DNA from: Alphaproteobacteria bacterium | Lineage (GTDB): Bacteria > Pseudomonadota > Alphaproteobacteria > UBA828 | DNA: 64,000 nucleotides | Direction: 5' to 3' | Assembly (NCBI GenBank): GCA_022826665.1 | Contig: JAJDUK010000047.1 | Span: forward strand, 62,001-126,000 | Shown here: piece by piece, positions 1 to 64,000 of the stretch | Numbering within the stretch: the stretch's first letter is position 1 | How the letters are laid out: every line of letters starts with the position of its first letter | Position numbers and translations under genes: made by a program | The notes under the pieces: model-generated | What the model saw: only the letters and a program-made list of their open reading frames with translations | Database searches by the model: none | Told to the model about the DNA's origin: nothing

Positions 1-242
1 CGGGTGACGACCGCTTTCACGCCGGGGAGTGCGCGGGCCTTGGACGCGTCGATGCAGCGGATGCGCGCGTGCGCATGGGGGCTGCGCAGCACCCGGCCCA
101 CCAGCATGCCCGGCAGCGAGAGGTCCGCGCCGAACTTGGCCCTGCCGGTCACCTTGTCAACGCCATCGGGGCGCCACGGCCGCGTGCCGACGTACTTGAG
201 CGAGCCGTTGCCGTTACCGATCTCCTGCTTGGCGGTTGCCAT
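1..242 (-). CDS. Xanthine dehydrogenase-family molybdopterin-binding large subunit (N-terminal fragment)
   Basis: Only the first 80 codons lie in the window; the gene continues beyond base 1. The visible part is the start of the aldehyde oxidase/xanthine dehydrogenase 'hammerhead' region, with the family pattern of an R-x-DG..KVTG block, PGML, and LRSPHAHARI. The large subunit binds molybdopterin cytosine dinucleotide and carries the substrate site. It follows the 2Fe-2S subunit by 3 bp on the same strand, giving the medium-small-large order seen in CO dehydrogenase-type operons. The substrate cannot be told, because the active-site loop is outside the window; carbon monoxide is only one of many options. 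Confidence 0.85.
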   Translation of the reverse strand, partial: MATAKQEIGNGNGSLKYVGTRPWRPDGVDKVTGRAKFGADLSLPGMLVGRVLRSPHAHARIRCIDASKARALPGVKAVVT

Positions 243-245
243 GAG

Positions 246-722
246 CTATTCTCCCCTCAGCTCCGCCGCCGTCGTCATCACGGCGCGGATGATCTTGTCG
301 TAGCCGGTACAGCGACAGAGATTGCCAGCCAGCCAGTAGCGGGCTTCCGTCTCGGTCGGGTCCGGGTTCTCTTCGAGCAGCGCCTTGGCGGCGACGAGGA
401 AGCCCGGCGTGCAGATGCCGCATTGCAGCGCGGCATCCTCCAGGAACTGGCGCTGCAGCGGATGCAGCGTGTCGCCATCGGCCATGCCCTCGATGGTGCC
501 GATTTCGCGCCCCTCGGCCTCGGTGCCAAGCATCAGGCAGGCGCAAACCAGGGTACCGTCCACGGTCACGCTGCAGGCACCGCAGTCGCCGGTGGCGCAG
601 CCTTCCTTGGTGCCGGTGAGCTCCAGCTCGTCGCGGAGCACGTCGAGCAGGGTCTGCTCGCCTGAGCAGAGGAACTCGGTCGGCTCGCCGTTGACGCTGG
701 TGGTTACATGATACTTGGCCAT
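246..722 (-). CDS. Xanthine dehydrogenase-family 2Fe-2S small subunit
   Basis: This 158-residue protein is the electron-transfer subunit of a molybdenum hydroxylase. The N-terminal plant-ferredoxin-like cluster has Cys42, Cys47, Cys50 and Cys62. The C-terminal helical cluster has Cys101 and Cys104 in a QCGICTPG motif plus Cys136 and Cys138 (CRCTGY). All eight ligands are present and the length is normal. Its ATG overlaps the stop of the FAD subunit (ATGA), which indicates translational coupling. In this family electrons pass from the Mo site through both clusters to FAD. Confidence 0.93.
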   Translation of the reverse strand: MAKYHVTTSVNGEPTEFLCSGEQTLLDVLRDELELTGTKEGCATGDCGACSVTVDGTLVCACLMLGTEAEGREIGTIEGMADGDTLHPLQRQFLEDAALQCGICTPGFLVAAKALLEENPDPTETEARYWLAGNLCRCTGYDKIIRAVMTTAAELRGE

Positions 723-1594
723 CAGCCGTTGCTCCTCGCTCGCTCCAGGGCGATGAGCGCGGCCCGCCTGGCCAGAACTCCCGCCACCTTGACCCGGTAT
801 GCGATGGTCCCGCGCTTGTCGTCGATAGGATTGCAGGCGGCGCTCGCGGCGGCCGCAAGGTTGGCGAGCGCGTCGTCATCCACCTTCGTGCCGATCAGCG
901 CCTTGGCGCCGTCTTCGACCAGCAGCGGCGTGGGCGCGACCGCGCCGAGGCCGAGCCTCGCGTGGGTGCAGACGCCCGCCTCGTCGAGCGTGAGCGCGAC
1001 GCCGGCGCCGACCACGGCAATATCCATCTCGGTACGCGGGATGAAGCGCAGGTAGGCATCGCCCGAACGGGGCGGCGGCTTCGGCATGACGAAGGAAACC
1101 ACGATTTCGCCCGGACCGAGGCAGAGTTGGCCGGGCCCCGTGATCACGTCCTCCACCGGGACTGAGCGGGCGCCGTTCGGGCCCGCGACCTCGCAGACCG
1201 CACCGGCGGCGATCAGTGCCGGCACGCTGTCGGCGGCGGGCGAGCCGTTGCAGAGGTTGCCGCCAAGCGAGGCGCGCCCCTGAATCTGGGTCGAGCCGAT
1301 CAGCTCAAGCGCCTCTACCACGCCCGGCCACGCGGACGTCACAGCCTTGTTTTTGCCAAGAGTTGCGCCGGAGACCGCGGCGCCGACGCGGATGTCATCG
1401 CCGTTCACCGTCACGTCCATGAGCGCCGGGATACGCTTCAAATCGACGATGAGGCCGGGCCGGACAAAATCGGTGCGCAGCTGAACCAGGAGGTCGGTGC
1501 CGCCGGCGAGCGGCATGGCCTCGCCGTCGGCATCGGCGAGGAGCCGGACGGCGTCCTCGACCGTCTCGGGCGCCTCGAATCGTAGACTGCTCAT
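722..1594 (-). CDS. Xanthine dehydrogenase-family FAD-binding subunit
   Basis: This 290-residue protein belongs to the FAD_binding_5 / CoxM class. The pyrophosphate-binding loop AGGTDLL is near residues 30-36, and the second FAD motif ([13 protein letters not shown]) is at about 111-123. A CO_deh_flav C-terminal domain follows. It is the first gene of the three-gene minus-strand operon and passes electrons from the 2Fe-2S subunit to an acceptor. About 210 bp separate it from the divergent mutase gene, so its promoter should lie there. CoxM fits by order and size, but the substrate is unknown. Confidence 0.9.
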
Positions 1595-1687
1595 GTGCGG
1601 GGTGTTCCTCCTGTTGCCGCGGCACCTAGTGGGCGCCCTCTTTTACCCGAAAAGGCGCGGCGGTTCACAGGGACAAAATGGCCGCTG

Positions 1688-1715
1688 CAGTCGGCCCGCG
1701 CCAGTCGGCCCGCGC
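1688..1715. repeat. Perfect tandem duplication of a 14-bp unit in a divergent promoter region
   Basis: The unit CAGTCGGCCCGCGC occurs twice back to back (1688-1701 and 1702-1715). It lies in the 208-bp gap between the molybdenum hydroxylase operon and the mutase gene. It could be a slippage duplication or a doubled regulator site; the sequence alone does not decide. No riboswitch-like structure was recognised in this gap. Confidence 0.85.
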
Positions 1716-1802
1716 CTTGCGGCCGGCGGCCCCCGCCGTCTACCCTTGCGCGAAGGACACATGACCAAGGACGGGCACCTGGGAGAGTGGGAGCCCAGCC
1801 GC

Positions 1803-3947
<2,145 letters not shown>

Positions 3948-4013
3948 CGGGCGGCGCCATTTGATCCGCCCCCGCTTCGTGCTTATGTGACACGCGCACG
4001 TAACGCGCTCTGA

Positions 4014-4032
4014 GCCCCGCAAGCAGCGGGGC
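4014..4032. other. Perfect 7-bp hairpin between mcm and the ABC exporter gene
   Basis: GCCCCGC and GCGGGGC pair exactly around a 5-nt loop, 22 bp before the ABC start codon. No U-run follows, so it is not a classical terminator. It may be a weak terminator, an RNA-stability element or a leader hairpin that lowers or uncouples downstream expression. A poor promoter-like pair (TTGATC near 3961 and TATGTG near 3984) lies just upstream. Confidence 0.4.
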
Positions 4033-4054
4033 CAACGATCAGACTAACGACCCC

Positions 4055-5947
4055 ATGGTTGCTCTCGATCGCGAGGCCCGCGTGCGGGAAGCGGGGGAAC
4101 GCTCGCACCTGCACACCATTCGCACTCTGCTGCCCTATCTCTGGCCGCGCGGCTCGCTGGAGATGCGGGGCCGCGTGGTGCTGGCCGTGATCCTCCTCAT
4201 CGGCGCGAAGGTCGCGAACGTCTATGTGCCGATCCTCTACAAGGACGCGGTCGATATCCTCTCGGGCGACACGGCGGCGGTCATCGTCGTGCCGGTGGCG
4301 ATCCTGCTCGCCTACGGCGCGCTTCGGGTGCTCACTGTCGCCTTCGGCGAGCTTAGGGACGCGGTCTTCGCCAAGGTTGGCGAGCGGGCGATCCGCACCG
4401 TCGCGCTGCAGGTCTTCAACCATCTCCACGAGCTCTCGCTCCGCTTTCATATCGAGCGCCGCACCGGGGGGCTCAGCCGCGCCATCGAGCGCGGCGTCAA
4501 GGGGATCGAGTTCCTGCTCACCTTCATGCTGTTCAACATCCTGCCGACCCTGGTGGAGGTCACCATGGTCTGCGGCATCCTCTGGGTCCTCTACGGCGTT
4601 ACCTACGCGGCGATCACCTTCGTCACCATCGGTTCCTTTATCGCCTTCACCCTCACGGTCACCGAGTGGCGGCTGAAGTACCGCCGGCGCATGAACGAGA
4701 AGGACAGCGAGGCCAACACAAAGGCGATCGACAGCCTGCTCAACTACGAGACGGTCAAGTATTTCGGCAACGAGATGCACGAGGCGCGGCGCTTCGACGT
4801 CTCCCGCCGGCAGTACGAACGGGCGGCGGTGCAGAGCAAGACCAGCCTCTCGCTGCTCAACATCGGCCAGGGGATCATCGTCGCGACCGGGCTCACCGGC
4901 ATCACGATCATGGCAGGGTACGAGGTCGCCGCGGACACCATGACCATCGGCGACTTCGTGCTGGTCAATACCTACCTGCTCCAGCTCTACATCCCGCTGA
5001 ACTTCCTGGGCTTCGTCTATCGTGAGATCAAGCAGTCGCTCACTGACATGGAGGCGATGTTCGGCATCCTCTCCGTGGAGCGCGAGATCGAGGACGCGCC
5101 GGACGCGCCACCGCTCGACGTCACCGCCGGTGCCATCGAGTTCGACGACGTGCGCTTCCGCTACGAGGAGCGGCGCGGCATCCTCGACGGCATCACCTTC
5201 CGCGTGCCGCCCGGCACCACCACGGCCATCGTCGGCGCGAGCGGGGCCGGCAAGTCGACCATCTCGCGCATTCTCTTCCGCTTCTACGATATCGAGGCTG
5301 GCAGCGTCAGGATCGACGGGCAAGACGTGCGCGACGTGAGCCAGGAGAGCCTGCGTGCGGCCATCGGCATCGTTCCCCAGGACACCGTGCTCTTCAACGA
5401 TACGATCTACTACAACATCGCCTACGGCCGGCCCGACGCGAGCCCGGAAGAGGTGGAGGAGGCGGCGCGGCTCGCACACATCCACGACTTCATCGCAGCA
5501 CTGCCCGACGGCTATGAGAGCATGGTCGGCGAGCGCGGCCTCAAGCTCTCGGGCGGCGAGAAACAGCGGGTGGCGATTGCGCGCACGATCCTCAAGAATC
5601 CCCGTATTCTGCTGTTCGACGAAGCCACCTCGGCGCTCGATTCGCAGACCGAAAAGGAGATTCAGGCGAGTCTGCGGGAGGTCAGCCGCGACCGCTCGAC
5701 GCTCATGATCGCGCACCGCCTTTCCACCGTCATCGACGCCGACCAGATCCTCGTGCTGGACGGCGGACGCATCGTCGAGCGCGGGCGCCACGCCGAGTTG
5801 CTGGTGCGGGACGGCCACTACGCAGAGATGTGGTGGCGCCAGCAGGAGACTGCGGAGCTCAGGGAGGAGCTCGAGCAACGGCTCGCCGACGAGGAAGGCC
5901 GCGCCGGGGAGACGACGGCAGTGCCCGAGGAGACCCCGGCGCCATGA
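4055..5947 (+). CDS. Atm1/HMT1-type ABC exporter (fused permease and ATPase)
   Basis: This 630-residue half-transporter works as a homodimer in the inner membrane. The six-helix region covers about residues 35-330. It includes the NYETVKYFGNE segment (230-240) that is a hallmark of the Atm1/ABCB7/HMT1 group, which exports glutathione-linked sulfur or metal species. The ATPase has Walker A Gly394-Ser401, signature LSGGE (498-502), Walker B ending Asp522-Glu523 and an AHRLST switch near 557. It lies between mcm and meaB, and its stop overlaps the meaB start (ATGA). That location suggests co-expression with the mutase, but a role in cobalamin or Fe-S supply is inference. The substrate is not readable from sequence. 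Confidence 0.9.
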   Translation: MVALDREARVREAGERSHLHTIRTLLPYLWPRGSLEMRGRVVLAVILLIGAKVANVYVPILYKDAVDILSGDTAAVIVVPVAILLAYGALRVLTVAFGELRDAVFAKVGERAIRTVALQVFNHLHELSLRFHIERRTGGLSRAIERGVKGIEFLLTFMLFNILPTLVEVTMVCGILWVLYGVTYAAITFVTIGSFIAFTLTVTEWRLKYRRRMNEKDSEANTKAIDSLLNYETVKYFGNEMHEARRFDVSRRQYERAAVQSKTSLSLLNIGQGIIVATGLTGITIMAGYEVAADTMTIGDFVLVNTYLLQLYIPLNFLGFVYREIKQSLTDMEAMFGILSVEREIEDAPDAPPLDVTAGAIEFDDVRFRYEERRGILDGITFRVPPGTTTAIVGASGAGKSTISRILFRFYDIEAGSVRIDGQDVRDVSQESLRAAIGIVPQDTVLFNDTIYYNIAYGRPDASPEEVEEAARLAHIHDFIAALPDGYESMVGERGLKLSGGEKQRVAIARTILKNPRILLFDEATSALDSQTEKEIQASLREVSRDRSTLMIAHRLSTVIDADQILVLDGGRIVERGRHAELLVRDGHYAEMWWRQQETAELREELEQRLADEEGRAGETTAVPEETPAP

Positions 5948-6957
5948 CCGCGCGCCCGCACGGCCCCGGCCAGGTTCCGCCGGTCGCTGACATTCTCGCA
6001 GGCGACCGGCGAGCGCTGGCGACGGCGATCACCTTGATCGAATCCACGCGGGAGGAGGACCGGGGACCGGCCGAGGATCTGCTTCAGGCGTTGCTGCCCC
6101 ATGCAGGCAATGCCGTGCGCCTCGGCATCTCGGGTGCGCCGGGAGTCGGCAAGTCGACCTTCATCGAGGCCTTCGGCACGCGCGCGATCGCCGCCGGCCG
6201 CCGGCTCGCGGTGCTCGCGATCGACCCTTCCAGCGAGCGCTCCGGCGGCTCGATCCTGGGGGACAAGACCCGGATGCCGGAGCTCGCGCGGAACAACCAA
6301 TGCTTCGTCCGTGCCTCGCCGACGGGCGGCACCCTCGGCGGCGTCGCCCGGCGCACCCGCGATGTCATGCTCGCCTGCGAGGCGGCGGGCTTCGACCTCG
6401 TGATGGTCGAGACCGTGGGCGTCGGCCAGTCCGAAGCCGCCGTCGCCGACATGACGGACCTCTACATGCTGCTGGTGCAGCCGGGCGCGGGCGACGAGCT
6501 GCAGGGCATCAAGCGGGGCGTGATGGAGCGCGCCGACATCGTCGTCGTCACCAAGGCCGACGGCGCGCTCGAAGGGCCGGCAGCCCACGCCAAGGCGGAC
6601 TTCGAGGCGGCGCTCATGCTCCACGCGGGCGGAGGGCCGTGGACGCCCCGCGTCATCGCCTGCTCGTCGGTCGAGGGAACGGGCCTCGACGAGATCGCCG
6701 ACGCGGTGGAGCGGTATCGGGCAACCATGGCCGAGGCCGGCGCGCTTGAGGCCAAGCGGGCCGCGCAGGCGGGTGCGTGGCTCTGGCGCGAGGTAGAGGA
6801 ATCCCTCGTTGCGGCGCTCCACGCCGACGAGCGATTGGCGCCCGCGGTCGCGGCGCTGGAGGCCGACGTGGCGGCGCAGACGCTCACCACCGGCGCCGCC
6901 GCCCGCCGCATCGTCCAGCGCCTCCTGCAGCGCGACGTGGATTCGGGCAGTCGCTAA
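5944..6957 (+). CDS. meaB: MeaB/ArgK G-protein chaperone of methylmalonyl-CoA mutase
   Basis: This 337-residue SIMIBI-class GTPase protects and reloads the B12 cofactor of methylmalonyl-CoA mutase. Walker A is Gly64-x4-GK-Ser71 (GAPGVGKS). The switch region VETVGVGQSE is at about 155-164, and the base-recognition motif TKAD is at 203-206. I chose ATG 5944 because it overlaps the exporter stop as ATGA and gives the usual N-terminus; a longer reading is open upstream inside the exporter gene. Neighbouring mcm confirms the role. Confidence 0.95.
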   Translation: MTARPHGPGQVPPVADILAGDRRALATAITLIESTREEDRGPAEDLLQALLPHAGNAVRLGISGAPGVGKSTFIEAFGTRAIAAGRRLAVLAIDPSSERSGGSILGDKTRMPELARNNQCFVRASPTGGTLGGVARRTRDVMLACEAAGFDLVMVETVGVGQSEAAVADMTDLYMLLVQPGAGDELQGIKRGVMERADIVVVTKADGALEGPAAHAKADFEAALMLHAGGGPWTPRVIACSSVEGTGLDEIADAVERYRATMAEAGALEAKRAAQAGAWLWREVEESLVAALHADERLAPAVAALEADVAAQTLTTGAAARRIVQRLLQRDVDSGSR

Positions 6958-7377
6958 CCCGGAATTCTCACCGCGATCACAGTCTGCGCCACTCCCACGC
7001 ACCGCACCATGGTCCGGTGCGCAGGCACTGAAGCTCGGTGCAAACTGCCCGCATGGCAGGCGACGCGGCCAGCCGCACATCGGTCGACCGACGGTCGATC
7101 CCCGAGATCCCAACCCGGTCCGCTTGCGGGCGCTGCGTCCCGACGGGAACGCGATGGTGTCCGGAAAATCCCGGCTTGTCCCGCCTCAAAATTAATGTGC
7201 GATGTCTGTCCCAGTCCCCGCGCCGCAGGCTGGAGCGCGCTGCCCGCGCGGACCGTGACCCTGGTGAGAAAAGCGGGAGAGCACCCGCTCGTCGCAGGCT
7301 GGATATTCGCCAGGGCAGGCACTATGTAGTGTGCTGCGGCGCAGCATTGGCGCGCCGAAGCCGGGAGAACACTGAAC
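6958..7377. other. 420-bp intergenic region upstream of the thiolase gene
   Basis: I see no convincing gene here; the open frames have no recognisable protein features. Two short perfect inverted repeats are present. CGCACC/GGTGCG (7003-7008 and 7016-7021) encloses 7 nt, and TCGACC/GGTCGA (7084-7089 and 7093-7098) encloses 3 nt. The second sits in a near-direct repeat of CGGTCGAYC. These could be regulator sites for the downstream acyl-CoA genes. A -10-like TATGTA lies near 7324 without a clear -35 partner. Confidence 0.5.
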
Positions 7378-8565
7378 ATGATGGATGATCCGATCGTCAT
7401 CGTCGGGATGGCGCGTACGCCCATGGGCGGGTTTCAGGGTGCATTGAAGGACGCGCGGGCGCCCGAATTGGGCTCTGCCGCGATCGAGGCCGCGCTGACA
7501 CGCGCAGGCGTCGACGCCGACGAGGTCGACGAAGTGATCATGGGCAACATCCTCTCGGCCGGTCAGGGGCAGGCGCCGGCGCGCCAGGCATCCATCGGCG
7601 CCGGAATCCCCGAGAAAGTCGGCTGCACCACGATCAACAAGATGTGCGGCTCGGGCATGAAGGCCACGATGTTCGCCCACGACCTGATCGCGGCGGGCTC
7701 CGGCGATATCGTCGTCGCCGGCGGCATGGAGAGCATGACCAACGCGCCCTACCTGCTGGATCGCGCGCGGAGCGGCTACCGCATGGGCCACGGCAAGGTG
7801 CAGGACCACATGTTCCTCGATGGACTGGAGGACGCCTACGACAAGGGCAAGCTGATGGGCCACTTCGCCGAGGAGACGGCGCGCACCTATCAGTTCACCC
7901 GCGAGCAGCAGGACGAGTTCGCCATCACCTCGCTCACCCGCGCGAAGACGGCGATCGAGGACGGCTCCTTCGACGGCGAGGTGACGCCGGTCACAGTCAA
8001 GCACCGCAAGGGCGAGACGGTGGTCGACCGGGACGAGCAGCCGCTCACCGCCGACCTCGACAAGATCCCGACGCTGCGACCGGCCTTCGCCAAGGACGGC
8101 TCGGTGACCGCCGCGAACTCCAGCTCGATCTCGGACGGCGGCGCCGCGCTGGTGCTGATGCGGCGCTCCGAGGCAGAGCGGCGCGGGCTCACGCCGGTCG
8201 CGGTCATCCACGGCCACGCGACTCACGCGCAGGCGCCAGCCTGGTTCACCACTGCGCCGGGGCCCGCGCTCCGCAAGCTGTTCGAGAAGGTGGGCTGGGA
8301 CGCGGACGACGTGGACCTCTACGAGATCAACGAGGCCTTCGCGGTCGTCACCATGGCGGCCATGCGCGACCTTGACCTCGACCACGACAAGGTGAACGTG
8401 CACGGCGGGGCCTGCGCGCTCGGCCATCCAGTCGGCGCCTCCGGCGCGCGCATCGTCATCACCCTGCTGGCGGCGCTGGAGAAGTACGGCCTCGACACGG
8501 GAGCGGCGGCGCTCTGCATCGGCGGCGGCGAGGCCACGGCGCTCGCGGTCGAGCGGCTGCACTAG
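7378..8565 (+). CDS. Acetyl-CoA acetyltransferase (thiolase)
   Basis: This 395-residue enzyme condenses two acetyl-CoA or cleaves 3-ketoacyl-CoA in the cytoplasm. Catalytic residues are Cys90 (NKMCGSG), His350 (ALGHPVGASG) and Cys380 (LCIGGGEA). The NEAF motif is also present, so all classical thiolase positions are intact. Length is typical of the biosynthetic/acetoacetyl-CoA type. Two ATG codons stand in tandem (7378 and 7381). It heads a run with DUF1989 and an acyl-CoA dehydrogenase, which favours a degradative role over polyhydroxybutyrate synthesis. Confidence 0.93.
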   Translation: MMDDPIVIVGMARTPMGGFQGALKDARAPELGSAAIEAALTRAGVDADEVDEVIMGNILSAGQGQAPARQASIGAGIPEKVGCTTINKMCGSGMKATMFAHDLIAAGSGDIVVAGGMESMTNAPYLLDRARSGYRMGHGKVQDHMFLDGLEDAYDKGKLMGHFAEETARTYQFTREQQDEFAITSLTRAKTAIEDGSFDGEVTPVTVKHRKGETVVDRDEQPLTADLDKIPTLRPAFAKDGSVTAANSSSISDGGAALVLMRRSEAERRGLTPVAVIHGHATHAQAPAWFTTAPGPALRKLFEKVGWDADDVDLYEINEAFAVVTMAAMRDLDLDHDKVNVHGGACALGHPVGASGARIVITLLAALEKYGLDTGAAALCIGGGEATALAVERLH

Positions 8566-8575
8566 GGCGCGGACG

Positions 8576-9175
8576 ATGGCGGGCGCGCGCGAGACCATAC
8601 CGGCCCGGCGCGGCCGGGCCGTCAAGCTCGGCGCCGGCGAGAAGCTTCGCCTCATCAACACCCACGGCACCCAGGTGGTGGACACCTGGGCCTTCAACGC
8701 CGACGACATGGCCGAGTGCATGTCGATGGAGCATTCCCGGGTCGCCATCGGCGGCGTCTTCCCCAAGCCCGGCGACACCATGGTCACCAACAAGCGCCGG
8801 CCCATCGTCACGCTGGTGGAGGACACCTCGCCCGGCATCCACGACACGCTGATCGCCGCCTGCGACCGCTGGCGCTACGTGCTGCTGGGCGCGGGCGACG
8901 ATCACGACAACTGCGAGGACAACCTCCACGCCGCGCTCGCGGCCCTGGGCCTCAAGGCGCCGAAGACGCCCTCGCCCTGGAACATGTGGATGAACATCCC
9001 GGTGGGTTCTGGCGGCTCGGTCTCGTTCGAGCCCGGCGTGGCAAGCCCCGGCGACTACGTGGTGCTGCAGGCTGAGATGGACCTCGTGCTCGCGTTCTCC
9101 TGCTGCCCGCAGGACATCCTCCCCATCAACGGCGTCGCGTGTAACCCGGTGGACGCCGCCTACGAGCGGCTTTGA
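8576..9175 (+). CDS. DUF1989 (urea carboxylase-associated family) protein
   Basis: This 199-residue protein matches the DUF1989 family by its opening ARETIPARRGRAVKL, the EHSR segment, DHDNCEDN and the closing CNP-x-D block. Members are often found beside urea carboxylase or amino-acid degradation genes. No urea carboxylase gene is present here, and the biochemical function is not established. It starts 10 bp after the thiolase stop and ends 11 bp before the acyl-CoA dehydrogenase ATG, so it is embedded in an acyl-CoA operon. Conserved Cys and His residues may bind a metal, but this is a guess. Confidence 0.85.
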   Translation: MAGARETIPARRGRAVKLGAGEKLRLINTHGTQVVDTWAFNADDMAECMSMEHSRVAIGGVFPKPGDTMVTNKRRPIVTLVEDTSPGIHDTLIAACDRWRYVLLGAGDDHDNCEDNLHAALAALGLKAPKTPSPWNMWMNIPVGSGGSVSFEPGVASPGDYVVLQAEMDLVLAFSCCPQDILPINGVACNPVDAAYERL

Positions 9176-9186
9176 GGGCCAAGGCC

Positions 9187-10338
9187 ATGGCAGCGAACGG
9201 CATCTTCCTCACCGACGAGCAGCGGATGGTCCGCGACATGGCGCGCGATTTCGCCGCCAACGAGCTCGCTCCGCACGCGGGCAGGTGGGACCTGAACGGC
9301 GGCTACCCCGACGACATCCTGCCCCGCATGGGCCAACTCGGGCTCATGGGCATGCTGGTGCCGCCGGAATGGGACGGCGCCGGCGCGGACCACGTGGCCT
9401 ACGCGCTCGCCATGGAGGAGATCGCGGCCGGCGATGTCGGTACGTCCACGGCGATGAGCGTGAACAACTCACTGGTCTGCGCGGGCATTCTCAGGGGCGG
9501 CTCCGAAGAGCAGAAGGAGCGCTTCCTGCGCCCGCTCGCGCGCGGCGACATGCTGGGCTGCTTTTGCCTGACCGAGCCGCAGGCGGGCTCCGACGCGTCC
9601 AACCTGCGCACCCGCGCGGTGCCGGACGGCAACGGCTATCGGCTGAACGGCACCAAGCAGTTCGTCTCCAGTGGCTCCAGGGCGGGCCTCGCGATGGTCT
9701 TCGCCGTGACCGATCCGGACGCCGGCAAGAAGGGGATCAGCTGCTTCCTGGTGCCGACGGACTCCGACGGCTACACGGTCGCGAGCCACGAGACCAAGAT
9801 GGGCCAGCGGGCGCACGACACCTGCCAGATCGTCTTCGAGGACGTGCGCCTCACCCCCGATCTCATGCTGGGCGAGCCGGGGCAGGGCTATGCCATCGCG
9901 CTCGGCAATCTCGAAGGCGGCCGCATCGGCGTCGCGGCGCAGGCAACGGGCGCCATGCGCGCGGCATACGAGGCCGCGCTCGACCACGCCAGGGAGCGCA
10001 CGAGCTTCGGCAAGCCACTGATCGAGCATCAGGCGGTGGGCTTCCGGCTCGCCGACATGGCGACGGAGATCGAGGCGTCGCGGCTCTTGACGCTGCAGGC
10101 CGCGCGGCTGCGCGATGCCGGCGAGCCCTGCCTCAAGGAAGCCTCGATGGCCAAGCTCTTCGCTTCGGAGACCGCCGAGCGGGTCTGCTCCAAGGCGATC
10201 CAGACCCTCGGCGGCTACGGCTACCTGAGCGACTTCCCGGTGGAGCGCATCTATCGCGACCAGCGGGTCTGCACCATTTACGAGGGTACGAGCGACGTTC
10301 AGCGGCTGGTGATCAGCCGGGCGCTGGCGCGGGAGTAA
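9187..10338 (+). CDS. Acyl-CoA dehydrogenase
   Basis: This 383-residue flavoenzyme introduces an alpha-beta double bond into an acyl-CoA and hands electrons to ETF. The FAD/substrate segment CLTEPQAGSDASNLRT is near 125-140. The C-terminal YEGTSDVQRL block carries the likely catalytic base, Glu366. Length is normal for the short/branched-chain group. I chose ATG 9187; a TTG at 9172 overlapping the previous stop would add five residues but is less likely. ETF genes occur later in the window. Exact chain specificity is not readable. Confidence 0.93.
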   Translation: MAANGIFLTDEQRMVRDMARDFAANELAPHAGRWDLNGGYPDDILPRMGQLGLMGMLVPPEWDGAGADHVAYALAMEEIAAGDVGTSTAMSVNNSLVCAGILRGGSEEQKERFLRPLARGDMLGCFCLTEPQAGSDASNLRTRAVPDGNGYRLNGTKQFVSSGSRAGLAMVFAVTDPDAGKKGISCFLVPTDSDGYTVASHETKMGQRAHDTCQIVFEDVRLTPDLMLGEPGQGYAIALGNLEGGRIGVAAQATGAMRAAYEAALDHARERTSFGKPLIEHQAVGFRLADMATEIEASRLLTLQAARLRDAGEPCLKEASMAKLFASETAERVCSKAIQTLGGYGYLSDFPVERIYRDQRVCTIYEGTSDVQRLVISRALARE

Positions 10339-10342
10339 GGCG

Positions 10343-10945
10343 ATGAGCGACAGCCTCGACTTCTATTTCGATTTCTCGTCGCCCTACGGCTACCTCGCGT
10401 CCGAGCGCATCGACGGGATTGCGGCGAAGCACGGGCGCTCCGTCACCTGGCGGCCGATGCTGCTGGGCGCCGTGTTCCAGAAGATCGGCGGCAGCCCCCT
10501 GGTCAACCAGCCGATGAAGGGGCCTTACTCACAGCACGACATGCTGCGCTCGGCGCGCCTGCACGGCATTACGTTCAACGTCCCTGACAACTTCCCGGTC
10601 AACAGCATCGCCGCCTGCCGCGCCTACTACTGGCTGGCGGATGGCGACCCCGCCGATGCCCACGACTTCGCCCAGGCGCTCTATCGCGGCTACTTCGTCG
10701 AGAACCGCGACCTGAGCCAGCCGGAGACGGTGGTCGCGGCGGCGCAGGCGCTCGGCGTGGACGGCGATGCGCTGGTCGCGGCGGTGCAGGATCAGGCGAT
10801 CAAGGACCGCCTCCGTGCCGAGAACGACGCCGCGCTCGACCGCGGCGTCTTCGGCTCGCCCACCGTCTTTGTCGACGACGAGATGTTCTGGGGCCACGAC
10901 CGGCTGGAGCAGATCGACCGCTGGCTCGAGACCGGCGGCTGGTAG
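10343..10945 (+). CDS. 2-hydroxychromene-2-carboxylate isomerase-like protein (DsbA/kappa-GST fold)
   Basis: This 200-residue protein has the thioredoxin-like fold of the HCCA isomerase/kappa-GST family. The N-terminal DFYFDFSSPYGYLASERI block places a serine (Ser13) where the family has its catalytic Ser, in place of a CxxC. The C-terminal FGSPTVFVDDEMFWGHDRL block is also typical. The family includes glutathione-dependent isomerases of naphthalene breakdown, but many members sit in acyl-CoA clusters with unknown substrates. It starts 4 bp after the acyl-CoA dehydrogenase stop and is the last gene of this operon. Confidence 0.88.
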   Translation: MSDSLDFYFDFSSPYGYLASERIDGIAAKHGRSVTWRPMLLGAVFQKIGGSPLVNQPMKGPYSQHDMLRSARLHGITFNVPDNFPVNSIAACRAYYWLADGDPADAHDFAQALYRGYFVENRDLSQPETVVAAAQALGVDGDALVAAVQDQAIKDRLRAENDAALDRGVFGSPTVFVDDEMFWGHDRLEQIDRWLETGGW

Positions 10946-10972
10946 GCGGCGGGTGGGGCGTTCGCGCCTGGA

Positions 10973-11755
10973 TCAGCTGCTCGCGTCAGCTCCCAGCTTC
11001 ACCTCGTCGTCGTAGACCTCTTCGGGCAGCGGCAGGCCGTCGAGCTCGGCGGCGCCCAGCGGGCCGTCCGGCGCGATGCCGCGCTGCTCCAGCAAAGCCA
11101 TCAATTGGCGGGCGTGCTGAGCCGCGTGCCACGCCGCCCGCTCCAGCACGCTCTCCGTCGGGTGGATACCGTAGTAGGTGTCGAGGGTGCCGAGGCGCCC
11201 CGCGTCAGCCGCGCGCCACCAGGATGCAAGCGCGTCGCGCACGCCCTTGCCGTAGGCCGAGACCCGGGCGGCGCTCCGCATCTCAGGGCCGGGCGTGCGC
11301 TCGAAATAGTCGAAGGTGAGCCGGGCACCGTGGGCAGCGTCGAGGAAGGCTGCGGGGATCACGAAGATGTGGTAGCCGAGGTCGAGGATCGTGCGCTCGC
11401 GGCCCGGCAGCCCTTCTTCCAGGTCGGCGGCCGGGAACTGGCCGAGATAGCGCTGGGTCGCGGCGAGGATGAGGTCGATCCGCTCCACCAGCTCCGCCGG
11501 CGGCAGCGCGTGCCGGTCAAACTCGACGCCGATGAAGCGCGCGAGATCGCCCAGGTCCTGAGCGAAGACGAAGCGGCTCCCCTGGACCACCACCGGTATC
11601 GACTGGGCGCCGAGGCTCGCAAGCTCTTCCATCGCCTCCGGCCTGGCGCGGACGTTGATCGACTCGTAAGCGATCCCGCGCGTGGCCAGGAACTCCTTGG
11701 CCCGGAGGCAACTAGAACATCCCGGCTGCCAATACACCTTGAAATCGTCTGCCAT
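10973..11755 (-). CDS. Glutaredoxin-DinB domain fusion protein
   Basis: Residues 1-80 form a glutaredoxin domain with a PGCSSC redox motif (Cys13, Cys16) and the cis-proline segment SIPVVV near 52-57. The remaining 260-residue chain looks like a DinB/YfiT four-helix metal-binding domain, with candidate ligands His129, His210 and His214 in the usual H...HxxxH arrangement. DinB-fold enzymes include thiol-dependent transferases, so fusion to a thiol redox domain would make functional sense; this is inference. It faces the upstream operon tail to tail and shares its strand with the SDR gene 31 bp away. Confidence 0.75.
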   Translation of the reverse strand: MADDFKVYWQPGCSSCLRAKEFLATRGIAYESINVRARPEAMEELASLGAQSIPVVVQGSRFVFAQDLGDLARFIGVEFDRHALPPAELVERIDLILAATQRYLGQFPAADLEEGLPGRERTILDLGYHIFVIPAAFLDAAHGARLTFDYFERTPGPEMRSAARVSAYGKGVRDALASWWRAADAGRLGTLDTYYGIHPTESVLERAAWHAAQHARQLMALLEQRGIAPDGPLGAAELDGLPLPEEVYDDEVKLGADASS

Positions 11756-11786
11756 GTTCGCTCTCCCCGGCGGGTGACGCCCGCGC

Positions 11787-12560
11787 CTATTCCGCCGTGT
11801 AGCCGCCGTCGATCACCAGCTCGGTGCCGGTGACGAACTTGGATTCGTCAGAGGCCAGATAGACCACGCCGTTGGCGATGTCGTTGGGCTCGCCGACGTG
11901 GCCGATCGGGTGCAGCTTGCCGAACTCCTCCGGTCCCGCAGCGGCGTCCCCGAACATGCGGGTCGCGGTCTCGTCCATCATCGGCGTGTGGATGAAGGCG
12001 GGGTGAATCGAGTTGACGCGGACGCCGCTGCCGTCGCGCGCGCATTCCAGCGCCACGCACTTGGTGAAGTAGCGGACCGCGCCCTTGGACGCGGTGTAGG
12101 CGGCGAGGTGCGCCGTGCCAACCATGCCGAGCACCGACGTCATGTTGATGATGGAGCCGCCGCCGGAGTCCCGCATCGCGGGGATTGCGCTCCGGGTGCC
12201 GAGAAAGACCCCGTCGGCGTTGACCGCCATGATCTGGCGCCAGGTCTCCAGCGAGACATCGGCGATGGGCTCGGCGCGGGTGATGCCGGCGTTGTTGAAG
12301 AGAATGTCGAGTCGGCCGTGTTCCGCCACCACGCTCTCCACCGTCGCCTGCCAGGCGGCCTCGTCGGTCACGTCGAGGGGCTGAAACCGGGCCGTGCCTC
12401 CCGCCGCGGCGATGGTTTCGACCACTTCCGCGCCGCGGCCTTCGTCCCGCCCCGTCACCAGAACCACCGCGCCTTCCTCGGCCATGCGCACGGCCGACGC
12501 GGCCCCGAGCCCGCTGGTCGCCCCGGTCACGATCGCCACCTTGCCCGCCAGTCTCGCCAT
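11787..12560 (-). CDS. SDR-family dehydrogenase/reductase
   Basis: This 257-residue classical short-chain dehydrogenase has the nucleotide motif TGATSGLG (12-19), NNAG (89-92) and catalytic Ser142, Tyr155 and Lys159. The C-terminal DGG segment ends the Rossmann core. Arg38 after strand 2 (VTGRD) suggests NADP or mixed preference, though Asp63 in LDV is the usual adenine-contact residue. I chose ATG 12560; an ATG 12 nt upstream is possible. It diverges from the AidB-like gene across 129 bp, which probably holds both promoters. Substrate unknown. Confidence 0.92.
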   Translation of the reverse strand: MARLAGKVAIVTGATSGLGAASAVRMAEEGAVVLVTGRDEGRGAEVVETIAAAGGTARFQPLDVTDEAAWQATVESVVAEHGRLDILFNNAGITRAEPIADVSLETWRQIMAVNADGVFLGTRSAIPAMRDSGGGSIINMTSVLGMVGTAHLAAYTASKGAVRYFTKCVALECARDGSGVRVNSIHPAFIHTPMMDETATRMFGDAAAGPEEFGKLHPIGHVGEPNDIANGVVYLASDESKFVTGTELVIDGGYTAE

Positions 12561-12689
12561 TGCCCGCCTCATACCCCGCAAGGGCATTGCATATGCTGCG
12601 CCCCGCATGTCGACGCGTATGGAATTGAGAGTAACATTGCAGACTATACCCGTGCAGGCGCTGCCTGCGTTCCAAAAGGTCGCGCACCC

Positions 12690-14387
12690 ATGGCGGACGG
12701 GAACGGCGCTCTCGGCGACAACGCCTACCGGGCGGACCGGAATCTGCAGGCCCTCCTGCAGCGCAGCGCGCCCTGGCTCACCGACGACGACACCGAGCGG
12801 CTGAGCAGCTTCGGCGGCTGGGTAGCAACGGCCGTCGACGAACAGGCCGACTACACCAACCGCTTCGCGCCGCCGGTCCTCGAAACCCTGGATGAGGACG
12901 GCCTCCCCCGTTCTGTGGTCCGCCACAATCCGCTCTACGCCGCAGCGCACCGCGAGGTCTATGAGCGTGGCATCGTCGGGCTCAACTACGGCGCGGCGCG
13001 GCGCCCCTACACGCTGACCTTCGCGATGGGCTATCTGCTCGCGCAGTCCGATATTTCGATTCACTGCCCGGTGACGCTCACCGGCGCCGTCGCCCATGTG
13101 CTTGACCGCTTCGCGCCGGACGCGGTGCGGGACGCCTACCTGCCCGCGCTCACGCGCATGGACGGCACGGCGTCGACCGGCGGCACCTGGGTTACCGAGA
13201 AGCAGGGCGGCAGCGATGTCGGCGCCACCCAGACCACGGCGCGGCGCACCAACGACGGCATCCGGCTCAGCGGGCTCAAGTGGTTCGCCAGCAATGTCGA
13301 CGGTGGAATCGCTCTCACCCTCGCCCGGCCGGAGGTCACGGCGGACGGTGGCACCGGGCTCGGCCTCTACCTGGTGCCCGCCCGCAGACCCGATGGATCG
13401 CCCAACAGTTATCGGATCAGGCGACTCAAGGACAAGCTCGGCACCCGCGGCCTCGCCACCGGGGAGATCGAGCTGGAGGACGCTCACGCGGTAGAGGTCG
13501 CGCCGCCGCCGGACGGGCTGAAGACGATGATGGCGGCGCTCGGCTACAGCCGCATCCACAATGCGATGGCCTCAGCCGGCATTCAGCGGCGCGCCTTCGC
13601 CGAGGCGCTCGCCCACGCCGAGACGCGCAGAGCCTTCGGCCACCGCCTCACCGCCTACCCGATGGTGCAGGACCAGTTGATCGAGATGCAGATGCGCGTG
13701 GAGGCGAGCGTGGCGCTGGCCTTCGCTGCAGCGCGCGCGTTCGACGAAGCGCAGGGGACACCGGCCGAGCAGCCCTGGATGCGGCTCGTCACCGCGCTCG
13801 CCAAGTATCTCACGGCGGAATGGGCAATCACCGCAACCAGCCGTGCGATCGAGATTCTGGGCGGCAACGGCTACACCGAGGAATACCCCACGGCCAGGCT
13901 CTACCGCGATGCCCAGGTGCTCACCGTGTGGGAAGGGCCGCCCAACATCCAGGCGCTTGAGGTGCTGCGCCTCGCGGATGCGGAGTCGCCGGGGCTCGCC
14001 GCCTTCCACGCCAGGCTCGACGCCATTCTCAACGTGCCCTTCGTCACCAACCACTCGGCCTTCGTGCGGGCCCGCGCGCTGATCTTCCAGGCCCGGCGCG
14101 AGGTCGCCGCGCTGACGGCCCTGATCCGCGACGATGAGTCCGAAGGGCAGCGCCAGGCCCACAGACTGATGGATCGCATGGCCAAGGGTCTGGCCGCTGC
14201 CCTCCTGGTCGAGGAGGCAGCCGCCGACTGGGGCGCCGGCGATGCACGCAAGGCGGTGGTCGCGCGCCTCTTCGCCGCGCAGGAGCTGGCGGCGCCGGAA
14301 CCGCCCAAGCCGGGCGAGAGCGAGGGCCAGCGATTCTTCGAGCCGCTCGCCCAATACCAGAAGATCGAGACGCCGCACCCGGATTGA
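12690..14387 (+). CDS. AidB-like acyl-CoA dehydrogenase
   Basis: This 565-residue flavoprotein resembles AidB of the alkylation-response group more than beta-oxidation enzymes. Evidence is the extra N-terminal domain, the TEKQGGSDV motif (about residues 169-177) and the NGYTEEYP-x-ARLYRD and WEGPPNIQ blocks. The glutamate in WEG replaces the usual YEGT catalytic motif position. E. coli AidB binds DNA and protects from alkylation, but most homologues in acyl-CoA clusters have unknown substrates. The start at ATG 12690 follows an AAAAGGT segment. A TATACC -10-like sequence at 12645 lies just upstream. Confidence 0.88.
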   Translation: MADGNGALGDNAYRADRNLQALLQRSAPWLTDDDTERLSSFGGWVATAVDEQADYTNRFAPPVLETLDEDGLPRSVVRHNPLYAAAHREVYERGIVGLNYGAARRPYTLTFAMGYLLAQSDISIHCPVTLTGAVAHVLDRFAPDAVRDAYLPALTRMDGTASTGGTWVTEKQGGSDVGATQTTARRTNDGIRLSGLKWFASNVDGGIALTLARPEVTADGGTGLGLYLVPARRPDGSPNSYRIRRLKDKLGTRGLATGEIELEDAHAVEVAPPPDGLKTMMAALGYSRIHNAMASAGIQRRAFAEALAHAETRRAFGHRLTAYPMVQDQLIEMQMRVEASVALAFAAARAFDEAQGTPAEQPWMRLVTALAKYLTAEWAITATSRAIEILGGNGYTEEYPTARLYRDAQVLTVWEGPPNIQALEVLRLADAESPGLAAFHARLDAILNVPFVTNHSAFVRARALIFQARREVAALTALIRDDESEGQRQAHRLMDRMAKGLAAALLVEEAAADWGAGDARKAVVARLFAAQELAAPEPPKPGESEGQRFFEPLAQYQKIETPHPD

Positions 14388-14492
14388 CCGCGTCGCCGGG
14401 CCGGCGGTGGAATACGTCTATCCGGCCGGCGCCGCCGCGTGCTATGTGCTGGGCTCGCTAACGGAGCGGGCGCGCGTTTGCGGAGCGAAGGG

Positions 14493-15266
14493 ATGGAGAT
14501 CAACGGCAAATCAATCGCGGTCGAGCAGCATGGCGACGGCGACGCGGTGGTCATGGTCCACGGCCTCGGCGGCACCAGCAACACTTGGTATCCGCAGGTG
14601 GGACCGCTCGCCCGATTCTTCCGGGTGATTCGGCCCGATCTCGAGGGCTCCGGCCGCTCGCCTGCTACAGGCGCCCTCTCCATCACCTCCTTCGCCGCCG
14701 ACGTGGTCGCAGTGATGGATGAGCTGGATATTTCGACCGCGCATCTCTGCGGCCACTCCATGGGGACGATCGTGTGCCAGCACATCGCCGCCGAACACGC
14801 CGACCGGGTGAAGAGCCTCGCGCTCCTCGGTCCGCTGGCCGATCCGCCGGAGCCGGCCCGGCAGGCGATCCGCGACCGCGCGGGCGTGGCGCGGAAGAGC
14901 GGTATGGTGCCAATCGCGGACACCCTGGTGGAAGTCGCAATCTCGGCCGACACGAGAGCGCACTATCCGGCGTCGGCCGCCTTCGTCCGCGAGATTCTCA
15001 TGGGCCAGGATGCGGAGGGCTACGCGCGCACCTGCGAGGCGCTTGCCGCCGCCACGAGCGCAGACCTCGCCAGCATCCGCTGCCCCACCCTGCTGATCAC
15101 CGGCGACGAGGATGGTGTCTCGCCGCCGCCGGCAGTGAAGGCCCTGAGCAGCAAGATCAAGGGTTCCCGCGTTGCCGTGCTGCCCGGCTGCGGTCACTGG
15201 ACCCCGATCGAGAAGCCGGCTCAAGTCAATGGGTTGATTCTAAACCTCTATTACAGCTTCAGTTAG
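14493..15266 (+). CDS. Alpha/beta-fold hydrolase
   Basis: This 257-residue hydrolase has the oxyanion segment VHGLGG (22-27), nucleophile Ser89 in GHSMG (87-91), a likely acid Asp in the TGDEDGVSP segment near 208, and His235 in CGHW. The triad is complete. It most resembles 3-oxoadipate enol-lactonase-like esterases, but the lid region does not identify a substrate. It lies 105 bp after the AidB-like gene and 8 bp before the DUF1636 gene. I chose ATG 14493, with GAAGGG just upstream. Confidence 0.88.
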   Translation: MEINGKSIAVEQHGDGDAVVMVHGLGGTSNTWYPQVGPLARFFRVIRPDLEGSGRSPATGALSITSFAADVVAVMDELDISTAHLCGHSMGTIVCQHIAAEHADRVKSLALLGPLADPPEPARQAIRDRAGVARKSGMVPIADTLVEVAISADTRAHYPASAAFVREILMGQDAEGYARTCEALAAATSADLASIRCPTLLITGDEDGVSPPPAVKALSSKIKGSRVAVLPGCGHWTPIEKPAQVNGLILNLYYSFS

Positions 15267-15274
15267 GTAGGGCC

Positions 15275-15772
15275 ATGGCGACGAGAAAGCAGGGCAATCG
15301 GGAGAGCGCACAGACGCGTTCCCGCAAGAGTTCGGGCAAAGCTCGGCCGCCCGCCGCCAGGCGATCCTCTCGCGCCGGGCGGACCGCGGCGTCGTCCGGC
15401 GCCGCGCCGGCGACCTTTTATGTCTGCCGCTCCTGCGTGTGGTCTGAATCCGCGCGGGAGCGCGACGGCAAGCGCCAGGGCACGTTCCTGCTGGAGGCGG
15501 TGCGCCAACTGATCGAGGACGAGCCGCTGCCGGAGGCGCTAAACCTGCGCGCGGTCTATTGCCTGAACGGCTGCAAGAGCCCGTGCAATGTGGGCTTCCG
15601 CTCTGCTGGCAAGCACCACGTGCGCTTCAGCCATTTGACGCCGGAGAACGCGGCGGACGTCATCGCCTACGCGCGTGCCTACCAGACGAACGCGACCGGC
15701 GAAGTCTCCGAGGACGAGACGCCGACGGCAATGCGCGGCAAGATGACGGTGCACACCCCGCCGATCGGCTAG
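15275..15772 (+). CDS. DUF1636 thioredoxin-like, cysteine-rich protein
   Basis: This 165-residue protein has a basic, low-complexity N-terminus of about 45 residues. A DUF1636-type domain follows with Cys51-x2-Cys54 and Cys96-x3-Cys100-x3-Cys104. The spacing resembles thioredoxin-like 2Fe-2S ferredoxins and suggests a metal or Fe-S site. DUF1636 genes are often near cobalamin or metal-handling genes; here the B12-dependent mutase is about 11 kb away and there is no direct link. It begins 8 bp after the hydrolase stop. The function is unknown. Confidence 0.75.
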   Translation: MATRKQGNRESAQTRSRKSSGKARPPAARRSSRAGRTAASSGAAPATFYVCRSCVWSESARERDGKRQGTFLLEAVRQLIEDEPLPEALNLRAVYCLNGCKSPCNVGFRSAGKHHVRFSHLTPENAADVIAYARAYQTNATGEVSEDETPTAMRGKMTVHTPPIG

Positions 15773-15781
15773 CGGCGCCTT

Positions 15782-16363
15782 TTAGTTGGGCCGGGTAGCC
15801 GCTTCGCCGGCATCGATCTCTTGCTCCTCCAGTGAGGCACCGGCATAGCGCCGGTTGGCCTCGCCCAAGGCACTGCGCAGCGCCGCTACCAGGCTCGCCC
15901 GCTCCTCCGGCGCCAGGAACGGGCCGATGACGAGCGAGCGGCCGTGCGAGGTGAGCGTGATCTGGCTGTGGTGCTCCACCGGCTCGTCGAGGGCGACACG
16001 GAGCCAGTAGGGGTTGAAGCGCCATTCCGTCGTGCGGCCGTTGGGCGCAATCCGCCTGACCACAACCTCGTCTGCGGTGACACGGATGGTCTCCCGCAGG
16101 CGGCCCGAGCGATAGCTCAACCGAAATGCGAGATAAAGCAGCGCGATGTCGAGGCCGAAGAAGCCGAGCACCGGCCACGCACCCTGGAGCAGGAAGAAGA
16201 CGCCGAGCCCGACACTGATAACGATGACGCCGGCCATGACCGCGATGAAACCAGCGCGCCCCAGCGAACGATTGGGCGCGAGCTCCGCATCAAATATGAC
16301 CGGTGCGCCGGTTGCCTCTCCGCCGGCTGATTCGACGGGTGGGGGCGACGAGGATTGGCTCAT
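15782..16363 (-). CDS. DUF2244 membrane protein
   Basis: This 193-residue protein has an N-terminal cytoplasmic segment and two close hydrophobic helices at about 38-60 and 63-80. A soluble beta-rich domain follows with W-R-F-NPYWLRV and the conserved LTSHGRSLVIGPFL block. This is the DUF2244 pattern, common in alphaproteobacteria, sometimes beside respiratory or nitrogen genes. Function is unknown. It diverges from the lipoprotein gene, and the 170-bp gap should contain both promoters. Confidence 0.85.
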   Translation of the reverse strand: MSQSSSPPPVESAGGEATGAPVIFDAELAPNRSLGRAGFIAVMAGVIVISVGLGVFFLLQGAWPVLGFFGLDIALLYLAFRLSYRSGRLRETIRVTADEVVVRRIAPNGRTTEWRFNPYWLRVALDEPVEHHSQITLTSHGRSLVIGPFLAPEERASLVAALRSALGEANRRYAGASLEEQEIDAGEAATRPN

Positions 16364-16471
16364 GAGGCCAGCGTAGCGGCTCCAGCGCGCGCCGGTAAAG
16401 CACGACGGCCAGTTTTCTCGACTCGGGGGCGATTATCAGGCCGCAAAGCCCCCTTTTTGGGGTGAGGCCGC

Positions 16472-16501
16472 TTGACACAATTGGCCGAATCGCCGTCAAC
16501 T
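16472..16501 (+). promoter_or_regulatory. Candidate sigma70-type promoter of the Lpp-like gene
   Basis: A perfect -35 hexamer TTGACA is at 16472-16477. The best -10 at 18-nt spacing is TCAACT (16496-16501), which matches only three of six positions. Transcription would start near 16508, about 25 nt before the start codon. The strong -35 and position support it; the weak -10 limits confidence. Confidence 0.4.
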
Positions 16502-16533
16502 CGGCAGCGACCTACTGGAGCCAGGAGGAGGCT

Positions 16534-16863
16534 ATGCTCAAAAAATCGTGGGCGGTGCGGATTGCCGTTGTCGCCCTTCCGTTGGCCGTCGCTGCGGGGT
16601 GCCAGTCCGCCGCCGAGCAGGAACAGGCGGCCGCTGCCATAGCCGGCGCCGAGGCGATGGCTACGGAAGCCATGCAAACCGCCAACCAGGCCCTGGTTAC
16701 GGTTGACGAGCTGCGCGCCGCCGTGGACGCGGCCAACCAGAGCGCGGCGGCTGCGGCGGCGGCGGCAGAGGCTGCGGCCGGCTCGGCCGAGGCAGCGGCC
16801 GAGGCAGCGCAGGCGGCTGCAGACAAGGCTGACCGCATTTTCCAGAAGGGGATGCGCAAATAG
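16534..16863 (+). CDS. Braun-type (Lpp/OprI-like) alanine-rich outer-membrane lipoprotein
   Basis: This 109-residue precursor has a signal peptide (MLKK, then a hydrophobic run) and a lipobox ending VAAGC with lipidated Cys23. The 87-residue mature part is a long alanine-rich helix with small heptad residues, as in the Lpp/OprI alanine zipper. It ends in KGMRK, with a C-terminal Arg-Lys as in E. coli Lpp (YRK), where the last lysine is joined to peptidoglycan. AGGAGG at 16523-16528 gives a very strong ribosome site 5 nt before ATG 16534, which suits an abundant protein. An L,D-transpeptidase gene faces it 37 bp away. Lpp function is inferred from architecture, not from close identity. Confidence 0.8.
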   Translation: MLKKSWAVRIAVVALPLAVAAGCQSAAEQEQAAAAIAGAEAMATEAMQTANQALVTVDELRAAVDAANQSAAAAAAAAEAAAGSAEAAAEAAQAAADKADRIFQKGMRK

Positions 16864-16880
16864 AGCCGGCAGGCGGCTCT
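16862..16880. terminator. Candidate bidirectional terminator hairpin between lpp-like and ldt genes
   Basis: AGAGCCG (16862-16868) and CGGCTCT (16874-16880) pair perfectly around a 5-nt loop, right at the end of the lipoprotein gene and before the end of the convergent transpeptidase gene. The following TCTTA is only weakly U-rich, so termination strength is uncertain. Confidence 0.5.
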
Positions 16881-16900
16881 CTTACGCCGCTTGGCCTTGG

Positions 16901-17890
16901 CTAACTGGGAGTTGCGGAGCGGTCCACGGTGACTTGGACAGGGACGCCGGACAGTTCCTCGAAAGCCTTGCGAATGAGGTGCCAGTCCAGACGGTCCTGG
17001 GCGGCACCGGCTAGAGCCTTGATTCGGAATAGGGCGTCGGCGCGAGAGCGCGCGTCGACGCTTTCAATTTGCCCGGTCCATTCCAGCTCGTCCGCCTGTT
17101 CGGCCTCGGGGTGTGCCTCCACATAGAGCTCACCGCCGTACCAGCCGATCTTGATCGCCTGACTGATGACCTGAACCGGCGTGCCGACCGGCACCAGCTC
17201 GAACAGCCGCGCGATATCCTCGGGATAGAGGCGGATGCATCCGTGGCTCACCCGACGCCCGACGCCCCACGGCATGTTCGTGCCGTGGATGAGATAGCTT
17301 GGCCAATCGAAATAGAGCGCATGGCTGCCGAGCGGATTGTGCGGGCCCGGTGGAACCGCCTTGGGCAGATGCGGCTTCTCGGCACGGATCGATTCCGGCG
17401 GGAACCAGATCGGCCTTTCCTTCTTGCGCACGATTTCGGTGCTGCCGAGGGGCGTGGCCCACCCCTCCTTGCCCACGCCGAGCGGGAAGGTCTGAGGTAC
17501 GGTGCCGTCTGGCCCGAAGTAATAGAGGCGATGCTCCGCCAGGTTGACGACGAGGCCCCGCCGCTCGGCATCGGGCAGGACGTGCGCGGTCGGCAGAACG
17601 ATCGGCGTGTTCTCGCCGGGAACCCAGGGGTCGATGCCCTGGTTGGCCGCGATCATCTCGACGTAGCCGAGGCCGTTGGCACGCGCAAGGTCGAGCAATG
17701 TGTCTTCGTAGGCGGCGACGACATGGCGCAGCGCGCCGATCATGTCGCTTGACCGGCGCTCGCCCTCGGTCTCGAGCGCCGCAGCACCGCCGGCTGGAGG
17801 CTCCGGCTCTTCGGCCCCGCTGGCCGCCGCCCACATCAGTGCCGCCACCATGACAGTTACGATGGAGAGAGTGGTCTGTCGCCGCTTCAT
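16901..17890 (-). CDS. L,D-transpeptidase (YkuD/ErfK family) with LysM-like region
   Basis: This 329-residue protein has a signal peptide (about residues 1-25), a LysM-like segment (about 55-105, ending PIVLPTAHVLP) and a YkuD catalytic domain (about 112-245). The catalytic site is His202-Gly203 and S-H-G-Cys218-I-R220. The domain order matches ErfK/YbiS-type enzymes, which act in the periplasm and in E. coli attach Lpp to peptidoglycan. It is the fourth gene of the packed minus-strand run cysK-alaX-sseA-ldt, 12 bp after sseA. It converges on the Lpp-like gene, its probable substrate. It could also make 3-3 cross-links or anchor other proteins. Confidence 0.93.
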   Translation of the reverse strand: MKRRQTTLSIVTVMVAALMWAAASGAEEPEPPAGGAAALETEGERRSSDMIGALRHVVAAYEDTLLDLARANGLGYVEMIAANQGIDPWVPGENTPIVLPTAHVLPDAERRGLVVNLAEHRLYYFGPDGTVPQTFPLGVGKEGWATPLGSTEIVRKKERPIWFPPESIRAEKPHLPKAVPPGPHNPLGSHALYFDWPSYLIHGTNMPWGVGRRVSHGCIRLYPEDIARLFELVPVGTPVQVISQAIKIGWYGGELYVEAHPEAEQADELEWTGQIESVDARSRADALFRIKALAGAAQDRLDWHLIRKAFEELSGVPVQVTVDRSATPS

Positions 17891-17902
17891 CGAATTCCGC
17901 GC

Positions 17903-18772
17903 CTAAGCGGGGCCGCCGCTTTCCACCGGCGCGTCCGCACGACTCCCCCAATCGCTCCAGGAACCGTCGTAGACGGCGACCTCTTCGGCACCGATTGCGG
18001 CGAGCGCGAGCGCCAACGTGCACGCGGTGATGCCCGACCCGCAGGTGGCGATGACCGGCCGGGAGGGGTCGACGCCGGCGGCGGCGAACGCGCGGCGAAT
18101 GGCGGTAGTGTCGTTCAGCGCCCCGTCGTCATCATCGAGAACAGCGTTGAAGGGGACGTTGCGGGAGCCTGGAATATGGCCGCGCGGAAGGTCGGGCCGT
18201 GGCCCCGGATCCTCGCCCGTGAAGCGGGCGGCGGCGCGTGCGTCCACGATCTGCGCGCTGCCCGTGCCGAGTGTGGCGCGGATGTGCTCGAACGAGCGAA
18301 CCAAGGAGTCGTCGTGAGCCCGCGCCGTGAACGATCCTGGCGCGATCGCGGGCTCACCGCTCTCCACCGGGTGGCCTTCCGCCTGCCAGCGCGGCAGGCC
18401 GCCGGCAAGGATCGAGACGCGATCGTGTCCGAAGACGCGGAACATCCACCACACGCGCGCCGCGCTGTAGAGGCCCACGGTGTCATAGACGACGACGTGC
18501 GAGTCATCGCTGACGCCCAGCGCTGCGACGCTCTCCGCGAAAAGCTCCGGCGACGGCAGCATGTGCGGCAGCGACGAGTCGGGATTGCAGATGCCGTCGA
18601 TGTCGAAGAAGGCAGCGCCCGGAATGTGAGATTCCAAGAACTCGGCGGCCGGGTCGCGTCCCAGCGGCGTCAGGTGCCAGGAGCCGTCAAGCACCTGAAC
18701 AGCATTATCCGCGCCCAGAGTGGCGGCGAGCCAGCTCGATGTCACGACCAGCGGCGTCTCGTCTCCGCTCAT
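17903..18772 (-). CDS. sseA: 3-mercaptopyruvate/thiosulfate sulfurtransferase
   Basis: This 289-residue enzyme has two rhodanese domains, the first inactive and the second with catalytic Cys244 in a CGSGITAC loop. CGSG[VI]T-type loops mark the mercaptopyruvate branch, which moves sulfur from 3-mercaptopyruvate to a thiol or cyanide and leaves pyruvate. Typical blocks are SHIPGAAFFDID near residue 48 and the GLPRW segment. Its ATG overlaps the alaX stop (ATGA), so it is translationally coupled to cysK-alaX upstream. That fits cysteine metabolism. Confidence 0.93.
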   Translation of the reverse strand: MSGDETPLVVTSSWLAATLGADNAVQVLDGSWHLTPLGRDPAAEFLESHIPGAAFFDIDGICNPDSSLPHMLPSPELFAESVAALGVSDDSHVVVYDTVGLYSAARVWWMFRVFGHDRVSILAGGLPRWQAEGHPVESGEPAIAPGSFTARAHDDSLVRSFEHIRATLGTGSAQIVDARAAARFTGEDPGPRPDLPRGHIPGSRNVPFNAVLDDDDGALNDTTAIRRAFAAAGVDPSRPVIATCGSGITACTLALALAAIGAEEVAVYDGSWSDWGSRADAPVESGGPA

Positions 18773-19488
18773 GACGGGTCTCTAAAGGCGAGCGTGACGC
18801 GCCGGTTGTGCCGGCCCTTGCTCTCGATCTTGCGGACGATGACCGGCCCGATCTCGCCCGTGCGCGCGACATGGGTGCCACCGCACGGCTGCAGGTCGAT
18901 CCCTTCGACATTGATCACCCTGACCTGGCCCTGGCCAGTGGGTGGCTTTACTCGCATAGTCTTGACCAGCTCTGGCTGCGCTGCGAGTGCCTCGTCGCTC
19001 ATCCAACGAGCCGCGACCGGAAGGTCGCGAGCGATGAGCGCATTGAGTTCGTCCTGGACCGCCGACTTCTCCAACTTGGTATCGACATCGAAGTCGAGGC
19101 GCCCTTTCTCCGCCGAGAGTTGCCCGCCGGTCACCGGCGCGTCGATCACGGCGCTCAGCAAATGCAGGCAGGTATGCATGCGCATGTGGCGATAGCGGCG
19201 TTCCCAGTCAAGCTCGGCCACGACGCGGCTTTCCGGTGCCGGCGGTGGAGTGTCGGGGTCGATCAGATGGAGGATGTCGTCGGCGCCTTCACCCTTGCGC
19301 GTGTCGCGCACCGCGAACTCGGTGCCGTCGTCCGTGCGCAGGACGCCGGTATCGCCGGGCTGGCCGCCGCCCACGGGGTAGAAGACCGTGCGATCGAGCC
19401 GCACCGCTTCGCCGTCAACCGCGCTGACTCGTGCCTCGCAGGTGCGGGTGTAGGGCTCGGCGCGAAACAGCAGTTCAGTCGGCGGCAT
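18769..19488 (-). CDS. AlaX-type alanyl-tRNA editing protein
   Basis: This 239-residue free-standing editing domain hydrolyses mischarged Ser- or Gly-tRNA(Ala). Zinc ligands are His105 and His109 (HTCLH) and Cys202 and His206 (CGGTH), all present. The FYPVGGGQPGD segment near 36-46 is also diagnostic. I chose ATG 19488, which overlaps the end of cysK by 14 bp; a longer open frame runs into cysK but adds no family sequence. The gene sits between cysteine synthase and a sulfurtransferase. That is unusual, and may link serine or cysteine levels to tRNA quality control, as inference. Confidence 0.93.
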   Translation of the reverse strand: MPPTELLFRAEPYTRTCEARVSAVDGEAVRLDRTVFYPVGGGQPGDTGVLRTDDGTEFAVRDTRKGEGADDILHLIDPDTPPPAPESRVVAELDWERRYRHMRMHTCLHLLSAVIDAPVTGGQLSAEKGRLDFDVDTKLEKSAVQDELNALIARDLPVAARWMSDEALAAQPELVKTMRVKPPTGQGQVRVINVEGIDLQPCGGTHVARTGEIGPVIVRKIESKGRHNRRVTLAFRDPS

Positions 19489-20497
19489 CGGGTGCGTCGT
19501 CGAGCCAGGGCGGCACCGGCAGGTCGCGCTCGCGCAGGAACGCGGCGTTGAAGAGCTTGCTGAAATATCGGGTGCCGTAGTCGCAGAGCACGGTGACGAT
19601 GGTGTGGCCGGGGCCCATCTCCCTTGCCAGCCGGATCGCGCCCGCAATGTTAATCCCGGTCGAGCCGCCCATGATGTGGCCCTCGTTCTGCGCCAGATCG
19701 AAGATCACGGGCAGCGCTTCTGCATCCGGAATCTGGAATGGGACGTCGATCGGCGCGCCTTCGAGGTTGTCGGTGATCCGACCCTGGCCGATCCCTTCGG
19801 TGATGGAGCTGCCCTCCGCCTTGAGCTCGCCGTGGGCGTAGTGGTTGTAGAGCGCGGCGCCCATGGGGTCCGCGAGGCCGATCGTCACCGAGGGCTTGCG
19901 TTCCTTGAGCGCCATGCCGACGCCTGCGAGCGTGCCGCCGGTGCCGACCGCGCAGATGAAGCCATCGATCTTGCCCCCGGTCTGCTCCCAAATCTCGGGC
20001 CCGGTCGTTTCGACATGGGCCTGGCGGTTGGCCACGTTGTCGAACTGGTTGGCCCAGACCGCGCCGTTCGGCTCCGTCTCGGCGAGCTCGTCGGCGAGGC
20101 GGCCCGAATACTTCACGTAGTTGTTGGGATCGCGATAGGGGACCGCCGGCACCTGGATCAGCTCCGCGCCGCAGAGCCGCAGCATGTCCTTCTTTTCCTG
20201 GCTCTGGGTCTCCGGAATGACGATTACCGAGCGGTAGCCGAGCGCATTGCCCACGAGCGCGAGCCCGATGCCGGTGTTGCCAGCGGTGCCTTCGACGATG
20301 GTCCCACCGGGCTTCAGCACGCCCCGCCGCTCGGCATCCCGCACGATGAAAAGCGCAGCCCGGTCCTTGACCGAGCCGCCGGGGTTCAGGAACTCGCACT
20401 TGCCGAGGATCTCGCAGCCGGTGGCCTCGGAGGGGCCGTGCAGGCGGATCAGCGGCGTGTTTCCGATCAGTTCAACGAAACCCGGTACGGCTGTCAT
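19475..20497 (-). CDS. cysK: Cysteine synthase A (O-acetylserine sulfhydrylase)
   Basis: This 340-residue PLP enzyme makes cysteine from O-acetylserine and sulfide. The opening FVELIGNTPLIRL is classic, PLP lysine is Lys44 (GGSVKDR), and the substrate loop reads TAGNTGIG (71-78), with Ala in place of the more common Ser. The GTGGTLAGVG phosphate loop is near 185. It is some 20-30 residues longer than E. coli CysK, mostly at the C-terminus. It is first in the run with alaX, sseA and ldt. Cystathionine beta-synthase-like enzymes are related, but no regulatory domain is present. Confidence 0.92.
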   Translation of the reverse strand: MTAVPGFVELIGNTPLIRLHGPSEATGCEILGKCEFLNPGGSVKDRAALFIVRDAERRGVLKPGGTIVEGTAGNTGIGLALVGNALGYRSVIVIPETQSQEKKDMLRLCGAELIQVPAVPYRDPNNYVKYSGRLADELAETEPNGAVWANQFDNVANRQAHVETTGPEIWEQTGGKIDGFICAVGTGGTLAGVGMALKERKPSVTIGLADPMGAALYNHYAHGELKAEGSSITEGIGQGRITDNLEGAPIDVPFQIPDAEALPVIFDLAQNEGHIMGGSTGINIAGAIRLAREMGPGHTIVTVLCDYGTRYFSKLFNAAFLRERDLPVPPWLDDAPDAAD

Positions 20498-20601
20498 GGC
20501 ACCCCACGCCCCCGAAGAAAGCGGCGCACCCTAGCCTGGATTTCTTACCGATGTCACGGCCTGCGACTGCGGCGCTGATCAAGCAGCGCCCTCGGGCAGC
20601 C

Positions 20602-20630
20602 TTGTTCGCTACCGGGCACACCGCTAGAGT
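20602..20630 (+). promoter_or_regulatory. Candidate promoter of the CDGSH gene
   Basis: TTGTTC (20602-20607) and TAGAGT (20625-20630) are separated by 17 nt, in the 177-bp divergent gap between cysK and the CDGSH gene. The -10 matches four of six consensus positions. The start of transcription would be near 20637, leaving a leader of about 38 nt. Confidence 0.45.
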
Positions 20631-20674
20631 AACGTTCGTCAATCTGACCCCTGAGACTGTCGAGGCAGCCCACC

Positions 20675-20914
20675 ATGAGCGAACCAGTCGTCGCCCAGGC
20701 GGAACCCTATGAAACCGAGCTTGTCGCCGGAGAGAAGTATTTCTGGTGCGCCTGCGGCCTGAGCACGACCCAGCCCTTCTGTGACGGCTCCCACAAGGTG
20801 ACCGACATCCGCCCGATCGTCTTCACCGCCGAAGAGAGCGAGACCGCGTGGCTCTGCGGCTGCAAGCAGACCGGGAGCAAGCCGCACTGCGACGGCACCC
20901 ACAACACGCTCTGA
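20675..20914 (+). CDS. Double CDGSH iron-sulfur protein
   Basis: This small 79-residue protein has two CDGSH motifs. The first has Cys25, Cys27, Cys36 and His40 (PFCDGSH). The second has Cys61, Cys63, Cys72 and His76 (PHCDGTH). Each should bind one [2Fe-2S] cluster with 3Cys-1His ligation, as in the MiNT/CISD3-like class. No membrane segment is present, so it is soluble. The physiological role of bacterial members is poorly known; redox or Fe-S transfer is likely. Its neighbour cysK supplies cysteine, the sulfur source for cluster assembly, but that link is only positional. Confidence 0.93.
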   Translation: MSEPVVAQAEPYETELVAGEKYFWCACGLSTTQPFCDGSHKVTDIRPIVFTAEESETAWLCGCKQTGSKPHCDGTHNTL

Positions 20915-20940
20915 AAGCGCGCCCGCGCGCTGGACAGGCC

Positions 20941-21507
20941 GTGGGTAGCGGCACGCGATATTGGCGCCGCGCGCCTGAAAGGGCGGGCGGGGTGCTCCTC
21001 TCTACAGCCTTGGTGGTCGCGCTCGCCGGCTGCAATCCGTTCGCTGACCCGCCACCCTGCCCCAGAGTCAGCATTCTGAAGGAAGCGCGCCTGCTTACTC
21101 TCTACGGCGACGGGCCGGGGCGCGAAGCGGCCGACGTGGCCTTCGAGTTGGAGCTTCGCAACGTTGCCTCGGACTGCGACTATGATCTCGACGACAGTGG
21201 CGGCGGCGTGGAGGTCACATTCGCGCTGCCGATCCGCGCAGTGCGCGGGCCCGCGGCAGAAAGCGATCGATTGAGCGTGCCCTTCTTCGTCGCACTTACC
21301 GACCCGAGCCGGCAAATCGTCGCCAAAGAGGTCTTCACGGCGGAGATCGCCTTCGAGGCCGACAGCACAAGCGCGCGGACGGTGGAGGAGATCGAGCAGT
21401 GGATCCCCCTCGGGCCGGGGGAATTCGGGGCGGGCTACGAGACGCTGGTCGGCTTCCAGTTCACTACCGTACAGTTCGAGGAATCTCAGCGACCCAAGAC
21501 ACAGTGA
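20941..21507 (+). CDS. Putative lipoprotein of unknown family
   Basis: I do not recognise this family. From GTG 20941 the protein is 188 residues with a basic N-terminus (two arginines at 9-10), a hydrophobic segment and a VALAGC lipobox (Cys31). The mature part has extra cysteines near residues 40 and 78 and a beta-rich pattern resembling proteins that describe tubulin-like or periplasmic assembly factors, but no firm match. A GTG at 20992 after a GGGCGGGCGGGG stretch would remove the basic region and is less suited to a signal peptide. It begins 27 bp after the CDGSH gene and may share its transcript. Confidence 0.65.
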   Translation: MGSGTRYWRRAPERAGGVLLSTALVVALAGCNPFADPPPCPRVSILKEARLLTLYGDGPGREAADVAFELELRNVASDCDYDLDDSGGGVEVTFALPIRAVRGPAAESDRLSVPFFVALTDPSRQIVAKEVFTAEIAFEADSTSARTVEEIEQWIPLGPGEFGAGYETLVGFQFTTVQFEESQRPKTQ

Positions 21508-21634
21508 AGCGTGCGCCGCGCGTTCCAGACGGTTTCGGATCGCAGCGCCGCGCTGAACCGCGGCGACTGCCTTGTCACGCCAGCCGGCGGTTTCTACCAT
21601 GCGCACAATCGCCCGGCGGAGAGGAGCCCACGCC

Positions 21635-22075
21635 ATGACCAAGGCCCAGACTGCTGCGGCTGCAAGCCCGGCCACTCCAGAGTCGCCGTTCACCCTTGTC
21701 AGGAGGGATGACCCCACCTTCGTGCCGGGGCGGCGCGACTTCATGACATACCGCGACCTCGGCGTCACGGCGGCGAGCGACGGACGTATCCGCGCGCAGA
21801 TCACCTCCGCCAAGGTAGGACTCACGCGGCCGACCGGCTGGCACACGCACATCTGCGATGGGCAGATCGTCTACATGCTAAGCGGCTGGATCGACCTCGC
21901 CTTCGAGCACGAGACCATCCGTATCGAGGAAGGGGATTCGCTCTACATTCCAGGCGGCACGCCGCACAACGAGGTTGCGACCTCTGACACGTTCGACCTG
22001 ATCGAAATTTCCGTGCCCGCCGACATGGGCACAGAGCCCTGCGATCCGCCGCCGGCATGGCGCGGGGGCGACTAA
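21635..22075 (+). CDS. Cupin-domain protein
   Basis: This 146-residue single-domain cupin has metal-ligand candidates His70 and His72 (GWHTH), a Gln or Glu in the following strand, and His111 in PGGTPH. GDSLYIPGG (101-108) is the second cupin motif. Such small cupins bind a metal or a small ligand; no specific enzyme can be named. I chose ATG 21635 with GGAGAGGAG upstream. It converges on the first flavin monooxygenase gene, with 19 bp between stops. Confidence 0.85.
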   Translation: MTKAQTAAAASPATPESPFTLVRRDDPTFVPGRRDFMTYRDLGVTAASDGRIRAQITSAKVGLTRPTGWHTHICDGQIVYMLSGWIDLAFEHETIRIEEGDSLYIPGGTPHNEVATSDTFDLIEISVPADMGTEPCDPPPAWRGGD

Positions 22076-22094
22076 GCCACGCCAAGTCCGTCGC

Positions 22095-23741
<1,647 letters not shown>

Positions 23742-23838
23742 GACCCGTGGCCGCTTGCCTGCGTACGCGGAGTTTAGCGCGGATCGGCCGGGCTACGCAC
23801 CCGGCTATCCATGATGCAGGAGCGAGGGCGGGCGTCGC

Positions 23839-25488
23839 TCACGCGGCGCTTAGCGAGAATCCGTCGTAGTCGCCGGCGGCAACCGCGTCGCACTTCTCCA
23901 CGTAAGCCGCGAACCCGGCCGTGTAGGGCATCACCCTGCGCGGCTTGCCGTCGACATTGGCGCCGACATACCAGGAGTTGCAGGCCGGGAAGAGCGTGCC
24001 GCCCGCCGCCTCCTCGTGATGGGCGATCCACGCGGCCTCGGCCGCGCGTGTTGCCTCGATACGCGGCCGGTCGCAGGCACGCGCATGGGCGATGCAGTCG
24101 GCGATCCACTCCACGTGCTGCTCGATGGCGGGAACCATGCTGGCGAGCACCGAGGGGCTGGTCGGCCCCGTGATCGTGAAGAGATTGGGGAACCCCTCGA
24201 CCGCGAGGCCGAGGTAGGTGCGCGGTCCGTCGGCCCACTTCGCCTGCAGCGTCCGCCCGCCTCTGCCGCGAATGTCGATGCGCAGCAGCGGCCCGGTCAT
24301 CGCGTCGAAGCCGATAGCGAAGACGATCATATCCAGCTCGTGATGGTTGCGGCCGGTGCGCAGGCCGGTGCGCGTGATCTCCTCGATGGGTGCATCGCTG
24401 ACATCGACCAGAGTGACATCGGGCCGGTTGAAGGTCTCGAAATAGTCGGTATCGAGGCAGATGCGCTTGCAGCCGACAACGGAGCGCGGGGTCAGCAGGG
24501 AAGCGGTCTCGGGATCGTGGACCTGCGCGCGGATCTTGCTGCGGAGAAACTCGGCGGCGATGTTGTTCGCCTCGGAATTGACCAGCACGTCCTTGAAGAC
24601 GCCATAGAAGCAGAGGCCGCCGGTCCGCCACCGGGCCTCAAGCTCGCGCTCGCGCGCTTCGGCGCTCATCTCCGCGGCGGCCGCAAGGTTCGCCGACCAC
24701 CAGCAGCCGCTCGGCGTCTCCCGTGCCCGCCGGCGCAGGTCACCGTACCGCGCCCGGATGGTGGCGTATTCCGCATCCGTTAGCGGCGCATTGCGGGCGG
24801 GGATGCTGTAGCTCGCCTGGCGCTGAAAGACGGTGAGATGGCGTGCTTCGGCCGCGATCACGGGAATTGCCTGAACTGCCGACGAGCCGGTCCCGACGAT
24901 GCCGACCCGCTTGCCGGCGAAGGAGACCGTCTCATGGGGCCAGGCGCCGGTGTGGTACCACTCGCCCTGGAAGCGGTCCAAACCGTCGAAGGCCGGGCGG
25001 TTGGGGACAGAGAGGCACCCAGTCGCCATGATGCAATAGGTGGCGGAGAGCCGCGCGCCGTCGTCGGTGGCGATGCGCCAGCATCCCGCTGCCTCGTCGA
25101 AGGCTGCATCGGTGACGGTCTTCCCGAACCGGATGTCCCGGCGGAGGTCGAAGCGCTCCGCCACATGCTCTAGGTAGCGCAGGATCTCGGGCTGGGCGGC
25201 GAAGCGCTCGCTCCACCGCCACTCCTGCTGCAGCGCGTCGGAGAACTGGTAGGAATACTCGACGCTGTCGAGATCGCAGCGGGCGCCGGGGTAGCGGTTC
25301 CAGTACCAGGTGCCGCCGACCCCGCCGCCCTGCTCCAGGACACGCACCGAGAGCCCCATCGAGCGCAGCCGATGAAGCATGTAGAGCCCGGCGAAGCCCG
25401 CGCCGACCACGATCGCATCGAAGTCCGGTGCAACCGTGGAGCGCCGACCGCTTCCGTTCGCCTGTCGAGCCGAAGAGTTGCTCATCAA
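23839..25488 (-). CDS. Flavin-containing monooxygenase, Baeyer-Villiger type (copy 2)
   Basis: This 549-residue paralogue has FAD motif GAGFAG (29-34), fingerprint FQGEWYHTGAWP (173-184) and NADPH motif GIVGTGSSA (196-204). It aligns with copy 1 almost without gaps. Most differences are in the middle (about 220-330), which includes the region facing substrate. The 97-bp gap between the copies allows either a shared transcript or a separate promoter. A tandem duplication with divergence towards a second ketone is the simplest reading. Confidence 0.93.
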   Translation of the reverse strand: MMSNSSARQANGSGRRSTVAPDFDAIVVGAGFAGLYMLHRLRSMGLSVRVLEQGGGVGGTWYWNRYPGARCDLDSVEYSYQFSDALQQEWRWSERFAAQPEILRYLEHVAERFDLRRDIRFGKTVTDAAFDEAAGCWRIATDDGARLSATYCIMATGCLSVPNRPAFDGLDRFQGEWYHTGAWPHETVSFAGKRVGIVGTGSSAVQAIPVIAAEARHLTVFQRQASYSIPARNAPLTDAEYATIRARYGDLRRRARETPSGCWWSANLAAAAEMSAEARERELEARWRTGGLCFYGVFKDVLVNSEANNIAAEFLRSKIRAQVHDPETASLLTPRSVVGCKRICLDTDYFETFNRPDVTLVDVSDAPIEEITRTGLRTGRNHHELDMIVFAIGFDAMTGPLLRIDIRGRGGRTLQAKWADGPRTYLGLAVEGFPNLFTITGPTSPSVLASMVPAIEQHVEWIADCIAHARACDRPRIEATRAAEAAWIAHHEEAAGGTLFPACNSWYVGANVDGKPRRVMPYTAGFAAYVEKCDAVAAGDYDGFSLSAA

Positions 25489-25554
25489 CCGAGATGCGTT
25501 GACCGCCGCGCCGGTGTCAAGCTGGGATCGACCGAGTCCTGAACCCGATAGAAA

Positions 25555-26466
25555 TCAGGCATCGTCGAGCATCATCGCTGCAGCGCCCACCATGCCCGCG
25601 TCGTTGCCGAGTGCAGCCTTGACCACGCGGATCGCGCCGGCAGGCGCGAGCACGGCGCGTGCGATGGCGCGCCCGGCAGCCTCGCGGTAGAGCGCGAAGT
25701 GGCGCTCGCCGATGCCGCCACCGATGAGGATCACCTCGGGCAGGAAGCTGTGGATGAGGCTCCAGACCGCCGTCTCCATGGCGTCCGCGCTGCGGGTGAC
25801 GATGGCTTGCGCGGGTGCCGCACCGGACTCGGCGGCGGCGAAGACGGCTTCTGCGTCTGCATAGCCGAACTCGGCGCCCGCGCGCGCGAGTGCAGGCCCG
25901 GCGGCAAAGGATTCGAGGCAGCCTCGGCCGCCGCAGTAACACGCCGGACCGGTTGGGTCGACGATCAGATGGCCGATCTCGGGATGCTCGCGCGCGGCGC
26001 CCCGCAGGATCGCGCCGTCGATCAGCACCGCGCCGCCAATGCCGGTGCCGATGGTCAGCATCAGCGCGACACGCGCGCCGCGCGCCGCGCCGGCCAGCGC
26101 CTCGCCCAGCAACGCCGCATCCGCGTCGTTGATGAGCCGCACCCGCGTATCGAAGCGGGCGACGAGCGGGCTCAGGATGTCGTTCCCCTCCCAACCGGGG
26201 AGGGTATAGAAATTCTCGATCCGTCCGCTCGCTTCGTCGAACGGGCCGGGACAACCAAGGCCGATGCCGGCCAACGCCGTCACATCGACGCCGGCCTCGG
26301 CCAGGGTCTCGTCGATAGCTCCGGTGAGCCGGGCGATCCCGGCATCGAAGCCCGCCTCGGCGTCGGTCGCGATGGTTCGCCGGGCATGCACCGCACCGGC
26401 CGCATCGACCGCGCCGACCGCGATCTTGGTGCCGCCGATATCGACGCCCAGCGCGTAGCGGCTCAT
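25555..26466 (-). CDS. ROK-family sugar kinase
   Basis: This 303-residue ROK protein has the ATP phosphate motif DIGGTK (9-14), catalytic NDAD (113-116) and the ROK signature with His161, the EIGH segment (163-166) and zinc cysteines in CYCGGRGC (176-183). It has no N-terminal DNA-binding domain, so it is a kinase, not a repressor. ATG 26466 overlaps the stop of the NagB-like gene (ATGA). With that partner an amino-hexose such as N-acetylglucosamine or mannosamine is a likely substrate, but glucose is possible. Confidence 0.92.
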   Translation of the reverse strand: MSRYALGVDIGGTKIAVGAVDAAGAVHARRTIATDAEAGFDAGIARLTGAIDETLAEAGVDVTALAGIGLGCPGPFDEASGRIENFYTLPGWEGNDILSPLVARFDTRVRLINDADAALLGEALAGAARGARVALMLTIGTGIGGAVLIDGAILRGAAREHPEIGHLIVDPTGPACYCGGRGCLESFAAGPALARAGAEFGYADAEAVFAAAESGAAPAQAIVTRSADAMETAVWSLIHSFLPEVILIGGGIGERHFALYREAAGRAIARAVLAPAGAIRVVKAALGNDAGMVGAAAMMLDDA

Positions 26467-27191
26467 AGTTCGGCGTCGCCCGGTTCGATGTCGGCCGCGG
26501 CGTCCCGGTCGCAGAGGCAGGCCGCGTCTCCATGGAGCCACAGGAACGACGCGGGCAACGCCGGCGTGACGCGACGGGCCGCAAGCCGGGCGAGGGGCAT
26601 TCGTTTGGCAGCGCCGGAGACCATGAGCAGGATGCGGTGGGAGCGCAAGATGTCGCCCAAACCGAGCGTCAGCCCCTGGCGGACGGGAGCGGCGGTCTCG
26701 GCCAGCATCGGGTGGGTGCGGGACTGCTCGGCAAGCGTGGCGACGTGGCAGAAGGGATCGAAGCTCTCCGCCGGTTCGTTCAGCGCCAGATGTCCGTTCA
26801 GCCCAAGCCCCAGGATGCAGAGGTCGATGGGCCCGGCCGCCTCCAGGGCCGCTGCCACCCGCCGGCACTCTGCGGCCGCATCCGGTGCGTCGCCGCGGAA
26901 GTCGATGCGTCGCTCGGGCGGCACGGCGAGCGGATCAAGCATCGTGCTCTGCAAGTAGGCGGCGCAGCTCGCCGGATCGTCGGGGCCGACGCCCGCCCAC
27001 TCGTCGAGCTGGATGTAGCGCGCACTCGCGAGCCGCTCCGGCGCGGCAGTCAGCAGCGCGTACATGCCGGTCGGCGTTTCCCCGCTGGCGAGGCAGATCA
27101 GCAGGTGGGGCTTGGCGCGGGCCGCCTCCCAAATGACGTCCGCCGCCGCCCGATCGAGCGCCTCCCGGTCCGGGAGGACGGTGATGCGCAC
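26463..27191 (-). CDS. NagB-family amino-sugar-phosphate isomerase/deaminase
   Basis: This 242-residue protein has the SGETPTGMY phosphate loop (36-44), LDEW (62-65) and GLGLNGHLALNEP (128-140). In E. coli NagB the last motif reads DGH and the Asp is catalytic. Here Asn132 stands in its place, as in my recollection of AgaI/galactosamine-6-phosphate isomerase-type members. The reaction may therefore be aldo-keto isomerisation and deamination of another sugar phosphate, not glucosamine 6-phosphate. It is coupled to the ROK kinase and begins 4 bp after the oxidoreductase. Confidence 0.82.
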   Translation of the reverse strand: MRITVLPDREALDRAAADVIWEAARAKPHLLICLASGETPTGMYALLTAAPERLASARYIQLDEWAGVGPDDPASCAAYLQSTMLDPLAVPPERRIDFRGDAPDAAAECRRVAAALEAAGPIDLCILGLGLNGHLALNEPAESFDPFCHVATLAEQSRTHPMLAETAAPVRQGLTLGLGDILRSHRILLMVSGAAKRMPLARLAARRVTPALPASFLWLHGDAACLCDRDAAADIEPGDAEL

Positions 27192-27195
27192 CGCC

Positions 27196-28284
27196 TCAGC
27201 CCGCGCCGCCCTGCCACAGATCCCAGGGCTTGGCTGCGTCGCTCCTGAACGGCAGCGCGACCTTGGCGCCGGTGCGGGCGGATTCGTAGGTCGCGAACAG
27301 TACCTCCTGCACGGCGCGCGCGTCCTCCCCGGTCACCAGCGGTTGCTTACCGTTCTGCACGCAATCCACGAAGTGGTCGAACTCACCCCAGAAGCCGTAG
27401 TTCCACTCCTCCTCGTAGATGGTGAAGCTCCAGCCCTGGGTCGCGCCAGCCTTCTCCACCGCGTAGTCGTAACCGCCGCTGCTGTAGGTCTCGATCGAGT
27501 TGCCGTGGAGCAGGTCGGCATAGGCGACACCCTCGGAGCCATGCACCTCGGCTCGGTCGTCCATGCCGCCCGGCTTGGTCCAGCTGGTCTCGTTGAGGAA
27601 GAGGCAGCCGCCCTCGAACTCGAGGATCAGCAGCGCGTTGTCCTCGCCCCTGGTCTTGTCGCCGTGCACCTGGGTCGAAAGCTGGGCGTAGACCGAGACG
27701 ATCGGCGCGCGATCCAGCATCCAGCGAGCGAAGGCGATGCCGTGGCAGCCCATGTCCGCGACCACGCCGCCGCCGGCGCGATCCACGTCCCAGAAGTGGG
27801 GCGCATGGGGGCCGTCGTGCTTCTCGGACTGCTTGATGAGGGTGGGACGGCCGAGTGCACCGGCGTCGAGCAGCGACTTCAGGCGCATGTACTTGGGCGC
27901 GAAGCACAGCTCCTCGGCATACATGAAGAGCACGCCGGCATCGGCGCAGGCGGCGATCATGCTGTCGGCCTCGGCCATGCTCAGGCACATCGGCTTCTCC
28001 AGCACGACGTGCTTGCGGGCAGCCGCGCAGTCCAGCACGAGCGAGCAGTGGGTGTCGTTGGGCGTGCCGATGACCACCATGTCGATATCGTCGCGTTCCA
28101 GCAGCGGGCGGTGGTCCGTGCCGTGGTGGGGGATGCCGTAGGTCCGGGCAAAGGCCTCCGCATGGCCCGATGTGGGCGACGCCACGGCGACCAGGTTTGC
28201 GTGCGGATTGCGCACCAGCGCGCGGGCGTGAATCCCGCTGACGAATTGCGAACCGAGGAACCCGACACCGACCGGTTTTGTCAT
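27196..28284 (-). CDS. Gfo/Idh/MocA-family oxidoreductase
   Basis: This 362-residue NAD(P)-dependent enzyme has an N-terminal Rossmann domain (GFLGSQFVSGIHARA) and the EKP catalytic motif (Glu96-Lys97-Pro98). The C-terminal half has the DMGCHGIAFARW segment expected in the substrate site. It is the first gene of the three-gene minus-strand sugar cassette. The family oxidises or epimerises sugars and inositols; the ROK and NagB-like neighbours suggest an amino sugar or its uronate. The substrate is open. Confidence 0.9.
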   Translation of the reverse strand: MTKPVGVGFLGSQFVSGIHARALVRNPHANLVAVASPTSGHAEAFARTYGIPHHGTDHRPLLERDDIDMVVIGTPNDTHCSLVLDCAAARKHVVLEKPMCLSMAEADSMIAACADAGVLFMYAEELCFAPKYMRLKSLLDAGALGRPTLIKQSEKHDGPHAPHFWDVDRAGGGVVADMGCHGIAFARWMLDRAPIVSVYAQLSTQVHGDKTRGEDNALLILEFEGGCLFLNETSWTKPGGMDDRAEVHGSEGVAYADLLHGNSIETYSSGGYDYAVEKAGATQGWSFTIYEEEWNYGFWGEFDHFVDCVQNGKQPLVTGEDARAVQEVLFATYESARTGAKVALPFRSDAAKPWDLWQGGAG

Positions 28285-28356
28285 CGACGGCCTCTCTGTT
28301 TCAGGGAATGGCGCGGGGAGTTGGGCCCCAAAGACTGAGCACGATGAACAAGCGAA

Positions 28357-28659
28357 CTAGAAGCCGTGCTTCGCGGCCTCCTCGGCGTACTTGGCCTTTT
28401 GCTCAGGGGTCGCCTCGGTCTGGAAGTGCTCCTTCCACTCCGCGTAGGTCATGCCGTAGACCAGTTGGCGCGCCTCCTCCAGGTCCATGTCCAGCCCCTT
28501 CTCCTCGGCGGCGGCGCGATACCACTTGGAGAGGCAGTTGCGGCAGAACCCGGCGAGGTTCATCAGCTCAATGTTCTGCACGTCGGTGCGCTTGCGCAGA
28601 TGCGCGACGAGGGTGCGGAAGGCGGCAGCCTCCAGCTCGATCTGGGTCTTATCGTCCAT
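28357..28659 (-). CDS. DUF1244 family protein
   Basis: This 100-residue protein is a DUF1244 member, recognised by the NLAGFCRNCLSKWY segment (34-47; Cys39, Cys42) and YGMTYAEWKEHFQ (68-80). The family is small, probably metal-binding and almost confined to proteobacteria; its function is not established. It overlaps the start of the ubiK-type gene's end by 11 bp (ubiK stop at 28649, this ATG at 28659), so the two are co-translated. Confidence 0.9.
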   Translation of the reverse strand: MDDKTQIELEAAAFRTLVAHLRKRTDVQNIELMNLAGFCRNCLSKWYRAAAEEKGLDMDLEEARQLVYGMTYAEWKEHFQTEATPEQKAKYAEEAAKHGF

Positions 28660-28945
28660 CGCCTGCCTCCCCGGCCCCGGCCTCGGGCGCGGCTTCGGCC
28701 GCTGCCAACCTCGCTTCCAGTTGTGCGACGCGCTCGGCCAGCGCCTCGCTCTCGCTTCTTGCGCGCGCTGCCATCTCCTTGACCGCGTCGAACTCGTCCC
28801 GCGGGACCAGGTCCATGCGCGCGAGAATCCCTTCCAAGCGGCGTTTGACCATGGCATCGATTTCGCCCTTGAGGCCGCTGGCGGCCCCCATGGCTCCGGT
28901 GGCGACGCGGGCCACGTCGTCGAGAATATGGCTGTCGGTTTGCAT
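28649..28945 (-). CDS. ubiK: Ubiquinone biosynthesis accessory factor UbiK-like (BMFP family)
   Basis: This 98-residue protein is helical, with an amphipathic N-terminal region and a C-terminal coiled coil (about 53-85, SESEALAERVAQLEARL). VPRDEFDAVKEM (47-58) is the conserved BMFP core. In gammaproteobacteria UbiK helps the Ubi complex make ubiquinone; alphaproteobacterial members are less studied. It overlaps the DUF1244 gene and is the first of the pair. Acidic and alanine-rich C-terminal residues are not conserved. Confidence 0.85.
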   Translation of the reverse strand: MQTDSHILDDVARVATGAMGAASGLKGEIDAMVKRRLEGILARMDLVPRDEFDAVKEMAARARSESEALAERVAQLEARLAAAEAAPEAGAGEAGDGR

Positions 28946-29102
28946 CGGCGATCTCCCTCGGCGCGGCGCCAGTATGCCATGGCGGCGGGCGCTCCCTGTA
29001 GCGTGAGATGAGTCGGGACTAAGTGCTTTTCAAGCGGGATCAAACCGGCGACCATCGACGTATGGCAAGATGCGCGAGACGACAGAGGGGAGCGCGCCGC
29101 CC

Positions 29103-29726
29103 ATGACAGCAGTTGCGGGTGTGTTGCTCGCCGGCGGCCTCGCGCGGCGCATGGGGGGCGGCGACAAGTGCCTGCGTCCGCTCGCCGGCGAGACCCTGCT
29201 CGCGCGCGTGATTGCGCGTGCAACGCCGCAGGTCGGCCCGCTAATCCTTAATGCCAACGGCGACCCCGCGCGGTTCGCGCCCTACGACCTGCCGGTGGTG
29301 GCCGATGTGGTGGAAGGCCATGCCGGGCCGCTCGCCGGCATCCTGACCGCGCTCGACTGGGCGGCGGAGAATGCGCCCCACCACCCGCTGGTGGCAAGCT
29401 TCGCCACCGATGCGCCGTTCCTGCCGCTGGATCTGGTCGAGACCATGGTGGAAGCCCGCGACCTTGCGGGCGCCGACCTCGCCTGCGCCGCGTCGGATGG
29501 GCGGGCGCATCCGGTGTTCGGGCTCTGGCCGGTGGAGCTCCGCGCCGACCTGCGCGACGCCCTGGTGGAGCAGGGCGAGCGCAAGATCGACCGCTGGACC
29601 GCGAGCCACAGGCTGGTGGAGGTCACCTTCCCCTGCGCTCCCGTGGACCCGTTCTTCAACGCCAATCGCGAGGACGACCTGGCCGAGGCCGAACGCCTGA
29701 TCGCGGCGCACGGCAACGCACTCTGA
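29103..29726 (+). CDS. mobA: Molybdenum cofactor guanylyltransferase
   Basis: This 207-residue enzyme adds GMP to molybdopterin. The N-terminal nucleotide loop is [15 protein letters not shown] (8-22); the metal-binding TDAPF segment lies near residue 100, and HPVFGLWP follows. These features separate it from the cytidylyltransferase MocA that xanthine dehydrogenase-type enzymes need, so it does not by itself serve the Mo hydroxylase at the window start. ATG 29103 was chosen because it begins the family. It diverges from the UbiK pair and converges on the next acyl-CoA dehydrogenase. Confidence 0.92.
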
Positions 29727-29750
29727 GCCCCACTGAGAGGGGCGACGCCG

Positions 29751-31013
29751 TCACTCCTCCGCATGGGCGTAAGTGAGGTCGTGGGGCGGCCGGTCGCCGA
29801 GGGCCGGATCGGTGCCCGCCGGCTGATAGGGTGCGCCCAGCGTGCCGATGTCGAGCGGCACCGGCTGCTTGAGCAGGCTGCGTGCGATAACCAGCCGCTG
29901 GATCGAAGGCGTGCCCTCCTCCAGCATGTTGATCCGGCATTCCCGGTAGAGCCGCTCCAGCGGATAGGGGTAGTCGGTGAAGTAAGCGCGCCCGCCGACC
30001 ACGTCCATGGCCTTGTCGGTCACCCGCATCACGGTCTCGAGCCCGAACAGCTTGGCGATCGAGGCTTCCACTGCGCACGGCTGCTCGCGATCGATCTTGG
30101 CGGCCACGTCCTCAAGAATGAGGCGCAGCGCATAGACGTCGCGGGCCATGTCAGCGAGCTCGGACTGCACCGAGGGGCGGGCGGCGATGGGCTTACCGAA
30201 GGTGATTCGTTCGCCGGCAAAGTGGAGGGCGATCTCCAGCGCGCGCTCGGCGGTACCGAGGGAACTCGCGGCGACGAAGACGCGGCTCGGCTCCAGCTCG
30301 CCGAGGAAGACGTCGAGGCCGTCGCCCTCGGCGCCCACCATGCTGTCCAGCGGCACCGGCGTGTCCTTGAAGCGCAGGATGCCGTGGGGCGGGCCGTTGT
30401 TGCCCATCATGTCGGGCATCGGCTCGATGGTGAAACCGGGCGCGCCGGTGGGCACCACCAGCGCCGTGAGCCCGCACCGGTCGCCGCGCGCGCCGGTGCG
30501 GCAGCAGATCAGGTGGCCGGTCGCGAAGTCGGCATTGGTAATGTAGTGCTTCGCGCCATTGACGATCCAGTTGTCGCCCTCGCGCCTCGCATGGGTACCG
30601 ACATCCATCCCGCTACCTGAGTTGGGCTCGGTGATGGCGAAGGTGAGCGACTGCTCGCCGGTCGCCAGTGCCGGCAGCAGCGCCCTCTTCTGTGTTTCGG
30701 TGCCGTAGGCGACGACCGCCCGCGCGCTAGTGTTGTGGACGTGCAGCAGCACGCGGACGACGCCGGAGACCTTCGAGAACTCGGCGAGCAGCGGCAGGTA
30801 CTGGGTACAGCTCAGCGCGATTCCGCCGTATTCCCCCGGGATCACCGCGCCGAAGAGGCCGTGATCGCGGAACTGCGGGAAGAGCGCGTCCTGCGGGAAC
30901 TGGCCTGTGCGCTCCATTTCACTCGCCCGCGGCTCGACCTCCCGCCAGAGAAAGTCGAAGACCCGCCTGCGGTAGGCCTCGTAATCGCTCGCCGCCTCAA
31001 CTCCGTTCACCAT
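29751..31013 (-). CDS. Acyl-CoA dehydrogenase
   Basis: This 420-residue acyl-CoA dehydrogenase has the flavin segment [13 protein letters not shown] near 126-138 and the C-terminal [13 protein letters not shown] with a likely catalytic Glu. It is longer than the enzyme at 9187, with an extra C-terminal tail of about 30 residues. The sequence is not close to the other two copies, so specificity probably differs. No beta-oxidation partner is adjacent. It diverges from msrA across 83 bp. Confidence 0.92.
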
Positions 31014-31096
31014 GCCGTGACTCCTGCCGCTTTTGTTTGCCGCATCTCCGCGAGGTGCTATCTAACACACAAGGGCGAGACGGGTATGAGGGCGAG

Positions 31097-31570
31097 ATGA
31101 CTGAAACGGCGATTTTTGGAGCGGGCTGCTTCTGGGGCGTCGAGGCCGCGTTTCGCCGGGTCGATGGCGTCATCGAGACTGCGGTCGGATACGCGGGCGG
31201 CCACACCGCCGAGCCCGGCTACTACGACGTGTGCCGTGGGCAGACCGGCCATGCGGAGGTGGTACGGGTGGTCTTCGATCCCGCGCGGGTGAGCTACGAG
31301 AGGTTGTTGGGACTCTTCTGGCAGGTCCACGACCCGACGCAGGTGAACCGCCAGGGACCCGACATCGGCACCCAGTATCGGACGGTCATCTTCTACGGCT
31401 CGGAGGCGCAGAAAGAGGCCGCAGAGGCGAGCAAGGCAAAGCTCGTGGCGGCAGGGCACCCCATCGCGACCCTGATCGAGCCGGCGGCGGAATTCTGGAT
31501 GGCCGAGGACTACCACCAGCAGTACTTCGAGAAGAACCGGCGCATTCGCTCCGGCCTCTTCCGCGTTTGA
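31097..31570 (+). CDS. msrA: Peptide-methionine (S)-S-oxide reductase
   Basis: This 157-residue enzyme repairs oxidised methionine. Catalytic Cys11 lies in GCFWG (10-14), and GYYDV-x-RGQTGHAE (41-54) is the usual second motif. Only one other cysteine exists (Cys46), and there is no C-terminal resolving cysteine pair as in E. coli. Regeneration may use Cys46 or an external thiol. A weak promoter-like pair, TTGCCG (31037) and TATCTA (31059), precedes ATG 31097. MsrB is not in the window. Confidence 0.94.
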
Positions 31571-31619
31571 CTGGCTCCGCTGCCTCTCCGCGAGAGCCTG
31601 CGGCCGTACCTCTGCGCTG

Positions 31620-32969
31620 ATGACAACCTCCGGGACCGCCGAGCCCCTGGACCTGCTGCAGGGGCTGATCGCCTTGGCGCGTCGCCTAGGCGCCGACGCC
31701 GCCGACGCTGTGCTGCTGAAGAGCAGCGCGCTCGATGCCGGATGCCGCCTGGGCGAGCCAGAGGAACTCACCCGTGCGGAGAACCGCGACCTCGGCTTGC
31801 GCGTCTTTGTTGGCGCCCGACAGGCCAACGTTTCCACCACCGATCTCTCGGAAAGCGCGCTCGCGCCCCTCGCCGAGCGGGCAATCGCCATGGCGCGTGC
31901 GGTCCCGGAAGACCCCCATGCCGGACTCGCCGACCCGGCGCGGCTCGCCCGGGACTGGCCCTCTCTCGACCTCGCCGATGGGGGGGAACCTGGCCCGGAC
32001 GACCTGATGGAGCGCGCACTGGCAGCCGAGGATGCGGCCCGCGCCGTCGCCGGGGTCACCAATTCCGAAGGCGCCGGGGCCGGCTGGGGTCGGTCGGAGG
32101 CGATGCTCGTGACCAGCGAGGGCTTCGCCGGCGGTTACGCGAGCAGTCGGTATTCGGTGAGCGCCGCGGCGCTGGCCGGCGAAGGCACCGGGATGGAGCG
32201 CGACTACTGGTGGTCGGCGACGGTGCACGAGGCCGACCTGGAAGACCCCGTGGAGGTCGGCCGCCGCGCCGGCGAGCGCGCGGTGTGTCGCCTCGGCGCC
32301 CGCAAGGCGCAATCGGGCCAGGTGCCGGTGCTATACGATCCCCGTATCGCCGGCGGGCTGCTATCCCACCTCGCGGGCGCGATCTCCGGCCCGTCCATCG
32401 CGCGCGGAACCAGCTTTCTGAAGGACGCCCTGGAAACTGCAGTGTTCGCCGCCGGTATTACCGTCGTGGACGATCCGCACCGGGTGCGGGGGCTGCGCTC
32501 GCGCCCGTTCGACGGCGAGGGCGTCGCCACGGAGCGGCGTGCGATCATCGCCGACGGTGTGCTGCAAACCTGGCTGCTCGACAGCCGCTCGGCCCGCCAG
32601 CTCGGGCTCACCAGCACCGGCCATGCGACGCGCGGAACCGGCGGTCCCCCCTCGCCCGCCTGTTCCAACCTTTGGCTGGAACCGGGCGCAGACAGCGCCG
32701 AGGCGCTCATCGGCGGCGTGGCGAGTGGCCTCTACGTCACCGAGCTGATCGGCATGGGCGTGAACCAGGTGACCGGCGACTACAGTCGGGGCGCTGCCGG
32801 GTTCTGGATCGAGCAGGGCGAAATCGCCTATCCGGTGAGCGAGGTCACCGTCGCGGGCAATCTCAGGGAGATGTTCCGCCACCTCACGCCAGCCAGCGAT
32901 CTTGAGTTCCGGTATGGGGTCGATAGCCCGACCGTGCGCATCGACGGCATGACGGTGGCGGGCCGCTAA
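31620..32969 (+). CDS. pmbA: TldE/PmbA-family metallopeptidase subunit
   Basis: This 449-residue protein is the PmbA/TldE half of the TldD-TldE peptidase, which degrades peptides and matures modified peptides. It lacks the HExxxH zinc motif of TldD, as expected for TldE. The conserved blocks TNSEGAGAGWG (about 141-151), the SRPFDGEG segment and GYV-type VTGDYSRGAAGFWIEQG near the C-terminus fit the family. TldD is not in this window. It starts 49 bp after msrA and ends 112 bp before msbA. Confidence 0.93.
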   Translation: MTTSGTAEPLDLLQGLIALARRLGADAADAVLLKSSALDAGCRLGEPEELTRAENRDLGLRVFVGARQANVSTTDLSESALAPLAERAIAMARAVPEDPHAGLADPARLARDWPSLDLADGGEPGPDDLMERALAAEDAARAVAGVTNSEGAGAGWGRSEAMLVTSEGFAGGYASSRYSVSAAALAGEGTGMERDYWWSATVHEADLEDPVEVGRRAGERAVCRLGARKAQSGQVPVLYDPRIAGGLLSHLAGAISGPSIARGTSFLKDALETAVFAAGITVVDDPHRVRGLRSRPFDGEGVATERRAIIADGVLQTWLLDSRSARQLGLTSTGHATRGTGGPPSPACSNLWLEPGADSAEALIGGVASGLYVTELIGMGVNQVTGDYSRGAAGFWIEQGEIAYPVSEVTVAGNLREMFRHLTPASDLEFRYGVDSPTVRIDGMTVAGR

Positions 32970-33081
32970 GCGCCGACGACGCCAATTTACGGGGTATGCT
33001 ACGGTTGGAGCCCATGCCCCGGCCGTGCTATGGGGCTGATTTCAAACGTTTAGGCGTTGGCGCCTGAACTGGGCGAAAGCC

Positions 33082-34860
33082 GTGGAGCGATCCGAACCGC
33101 CCCCTCGACCAGGCTCGACGAGGCACTTGCTGGTCCGCCTCGTGCGCGACCACGTGCGCCCCCATGTGGGCCGGCTGGGGCTCGCCGTCTTCTGCATGGC
33201 CCTTGCCGCCGGTTCTACAGCGGGGCTCGCCTATCTCATGGAGCCGGTGCTGGACCAGATCTTCTTGGAGAAGGACCGCACGCTCCTCATCGTGGTACCC
33301 ATCGCGGTGATCGGGATCACGCTGATCCGAGGCGCCGCCACCTACGGGCAGGCGGTGCTGATGGCCTTCGTTGGGCAGCGCGTCATCGCCGACCTGCAGA
33401 GCCGCATCTTCGCCCACATCCTGCGATTCGACCTCGCCTTCTTCCAGGACACGGCGTCCGGCCGGCTGGTCTCTCGGCTCACCAACGACGTCAACATGAT
33501 GCGCAACGCGGTCTCCAACGCGCTCACTGGCGTGGTCAAGGATACTCTGACCCTGCTGTTCCTGATCGGCGTGATGTTCGAGAAGGACTGGAAGCTCGCC
33601 TTGATCGCCTGTGTCGTTTTCCCCATTGCGATCTACCCGATCACGAAGATCGGCCGGCGCATGCGCCGGGTCTCGACGTCGGCGCTCACGGAGCTGGGTC
33701 TCTTCACCGCGCGGCTCAACGAGACGTTTCAGGGCGCACGCCACGTCAAGGCGTACAACCGGGAAGGCTTCGAATCCGCGCGCACCGACCGGCTGATCGA
33801 GAGCGTCTTCCGCCTGATCTTCAAGCAGCAGCGCGTCCGTGCCGCCGCGACGCCGATCATGGAAACGCTCGGCGGCATCTTCATCGCCGTGCTGATCCTC
33901 TATGGCGGCTGGCAGGTGATCGAAGGCGCGCTCACGCCGGGCGCGTTCTTCGCCTTCGTGACCGCCATGCTGCTCGCCTATCGGCCGCTCAAGGCGCTCG
34001 CCAATCTCAACGCCAGCCTGCAGGAGGGCCTCGCCGCGAGCCAGCGCGTGTTCGATTTGCTGGACACGGAGCCCCACATCGCCGAGGCCCCGGATGCGCG
34101 TCCACTCAAGGTCAGGGGCGGCGCCGTCGCGCTCGATCGCGTCAGCTTTAGCTATCCGAATGGCGCCCCCGCGCTCCTCGATGTGACCTTGGACATCCCG
34201 GCGGGCGAGACGGTCGCCCTGGTCGGGCCTTCCGGTGCCGGCAAATCCACGGTGCTCAACCTGATCCCCCGGCTTTACGACGTGGACGAGGGAACGGTCA
34301 GCATCGACGGGACCGATGTCCGCGAGGCGACGGTCGAAAGTGTGCGCGACGCTGTGGCGCTGGTGAGTCAGGAAGCGGTGCTGTTCGACGAAAGCGCCCG
34401 CGCCAACATCGCCTATGGGCGGATTGGTGCGAGCGACGATGATATCGTGGCCGCAGCACAAGCGGCCGGTGCCCATCGCTTCATCGAAGAGTTGCCCAAC
34501 GGCTACGACACGATCATTGGCGAACACGGGGTCAAGCTCTCCGGTGGGCAGCGGCAGCGGCTCTCCATCGCCCGCGCCATGCTCAAGGATGCCCCCATTC
34601 TGCTGCTCGACGAGGCGACGAGCGCGCTCGACGCCGAATCCGAGCGGCAGGTGCAGGACGCATTGCGGAGCCTGATGCGGGGCCGCACGACCCTGGTCAT
34701 TGCCCACCGCCTCTCCACGGTCCGGGAGGCCAACCGGATCTATGTGCTGGAAAACGGTGGGCTCGTGGAATCGGGCACGCATCGATCGCTGTTGGCGGCG
34801 AACGGCGTGTACGCGCGGCTTCACGCCATGCAGTTTTCCGCGGGCATGGCCGCCGAATAG
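33082..34860 (+). CDS. msbA: MsbA-type lipid A exporter (ABC half-transporter)
   Basis: This 592-residue inner-membrane protein has six transmembrane helices (about 30-310) and an ATPase domain. Walker A is Gly382-Ser389 (GPSGAGKS), followed by LSGGQRQR, LLLDEATSALD and AHRLST. The position at the head of lipid A genes points to MsbA, which flips core-lipid A across the membrane. The start is GTG 33082. Its stop is 2 bp before the next ATG, so the lipid A genes follow as one transcript. A 112-bp gap upstream holds a TATGCT-like -10 but no clear -35. Confidence 0.9.
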   Translation: MERSEPPPRPGSTRHLLVRLVRDHVRPHVGRLGLAVFCMALAAGSTAGLAYLMEPVLDQIFLEKDRTLLIVVPIAVIGITLIRGAATYGQAVLMAFVGQRVIADLQSRIFAHILRFDLAFFQDTASGRLVSRLTNDVNMMRNAVSNALTGVVKDTLTLLFLIGVMFEKDWKLALIACVVFPIAIYPITKIGRRMRRVSTSALTELGLFTARLNETFQGARHVKAYNREGFESARTDRLIESVFRLIFKQQRVRAAATPIMETLGGIFIAVLILYGGWQVIEGALTPGAFFAFVTAMLLAYRPLKALANLNASLQEGLAASQRVFDLLDTEPHIAEAPDARPLKVRGGAVALDRVSFSYPNGAPALLDVTLDIPAGETVALVGPSGAGKSTVLNLIPRLYDVDEGTVSIDGTDVREATVESVRDAVALVSQEAVLFDESARANIAYGRIGASDDDIVAAAQAAGAHRFIEELPNGYDTIIGEHGVKLSGGQRQRLSIARAMLKDAPILLLDEATSALDAESERQVQDALRSLMRGRTTLVIAHRLSTVREANRIYVLENGGLVESGTHRSLLAANGVYARLHAMQFSAGMAAE

Positions 34861-34862
34861 GC

Positions 34863-35615
34863 ATGGCACTCAGCAAACGCGTCGCGCGGAGCCGGATTGG
34901 GCGTGCCGCGCTCATCTGGCTCTACGCGCGCTTTGCAAGCCTCGTCTTTGCCACGACCCGCTGGCGGATTCACGGCCGCGACGACGCCGAAGCGCTGATA
35001 CGCGCAGGTCAACCGTTCATCTGTGCCTTCTGGCACGGCCGGCTGATGCTGGCGCCCCACGGCTGGCCGAAGGGCACGCCGATTCACGTCATGATTTCCC
35101 GCCACCGAGACGGCGAGAACATCGTGCGTGCAACGCGGCATCTAGGCGTGGTGCCGATCCGCGGCTCGCGCACGCGGGGTGGCGTTGCGGCTGGCCGCGC
35201 CGCGCTCCGCGTGCTGAAGGGGGGCGGCTACGTCGCCATCAGCCCGGACGGGCCGCGCGGCCCCCGGATGCGCGCGCAGCCCGAAATCATCGCGTTGGCG
35301 CGACTCTCCGGTGCGCCGATCGTGCCGATCACGTTTGGGGTTTCTCGCCGCGCAGTCGCGAACAGCTGGGATCGCTTCGTGATCGCGCTGCCCTTCGGTC
35401 GCGGCGTCTATGTGTGGGGGCCGCCTCTCCACGTCGCTGCAGATGCCGACGAATCTGCGAGGGAGCGCGCGCGCGTAATCTTGGAGGAGCGGCTCAACGC
35501 GCTGACCGCCGAAGCCGACCGCATGGTGGGCGTGGAGCCGATCGAACCGGCGGGTGACACTGCCCGAACGCGCGAACGCCACGCCGGTGCGGCACCGGCC
35601 GCGGCGCGGCAATGA
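34863..35615 (+). CDS. DUF374 lysophospholipid acyltransferase-family protein
   Basis: This 250-residue membrane-associated protein has an N-terminal hydrophobic helix, a WHGRL motif in place of the usual HX4D and an SPDGPRGPR motif. It is the DUF374 family, typical next to waaA and lpxK in alphaproteobacteria. Exact acceptor is not known; a role in lipid A or glycerophospholipid acylation is likely. Its tail overlaps the start of waaA by 4 bp (ATGA). Confidence 0.9.
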   Translation: MALSKRVARSRIGRAALIWLYARFASLVFATTRWRIHGRDDAEALIRAGQPFICAFWHGRLMLAPHGWPKGTPIHVMISRHRDGENIVRATRHLGVVPIRGSRTRGGVAAGRAALRVLKGGGYVAISPDGPRGPRMRAQPEIIALARLSGAPIVPITFGVSRRAVANSWDRFVIALPFGRGVYVWGPPLHVAADADESARERARVILEERLNALTAEADRMVGVEPIEPAGDTARTRERHAGAAPAAARQ

Positions 35616-36925
35616 TCGAAGCCCTGATCACGCCGCGCAGTTATCGCTGCGCCAGCGTGCTTGCCACGCCGGTCGTCCACGCCTGGCTTGCCCATCGTCG
35701 GCGCCGAGGTAAGGAGGATGGCGACCGTTTTGGCGAGCGTCTCGGGAAGCCTGGCTTGCCCCGGCCCGATGGTCGGCTGGTCTGGATGCACGCAGTGAGC
35801 GTCGGCGAGAGCCTGTCTCTGCTGCCGCTGGTCGAGCGCCTTCGCGAAGCGCTTCCTGACGTTCACGTCCTGATCACTTCCGGAACCGTCACGTCCGCAC
35901 GGCTGCTGCGCGAGCGCATTCCGGACGGCGTGTGTCACCAATTCGCGCCGGTCGACCGGCCGGGTGCGGTTCGGCGCTTCATTCAGCACTGGCGACCGGA
36001 GCTGGCAGTCTGGGTGGAATCCGAGCTTTGGCCCAACCTCATCCTGGAGACCGCCGGGCGCGACATCCCCATGCTGCTCGTCAATGCACGCATGTCCGCC
36101 CGTTCTGCCGAACGTTGGCGGCGGGCGCCGCACCTGAGCCGGCCGATGGTCGCGGCCTTCACAGGAGTCCTGGCGCAGACCGAGGCGGACGCGGCGCGTT
36201 TTCGCGCGCTCGGTGCGCGAAATGTCGCGGTTCGAGGAAACCTCAAGAATGACGCCCCGCCACTACCGGCAGATGCGCGAGACTTGGCAGCTCTCAAACG
36301 AGCCATCGGCGGCCGGCCCTGCTGGGTGGCGACGAGCACCCACGAGGGCGAGGAGGAAGCCGTCGGCGAGGTGGTCTGCGCCTTGCGTCGAACCTTCCCC
36401 GATCTGCTCACGATCCTGGCGCCGCGTCACCCGGAGCGGGGCGCGGCCGTTACCGAGATGCTGGAGCGCCGCGATCTCGTCACCGCCCGGCACTCGGCGA
36501 ACGATACGATCACGTCGGCGACCGCCGTCTTTCTCATCGATACGCTGGGCGAACTCGGCTTGGTCTACCGTCTCGCCGACATCGCCTTCGTGGGTGGCTC
36601 GCTTGCGCCCCATGGCGGGCACAACCCGCTGGAGCCGGCACGGCTCGATTGCGCACTCGTCGCGGGCCCGTACACGGAAAATTTTGCCGAGGCATATGCC
36701 GCGCTGGAGGATGCCGGTGCACTCGACCGAGTGGGCGGCGCGGATGCGCTCGCGGGCGCAGTGTGCGCCCTGCTCGAAGACGAGAGCGCGCAGTCTACGC
36801 GCGCGACCGCCGCGCGCGAGGCCGCGGCGGCGCTTGGCGGTGCGGCCGAGGCGGCTCTCGGCCTGATCCGAGATCACCTCGAACCCAGCGGCGACGATGC
36901 GCGCGCCGGCGTTCTGGGCGGCTGA
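35612..36925 (+). CDS. waaA: 3-deoxy-D-manno-octulosonic acid (Kdo) transferase
   Basis: This 437-residue GT30 enzyme moves Kdo from CMP-Kdo to lipid IVA on the inner face of the membrane. Recognisable blocks are HAVSVGES, ESELWPNLI, the NARMSARS segment, RHPERG and GGSLAPHGGHNPLEPA. The order and length match WaaA. It lies between the DUF374 gene and lpxK, overlapping both. Confidence 0.94.
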   Translation: MIEALITPRSYRCASVLATPVVHAWLAHRRRRGKEDGDRFGERLGKPGLPRPDGRLVWMHAVSVGESLSLLPLVERLREALPDVHVLITSGTVTSARLLRERIPDGVCHQFAPVDRPGAVRRFIQHWRPELAVWVESELWPNLILETAGRDIPMLLVNARMSARSAERWRRAPHLSRPMVAAFTGVLAQTEADAARFRALGARNVAVRGNLKNDAPPLPADARDLAALKRAIGGRPCWVATSTHEGEEEAVGEVVCALRRTFPDLLTILAPRHPERGAAVTEMLERRDLVTARHSANDTITSATAVFLIDTLGELGLVYRLADIAFVGGSLAPHGGHNPLEPARLDCALVAGPYTENFAEAYAALEDAGALDRVGGADALAGAVCALLEDESAQSTRATAAREAAAALGGAAEAALGLIRDHLEPSGDDARAGVLGG

Positions 36926-37889
36926 GCGCGGCGGTGTTGCCGCCGCCGCGCTGACGCCACTCTCCTGGCTTTACCGCCTCGGCGCGCGGAGCCACGCCGC
37001 TCTGGCTCGGCCGTCGAGAGCCGAGTGTCCGGTGATCTGTGTCGGCAACTTCACGGTGGGCGGTGCGGGCAAGACCCCCACCGTTCTCGCCCTCGCCGCG
37101 CTGCTAGTGAAGGACGGCGTCCGCCCGCATATCCTCACGCGCGGCTATGGCGGCAGTGAGCGTGGCCCGCTCAGGGTCGATCCCGCCCGCCACGGCGCAG
37201 ATGCGGTCGGCGACGAGGCGTTGTTGCTGGCCCGAGCGGCGCCGACCTGGCTTTGCCGCGACCGACCGGCGGGAGCCGCCGCTGCGGCGTCCGCAGGCGC
37301 GGATTTGTTGCTCATGGACGACGGCATGCAGACGCCGGGCTTGGCGAAGGACTTTTGCATCGCGGTCGTGGATGGCGGCGCCGGTTTCGGTAATGGCCGC
37401 CTGTTGCCTGCCGGGCCGCTGCGCGAGCCGCTCGCCTACGGGCTCAGGCGGGCCCATGCGTTGGTTCTGGTCGGTGTCGACCGAGAGGGCGCACTCGCGG
37501 CGCTTGGGCCGCACGGCCTGCCCGTGATCCAGGCTTCGCTGGCACCCGGCGACGAGGTTCGGGCGCTCCGCGAGCGGCGGGTCGTCGCCTTCGCCGGGAT
37601 CGGGCGGCCGGAGAAGTTCTTCGAGACGTTGGTCGAGAACGGCTGCAACGTGATCGCGCGCCATGCCTTCGCGGACCACCACCGCTATAAGCCGAAAGAG
37701 ATCGCGGCCATCGTCGACTATGCGAAAGAGCGGGACGCCGTGCCGGTCACAACCGAAAAAGACCATGCGCGGCTGCCGCCGGACGCGAGAGCGACAGTTC
37801 GCACGCTTTCCGTTACTCTCGTCTGGCGCGACCCGGGCGCGCTGCAATCCCTGCTGGCGCCACTGGTGACGCGCTGCCGCCGTGGCTAA
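36897..37889 (+). CDS. lpxK: Tetraacyldisaccharide 4'-kinase
   Basis: This 330-residue kinase phosphorylates the 4' position of the lipid A disaccharide. The P-loop is GNFTVGGAGKTP (50-61), followed by the LTRGYGG segment and MDDGMQ. A KDHARLP block with the family's conserved lysine is in the C-terminal half. It starts inside waaA (29-bp overlap), which suggests tight coupling. A membrane-associated N-terminal helix is present. Confidence 0.95.
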   Translation: MRAPAFWAAERGGVAAAALTPLSWLYRLGARSHAALARPSRAECPVICVGNFTVGGAGKTPTVLALAALLVKDGVRPHILTRGYGGSERGPLRVDPARHGADAVGDEALLLARAAPTWLCRDRPAGAAAAASAGADLLLMDDGMQTPGLAKDFCIAVVDGGAGFGNGRLLPAGPLREPLAYGLRRAHALVLVGVDREGALAALGPHGLPVIQASLAPGDEVRALRERRVVAFAGIGRPEKFFETLVENGCNVIARHAFADHHRYKPKEIAAIVDYAKERDAVPVTTEKDHARLPPDARATVRTLSVTLVWRDPGALQSLLAPLVTRCRRG

Positions 37890-38772
37890 GCGGGGACCGG
37901 CACGCGCTGCGCGGCACGTCTGCGAGGCCGCCGCCGCCTATATCCTTTTCGGGCTGCTGGGCGCGCTGCCAGTGAGATGGGCGTCGGCTCTCGGTGCCGT
38001 TCTGGGCGGTTCCATCGGACCCATGCTCCCGGTTCATCGGCAGGGTCTCGACAATCTTGCCCGCGCGTTGCCGGAGCTTTCGCCCGCCGAGGTGCGACGT
38101 TGCGCCCGGCGCATGTGGCGTCATCTCGGCCGCGTCGCTGCGGAATATCCGCATCTCCACCGCTTCTCCGTCGACGCACCCGGCGGGCGGGTCGAGCTCG
38201 TCGGACGCGCTCACCTGGACGAAGCCAAGTGCTCCGCCACCGGCGGGATCTTCTTCTCAGGCCATATCGGTAATTGGGAGATCGCAGCGCTCACGCTGGA
38301 GCAGGCCGGAATCCTCGCAACCATCGTCTACCGGGCGGCGAATAACCCGATCGTCGACCGCATGATCTCGCGGTTCAGGGGTACGGTCATGCAGCACCTC
38401 GTGCCCAAGGGCCATGACGCGACGCGGGAGCTGGTGCGCACGCTCGGCGCTGGCGGGCACGTCGCTCTCCTCGTGGATCAGAAGCTCAAGACCGGCGTTC
38501 CGGTCCCCTTCTTCGGCCGCGATGCCATGACCGCGCCCGCCGTGGCGACACTCGCGCTGCGCTACGACTGCCCGGTGTGGCCGATCCGGGTGGAACGGCT
38601 GACCGGCGCGTCCTTCCGGGTCACCGTGTATCCCAAGCTCGCCATGCCCGAGGAGGGTACGCGGGAGGAACGCATCCGTGCGACCATGATCGCCATCAAT
38701 CGCACTCTCGAAGACTGGATCCGCGAACGGCCCGCACAATGGCTGTGGCTGCACCGGCGCTGGCCCGAGTGA
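37882..38772 (+). CDS. Lauroyl (LpxL/HtrB-type) lipid A acyltransferase
   Basis: This 296-residue protein transfers a secondary acyl chain to Kdo-lipid A. The H-x4-E catalytic motif is His128-x4-Glu133 (GHIGNWE). A hydrophobic N-terminal helix anchors it to the inner membrane. GTG 37882 overlaps the lpxK stop, so it is coupled. It is the last lipid A gene of the run; rplU has its own promoter right after. LpxL and LpxM cannot be separated by eye. Confidence 0.92.
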   Translation: MAKRGPARAARHVCEAAAAYILFGLLGALPVRWASALGAVLGGSIGPMLPVHRQGLDNLARALPELSPAEVRRCARRMWRHLGRVAAEYPHLHRFSVDAPGGRVELVGRAHLDEAKCSATGGIFFSGHIGNWEIAALTLEQAGILATIVYRAANNPIVDRMISRFRGTVMQHLVPKGHDATRELVRTLGAGGHVALLVDQKLKTGVPVPFFGRDAMTAPAVATLALRYDCPVWPIRVERLTGASFRVTVYPKLAMPEEGTREERIRATMIAINRTLEDWIRERPAQWLWLHRRWPE

Positions 38773-38791
38773 GAGACACCCCCACCCCCGA

Positions 38792-38819
38792 TTGACACGG
38801 GGGACGCCCGGCCTATAGT
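38792..38819 (+). promoter_or_regulatory. Consensus-like sigma70 promoter of rplU-rpmA
   Basis: TTGACA (38792-38797), 16 nt of spacer and TATAGT (38814-38819) match the sigma70 consensus at 11 of 12 positions. Transcription should start near 38826, about 40 nt before the L21 start codon. This is the strongest promoter-like signal I saw in the window. Confidence 0.78.
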
Positions 38820-38828
38820 GCGCCCGCT

Positions 38829-38844
38829 GCGGGGAGCGCCCCGC
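38829..38844 (+). promoter_or_regulatory. Leader hairpin in the rplU 5' untranslated region
   Basis: GCGGGG and CCCCGC pair perfectly around a four-base loop (AGCG), just after the predicted transcription start and 22 nt before the start codon. It could affect mRNA stability or act in ribosomal-protein feedback. No similarity to a known L21 leader can be claimed from sequence alone. Confidence 0.45.
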
Positions 38845-38866
38845 TCTCCCAACACGGATGGTTGCC

Positions 38867-39571
38867 ATGTTCGCTGTGGTTCGCTCTGGCGGGAAGCAAT
38901 ACCGCGTCGCGCCGGAGGACGTTATCCGGGTGGAACGGCTCAAGGCCGAAGCCGGCGCGACGATCGAGCTCGGCGAGGTGCTGGCCATGAGCGACGGCGA
39001 GACCGTTTCGCTCGGACAGCCGCTGGTCGAGGGCGCGCGGGTGGCGGCTACGGTGGTCGAGCACACGCGCGGCGACAAGATCATCGTCTTCCGCAAGAAG
39101 CGGCGGAAGAACCATCGCCGCAAGCGCGGGCATCGGCAGGAACTGACCGTGCTCCGCATCGACGAGATTCTGGCGGCGGGCCAGAAGCGGCGCGTGCGCC
39201 GGAAGAAGAAGGCCGCGCCGGCGGAAGGCGAAGAGGCAACCGGCGCCAAGACCAAGAGGTCGACGAGAGCAAAGGCCGCCGCCAAGCCGAGGACGCGGAA
39301 GAAGCCGGCCGCCAAGGCCGAGCCGGCCGAGGAGGCCGCACCCGCACCCGCCGAAGCGGCGACCCCGGAGCCGGCCGAGCCGCCGGTCGAGGAAGCCGCT
39401 GCGCCGCCGGCGGACGAGGCGGCTGAGCCCCAGGCAGAAGAGACGGCCGAGGCGGCAGCCGAAGAGCCTGCGGCCGAGGTGGCTGAGCCTGAGACAGACG
39501 AGACGACCGACGCGCCGGCCGAAGAGACCGCGGACGCTGCTGCGGACGAGCCGGCGGAGGAGAAAAGCTGA
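38867..39571 (+). CDS. rplU: 50S ribosomal protein L21 with long charged C-terminal tail
   Basis: Residues 1-103 are a normal L21 (start [14 protein letters not shown], the [24 protein letters not shown] block and a closing TVLRI). The other 131 residues are low-complexity. About 107-157 is Lys/Arg/Ala-rich, and about 158-234 is Glu/Ala/Pro-rich with hardly any basic residue. L21 is usually near 100 residues. Tailed L21 proteins occur in alphaproteobacteria, but this bipartite basic-then-acidic tail is long. The start chosen is ATG 38867, with GGATGG 5 nt upstream; an ATG 9 nt earlier is possible. Its stop overlaps the rpmA start. Confidence 0.93.
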
Positions 39572-39828
39572 TGGCGCACAAGAAGGCAGGCGGCAGCTCG
39601 CGCAACGGCCGGGACACGGCGGGCCGACGCCTCGGCATCAAGAAGTTCGGCGGCGAGGCGGTGATCCCGGGCAACATCATCGCGCGCCAGCGGGGCACCA
39701 AATGGCACCCCGGCGAGAACGTCGGGATCGGGCGCGATCACACGCTCTTTGCGCTGACCGGCGGCCATGTGCGGTTCGCGCGGCGTAGCGGCGGGAAGAC
39801 GGTCGTCTCGGTCGAGCCGAGCGCGTAA
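39571..39828 (+). CDS. rpmA: 50S ribosomal protein L27
   Basis: This 85-residue protein is a normal L27, starting [15 protein letters not shown] and containing [17 protein letters not shown] and WHPGENVG. The N-terminus has no cleaved extension. It overlaps the rplU stop by one base (TGATG). A hairpin-like GTGCG...CGCAC segment lies in the 57-bp gap before obgE. Confidence 0.97.
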
Positions 39829-40892
<1,064 letters not shown>

Positions 40893-40893
<1 letters not shown>

Positions 40894-42023
40894 TGCAGCC
40901 CTCGCTCGCCAACGCAACGCGCACCGTGGTCAAGATCGGCTCGGCGTTGCTCGCCGACCCGGAGACCGGCGCCCTCAACGAAGCCTGGCTGGACGGCCTC
41001 GCCCGCGATGTCGCGTCGCTGCGCGGGCGCGGCAAGGACGTGCTGATCGTCTCGTCGGGCGCAATCGCCATCGGACGCCGCCATCTCGGACTCCCTCAAG
41101 ACGCGCTGAAGCTGGAGGAGATGCAGGCGGCGGCAGCCTGCGGCCAGATCCGGCTGGCTCACGCATATCAGTCGGCGCTCGCCCGCCACGGCATCGGCGT
41201 CGCGCAAATTCTCCTGACCCATGAGGACACCGAGGCGCGCCGGCGCTACCTGAACGCGCGCAGCACCATCAATACGTTGCTCTCGCTCGGCACCGTGCCC
41301 GTGATCAACGAGAACGACACCGTCGCCACCAACGAGATCCGCTTTGGCGACAACGACCGGCTCGCGGCACGGGTGGCGGTGATGATGAGCGCGGACCTGC
41401 TGGTCCTGCTCTCCGATGTCGACGGCCTCTACGAGAACGACCCGCGGCACGACGCGGACGCACGCTGGATTCCCACGGTCGAGCGCATCACGCCCCAGAT
41501 CGAGGCGATGGCGGGCGACATAGGCACGCCGAGTGCCGCTGGCGGCATGGTGACCAAGATCGCTGCGGCCAAGCACGCGATGGCGGCGGGCTGCCATATG
41601 GTGATCGCGGAGGGCGCGGTCGAACGACCTCTCACCGCGCTGGAAGGTGGCGCCCGTTCGACCTGGTTTGTCTCCACCGCGACGCCGCGCGCGGCCCGCA
41701 AGAGCTGGATCGCGAGCGCGCTGGAGCCGCGCGGCACCCTCGTGATCGACGACGGCGCCTGGCGCGCGCTGCTCAAGGGCCGGAGCCTGCTGCCCGCCGG
41801 CGTGAAGGCGGTGGAAGGCACCTTCGAGCGCGGCGATGCGGTGGCGATCAGGGTCGAGCATGGACGCGAGGCCGGCCGCGGTCTGGTGGCCTATTCCGCC
41901 GCCGATGCACGCCGTATTGTCGGCCACAAATCCCGTGAAATAGAACGGATCCTCGGCTACCGTGGCCGCGCCGAGATGATCCACCGCGACGATCTCGTGC
42001 TCGACGAGGAGCAAGGACCGTGA
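40893..42023 (+). CDS. proB: Glutamate 5-kinase
   Basis: This 376-residue enzyme starts proline synthesis by phosphorylating glutamate. The amino-acid-kinase domain includes [19 protein letters not shown], the NENDTV substrate segment and [15 protein letters not shown] domain covers about 275-365. ATG 40893 overlaps the obgE stop as TGATG; a GTG one codon upstream is also open. It is coupled to proA. Confidence 0.95.
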
Positions 42024-43312
42024 GCATGGCCGAGGTGGCGCGAAGCCGCGAGACCGAACAGGACATTGCCGCCGAGATGGCCGCGCTCGGGGCCGAGGCG
42101 CGCGTGGCGGCGCGGGCGCTCGCGGCAAGCTCGGCCGAGGCGAGGCGGCACGCGCTCAAGGCGGCGGCGGCGGCGATCCGACGCGATGAAGCGGCGATCC
42201 TGGAGGCGAACGCCAGGGACATGGCTGCCGCCAAGGCGTCCGGCCTCAGCGGCGCCCTGCTCGACCGCCTCGCCCTCGATCCCGGCCGGGTCGAGGCGAT
42301 GGCCGCAGGGGTCGAGCAGGTGGCCGCCCTCGACGACCCGCTCGGCCGCCTGCTGCGCGAGTGGGAGCGGCCCAATGGGCTTCGCATCCACCGGGTCTCG
42401 GTGCCGATCGGCGTCATCGGGATCATCTACGAATCGCGACCCAACGTGACCGCCGACGCCGGCGCGCTCTGCCTGATGGCGGGGAACGCGGCGATCCTGC
42501 GCGGCGGCTCCGAGAGCTGGCACTCCTCGCGCGCCATTGCGGCGTCGCTGCGCGCTGCGCTCGCCGAGACCGGGCTGCCGGCAGGCTGCATCCAGCTCGT
42601 GCCGACGACCGCCCGGGCCGCGGTCGGCATCCTGCTCCGCATGGACGACGCGCTCGACCTGATCGTGCCGCGCGGCGGGCGCTCGCTGATCGAGCGGGTG
42701 CTGGCGGAGAGCCGGGTGCCGGTGATGGCGCACCTGGACGGCAACTGCCACGTCTACGTGCATGCCGCCGCCGACCCCGAGAAGGCGCGCGACGTCACCT
42801 TCAACGCCAAGATGCGGCGGACCGGAATCTGCGGCGCGGCGGAGACCCTGCTGGTCGATGCTGCCGCCGCGGACACGCTGCCCGCGATCCTCGAGCCCCT
42901 GTTCGACGCCGGCTGCGAGGTGCGGGGCGATGCGCGCGTGCAGGCGCTGGACACGCGAGTCGTGCCGGTAAACGACGCCGACTGGGGAACCGAGTACCTC
43001 GACGCGATCATCTCGGTCGGGGTGGTGGACGGACTCGACGCGGCAATCGCCCACGTCAACGAGCACGGCTCGCACCATACCGACAGCATCATTACGGAGG
43101 ACGCCGCCGCCGCCGAGCGCTTCATGGAAGCAGTCGACAGCGGGATCGTGCTCCACAACGCCTCGACCCAGTTCGCCGACGGCGGCGAGTTCGGCATGGG
43201 GGCCGAGATCGGCATCTCTACCGGCAAGCTGCACGCGCGCGGGCCGGTGGGTGTCGAGCAACTCACCACCTACAAGTACAAGGTCTACGGCGACGGGCAG
43301 GTTCGCCCCTGA
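42020..43312 (+). CDS. proA: Gamma-glutamyl phosphate reductase
   Basis: This 430-residue NADPH enzyme makes glutamate semialdehyde for proline. The catalytic cysteine is Cys271 in [21 protein letters not shown] (135-144) and the VPRGG segment (217-221) are family blocks, and KYKVYGDG-type residues close the protein. GTG 42020 overlaps the proB stop (GTGA); ATG 42026 is the alternative. Confidence 0.96.
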
Positions 43313-43326
43313 CCGCGCTCGTGCCC

Positions 43327-43962
43327 ATGCGCCGGCGGCGGTCGCGGCCCGTGTCGGGCGGCGCCCCGCGTGTGCGGCCGCCCGGTCGCAAGGTCGGCCT
43401 GCTCGGCGGCTCCTTTAATCCGGCTCATGAGGGCCATCGCCACATCAGCCTGCTGGCGCTCAAGCGCCTGGACCTGCACGAGGTCTGGTGGCTGGTCTCG
43501 CCGCAGAACCCGCTCAAGCCCCGCGCCGGAATGGCGACGTTCGACGCACGCCTCGCCAGCGCGAAGGCCGCGGTGGGCGACCGGCGGCTCCGGGTGAGCG
43601 ATATCGAGCGCCGCCTCGGCAGCTGCTATTCGGTCGACACGGTCGCCCGGCTCAAGCGGTGCTTCCCGCGGCACCGGCTGGTCTGGATCGTCGGCGCCGA
43701 CAACCTGCCGACACTCGCCGAGTGGCGGCGCTGGCCCGCGCTCTTCCGGGCACTACCCGTTGCGGTCATCGACCGCTGGCCTTACTCTCGCTATGCCAGT
43801 GTGGTTAAGCCTGCGAAACGATTCGCACGCCAAAGAATGGCGGAACGCCGAGCGACAGGGCTCGCGCGGAGCGAGCCGCCCGCCTGGATGGTTATCCATG
43901 GACCGCTGCATCCCGCCTCGGCGACAGCGTTGCGCGCCGCGAGCGGCGCCGCGGGCCGATAA
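43327..43962 (+). CDS. nadD: Nicotinate-nucleotide adenylyltransferase
   Basis: This 211-residue enzyme makes deamido-NAD from nicotinate mononucleotide. The nucleotidyltransferase motif GGSFNPAHEGH (27-37) has both His34 and His37. LVWIVGADNL and AEWRRW match NadD. The first 20 residues are Arg/Pro-rich and probably dispensable. ATG 43327 is preferred; GTG 43321 is possible, and neither has a strong Shine-Dalgarno site, so coupling to proA is likely. The classical ISSTxIR motif near the C-terminus is degenerate (HPASATALR). Confidence 0.9.
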   Translation: MRRRRSRPVSGGAPRVRPPGRKVGLLGGSFNPAHEGHRHISLLALKRLDLHEVWWLVSPQNPLKPRAGMATFDARLASAKAAVGDRRLRVSDIERRLGSCYSVDTVARLKRCFPRHRLVWIVGADNLPTLAEWRRWPALFRALPVAVIDRWPYSRYASVVKPAKRFARQRMAERRATGLARSEPPAWMVIHGPLHPASATALRAASGAAGR

Positions 43963-43971
43963 GGGGAGGCT

Positions 43972-43985
43972 GGAGGAGCACCATA
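43972..43985 (+). promoter_or_regulatory. Strong Shine-Dalgarno site placing the rsfS start at a near-cognate codon
   Basis: GGAGG (43972-43976) is followed by six bases and then ATA at 43983-43985. The frame is the RsfS frame. There is no ATG, GTG or TTG in that frame between here and 44142, which is inside the conserved domain. ACG at 43986 is the other near-cognate candidate. Confidence 0.6.
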
Positions 43986-44399
43986 ACGGTACCTGATCGA
44001 CCTGTTAGGTCCACGCGCCGGGAGTCGGGCAAGGCCGACGCCGCGGCGCTTCACCGGGCCGTCGCCGGCGCTCTTGCAGACGCCAAGGCGGAGGACATCG
44101 TCACAATCGACCTCGACGGCAAGACCACGATCGCCGACCTCATGGTCATCGCCAGCGGACGGTCGAAACGCCACGTCAACGCAGTGGCGGAACGACTCTT
44201 GAAGCAGCTCAAGGACGACGGCACGCCGGCCCTCGCGGCGGAGGGGCGCGAGAACTCGGACTGGGTGCTGATCGATGCCGGCGACATTATCGTGCACGTC
44301 TTCCGGCCGGAAATTCGCGCCCTCTACAACCTTGAGAAGATGTGGTCCGTCGAGGCCATCGGCGCGGCCGAAGAGCAGGCGCTTGCCGGTGAGGACTAA
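43983..44399 (+). CDS. rsfS: Ribosomal silencing factor RsfS, probable near-cognate start
   Basis: This protein blocks joining of ribosomal subunits by binding L14. From ATA 43983 it would have 138 residues. The family core begins with ALADAKAEDIVTIDLDGKT (about residues 28-46) and continues IADLMVIASGRSKRHV, ENSDWVLIDAGD and HVF-x-PEIR. The first ATG in frame (44142) is in the middle of this core, so translation must begin earlier. The only well-placed ribosome site (GGAGG) stands 6 nt before ATA. A sequencing error that hides an ATG or GTG is the alternative. The gene is in the normal nadD-rsfS-rlmH order. Confidence 0.85.
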   Translation: MTVPDRPVRSTRRESGKADAAALHRAVAGALADAKAEDIVTIDLDGKTTIADLMVIASGRSKRHVNAVAERLLKQLKDDGTPALAAEGRENSDWVLIDAGDIIVHVFRPEIRALYNLEKMWSVEAIGAAEEQALAGED

Positions 44400-44451
44400 C
44401 GGCGCGGTCCTGCCCGCCGCTTAGTCGGAAAGTAAGGACTGCCCGCAGCCG

Positions 44452-44904
44452 ATGCGCCTTGTCGTGGCGGCAGTGGGCCGCGGCCGGGAGGACCCGGCGC
44501 AACGGCTCTTCGAGGACTACCGCACGCGCCTGCCCTGGCCGCTGGAGCTACGCGAGGTCCGGGCCGGCGGCGGTGGTGAGGCAGGGCGCGAACGCGAGGC
44601 GGCGGCGCTGCTGAAGGGGCTGTCGGCTGACGCCCATATCGTCGCTCTGGATGGCGCCGGAAAGGCGCTCACCAGCGAGGAATTCGCGGCGAGGCTGGCA
44701 AACATCCGCGACGACGGCACGGCAGTCTTGGCGTTCCTGATCGGCGGGGCCGACGGGCACGGGGAGGCCGTTCTCGCCCGCGCAGATATGGTGCTCTCGC
44801 TGGGGCCGATGACCTGGCCGCACCTGCTGGTGCGCGCGATGCTGGCGGAGCAGCTGTGGCGGGCGGCGAGTATCCTCTCGGGCCACCCCTATCACCGAGG
44901 TTGA
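44452..44904 (+). CDS. rlmH: 23S rRNA pseudouridine-1915 N3-methyltransferase
   Basis: This 150-residue SPOUT methyltransferase modifies helix 69 of 23S rRNA. The AFLIGGADGHGE motif (about 97-108) and the C-terminal ILSGHPYHRG knot are diagnostic. Length is normal. It ends 17 bp from the convergent dehydrogenase stop. Confidence 0.96.
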   Translation: MRLVVAAVGRGREDPAQRLFEDYRTRLPWPLELREVRAGGGGEAGREREAAALLKGLSADAHIVALDGAGKALTSEEFAARLANIRDDGTAVLAFLIGGADGHGEAVLARADMVLSLGPMTWPHLLVRAMLAEQLWRAASILSGHPYHRG

Positions 44905-44920
44905 GCCGCGGCAGGGCCCC

Positions 44921-45793
44921 TCAGCGGGTCGGGACCGGCGTGCCGGTGGAGTAGTCGTAGAAGCCCTTGCCGGTCTTGCGGCCGAGCCAGCCGGCCTCGA
45001 CGTACTTGGCCAGCAGCGGGCAGGGCCGGTACTTGCTGTCCGCTAGGCCCTCGTAGAGCACCTGCATGATCGAGTGGCAGGTGTCGAGACCGATGAAATC
45101 GGCGAGCTCCAGCGGCCCCATGCGGTGATGGGCGCCGAGCTTCATCGCCGTGTCGATGGCCTTCACCGTGCCGACGCCTTCGTAGAGCGCGTAGATCGCC
45201 TCGTTGACCATCGGCATCAGGATGCGGTTCACGATGAAGGCGGGGAAATCCTCGGCCATGGCCGGGATCTTGCCCATGCGCTCGGTCACCGTGCGCGCGG
45301 TCTCGTAGGTCTCCTCTTCGGTCGCGATGCCGCGCACCAGCTCTACCAGCTCCATCATCGGCACCGGGTTCATGAAGTGCATGCCCATGAACTTGCCGGG
45401 CCGGTCGGTGCTCGCCGCGAGGCGGGTGACGGGCAACGACGAGCTGTTGGTGCAGATGATGGTGTGCTCAGGCAGCGTGCCGCGCAGCGCGGCGAAGACC
45501 TCCTTCTTGACCGCCTCGTCCTCGATGACCGCCTCGATCACCATGTCGACGTCCTTGATGGAGTCGAGGCCGACGGCGGTCGCGATGCGGTCCAGCGCCG
45601 CCGCCGGCTGGTCGTCGGCGATCAAACCCTTGCGCGCTTGGCGGCCGAGGTTGATACGGATGGACTCCAGTGCTGTATCGAGCTCGGACTGCCCGAGATC
45701 GGTGAGCGTCACGTCGTAGCCCGCGAGCGCGGCGACATGGGCGATGCCGCTGCCCATGCGGCCCGCTCCGATGATTCCGATCGATTGCACCAT
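44921..45793 (-). CDS. 3-hydroxyacyl-CoA dehydrogenase (hydroxybutyryl-CoA type)
   Basis: This 290-residue enzyme oxidises 3-hydroxyacyl-CoA with NAD. The Rossmann motif is [10 protein letters not shown] (9-18). Substrate-side residues include CTNSSSLPV and [14 protein letters not shown], and the C-terminal domain has [14 protein letters not shown]. It is close to hydroxybutyryl-CoA dehydrogenases (Hbd/PaaH group) by size. It is the last gene of etfB-etfA-hbd on the minus strand, 9 bp after etfA. Whether it acts in degradation or in poly-3-hydroxybutyrate or crotonyl-CoA metabolism is open. Confidence 0.93.
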
Positions 45794-45802
45794 GGCTGCG
45801 GA

Positions 45803-46756
45803 TCAGGCCTTGGAGATGCCCTGGCGGTCGAGCTCTTCAGCGAGCTCCGGAAGGGCCTTGAACAGGTCGGCCACGAGGCCGAAGTCAGCGATCTGGAAGA
45901 TCGGCGCTTCTTCGTCCTTGTTGATGGCGCAGATCACCCGGCTGTCCTTCATCCCGGCGAGATGCTGGATCGCACCGGAAATGCCGACCGCGAGGTAGAG
46001 ATCGGGCGCCACCACCTTGCCGGTCTGCCCGACCTGGAAGTCGTTGGGCACGTAGCCCGCGTCGACCGCTGCGCGCGAAGCGCCGACGGCGGCGCCCAGC
46101 CGGTCCGCCACCGCCTCGATCAGCGGGAAGTTCTCGCCGCTCTGCATCCCGCGCCCGCCCGAGATCACGATGCCGGCGCTGGTGAGCTCCGGCCGGTCGG
46201 ACTTGCTGAGCTCGTGTTTGACGAAGCGGACCAGGCCCTGGTCGCCGGCGCCGGAGACCGCCTCGATCGCGGCGCTGCCGCCCTCGGCGGGTGCCGCATC
46301 GAACGCTGTGGTGCGCACCGTCACCACCTTCGTCGCATCGCCGCTCTCCACGGTGGCCAGCGCGTTGCCCGCATAGGTCGGGCGCACGAAGACGCTGTCC
46401 GAAGCGATTCCGATGATGTCGGAGACCTGGGCCACGTCGAGCAGGGCCGCGACCCGCGGCATGACGTTCTTGCCGAAGGTGGTGGCCGACGCAATCAGGT
46501 GGCTGTAGCCCTCCGCGAGGCCGACCAGCAGCGGCGCCAGGTTCTCGGCAATGCCGTGCTCGTAGGCCGGATCGTCCGCGTGCAGGACCTTGGCGACGCC
46601 TGCGGCCTGCGCCGCGGCCTCGGCGACCTTCCCGGCACCGGAACCCGCGACCAGCACGTGCACCTCGCCGCCCAGCGCCTGCGCGGCGGTGACCGCGTTG
46701 AGGCTCGGCCGCTTCAGCTCGGCGTTGTCGTGCTCGGCGATGACGAGGGTACTCAT
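45803..46756 (-). CDS. etfA: Electron transfer flavoprotein alpha subunit
   Basis: This 317-residue subunit binds FAD and, with EtfB, takes electrons from acyl-CoA dehydrogenases to ETF:ubiquinone oxidoreductase. The C-terminal FAD domain has SGGRGM (about 193-198), [13 protein letters not shown] and [13 protein letters not shown]. Its ATG overlaps the etfB stop (ATGA). Three acyl-CoA dehydrogenases in this window are potential partners. Confidence 0.96.
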
Positions 46757-47505
46757 CCGATCACCTTGGCGTCGTCGCGCAGCTTCGCGACGAGCTCTGC
46801 GACGTCCGCCACCTTGATTCCCGCCTCGCGCTTGGGCGGCTCCTCTACCTTGTGGATCGCGAGCCTGGGGCTGATATCCACACCGAGCGCGTCCGCCTCC
46901 CGTCGGTCGATGGGCTTCTTCTTGGCCTTCATGATGTTGGGGAGCGAGGCATAGCGCGGCTCGTTGAGCCTGAGATCGGTGGTGACCACCGCCGGCAGGT
47001 TGACGTTGAGGGTCTCGAGCCCGCCGTCGATCTCGCGAGTCACGTCCGCCGTCCCATCCTTGAACTCGATCTCGGAGGCGAAGGTCGCCTGCGGCCAGCC
47101 GAGCAGCGCTGCCAGCATCTGGCCGGTCTGGTTGCTGTCGTCGTCGATGGCCTGCTTGCCCATGATGACGAGGCCGGGCTGCTCCTCGTCTGCGATCACC
47201 TTCAGCAGGCGCGCCACGGCCAGCGGCTGCAGCTCCGCCTCGGTCACGATGTGGACCGCGCGGTCGGCACCCATGGCGAGCGCCGTGCGCAGCGTCTCCT
47301 GTGCCTTGTCGGCGCCGGCGGAGACCGCAACCACCTCATTGGCACTACCGGCTTCCTTCATCCGCACGGCTTCTTCGACGGCGATCTCGCAGAACGGGTT
47401 CATCGCCATCTTCACGTTCGCGGTCTCGACCCCGGTCTGATCGGACTTCACCCGCACCTTCACGTTGGGGTCGATCGTGCGCTTGACCGCGACCAAGACC
47501 TTCAT
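46753..47505 (-). CDS. etfB: Electron transfer flavoprotein beta subunit
   Basis: This 250-residue subunit has the [14 protein letters not shown] opening, the [14 protein letters not shown] segment, [18 protein letters not shown] and a typical nucleotide-binding C-terminus. It is first in the operon etfB-etfA-hbd. ATG 47505 is preferred; the frame continues upstream but with no family similarity. A TTGACA -35 (47600-47605, minus strand) lies about 95 bp upstream. Confidence 0.96.
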
Positions 47506-47576
47506 GGGCCTACCCACTGGACGACAATACGAAGCTATTGGTGCGCCGCAGCGATTACCCCGCTGCGCGCGGCGGC

Positions 47577-47605
47577 ACACTATGACTGGCCTCAAAACCT
47601 GTCAA
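47577..47605 (-). promoter_or_regulatory. Candidate promoter of etfB-etfA-hbd
   Basis: On the minus strand a perfect TTGACA (47605-47600) is followed 15 nt later by CATAGT or 17 nt later by TAGTGT as the -10. Transcription would begin near 47570, leaving a leader of about 65 nt before etfB. The -35 is strong and the -10 is ambiguous. Confidence 0.5.
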
Positions 47606-47727
47606 CGCCGGTACCTCAATTTGCGTGCCAGTGTTGGTTGACGACCGTGCCCGTCTGGACGCTGCCCGAGGCTGCGCGTAGAAATGGCTCGGTTCCGCCG
47701 TCTGCGTCGGGGCACGCGGGCATCGAA

Positions 47728-47744
47728 GAGGGGAGGCAACGCTG
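47728..47744 (+). promoter_or_regulatory. Shine-Dalgarno site placing a CTG start codon
   Basis: GGAGG in the GAGGGGAGG run (47728-47736) is followed by five bases and CTG at 47742-47744. The frame is the luciferase-like oxidoreductase frame. The first ATG/GTG/TTG in frame is at 47889, about 50 codons into the conserved fold. ACG 47739 is a less likely start. Confidence 0.6.
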
Positions 47745-48683
47745 TCAATCGCCGTCGGCCTCGGGCTTAACGCGTTTCCGTTCTCGGGTGCGGCCGCCTT
47801 CTGGCGCTGGGTCGACCTCTGCGAAGAGGGCGGGGTCGATTCGCTGTGGCAGACCGACCGCCTGGTTTCGGAGGAACCCTTCCTCGAGGTGATGAGCGTG
47901 ATGGCGGCGCTCGCGGGCCGCACCCAGCGCATCAAGTTCGGCATGAACGTCGCCTCGGTCGGGCTGCGCGACCCGCTGTTGCTGGCCAAGCAGTGCGCCA
48001 CCATCGACGTGCTGAGCGAGGGGCGCCTGCTGCCGGCCTTCGGCATCGGTGCGATCCGCGCGCCGGACTGGGCGGCGACCGGCACGGACACCAAGGGCCG
48101 CGGCCGGCGCACCGACGAGGGGCTGGACCTCATCGCCCGGCTCTGGACCGAGGACTCGGTCGATTTCGAGGGCGAGTTCTATCGCTACTCGGGCGCGAGG
48201 ATCGAGCCGAAGCCGGTGCAGGCGGCGCTACCTCTCTGGCTCGGCGGCTCGAGCAAGCCGGCGATCCGGCGCACGGCGCGCATCGGCACGGGCTGGCTGG
48301 CCGGGCTGGAGACGCCGGAGCAGGTGGCGCCCGCCATCGCCGGGATCAAGCAGGCGCTCGCCGAGACCGGGCGGCGCATCGACGCGGACCATTACGGTGC
48401 GAGCTTCTCCTTCCGTTTCGGCAGCTGGGACGAGCCGCTCATGCAACGGGTCGGCGAGACCTACAGAGTGCGGTTCCAGCGCGATCCCGAGGGCGGCATC
48501 GTCGCCGGCGATGCTGCGGCCATCATGGACCGGATCGAGGCTTTCGTCGCGGCCGGCGCGTCCAAGTTCGTGCTGTGGCCGCTCGGGAGCGACGACGATG
48601 ACTTCCTGGACCAGACACGCCGCCTGATCGAGGAGGTACAGCCGGCGGTCGAGGCCCTGAACCGCCGGGTCGACGCCGCATGA
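47742..48683 (+). CDS. Luciferase-like (LLM class) flavin oxidoreductase, probable CTG start
   Basis: This protein belongs to the bacterial luciferase/F420-dependent oxidoreductase superfamily (TIM barrel, FMN or F420). From CTG 47742 it is 313 residues, the normal size. The N-terminal strand AVGLGLNAFPFSG and the GVDSLWQTDRL segment (about residues 32-42) are standard for the family and lie upstream of any canonical start. Later blocks are TQRIKFGMNV, GAIRAPDWAATG-type loops and LWLGGSSKPAIRR. The substrate is not predictable. It ends 7 bp before the hydratase gene, probably as one transcript. Confidence 0.85.
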   Translation: MSIAVGLGLNAFPFSGAAAFWRWVDLCEEGGVDSLWQTDRLVSEEPFLEVMSVMAALAGRTQRIKFGMNVASVGLRDPLLLAKQCATIDVLSEGRLLPAFGIGAIRAPDWAATGTDTKGRGRRTDEGLDLIARLWTEDSVDFEGEFYRYSGARIEPKPVQAALPLWLGGSSKPAIRRTARIGTGWLAGLETPEQVAPAIAGIKQALAETGRRIDADHYGASFSFRFGSWDEPLMQRVGETYRVRFQRDPEGGIVAGDAAAIMDRIEAFVAAGASKFVLWPLGSDDDDFLDQTRRLIEEVQPAVEALNRRVDAA

Positions 48684-48690
48684 CGCCCGC

Positions 48691-49485
48691 ATGACACCGC
48701 TCGCCATCGATCAGGCGGTGGCGCTCTACGTCGCGGCGCGGCATCGCCGGCAGCGAATCGCCGTGCTGCCCGAGGACTGCCGGCCGGCCTCGCTCGACGA
48801 GGCCTATGCGGTGCAGGCCGTGCTCAACGACCGGCTGGGCGAGACCCACGGCGCCGTCTGCGGCCGCAAGATCGGCTGCACCACGCCGGTGATGCAGCGC
48901 TACCTGGAGATCGCGCATCCCTGCGCCGGCGCGCTCTACGAGCGCCGGACCCTGAGCGCCCCCGCGACCGTGCCCTACGCCGACCACTGGCGGCCGGGCG
49001 TGGAGTGCGAGATCGCGGTGCGGCTCGGACAACCGTTGCCGGCTGACGCTGCCCCCTTCGACCGTGCCGCCGTCGCGGACGCGGTGGAGGCGTGCATGGC
49101 CGCCATCGAGATCGTGGACGACCGCTACGACGATTTTCGGGCTCTCGATACGCCGACGCTGATCGCCGACGATTTCTTCAGCGCCGGCGCCGTGCTCGGC
49201 CCGCCGGTCGCCGGCTGGCGCGAGGTCGACCTTGCGGCGGCGGGGGGCACCATGGCGATCAACGGTGCGCGCGTGGGCGCTGGCACCGGGGCCGACGTGA
49301 TGGGCCATCCCTTCGAGGCGCTGACCTGGCTTGCGAACCACGCTGCGTCAAGCGGGCATCCGCTCCAGGCCGGCGACGTAGTGCTGACCGGCAGCGTGGT
49401 CGAGACCAAGTGGGTCGAGCCCGGCGATACGGTCCGCGTCGAAATCGAGGGCCTGGGCGAGGCCAGTGTCACGTTTGCTCGATAA
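48691..49485 (+). CDS. 2-keto-4-pentenoate hydratase/decarboxylase family protein
   Basis: This 264-residue protein is a member of the MhpD/fumarylacetoacetase-like hydratase group of aromatic meta-cleavage pathways. Typical elements are RKIGCTTPVMQRY (about 58-70), the GVECEIAVRLGQPLP metal region and the C-terminal VVLTGS segment. Metal-binding acidic residues are at GVECEIA. No other meta-cleavage genes are adjacent, so the substrate may be unrelated. It follows the luciferase-like gene by 7 bp. Confidence 0.87.
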   Translation: MTPLAIDQAVALYVAARHRRQRIAVLPEDCRPASLDEAYAVQAVLNDRLGETHGAVCGRKIGCTTPVMQRYLEIAHPCAGALYERRTLSAPATVPYADHWRPGVECEIAVRLGQPLPADAAPFDRAAVADAVEACMAAIEIVDDRYDDFRALDTPTLIADDFFSAGAVLGPPVAGWREVDLAAAGGTMAINGARVGAGTGADVMGHPFEALTWLANHAASSGHPLQAGDVVLTGSVVETKWVEPGDTVRVEIEGLGEASVTFAR

Positions 49486-49499
49486 GCAGAGCAGGCGCG

Positions 49500-49528
49500 T
49501 TGACAGGGGCGGCGCGAAGGTCCTGAAT
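49500..49528 (+). promoter_or_regulatory. Candidate promoter of the polyamine transporter operon
   Basis: TTGACA (49500-49505), 17 nt of spacer and CTGAAT (49523-49528) lie 56 bp before the solute-binding protein ATG. The -35 is perfect and the -10 matches three of six positions. An AGAGAGGA ribosome site precedes ATG 49585. Confidence 0.5.
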
Positions 49529-49584
49529 CGACGAACCGCCACAACGGCCCGCCGGACGAGGCCGGGCAAGAGAGGACGAATCCC

Positions 49585-50682
49585 ATGACCAAGCTGCCGC
49601 TGACCGCTGGCGTCGCCGCCGCGGCGCTATTGGCTGCGACCACCGCCTTCGCCGAGGAGGAGGCGATCGTCAACGTCTACAACTGGTCGGACTACATCGA
49701 CGAGGAGATCCTGACCGAGTTCGAGGCCGAGACCGGGATCAAGGTCGTCTACGACGTCTTCGATTCCAACAACATCCTGGAGACCAAGCTGCTCACCGGC
49801 AGCACCGGCTACGATGTGGTGGTGCCGAGCGGGACCTTCCTCGCGCGCCAGATTCAAGCGGGCATCTTCCAGCCGCTCGACAAGAGCCAGCTCGCCAACC
49901 TCGGCAACCTGGACGAGACCATCATGTCGGTCGTGAGCCAATGGGACCCGGACAACCAGTACGCCATCAATTACATGTGGGGCACCACGGGCTTCGGCTA
50001 CAACATCGACAAGATCGCCGAGCGCGACGCGGAAGCGCCCACCGGCTCCTGGGGCATGCTCTTCGACCCGGACGTAGTCTCGAAGTTCGCCGATTGCGGC
50101 GTCTACATGATGGACGAGCCGGACGAGGTGGTCCCGGCCGTGCTCAACTACATCGGCGAGGACCCCAACAGCCACGACACCGACGTGATCGCCAAGGTCG
50201 AGCCGGTGATGCTGGCGATCCGGCCGCACATCCGCCGCTTCCACAACTCGGCCCAGATCAACGATCTCGCCAACGGCGACATCTGCCTCACCATGGGCTG
50301 GTCGGGCGACATGCTGCAGGCCCGCGACCGCGCCTGGGAGGCCGAGAACAACGTCGAGATCGCCTATGTGATCCCGGACGAGGGCGCGCTGTCATGGTTC
50401 GACATGATGGCGATCCCGGCGGACGCGCCGCATCCCGGCAACGCGCACACGTTCCTCGACTACATCATGCGGCCCGAGGTGATCGCCAAGGCGTCCAACT
50501 ACGTCTACTACGCCAACGGCAACGCCGCCTCGACACCGCTGCTGGATGCCGAGATCACCGAGGACCCGGGCATCTACCCGACGGAGGAGGCACGGAAGGG
50601 GCTCTACGTGACCAACCCCTATCCGCCCAAGGTGCAGCGCTTCATCACGCGGATGTGGACCCGCATCAAGGGCGCGGAGTAG
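49585..50682 (+). CDS. potF: Polyamine-binding periplasmic protein (PotF/PotD-like)
   Basis: This 365-residue solute-binding protein has a signal peptide with a likely cut after TTAFA (about residue 23). The mature start IVNVYNWSDYIDEEIL is the PotD/PotF pattern, where Trp and Asp of NWSDYI contact the amine. MWGTTGFGYN and WSGDMLQARDRA are further family blocks. It heads a four-gene transporter with potG-, potH- and potI-like genes. Putrescine or spermidine is likely; the binding-site residues do not separate them by eye. Confidence 0.92.
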   Translation: MTKLPLTAGVAAAALLAATTAFAEEEAIVNVYNWSDYIDEEILTEFEAETGIKVVYDVFDSNNILETKLLTGSTGYDVVVPSGTFLARQIQAGIFQPLDKSQLANLGNLDETIMSVVSQWDPDNQYAINYMWGTTGFGYNIDKIAERDAEAPTGSWGMLFDPDVVSKFADCGVYMMDEPDEVVPAVLNYIGEDPNSHDTDVIAKVEPVMLAIRPHIRRFHNSAQINDLANGDICLTMGWSGDMLQARDRAWEAENNVEIAYVIPDEGALSWFDMMAIPADAPHPGNAHTFLDYIMRPEVIAKASNYVYYANGNAASTPLLDAEITEDPGIYPTEEARKGLYVTNPYPPKVQRFITRMWTRIKGAE

Positions 50683-50715
50683 GCACGACGCACACACCGC
50701 ACGGGCACGGCGCCC

Positions 50716-51864
50716 GTGAGCCGGCGGCCTGAGCACGCCGGGGGAGAGGAATCGACCGCCCCCGGCGGCGAGGCCGCCTTCCTCCGTATCGAGGGCGTCA
50801 GCAAGAGCTTCGGTAACGTCACCGCCGTCGATAACGTCTCGCTCGACATCGCGCGGGGCGAGTTCTTCGCCCTGCTCGGCCCGTCAGGTTGCGGCAAGAC
50901 CACGCTGCTCCGCATGCTTGCGGGCTTCGAGAATCCGAGCGCTGGCGCGCTGCTGCTCGACGGCGTGGACCTCGCAGCGCTGCCGCCTTACCGGCGGCCA
51001 GTCAACATGATGTTCCAGTCCTACGCGCTCTTTCCGCACATGAGCGTCGCCGGCAATGTTGCCTTCGGCTTGCGCCAGGACCGGGTGCCCAGGGCCGAGA
51101 TCGCGGCGCGGGTGGCCGACGCGCTGGCGCTGGTGGAGCTCTCGCCGCTCGCGCGCCGCAAGCCGCACCAGCTTTCCGGCGGCCAGCGCCAACGGGTGGC
51201 GCTCGCCCGCAGCCTGGTCAAGCGGCCCAAGCTGCTGCTGCTCGACGAGCCGCTCGCCGCGCTCGACAAGAAGCTTCGCGAGCAGACCCAGTTCGAGCTG
51301 ATGGCGATCCAGCAGCGTGTCGGCATCACCTTCGTGATCGTGACCCACGATCAGGACGAGGCGATGACTGTCGCCGATCGCATCGCGGTGATGGAGGAGG
51401 GGCGCATCGCTCAGGTGGACACGCCATCGGCGATCTACGAGGCGCCCCGCTCGCGCTACGTGGCCGAGTTCATCGGCGACGTGAACATCTTCGAGGGACG
51501 CGCCAGCGCCGTGAACGGCGGCGATGTCCTGGTCGAACAAGCGGACGCGCCGGATGGTCTTGCGGCGCCGGCGCGGGCTGACGGCCCCGCCGCCGGCGAT
51601 GCCGTGCTGCTCGCGGTGCGACCGGAGAAGATCGAAATCGCCCCGGAGCCGCTGCCGCCCGGCACCATGAACGCGATGGCGGGCGAGGTGACCGAGATCG
51701 CCTACCTGGGCAGCGTCTCCACCTATCGGGTGCGCCTCGACAGCGGCAGGACGGTGGTCTCGACCCACACCAACCGCCTCCGCGACGGCGGCGCGGCCAT
51801 CGACCGGGGCGCGCGGGTTCATCTCTCCTGGCCGGTCGAGGCGAGCATCCTGCTCCGCTCATGA
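50716..51864 (+). CDS. potG: Polyamine ABC transporter ATPase (PotG/PotA-like)
   Basis: This 382-residue ATPase has Walker A GPSGCGKT (55-62), LSGGQRQRVALARS, LLLDEPLAALDKKLR and a C-terminal TOBE domain for substrate or regulatory contact. The start is GTG 50716. It lies 33 bp after the binding protein and overlaps the first permease by 4 bp (ATGA). N-terminal residues 1-20 are a non-conserved Glu/Gly-rich extension. Confidence 0.94.
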   Translation: MSRRPEHAGGEESTAPGGEAAFLRIEGVSKSFGNVTAVDNVSLDIARGEFFALLGPSGCGKTTLLRMLAGFENPSAGALLLDGVDLAALPPYRRPVNMMFQSYALFPHMSVAGNVAFGLRQDRVPRAEIAARVADALALVELSPLARRKPHQLSGGQRQRVALARSLVKRPKLLLLDEPLAALDKKLREQTQFELMAIQQRVGITFVIVTHDQDEAMTVADRIAVMEEGRIAQVDTPSAIYEAPRSRYVAEFIGDVNIFEGRASAVNGGDVLVEQADAPDGLAAPARADGPAAGDAVLLAVRPEKIEIAPEPLPPGTMNAMAGEVTEIAYLGSVSTYRVRLDSGRTVVSTHTNRLRDGGAAIDRGARVHLSWPVEASILLRS

Positions 51865-52793
51865 ACGCCAAGCACGAGCCGAAACCCCGTCGGCAGCGCG
51901 CGGGCCGGGGCCTGCTCAGGCGCGGCTCGGTGATCGCGAGCCCCTATCTGTGGCTGCTCTTCTTCTTCCTCGTGCCGTTCGTAATCGTGCTCAAGATCAG
52001 CGTGGCCGAGGTCCAGCTCGCGATCCCGCCCTACACGCCGCTCTTCGACTGGCCCGAGGGCGGCTCCCTGGAGCTCTTCGCCGTCGGCGACAACTACCTG
52101 CTCCTGATCGAGGACAGCCTCTACATCCGGGCCTACGCGAACAGCCTGAAGATCGCGGCGATTTCGACCGCGCTCGCGCTGCTGGTGGGCTTCCCCATCG
52201 CCTATGCCATGGCCCGCGCGCCCCGCGCCTGGCAGGCGACCCTGGTGATGATGGTGATCCTGCCGTTCTGGACCTCCTTCCTGATCCGGGTCTACGCCTG
52301 GATCGGGATCCTCAAGAACGAGGGGATGCTCAACGGGGTGCTGCGCTGGATCGGCGTGATCGACAGGCCGCTGATCATCCTCAACACCGACATCGCGGTC
52401 TACATCGGTATCGTCTACTCCTACCTGCCCTTCATGGTCCTGCCGCTCTACGCCAACCTGGTGCGGATGGACCGCTCGTTGCTGGAGGCCGCGGCCGACC
52501 TCGGCTGCCGCCCGGCCGGCGCCTTCTGGAAGATCACGGTGCCGCTGGCGCGGCCCGGCATCGTCGCCGGCTGCTTCCTGGTGTTCATTCCGGCGGTCGG
52601 CGAGTTCGTGATCCCCGACCTGCTCGGCGGCTCCGGCACGCTGATGATCGGGCGCATCCTCTGGACCGAGTTCTTCAGCAACCGCGACTGGCCGGTGGCG
52701 TCGGCGGTCGCGGTGATCCTGCTGCTGGTGCTGATCGTGCCGATCGTGCTGTTCCAGCGCCACCAGCAGCGCCAGCGCGAGGCGGACGCCTGA
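51861..52793 (+). CDS. potH: Polyamine ABC transporter permease (PotH-like)
   Basis: This 310-residue inner-membrane protein has six predicted helices and the cytoplasmic EAA loop (EAAADLGCRPAGAFWKI, near 210-226) that contacts the ATPase. An extra N-terminal basic segment precedes the first helix (YLWLLFFFLVPF). Its stop overlaps the potI-like start (TGATG). Confidence 0.94.
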   Translation: MNAKHEPKPRRQRAGRGLLRRGSVIASPYLWLLFFFLVPFVIVLKISVAEVQLAIPPYTPLFDWPEGGSLELFAVGDNYLLLIEDSLYIRAYANSLKIAAISTALALLVGFPIAYAMARAPRAWQATLVMMVILPFWTSFLIRVYAWIGILKNEGMLNGVLRWIGVIDRPLIILNTDIAVYIGIVYSYLPFMVLPLYANLVRMDRSLLEAAADLGCRPAGAFWKITVPLARPGIVAGCFLVFIPAVGEFVIPDLLGGSGTLMIGRILWTEFFSNRDWPVASAVAVILLLVLIVPIVLFQRHQQRQREADA

Positions 52794-53611
52794 TGCGGCG
52801 GGGGCTCAGCGGGATCAACCTGGTGGCGCTCACTCTGGGCTTCGCCTTCCTCTACATCCCGATCCTTCTGCTCATCATCTACTCCTTCAACGAGTCCAAG
52901 CTCGTGACCGTGTGGGCCGGGTTCTCCACCAAGTGGTACGCCGCGATGGTGCAGAACGAGCTGCTGCTCGACGCCGCCTGGATGACGCTGAAGGTCGCCT
53001 TCGTCTCCTCAAGCGTGGCGCTGGTGCTCGGCACGCTCGCGGGCCTCGCGCTGGCTCGGCTGGGGCGCTTCCCCGGCCGCACGCTGTTCTCAGGCATGGT
53101 CTACGCACCGCTGGTCATGCCCGAGGTCATCACCGGCCTCTCCATGCTGCTGCTCTTCGTCGCGCTCTCCTGGGCCCGCGGCTATTGGACCGTGACGATC
53201 GCCCACATCACCTTCTCGATGGCCTATGTTGCGGTGGTCGTGCAGTCGCGCCTGCTCACCATGGACCGCTCGCTGGAAGAAGCGGCGATGGACCTGGGTG
53301 CGCCACCGGTCAAGACCTTCTTCGCGGTCACGCTGCCGATCATCAGCCCGGCACTGGTGGCAGGCTGGCTGCTGGCGTTCACGCTCTCGCTCGACGACCT
53401 GGTGATCGCGTCGTTCACCAGTGGACCCGGCTCGACCACGCTGCCGATGAAGATCTACTCCCAGGTGCGCCTGGGCGTGACGCCGGAGATCAACGCGGTC
53501 TCCACGGTATTGGTGGGAATCGTCGCCACCGGCGTCATCGCCGCCAGCCTCATCAACAAGCGCGCCATGGTCATCCGCGAGCGGGAGGCGCAGGCGGTCG
53601 TATCAGACTGA
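52793..53611 (+). CDS. potI: Polyamine ABC transporter permease (PotI-like)
   Basis: This 272-residue permease has the first helix with LYIPILLLIIYSFNES, typical of PotI/PotC. Its EAA loop (EEAAMDLGAPPVKTFF) is followed by TLSLDDLVIASF, also typical. It overlaps the PotH-like stop by one base. It is the last gene before the abrupt AT-rich patch. Confidence 0.95.
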   Translation: MRRGLSGINLVALTLGFAFLYIPILLLIIYSFNESKLVTVWAGFSTKWYAAMVQNELLLDAAWMTLKVAFVSSSVALVLGTLAGLALARLGRFPGRTLFSGMVYAPLVMPEVITGLSMLLLFVALSWARGYWTVTIAHITFSMAYVAVVVQSRLLTMDRSLEEAAMDLGAPPVKTFFAVTLPIISPALVAGWLLAFTLSLDDLVIASFTSGPGSTTLPMKIYSQVRLGVTPEINAVSTVLVGIVATGVIAASLINKRAMVIREREAQAVVSD

Positions 53612-53650
53612 GTTGAACTCCAAACCATTTTTATAGTGGGGTGAGGCAGT

Positions 53651-53669
53651 TGGTCAGGCGTGGTGACCA
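53651..53669. repeat. Short inverted repeat in the AT-rich island
   Basis: TGGTCA (53651-53656) and TGACCA (53664-53669) pair perfectly across 7 nt, upstream of the HNH-like gene. It may be an operator, a residual potI terminator or chance. Confidence 0.4.
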
Positions 53670-53807
53670 TTCAGTCATGGCTGTTCGCAGCGAGAGTCAG
53701 TGATCTCGATAGCTTGGACGGGAGCTTCGGCCACTTATTCGCTACCATCTCTGACCTGAATGCGGTAAGACCATGTCGCGCTCACATCGACTCAATGGAA
53801 GAAATTC

Positions 53808-54770
53808 GTGTCCAAGTTGCTTTTTCCCGACGCAAATTTTGACAAATGCGCGCTATGTGCCGGTTCATCCGTTCTTCAAACTAGTCACATAATTCCCAGT
53901 TTTGTATTTCGGTGGTTCAAGGACAGTTCTGCTACCGGCCATTTGCGGTTTGGAGAGACGCCCAATTTGCGCGTTCAAGACGGCTTCAAGTGTCGCATGC
54001 TATGCACGTATTGTGAACAGTTGCTTTCTTCTTGGGAAAAAAAGTTCTCCGAAATATGTTTTAAACAAATTGTTGAAGGACGTGCTACAAGAATTCGCTA
54101 TTCATTTTGGATGTTGAAATTCGCTGCGTCGGTATCGTGGCGAGTGTTGCGAATTTTTTATGCCGCTGGCCAGATTTCAGATTATCCCCCAAGCCTGCTT
54201 TCCTCTATTGATGACGCTCTGTCGGTATGGAGTAACTACATGCTAGGAAAGCGACCCCACCCAGGTCGTTATGAACAGCACATGTTCTTGGTTGACACAG
54301 TAGATAGCAGTTCTATTGACGGTATTCCGCCTAATATTAACCGATACTTCACTCGCACGGTTCAATGTGATGTGGTGCGCAACGAGGACTCTGCAATTAC
54401 ATATGCAAAAATGGGAAGATTTGTGCTGTTTGGCTTTATTTCTGTGCCGTCTCCGCACAATTGGAAGGGAACCAAACTGAACGCCAACCATGGAACGTTC
54501 GGCATCCGAGACATAGAATTACCACGAAATATCTTGGACTATATGCTCGAGAATGCCAAGTCGGCCGGAACTAGCTATTCACGAATTTCAAAGGCTCAGC
54601 AAGAGAAGATTCGCAAGTCTTATGAGGCGAACCCCGGCCGGGTGGCCGAAAGCGAATCAATTCGTGCAATGGACCATGATGTGCGATTATTCGGAAACAA
54701 GGCCTTTGAGTTCACCCAGCCATCCACAAGAGCTAATACAACTGACAATGACGAAGGGAATGCCAGGTAA
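53808..54770 (+). CDS. HNH-nuclease-like protein of unknown function
   Basis: This 320-residue protein has an N-terminal Cys14-x2-Cys17, then TSHIIPSF with His27, and a second CxxC (Cys66-x2-Cys69) in an LCTYCEQLL segment followed by SWEKKF. This pattern is that of HNH-type zinc fingers in a little-known bacterial family I recall by its SHIIP and C-x2-CEQ blocks. The rest has no motif I can name. GTG 53808 is the start, with GGAAG 8 nt upstream. Codon use is unlike all other genes here, so it is probably acquired. Nuclease activity or defence role is a hypothesis. Confidence 0.6.
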   Translation: MSKLLFPDANFDKCALCAGSSVLQTSHIIPSFVFRWFKDSSATGHLRFGETPNLRVQDGFKCRMLCTYCEQLLSSWEKKFSEICFKQIVEGRATRIRYSFWMLKFAASVSWRVLRIFYAAGQISDYPPSLLSSIDDALSVWSNYMLGKRPHPGRYEQHMFLVDTVDSSSIDGIPPNINRYFTRTVQCDVVRNEDSAITYAKMGRFVLFGFISVPSPHNWKGTKLNANHGTFGIRDIELPRNILDYMLENAKSAGTSYSRISKAQQEKIRKSYEANPGRVAESESIRAMDHDVRLFGNKAFEFTQPSTRANTTDNDEGNAR

Positions 54771-54809
54771 TATTGTTAAGTGAAGTTGCAGAGTGCGCTA
54801 AATTGTTCC

Positions 54810-56123
54810 TCACAGCCGGTCTCGGAGCGCGCCGTAGGCGAGCGCGAGCGCGAGCGTCGGCCAGCGCAAGAAGCGACCGCCGGGGAAGGGCGGCTGCGGC
54901 AGGCGGGCGAAGACATCGAAGCGCTCCAACGTGCCGGCGATGGCCTCGGCGATCAGTGCGCCGCCCAGCGTCGCCAGTGCCACGCCGTGGCCGGAGTAGC
55001 CTTGGCCGTAGTAGAGCCCGCTCTCGAGCCGGCCGATGCTCGGCATCCGCGTTCGTGTGATGGCCAGCGTCCCGCCCCACACGTGATCGACGCCCACATC
55101 GGCGAGCTGGGGGAAAATGCGCAGCATGCAGCGGCGCACGAGCGGGCCGGGATGGGCAGGAAGGCGACTGCTCGCGGTTTCCCCGCCGCCGAAGAGGAGT
55201 CGCCCGTCGCGTGAGAGGCGGAAGTAGTTCACCACGAAGCGGGTATCGACCACGGCAACGTCATTGGGGATCAAGGCACGGGCACGCTCTTCGCCGAGCG
55301 GCTCCGTCGCCAGGATGAAGTTGTTGATCGGCATGACGCGATGGCCAAAGCCGGGGTCCAGCGCATCGAGGTAGCCGTTGCAGGCGAGCACCACCGCATC
55401 CGCCGTGACCGTGTGCGGCCCGGCCTGGACCTTGCAGGGCGCGCCCGGCGCAAGCCCGGTGACCGGCGTCCCCTCGTAGATACCGACTCCCGCTTCGGCT
55501 GCCGCTTGCGCGAGGCCGCGCGCGTAGTCGAGCGGGTGGAGGTGGCCCGCGCCCCGGTCCAGAAGACCGCCCCAGAAATCTCCGGAATCTACTTCGGCGC
55601 GCAGCGCCGCGCGGTCGAGCACCTCGATCTGGTCGTAGCCGTAGCGGGCACGGAGATGTTCCGCCTCAAGGACCAGCGCTCGGACATGGCGCGGCCGGTG
55701 CGCGGCGATGGCGATACCGGGCTTCAAGTCGCATTCGATCCCGTGCCGGGCGATGAGATCGCGCACGAGCGCTTTCGCCTCCTCGGCCATGGACCAGAGA
55801 AGCCGTGCCCGCTCCTCGCCAACCTCCCGCTCCAGGGTCGACTGATCGCGCCGGTGCCCGCTGCCGAGCTGCCCGCCGTTGCGGCCGGAGGCGCCGTTGC
55901 CGATGCGCCGTGCCTCCAGCAGGACCACGCTATAGCCGCGCTCGGCGAGGTGGAGCGCGCAGGAGAGCCCGGTGTAGCCGCCGCCGATGACGCAGACGTC
56001 GGCGCGCGCATCGCCATCGAGCGCAGGCCAGGTGGGGTTCGTCCGCGCGCTCGCCTCGTACCAGGTGGGCGCGGCGCCGTCGTGCTGAGCGTATCGGCCC
56101 GCGCGGCGCCGCGAGCCCATCAC
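54810..56123 (-). CDS. puuB: FAD-dependent oxidoreductase (gamma-glutamylputrescine oxidase-like)
   Basis: This 437-residue DAO-family flavoprotein has the FAD motif GGGYTG (47-52) after VCVIG, the SCALHLAERGYSVVLLEA helix-strand pair and the TWYEASA opening seen in PuuB-type oxidases. The C-terminal GYSGHGVALATLGG segment is typical. It would oxidise a gamma-glutamyl-amine to the aldehyde with hydrogen peroxide. ATG 56123 overlaps the stop of the glutamine-synthetase-like gene (ATGA). Confidence 0.88.
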   Translation of the reverse strand: MMGSRRRAGRYAQHDGAAPTWYEASARTNPTWPALDGDARADVCVIGGGYTGLSCALHLAERGYSVVLLEARRIGNGASGRNGGQLGSGHRRDQSTLEREVGEERARLLWSMAEEAKALVRDLIARHGIECDLKPGIAIAAHRPRHVRALVLEAEHLRARYGYDQIEVLDRAALRAEVDSGDFWGGLLDRGAGHLHPLDYARGLAQAAAEAGVGIYEGTPVTGLAPGAPCKVQAGPHTVTADAVVLACNGYLDALDPGFGHRVMPINNFILATEPLGEERARALIPNDVAVVDTRFVVNYFRLSRDGRLLFGGGETASSRLPAHPGPLVRRCMLRIFPQLADVGVDHVWGGTLAITRTRMPSIGRLESGLYYGQGYSGHGVALATLGGALIAEAIAGTLERFDVFARLPQPPFPGGRFLRWPTLALALAYGALRDRL

Positions 56124-57478
56124 ACGGCCAGCAGAAGGAACTTGCGCTCCCAGGAACTGACGACACGCAGGTAGGCGTCGTATTCGGCGCGCACCACTTC
56201 GGTGAGGCCCTTGACGAAGTGCTCCCCGAACATGGCGCGCGCCTCGTCCGAGGACTCGAACTGCTCCAGCGCGGTCCTGAGATCCAGCGGCAGCGTCTCG
56301 AACGCGCCGGTCTCTTCACCCTCCACCGGCGGCGAGGGCTCCAGCGCTTGCGTCATCCCTAGATAGCCGGCGGCCAGCGTGGCCGCGATGGCGAGATAGG
56401 GGTTGGTGTCCGAACCCGGCAGGCGGTTCTCGACCCGGCGGTTCTGGGGCGGCGCGTCCGGCACGCGCAGCCCAGCGATGCGGTTGTCGTAGCCCCAGCC
56501 CACGTTGAACGGCTTGCTCGCGCCGAAGCGGAGCCGGCGGTAGGAGTTGACGTTGGGCGCCATGAGCGGCGTGAAGACCGGTAGAAAGCGTTGCAGGCCC
56601 CCGAGATAGTGCCGGAACGCTGCCGACTCAGCCCCTTCCGCGTCGGAGAATAGGGGCCGGCGCTCCGCGCCTTCGTAGACTGATTGGTGCACGTGCATGG
56701 CGCTGCCCGGCTCGCTCTGCATCGGCTTCGCCATGAAGGTGGCGTAGAAGCCGTGGCGTTGGGCCGTCTGGCGCACCGTGCGCTTGAAGACGAACACCTG
56801 GTCAGCAAGCCGCAGCGCCTCGCCGTGGCGGAAGTTGATCTCGACCTGCCCGGCCCCGCTCTCGTGATTGAGCGTGTCGATGTCGAGCTCCTGGGCCTCG
56901 CAGTAGTCGTAGAGGTCCACGAAGAAGGGGTCGAACTCGTTGACCGCGTCGATGCCGAACTCCTGACGCCCGGCCTCGCGCCGGCCGGAGGCGCCGATAG
57001 GCGGCTTGAGCGGCTGATCCGGGTCGGTATTCTTCTCGACCAGATAAAACTCGATTTCCGGCGCGATGACCGGGTGCCAGCCGCGCTCGGCGAAGCGCTC
57101 CAGCAGGCTCGCGAGCACACGGCGCGAATAGAAGGGCGAATGTCCGCCGTTGCGCAGCACGCAATCGGCGATCACCTGCGCGGTGGGCTCGTCGTACCAG
57201 GGCACCATGGTGAGCGTCGCGGGATCCGGCTCCAGCACGAAGTCGCCGTCGCTTACGTCGATGGAGACAGCGCCGGGCGGCGGGAAGTCGCCGGTGAGCG
57301 TGTGGACGAGCACGTTCTTGGGCAGCCGATGCTGGCCGCCGGTGAGCCCCTCGATGAACTTGTCCGTGGGCAGAATCTTGCCGCGTGGCACGCCGGCGAG
57401 GTCGGGCACGATGCACTCGACCTCGACGATGTTGCGCTCCTTGAGCCAGGCCTCGATCGCCCGGTGTGTGTCATTCAT
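56120..57478 (-). CDS. puuA: Glutamine synthetase-family protein (gamma-glutamylputrescine synthetase-like)
   Basis: This 452-residue ligase is of the PuuA branch. The N-terminus is glutamine-synthetase beta-grasp-like (VECIVPDLAGVPRGK), and the catalytic region has MAKPMQ, GSAMHVHQSV and the NRVENRLPGSDTNPYLA block that ends the active site. It would join glutamate to an amine such as putrescine with ATP. ATG 57478 is preferred, with GGAG 9 nt upstream; a start at 57499 is open. It is coupled to the FAD oxidase and lies 44 bp after the TPR-oxygenase gene. Confidence 0.88.
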   Translation of the reverse strand: MNDTHRAIEAWLKERNIVEVECIVPDLAGVPRGKILPTDKFIEGLTGGQHRLPKNVLVHTLTGDFPPPGAVSIDVSDGDFVLEPDPATLTMVPWYDEPTAQVIADCVLRNGGHSPFYSRRVLASLLERFAERGWHPVIAPEIEFYLVEKNTDPDQPLKPPIGASGRREAGRQEFGIDAVNEFDPFFVDLYDYCEAQELDIDTLNHESGAGQVEINFRHGEALRLADQVFVFKRTVRQTAQRHGFYATFMAKPMQSEPGSAMHVHQSVYEGAERRPLFSDAEGAESAAFRHYLGGLQRFLPVFTPLMAPNVNSYRRLRFGASKPFNVGWGYDNRIAGLRVPDAPPQNRRVENRLPGSDTNPYLAIAATLAAGYLGMTQALEPSPPVEGEETGAFETLPLDLRTALEQFESSDEARAMFGEHFVKGLTEVVRAEYDAYLRVVSSWERKFLLLAV

Positions 57479-57522
57479 ACGTTCTGCTCCGCCCTCCATA
57501 TTGGGTCGCGCAAGGCCGGAGT

Positions 57523-59424
57523 CTACCGCTCGCCGCGATTGCCGAAGAGCATCGTGATGTTGATGCGCCGGTTCTCGTAACCGGGGCGGAAGTCGAGATC
57601 GTCCGTGCGGTGGAAGAGATCGGAGTCGAAGATCACCACGCGGTTCCGCCGATAGGGCACCGTCACCGGCTCGTCGCCGGCTTCCTCCAGGAACTGCGCC
57701 ATACGGGCGCTGTCGGCATTATAGGTGCGGAAGGCCCAGTCCGACGGCGCGTGCGCCTTGTGGACCACCAGCCCACCGGAGGCCGGATTGCGGTTGGCCT
57801 CATCGGGCGCCACCCAGAAGTTGACGTTGACTGCCGCGAAGTCGGCGTGGGTGGCGATTCCCTGCAACCTGGAATCGTACTTGTAGGCCCAGAGCTGTTC
57901 CAGCCGATGGGGTCCGAAGATGCCTGGGAGGCTCGCGCGCAACTCGTCCGCGATCTGGAGCGCGAGCCCAGTGCCGAAGCCGTCCACTAGATAGGCGCCA
58001 AGGTAGCCGCGCTTCACCTGATACCAGACCGTCGCATCGAGGCAGAAGTGCCACAGCCGCTCCAGCGCATCCGCTGTCAGGAAGTCGTCGACGACCACGA
58101 GATTAGGCGTGCTCTCGCGGTAAGCCTGCTCAACAGCTGCCGTGTCGAGATCGGGGTTGAGGGCGCCGTCGGCTGCGGCCGGGGCCTCGGGGAGATAGAG
58201 CGGGCGGTTGTAGGCCGCCGCGATGCGCCGCCACTCCCGCTCGTCGAGCGCAATCGGCTCGTCCCGCGACACATCGGGAGGCAGCGCGGCAAGCACCTGC
58301 TCGTAAGTATCGGCGACCTTGCCGAATGAGGGATCGATGCGGCCTTCGGCGCAGAGCCGGCGGATCTGCTCGGCGTCGTGCTGCAGCTTGAACGGAGCAA
58401 CCGGGACTGCTGGCCGTTCGTCCCGCTGGGTCAGCAGGGCAGGTGTCAGCGGCGGGCCGTGGCGGCGCTCGGCCGCGCGGCCGAAGCAGCCGAGAGCCGC
58501 GTCAGCGTCGCCGCGGGCCACGTGAACCATGCCGAGATTGGCGCGGTAGGTCGCGTTCTCCGGCTTCAGCTCAAGTGCACGCTCCAGGCTCGCGACCGCC
58601 TCGTCTTCGCGGCCGAGGCGCTTGAGGGCGTTGCCGAGATTGGCATGCGCCGCCGCGTACGCGGGATCGAGGGCGATGGCTTCGCGATAGGCGGCCTCCG
58701 CCTCCGCCACGCGGTGGAGGTCCTGCAGCACGTTGCCAAGGTTGGCGTGCGCTGCGGCAAGCTGCGGATCGAGGTCGATCGCGCGGCGGAGGCTGGCCTC
58801 GGCCTCCTCCAACGCGCCGACCGCCTGCAATGCGTTGCCGAGGTCGGAACGCACGCTCGCCGCATTCTCGTTGAGCGCGACCGCCCGCTTGAGCGCGTCG
58901 ACTGCGTCCTGGGCCCGGCCGAGCTCCAATAGGGCGAGGCCAAGCTCCGACTGCGCCGACCCGTGATCGGGGCGGATCGCGAGCGCCTTCTCGAGCCACT
59001 CGACCGCGTCGACCGGCCGGCCCGCAGCACGCAACGCGTGACCGAAGTTGTAGCGGATGTCGGCGTTGCTCTTGTCGAAGGCGGCGGCGCGCCGGTAGTG
59101 CGCCTCGGCCTCGTCGAAGCGGCCCAGGCCATTGAAGACATTGGCGAGATCGTTCAGGAAGCCGGCGTTGCGCGGCGTCCGGCGCGCGGCCTTTGTCAGC
59201 AGCGGCAGCGCCTCCTCGAGCCGGCCCGCCTGGGCATGGAGCACGCCGAAGAGATGCAACGCATCCGCATGGCCGGGACTCTGGCGCAGGACCCGCTGGT
59301 AGAGCGCCGCAGCCGCCTCCACCCGACCCGCGCGATGATGGGCGAGCGCGGCCCGAAGCATGTCGTCGACCGGGCCGGCGCTACCGCTCTGTCCCATGGC
59401 CCGCCGTCGTTCGCGTCGGGTCAT
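57523..59424 (-). CDS. TPR protein with C-terminal 2-oxoglutarate-Fe(II) oxygenase-like domain
   Basis: Residues about 20-330 form an array of tetratricopeptide repeats of the Y..A..L.P....A..NLG type. After a linker, a C-terminal region of about 200 residues has the Fe(II) triad His526-x-Asp528 and His605, plus Arg619/Arg620 at the 2-oxoglutarate position. VVIFDSDLFHRTD and ENRRINI are family blocks. It is probably a hydroxylase that binds its protein partner through the TPRs. The target is unknown. It lies 50 bp after the sugar-type ABC ATPase and 44 bp before puuA. The start could be ATG 59397 instead of 59424. Confidence 0.82.
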   Translation of the reverse strand: MTRRERRRAMGQSGSAGPVDDMLRAALAHHRAGRVEAAAALYQRVLRQSPGHADALHLFGVLHAQAGRLEEALPLLTKAARRTPRNAGFLNDLANVFNGLGRFDEAEAHYRRAAAFDKSNADIRYNFGHALRAAGRPVDAVEWLEKALAIRPDHGSAQSELGLALLELGRAQDAVDALKRAVALNENAASVRSDLGNALQAVGALEEAEASLRRAIDLDPQLAAAHANLGNVLQDLHRVAEAEAAYREAIALDPAYAAAHANLGNALKRLGREDEAVASLERALELKPENATYRANLGMVHVARGDADAALGCFGRAAERRHGPPLTPALLTQRDERPAVPVAPFKLQHDAEQIRRLCAEGRIDPSFGKVADTYEQVLAALPPDVSRDEPIALDEREWRRIAAAYNRPLYLPEAPAAADGALNPDLDTAAVEQAYRESTPNLVVVDDFLTADALERLWHFCLDATVWYQVKRGYLGAYLVDGFGTGLALQIADELRASLPGIFGPHRLEQLWAYKYDSRLQGIATHADFAAVNVNFWVAPDEANRNPASGGLVVHKAHAPSDWAFRTYNADSARMAQFLEEAGDEPVTVPYRRNRVVIFDSDLFHRTDDLDFRPGYENRRINITMLFGNRGER

Positions 59425-59473
59425 GGCGTCGTCATGGGAGTTGGAATATCCGGGCCCGTCGCCGGGCGAACGC

Positions 59474-60559
59474 TTATCCCGCCGCGTTCAGAGCGAGCCC
59501 GGATTCGGCGTCGAAGAGCGTGATGCGGTTCGCGCGTAGAGCGAGACCCACCCGAGCGCCGATAGAGACCGGCTCGTGCACGTCCATGCTCGCCGCCACG
59601 TATTCGCGGTTGACCAGCAGGCTGTCGGCACCGTCGAGCGTGATGAACGCGATGATGACGCCGCCGTAAGATTCGGTGAACTCGATAGTCCCGTCGATGA
59701 GGCCCTCGCCCGGCGGATGCAGGATCACGTCCTCGGGCCGGATGCCGAGGACGATTGACCCGCTGCCTTCGGCGCTTGCGCCTTCGAGCAAACGATCGGC
59801 GACCGTGACCCTGCCCTCACTGAGCTCGCCCTGCAGGAAGTTGATGCCGGGGCTGCCGATGAAGTCGGCGACGAACATGTTGGCCGGGCGCTCGTAGATC
59901 GTGACCGGATCAGCCACCTGCTGGACCTCGCCCTTGTTGAGCACGGCCACGCGGTCGGAGAGGATCAGCGCCTCGGCCTGGTCGTGGGTCACGTAGATCG
60001 TCGTGACCTTGTAGGCCTGATGGAGACGCTTGAGCTCGGTCCGCATATGCTCGCGCAGCTTGAGGTCGAGGTTGGAGAGCGGCTCGTCCATCAGATAGCA
60101 GGCGGGGCTACGCACCATGGCCCGGCCGAGAGCGACGCGCTGGCGCTCGCCGCCGGAGAGCTTTGCAGGCTTGCGCTCGAGCAGCGTCTCGATATTGAGC
60201 AGCTGCGCCGTTTCTCGTGCCTTCTGCACCGCCTCGGCCTTGGACATGCCGGCGACAGTGAGGCCGAGGGTCATGTTCTGAAGCGCGGTCATGTGCGGAT
60301 AGAGCGCGTAGGTCTGGAAGACCATCGCCACGTCGCGATCGCCCGGATTGACGTTGGTGACGTCGCGCTCCCCGATCGCGATGGAACCCTCAGTCGGCTC
60401 TTCCAGTCCCGCGATCAGGCGTAGCGTCGTGGTCTTGCCGCATCCCGACGGCCCGAGCAGGGTCAGGAACTCGCCCTTGGCAATGTCGAGGTCGATGCCC
60501 TTGACGGCCTCGGTGCCGTCTCGAAAGCGTTTTACCAATCCCCTGAGCGTGACGTTCAT
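59474..60559 (-). CDS. Sugar-type ABC transporter ATPase (UgpC/MsmK/MalK family)
   Basis: This 361-residue ATPase has Walker A GPSGCGKT (36-43), a TFALYPHMTALQNM-type Q-loop region, LSGGERQRVALGRA and the CYLMDEPLSNLDLKLR Walker B. A TOBE/OB C-terminal domain follows. It is the third core component after the two permeases (8 bp gap) and serves the sugar-type uptake system. Confidence 0.93.
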   Translation of the reverse strand: MNVTLRGLVKRFRDGTEAVKGIDLDIAKGEFLTLLGPSGCGKTTTLRLIAGLEEPTEGSIAIGERDVTNVNPGDRDVAMVFQTYALYPHMTALQNMTLGLTVAGMSKAEAVQKARETAQLLNIETLLERKPAKLSGGERQRVALGRAMVRSPACYLMDEPLSNLDLKLREHMRTELKRLHQAYKVTTIYVTHDQAEALILSDRVAVLNKGEVQQVADPVTIYERPANMFVADFIGSPGINFLQGELSEGRVTVADRLLEGASAEGSGSIVLGIRPEDVILHPPGEGLIDGTIEFTESYGGVIIAFITLDGADSLLVNREYVAASMDVHEPVSIGARVGLALRANRITLFDAESGLALNAAG

Positions 60560-60566
60560 GGCGGCC

Positions 60567-61385
60567 CTATTTCACCGCGCCGAGCGCAAGGCCGCGCGCG
60601 ATGTGTCGCTGGAGGAGGAACACGACGGCGATCATGGGCAATAGCTGTATCACCGCGCCGGCGCTGAGCGAACCCCACAATACGTTGTAGAGGTCGATGG
60701 TTTTTTGCAGCGCAACCGGCATCGTCGTCGCCTTGTCGTAGGTGAGGAACAGCGCATAGAGATATTCGTTCCAACTGAAGACGAAGGTGAAGATGGCCGT
60801 GACCGCGATACCGGGCGCGGCCATCGGCAGAATTAATCGGAAGATGATCTGCAGCCAGCCCAGCCCATCGAGCCGCGCCGCCTCCTCCACCTCCTTCGGC
60901 AAATCGAGCAGGAATCCGCGCAGAATCCAGACCGCGAACGGTAATCCGAAGGCGACATAGACGACAATCAGCACGATTTGCGTGTCGATCAAACCGAACC
61001 AGTTGGCCATCTTGAAGTAGGGCAGCACGACGACCACCCCGGGCATAAATCGCAATGAGAGTATGACAAGGGCCCAGGTATCGCCCCCCATGAGCCCCAT
61101 GCGCGCAACCGCGTAAGCCGCAGGCAGCGCCAAAATCATCACGATCAGGGTCGAAACGCCGACCGTAATCAGGCTGTTCAAAATCGCCCGGTCGAAGAGG
61201 AAGCGATCGAAGATTTCGACATAGTGCTCGCCGGTCGGCTCGAACGAGTAGAAGGTGGGCGTCGGGGCATTGATGACGTTGGTGGGCTTCACCGAGGTGA
61301 GCGCCACCCACAGCACCGGAATCAGCCAGACGACGACGACGAGCACCGCGAGGATATTGATCGCGCGCGTGTAGACCGACGACAT
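60567..61385 (-). CDS. Sugar-type ABC transporter permease (MalG/UgpE-like)
   Basis: This 272-residue permease has an N-terminal helix, then six helices in the MalG pattern, with the EAA loop (EEAARLDGLGWLQIIFRLILP) near 168-188. The opening VVVVWLIPVLWVALTSVKP is characteristic. Its ATG overlaps the stop of the other permease. Substrate not readable. Confidence 0.93.
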   Translation of the reverse strand: MSSVYTRAINILAVLVVVVWLIPVLWVALTSVKPTNVINAPTPTFYSFEPTGEHYVEIFDRFLFDRAILNSLITVGVSTLIVMILALPAAYAVARMGLMGGDTWALVILSLRFMPGVVVVLPYFKMANWFGLIDTQIVLIVVYVAFGLPFAVWILRGFLLDLPKEVEEAARLDGLGWLQIIFRLILPMAAPGIAVTAIFTFVFSWNEYLYALFLTYDKATTMPVALQKTIDLYNVLWGSLSAGAVIQLLPMIAVVFLLQRHIARGLALGAVK

Positions 61386-62350
61386 CAGGGTTGGTCAGCG
61401 GCGCGCGCCGCCTTCTCCGTTCGGTAGAGCGTGTTGAGGAAGGCAAGCACGACGATGTTGATCAGGATCAGGATGAGGAAGCCATAGGCCGCCATCAGGC
61501 CGAGATGGCCCTGCTCGAAGATGGTGTAGTCATAGACGCTGGCCATCAGCGTCGACGACCCCGGCCCGCCCTTGGTCATGATGAAGTTGAGATCGAAGAT
61601 GCGGATCGAATCCACGAGCCGGATCAGGATTACCACCATGATCACCGGGCGGATCAGCGGGATCACGATGCGCGTATAGAAGGTGACGCCGCGTACCCGG
61701 TCGAGCCGCGCGGCCTCCGTGATCTCCGGCGAGATGCTCTGCATGCCGGCGAGTAGGATCAGCGCGATGAAGGGCGTCCACTGCCAGCAGTCGACCAACA
61801 TCAGCGTCATCAGCGCCGTATCCTTGTGCGAGAGCCAGGTCCACTTCTCGAGGCCGAAGCCGGTATTGAGGATCCAGTTGGCGAGGCCAGAGACCGGCTC
61901 AAAGATGAAGCGCCAGGTAAGCCCCATGGCGATCGGCGAGATGAACACCGGAATGATAATGAGCGTGCGCAGGAGGCCCGCGCCCTGCATCTTTCGGTCG
62001 AGCAGGACTGCGAGGAAGAAGCCGAGGACCATCTGGATCGAAACAACGACGACCGCCCATATCACCGTGAGCTCGATGCTGTTCCAGAAGCGGCGGTCCT
62101 CAAACAGGTCGTTGTAGTTGCGCCAGCCGACGAAGCGCGCCACGTCCGGGTTGTAAAGCGGGTCGACCTTGAAGGAGAGCGTGCCTGAGAAGATCAGGGG
62201 GAAAATTGCGAGCGCGAGCAGGACAATGACGCAAGGCGCGAGCAGCAGGTAGGCCGTGCGCCGCTGCTGCCGAGCGACGGCGCCGGGTCGCCCCTGTCGA
62301 GGCGGCCCGGCCGCTCGGGACGGCCGGGCCTCGACGGTAAGAGCGGTCAT
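61385..62350 (-). CDS. Sugar-type ABC transporter permease (MalF/UgpA-like)
   Basis: This 321-residue permease has a basic N-terminal segment, then the TAYLLLAPCVIVLLALAIFP helix typical of MalF/UgpA. The EAA-type loop TEAARLDRVRGVTFYTRIVIP is near 208-228. It overlaps the second permease by one base and starts 40 bp after the solute-binding protein. Confidence 0.93.
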   Translation of the reverse strand: MTALTVEARPSRAAGPPRQGRPGAVARQQRRTAYLLLAPCVIVLLALAIFPLIFSGTLSFKVDPLYNPDVARFVGWRNYNDLFEDRRFWNSIELTVIWAVVVVSIQMVLGFFLAVLLDRKMQGAGLLRTLIIIPVFISPIAMGLTWRFIFEPVSGLANWILNTGFGLEKWTWLSHKDTALMTLMLVDCWQWTPFIALILLAGMQSISPEITEAARLDRVRGVTFYTRIVIPLIRPVIMVVILIRLVDSIRIFDLNFIMTKGGPGSSTLMASVYDYTIFEQGHLGLMAAYGFLILILINIVVLAFLNTLYRTEKAARAADQP

Positions 62351-62390
62351 GCCCGAGGCTCCGAGGAGCCCCTGGCCCTACACGCTGCGG

Positions 62391-63815
62391 CTAGACGTAG
62401 CCGCTGTCCTCCATGATGCGCTGGGTCCGCTTCTCCATGGCGGCGAGCGCATCCTCGATACTCTGCTCCTCGTTGACCGCGTCGGCGACCTCCTCGCCCA
62501 TGGCACCCATGATGGCGTAGGCCTCCGGTATCACCGGCGCGTTCACCACGCAGACCGGATAGGCCTTCATGAGGCCCACAAAGAAGGGCTTGCGGTCGGA
62601 CCAGCGGCTGAGCGTGGAACGCCGCGAGAGCTGGCCGCCGGCCCCCACGATCGCATCCGCGATCAGGGAACTGCCGCCCAGATCCTCGTTGTCGCCCGAG
62701 TTGAGGAACTTGATCCAGGCGAACGCGGTCTCGCGATTGCCGCCCCAGGTCGGCATGAACTGACCGAACCCGCCGGTAAGCGCGCGGTGCCCGCCCTTTT
62801 CCCCGGTGCCTCTCGGCGAGAGATCCATGTGCCAGTGCTCGTGCAGGTCGGTGTACGTCGGGTCGTTGAGCACCGCCGTGCCCCAGGTCAGCGGGCTGTA
62901 GAGCGCCGTGCCCTGGGCGAACACCAGGTTCACTTCGTCCTCGCCGGCGTTGGCGGAGACCGGATGGGCGTATTTCTGGAGATCGACCAGCACCTTGAGC
63001 GCCTGGTAGCCCTCCTCGGTGTTGATCGCCACTGTCCAGTCCTCGGCGACCTCGTCCACGAAGACATCGCCGCCCATGCTGCGCAGAGATCCGTAATACT
63101 GGTAGCCGGCCCAGAAATTGCGCGCCATTGCCGCGCAATAGGCGTAGCGCTCGTTGGCCGGGTCGTGGATCTCCTTGCAGGCGTCGATCACGTCGTCCCA
63201 GGTCTCCGGCACCGGGATGCCGGCGCTCTCGAAGACGTCCTTGCGATAGAAGGTCATCATCGCGTTGCCGTCCGGCGCCAGCGCTGCGATGTAGCCTGGC
63301 GGTGCCGGCCCCTTGGGCAGGTTCCACATGTGCCGGTAGGCCTCCGGCACATCCTGCTCGTAGTCCGCGAGCCAGTCCGGGAACGGCTCCAAGTAGGGGC
63401 CGAGGTCGGTCAGCGCGCCCATCGCGTCGAGGGCTGCGAACTGGGCGTGGTCCTGCGTGATGACGTCGAAGGCGTCGCTCTTGGACCGCATGTAGGTGTT
63501 GATCTGGGTCAGCGCCTCGCTCATCGGCTTGGAGACGACCTCCAGCTCGACGTTGGGGAACACCTTGTCGAAGAGCGGCTTGACCGCCCTCAAGGAGTTC
63601 GCGAGTCGTTTGCCGGACGACGCAAAGTGAACGATGGTGCCGCCGACGTCGGCATGCACCTCGCTCGGCACGAACTGTGCCGCAAGCGTCGCGCCGAGCG
63701 CGGTCGCAGCCGAGGCCTTGAGCACCTGGCGGCGGGTCAGCTCCCGCTCGCGAAAGTGCTTGATGCGCTTCATCGCGCTGTCGTAGGCCCTGCTATCGTG
63801 ATCTGAATTCCGCAT
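62391..63815 (-). CDS. Family-1 sugar-type solute-binding protein with Tat-like signal
   Basis: This 474-residue periplasmic protein begins with about 25 charged residues, then TRRQVLK and a hydrophobic stretch ending SEVHA near residue 54. The twin arginine and hydrophobic core suggest Tat export. The mature part is a family-1 binding protein (VPETWDDVIDACKEI, MPTWGGNRETAFAWIKF). A GGGGAGG ribosome site lies 5 nt before ATG 63815. It heads the transporter operon. A carbohydrate or polyol is likely; the site does not say which. Confidence 0.9.
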   Translation of the reverse strand: MRNSDHDSRAYDSAMKRIKHFRERELTRRQVLKASAATALGATLAAQFVPSEVHADVGGTIVHFASSGKRLANSLRAVKPLFDKVFPNVELEVVSKPMSEALTQINTYMRSKSDAFDVITQDHAQFAALDAMGALTDLGPYLEPFPDWLADYEQDVPEAYRHMWNLPKGPAPPGYIAALAPDGNAMMTFYRKDVFESAGIPVPETWDDVIDACKEIHDPANERYAYCAAMARNFWAGYQYYGSLRSMGGDVFVDEVAEDWTVAINTEEGYQALKVLVDLQKYAHPVSANAGEDEVNLVFAQGTALYSPLTWGTAVLNDPTYTDLHEHWHMDLSPRGTGEKGGHRALTGGFGQFMPTWGGNRETAFAWIKFLNSGDNEDLGGSSLIADAIVGAGGQLSRRSTLSRWSDRKPFFVGLMKAYPVCVVNAPVIPEAYAIMGAMGEEVADAVNEEQSIEDALAAMEKRTQRIMEDSGYV

Positions 63816-63844
63816 ATGCGCCTCCCCTAGGGTGTCTGCATCAG

Positions 63845-63868
63845 GCAGATGGAAGCCTCCCCATCTGC
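63845..63868 (-). promoter_or_regulatory. Perfect 8-bp inverted repeat upstream of the sugar-type binding protein
   Basis: GCAGATGG (63845-63852) and CCATCTGC (63861-63868) are exact arms with an 8-nt spacer, 30 bp before the operon start codon. The position and symmetry suit an operator or a leader hairpin. An A-run follows on the plus strand, so it is not a plus-strand terminator. Nothing else was recognised between 63869 and the window end. Confidence 0.5.
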
Positions 63869-64000
63869 AAAAACGCTAGCACGGATGACTCACCAGGGTC
63901 ACGGCCTGCGTTCTCGTCCAAGCGCGTCTGTCCTTTCCGCACGCGGCGTGTAGACTGCGCGCCGGCACGCACCTTCACGATTCGGGAGCAAGGCCTTGTT

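Follow-up and report, generated by a model that had tools for sequence, protein, structure and literature searches.

The window, the whole 64,000-nucleotide stretch of alphaproteobacterial DNA analyzed here, contains a further instance of the known OprI/LDT-type tether locus, in which an alanine-zipper lipoprotein is encoded beside an L,D-transpeptidase (LDT). The locus combines the sequence architecture of a tether lipoprotein, purifying selection, a heptad period, intact catalytic residues in the enzyme, and a strong association of the two genes that extends across Alpha- and Gammaproteobacteria. Reasoning from the equivalent proteins of Pseudomonas aeruginosa, we consider it probable that the C-terminal lysine of the lipoprotein, Lys109, is joined to meso-DAP by the neighboring LDT to give a covalent outer-membrane tether.

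Organization of the locus

The lipoprotein gene and the LDT gene are convergent and lie tail to tail across a gap of 37 bp, with genes for a DUF2244 membrane protein and a rhodanese-type sulfurtransferase flanking the pair.

15782-16363, minus strand: DUF2244 membrane protein
16472..16533, plus strand: upstream block, likely promoter region, with a TTGACA-like element, CGAATCGCC(G)TCAACTC and AGGAGG, from an alignment of eight genus members
16534..16863, plus strand: lipoprotein gene, OprI/Lpp-like alanine zipper, 109 aa (ATG 16534, stop ends 16863)
16534..16599, plus strand: signal peptide up to the lipobox Cys, MLKKSWAVRIAVVALPLAVAAGC; C23 is invariant in the family
about 16591-16602, plus strand: codons of the lipobox A-A-G-C23, with the Cys23 codon at 16600-16602
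16858..16860, plus strand: codon of the C-terminal K109, proposed meso-DAP attachment point
16901..17890, minus strand: LDT gene, 329 aa (ATG 17890, stop 16901)
17231..17248, minus strand: LDT catalytic motif S215-H216-G217-C218-I219-R220, from the sequence
17903-18772, minus strand: rhodanese-type sulfurtransferase

The AGGAGG ribosome site and the CTTGACA...CGAATCGCC(G)TCAACTC block upstream of the lipoprotein gene are kept within the genus (eight members aligned), and a scan of the upstream region with a generic sigma-70 model returned no full promoter match. A terminator scan of the gap between the two genes found no terminator, and we therefore do not claim the AGAGCCG/CGGCTCT inverted repeat in the gap as one. 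Elsewhere in the window, positions 20675-20914 of the plus strand encode a 79-aa protein with two CDGSH iron-binding motifs.

The lipoprotein is an alanine zipper under purifying selection

The mature region that follows the signal part runs from C23 to K109, a length of 87 residues of which 44% are alanine, and closes with the motif KADRIFQKGMRK, whose terminal residues are Arg-Lys. The preliminary description had recognized the signal peptide, the lipobox, the alanine-rich zipper, and the C-terminal Arg-Lys, all of which we confirm at the exact coordinates listed, and had read them as the exact architecture of Lpp; the tether-lipoprotein architecture stands, but the family is a different one. 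The Pfam Alanine_zipper model PF11839 matches the protein at 36.6 bits (cut-off 23.1) over profile positions 4-69 of 69, and the NCBIfam Lpp/OprI model NF040598 gives a full-length but divergent match of 32.9 bits, under its cut-off of 43. PF04728, the model of E. coli Lpp, has no match to the lipoprotein at E<=1, and a search of the whole genome with this model gave nothing over the cut-off. Judged by these profile matches, the family is OprI/alanine-zipper (PF11839) and not E. coli Lpp (PF04728).

The lipobox Cys and the terminal Lys are invariant in 16/16 aligned family sequences. Among the periods tested for the hydrophobic positions, 3.5 is the strongest, which corresponds to a heptad, and length variants within the genus differ by exactly seven residues, one heptad. 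A structure model predicts a single helix from residue 4 to 108 (mean pLDDT 82). A PDB search with the lipoprotein profile returned nothing significant, the top matches being designed helical repeats, with E. coli Lpp at E 0.67; the viral contigs searched held no relative of the lipoprotein.

GC-rich DNA commonly holds alanine-rich frames, and the opposite strand is also open at this position, over a frame of 115 aa, so that the small frame could be a by-product of composition and not a gene. Comparison within the genus refutes this reading, to which we assign practically no probability: changes at the third codon position dominate (295:160:1028 differences by codon position, all pairs of the window and seven genus members summed), and dN/dS between the window and its genus mates is 0.09-0.24. 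Other genera also conserve the lipobox, the Lys, and the ribosome site.

The convergent gene encodes an intact L,D-transpeptidase

As the preliminary description had proposed, the convergent gene encodes an ErfK/YbiS-type LDT in which the SHGCIR motif and His202 are present. The protein belongs to the ErfK/YbiS/YcfS/YnhG type and has the LdtA/B/C/E architecture, with a signal peptide, a LysM-like N-domain, a YkuD domain (residues 112-241; 97.7 bits in Pfam), and a C-terminal domain; H202, G217, C218, I219, and R220 do not vary among 27 homologues. The motif is of the Arg form, SxGChR, which is the transpeptidase form, and not the SxGChA of the DpaA-type releasing amidase (PMC10434034). The closest solved fold to the AlphaFold model of the enzyme (mean pLDDT 86.8) is 4LZH, a Klebsiella LDT that matches over nearly the whole length (E 2.8e-29; TM 0.74 normalized to the query and 0.87 to the target), with other LDTs, including the YcbB/LdtD type, far behind at a TM of at most 0.39 on the query.

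Only two YkuD proteins are encoded in the genome. The second (contig 32, 4995-5462) has no signal peptide in the listed frame and carries TAGCVAV in place of the motif; on these features it is probably not a periplasmic LDT. The window LDT is apparently the only exported-looking YkuD enzyme of the genome, leaving no other YkuD candidate there for anchoring. The YkuD proteins of the genome likewise include no DpaA-like (LdtPae3-type) releasing enzyme, so that the P. aeruginosa enzyme of this type has no counterpart among them.

The two genes are associated across the class

The preliminary description had suggested a search for co-occurrence in related genomes, and the association is borne out: among family relatives with either gene, 19/19 have both, convergent and adjacent. 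Two genomes of the family are without both genes, one of them 98% complete and keeping a single short YkuD protein. A class-wide sample of 385 alphaproteobacterial genomes contained a full-length LDT of this type in 45 and a checked short PF11839 lipoprotein in 19, PF11839 matches in frames over 200 aa having been discarded as chance coil matches. All 19 genomes with the checked lipoprotein also have the LDT, adjacent in 18 (Fisher p about 3e-20 for co-occurrence, not kinship-corrected), and OprI-type pairs occur in about a dozen families of the class in this sample. Most families have the pair in convergent orientation, a few in tandem (G373, G160, G334, G151, G252, G224); since adjacent pairs occur in both orientations, proximity has outlasted rearrangement. 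In more than half of the LDT-bearing alphaproteobacterial genomes PF11839 gave no match; the enzyme may therefore act on other substrates, or its partners may escape the model, as in G012.

Across 80 named loci, the nearest convergent lipobox frame beside the LDT ends in Lys in 49/51 cases, the two exceptions being spurious long frames that are fully overlapped by other frames. A C-terminal Lys is found in over 20% of E. coli periplasmic proteins and lipoproteins (PMC12274547). Mature lengths of the 75 zipper partners favor 66, 73, 80, and 87 residues (mod 7 = 3 in 32, relatedness uncorrected), and these one-heptad steps are seen in both Alpha- and Gammaproteobacteria.

The preliminary description had raised the prospect of a distinct lineage of the lipoprotein tether. 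This holds for the sequences, as the tree separates the LDTs and lipoproteins of Alphaproteobacteria from their gammaproteobacterial counterparts, but not for the tail-to-tail layout, which is also present in E. coli and in Pseudomonas-, Sedimenticola-, and Steroidobacter-type genomes.

Comparison with Pseudomonas and E. coli

In Pseudomonas-type genomes (L197-L208), oprI is convergent with an LDT gene and OprI has the form MNNVLKFSALALAAVLATGC...KASRK. In P. aeruginosa PA14, LdtPae2 (PA14_27180) is the sole OprI-anchoring enzyme and yields Tri-KR muropeptides, in which the tripeptide bears Lys-Arg, and OprI ends in Arg-Lys, as the window lipoprotein does (PMC10434034); from the gene-type match in Pseudomonas-type genomes, PA14_27180 would be the neighbor of oprI. 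The two systems thus have in common a PF11839 zipper, a C-terminal Arg-Lys, and an LDT of the same architecture. They differ in that the window coil is longer (87 mature residues against 64 in the Pseudomonas-type OprI), that the window proteins lie on the alphaproteobacterial branch, and that attachment in the window is our reading by analogy. Because LdtPae2 alone anchors OprI and oprI lies tail to tail with an LDT gene, the link between Lys109 and meso-DAP is the most likely outcome here.

In E. coli K-12 (NC_000913.3), lpp (1757421-1757657, plus strand) and ldtE (1757721-1758725, minus strand) are tail to tail, 63 bp apart. The statement in the preliminary description that the E. coli genes are far apart is correct for the Lpp-anchoring genes ldtA, ldtB, and ldtC, which are located elsewhere, but fails for ldtE. 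LdtE is reported to be a 3-3 cross-linker (PMC12729407), and adjacency is for this reason not proof of anchoring; in E. coli a cross-linking LDT holds the place of the presumed anchoring LDT of other lineages. Lpp and the window lipoprotein are both coils ending in Arg-Lys, with the difference that mature Lpp has 58 residues and belongs to PF04728. LdtA, LdtB, LdtC, and LdtE have the same three-part architecture as the window LDT, and several LDTs of this clade are present in E. coli, against one in the window genome. In our LDT tree, a quick one with SH-aLRT support only and many open forks, the four E. coli enzymes cluster together, with the alphaproteobacterial and the remaining gammaproteobacterial branches alongside, so that the window LDT is as closely related to the anchoring enzymes of E. 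coli as to the cross-linking one.

Proposed mechanism and alternative readings

We propose that the lipoprotein would be exported, lipidated at Cys23, and taken to the outer membrane, where its alanine-zipper coiled coil, probably as a trimer, would span the periplasm; with all 87 mature residues in helical form, the coil would be about 13 nm long. The LDT would cut a tetrapeptide stem at meso-DAP, forming an acyl-enzyme on Cys218, and would pass the acyl group to the epsilon-amine of Lys109, so tying the outer membrane to the peptidoglycan. This chemistry is that shown for OprI and LdtPae2 of P. aeruginosa (PMC10434034).

The enzyme could instead act mainly as a 3-3 cross-linker resembling LdtE, or perform both reactions, with the adjacency of the genes an old relic. 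Its best NCBIfam score is to the LdtE equivalog (NF047955; 168.9 bits, far under the cut-off of 480), E. coli LdtE occupies the same position beside lpp, and LDT function does not follow lineage and so is not to be read from it (PMC10434034). A relic should not, however, remain adjacent through inversions and in many families, nor be lost jointly with its neighbor, and without anchoring by this LDT the C-terminal Lys of the lipoprotein would be left with no known enzyme in this genome; the A1 profile, moreover, rates E. coli LdtA, LdtB, and LdtC (222-227 bits) slightly over LdtE (213). We therefore regard the relic reading as unlikely, and note that anchoring and an LdtE-like cross-linking activity with a conserved neighbor are compatible and not exclusive. 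We give still less credence to a further reading, in which the LDT has beta-barrel proteins as substrates, joining them at their N-termini, and the lipoprotein serves as a free spacer of the outer membrane. Tethers of this type are reported for the alphaproteobacteria Brucella and Agrobacterium and for Coxiella (PMC8263019, PMC12729407, PMC11527210); they too are covalent links between outer membrane and peptidoglycan made by an LDT, but their substrate is the N-terminus of an outer-membrane protein and not a lipoprotein Lys. For the two clear OMP_b-brl proteins encoded in the window genome, the mature forms are predicted to start near E-Q-A-G and Q-E-G-E, and not with Ala-Asp or Gly, and a free spacer would leave the invariant terminal Lys and the F-x5-K motif unexplained.

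Short lipoproteins in Micavibrio-type genomes

In Micavibrio-type alphaproteobacteria, at least 18 loci (L064, L070, L071, L072, L081, L082, L084, L085, L086, L089, L092, L095, L099, L116, L119, L130, L177, L181) have a short, coil-less lipoprotein convergent with the same type of LDT. These lipoproteins have mature lengths of 35-61 aa, often contain proline, have a central (A)PYxxERT-like stretch, and end in Lys at position 0, for some loci by selection of the search. Their C-terminal ends are in register with those of the zipper lipoproteins: Phe at position -6 is found in 18/18 of them and in 48/79 zippers, and Asp or Glu at -9 in 18/18 and 60/79, respectively. All four loci in which the DNA between lipoprotein and LDT was examined have a small frame there, on the strand of the lipoprotein. 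Pfam and NCBIfam assigned the short lipoproteins to no family, with weak signal-peptide matches only; among the literature titles found on Micavibrio lipoproteins, none pointed to a description of a short lipoprotein family, nor did any of those on lpp/ynhG adjacency point to a description of that arrangement.

These sequences suggest the hypothesis that F-x5-K is a C-terminal tag common to both kinds of lipoprotein and read by the LDT, for which the coil would be dispensable. We give even odds to the broader proposal that a lipoprotein and its own LDT are an old, conserved module of the Pseudomonadota, in which a short linker took the place of the coil in the Micavibrio type while [DE]-x-[V/T/M]-F-x5-K was kept, making these loci an undescribed coil-less covalent tether.

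Significance

Lpp-like proteins, when counted by PF04728, are found only in a subset of Gammaproteobacteria (PMC8263019), a count that leaves out the OprI type. Since the pair recurs across Alpha- and Gammaproteobacteria, a Pseudomonas-like covalent outer-membrane tether probably occurs more widely than published accounts state, and the OprI-type pairs of alphaproteobacterial families would make the Lys-type lipoprotein tether both wider and older than stated. Genomes with one exported-looking LDT would offer a simple assignment of enzyme to substrate, and new peptidoglycan-bound lipoproteins could be sought through the neighborhood of the LDT gene.
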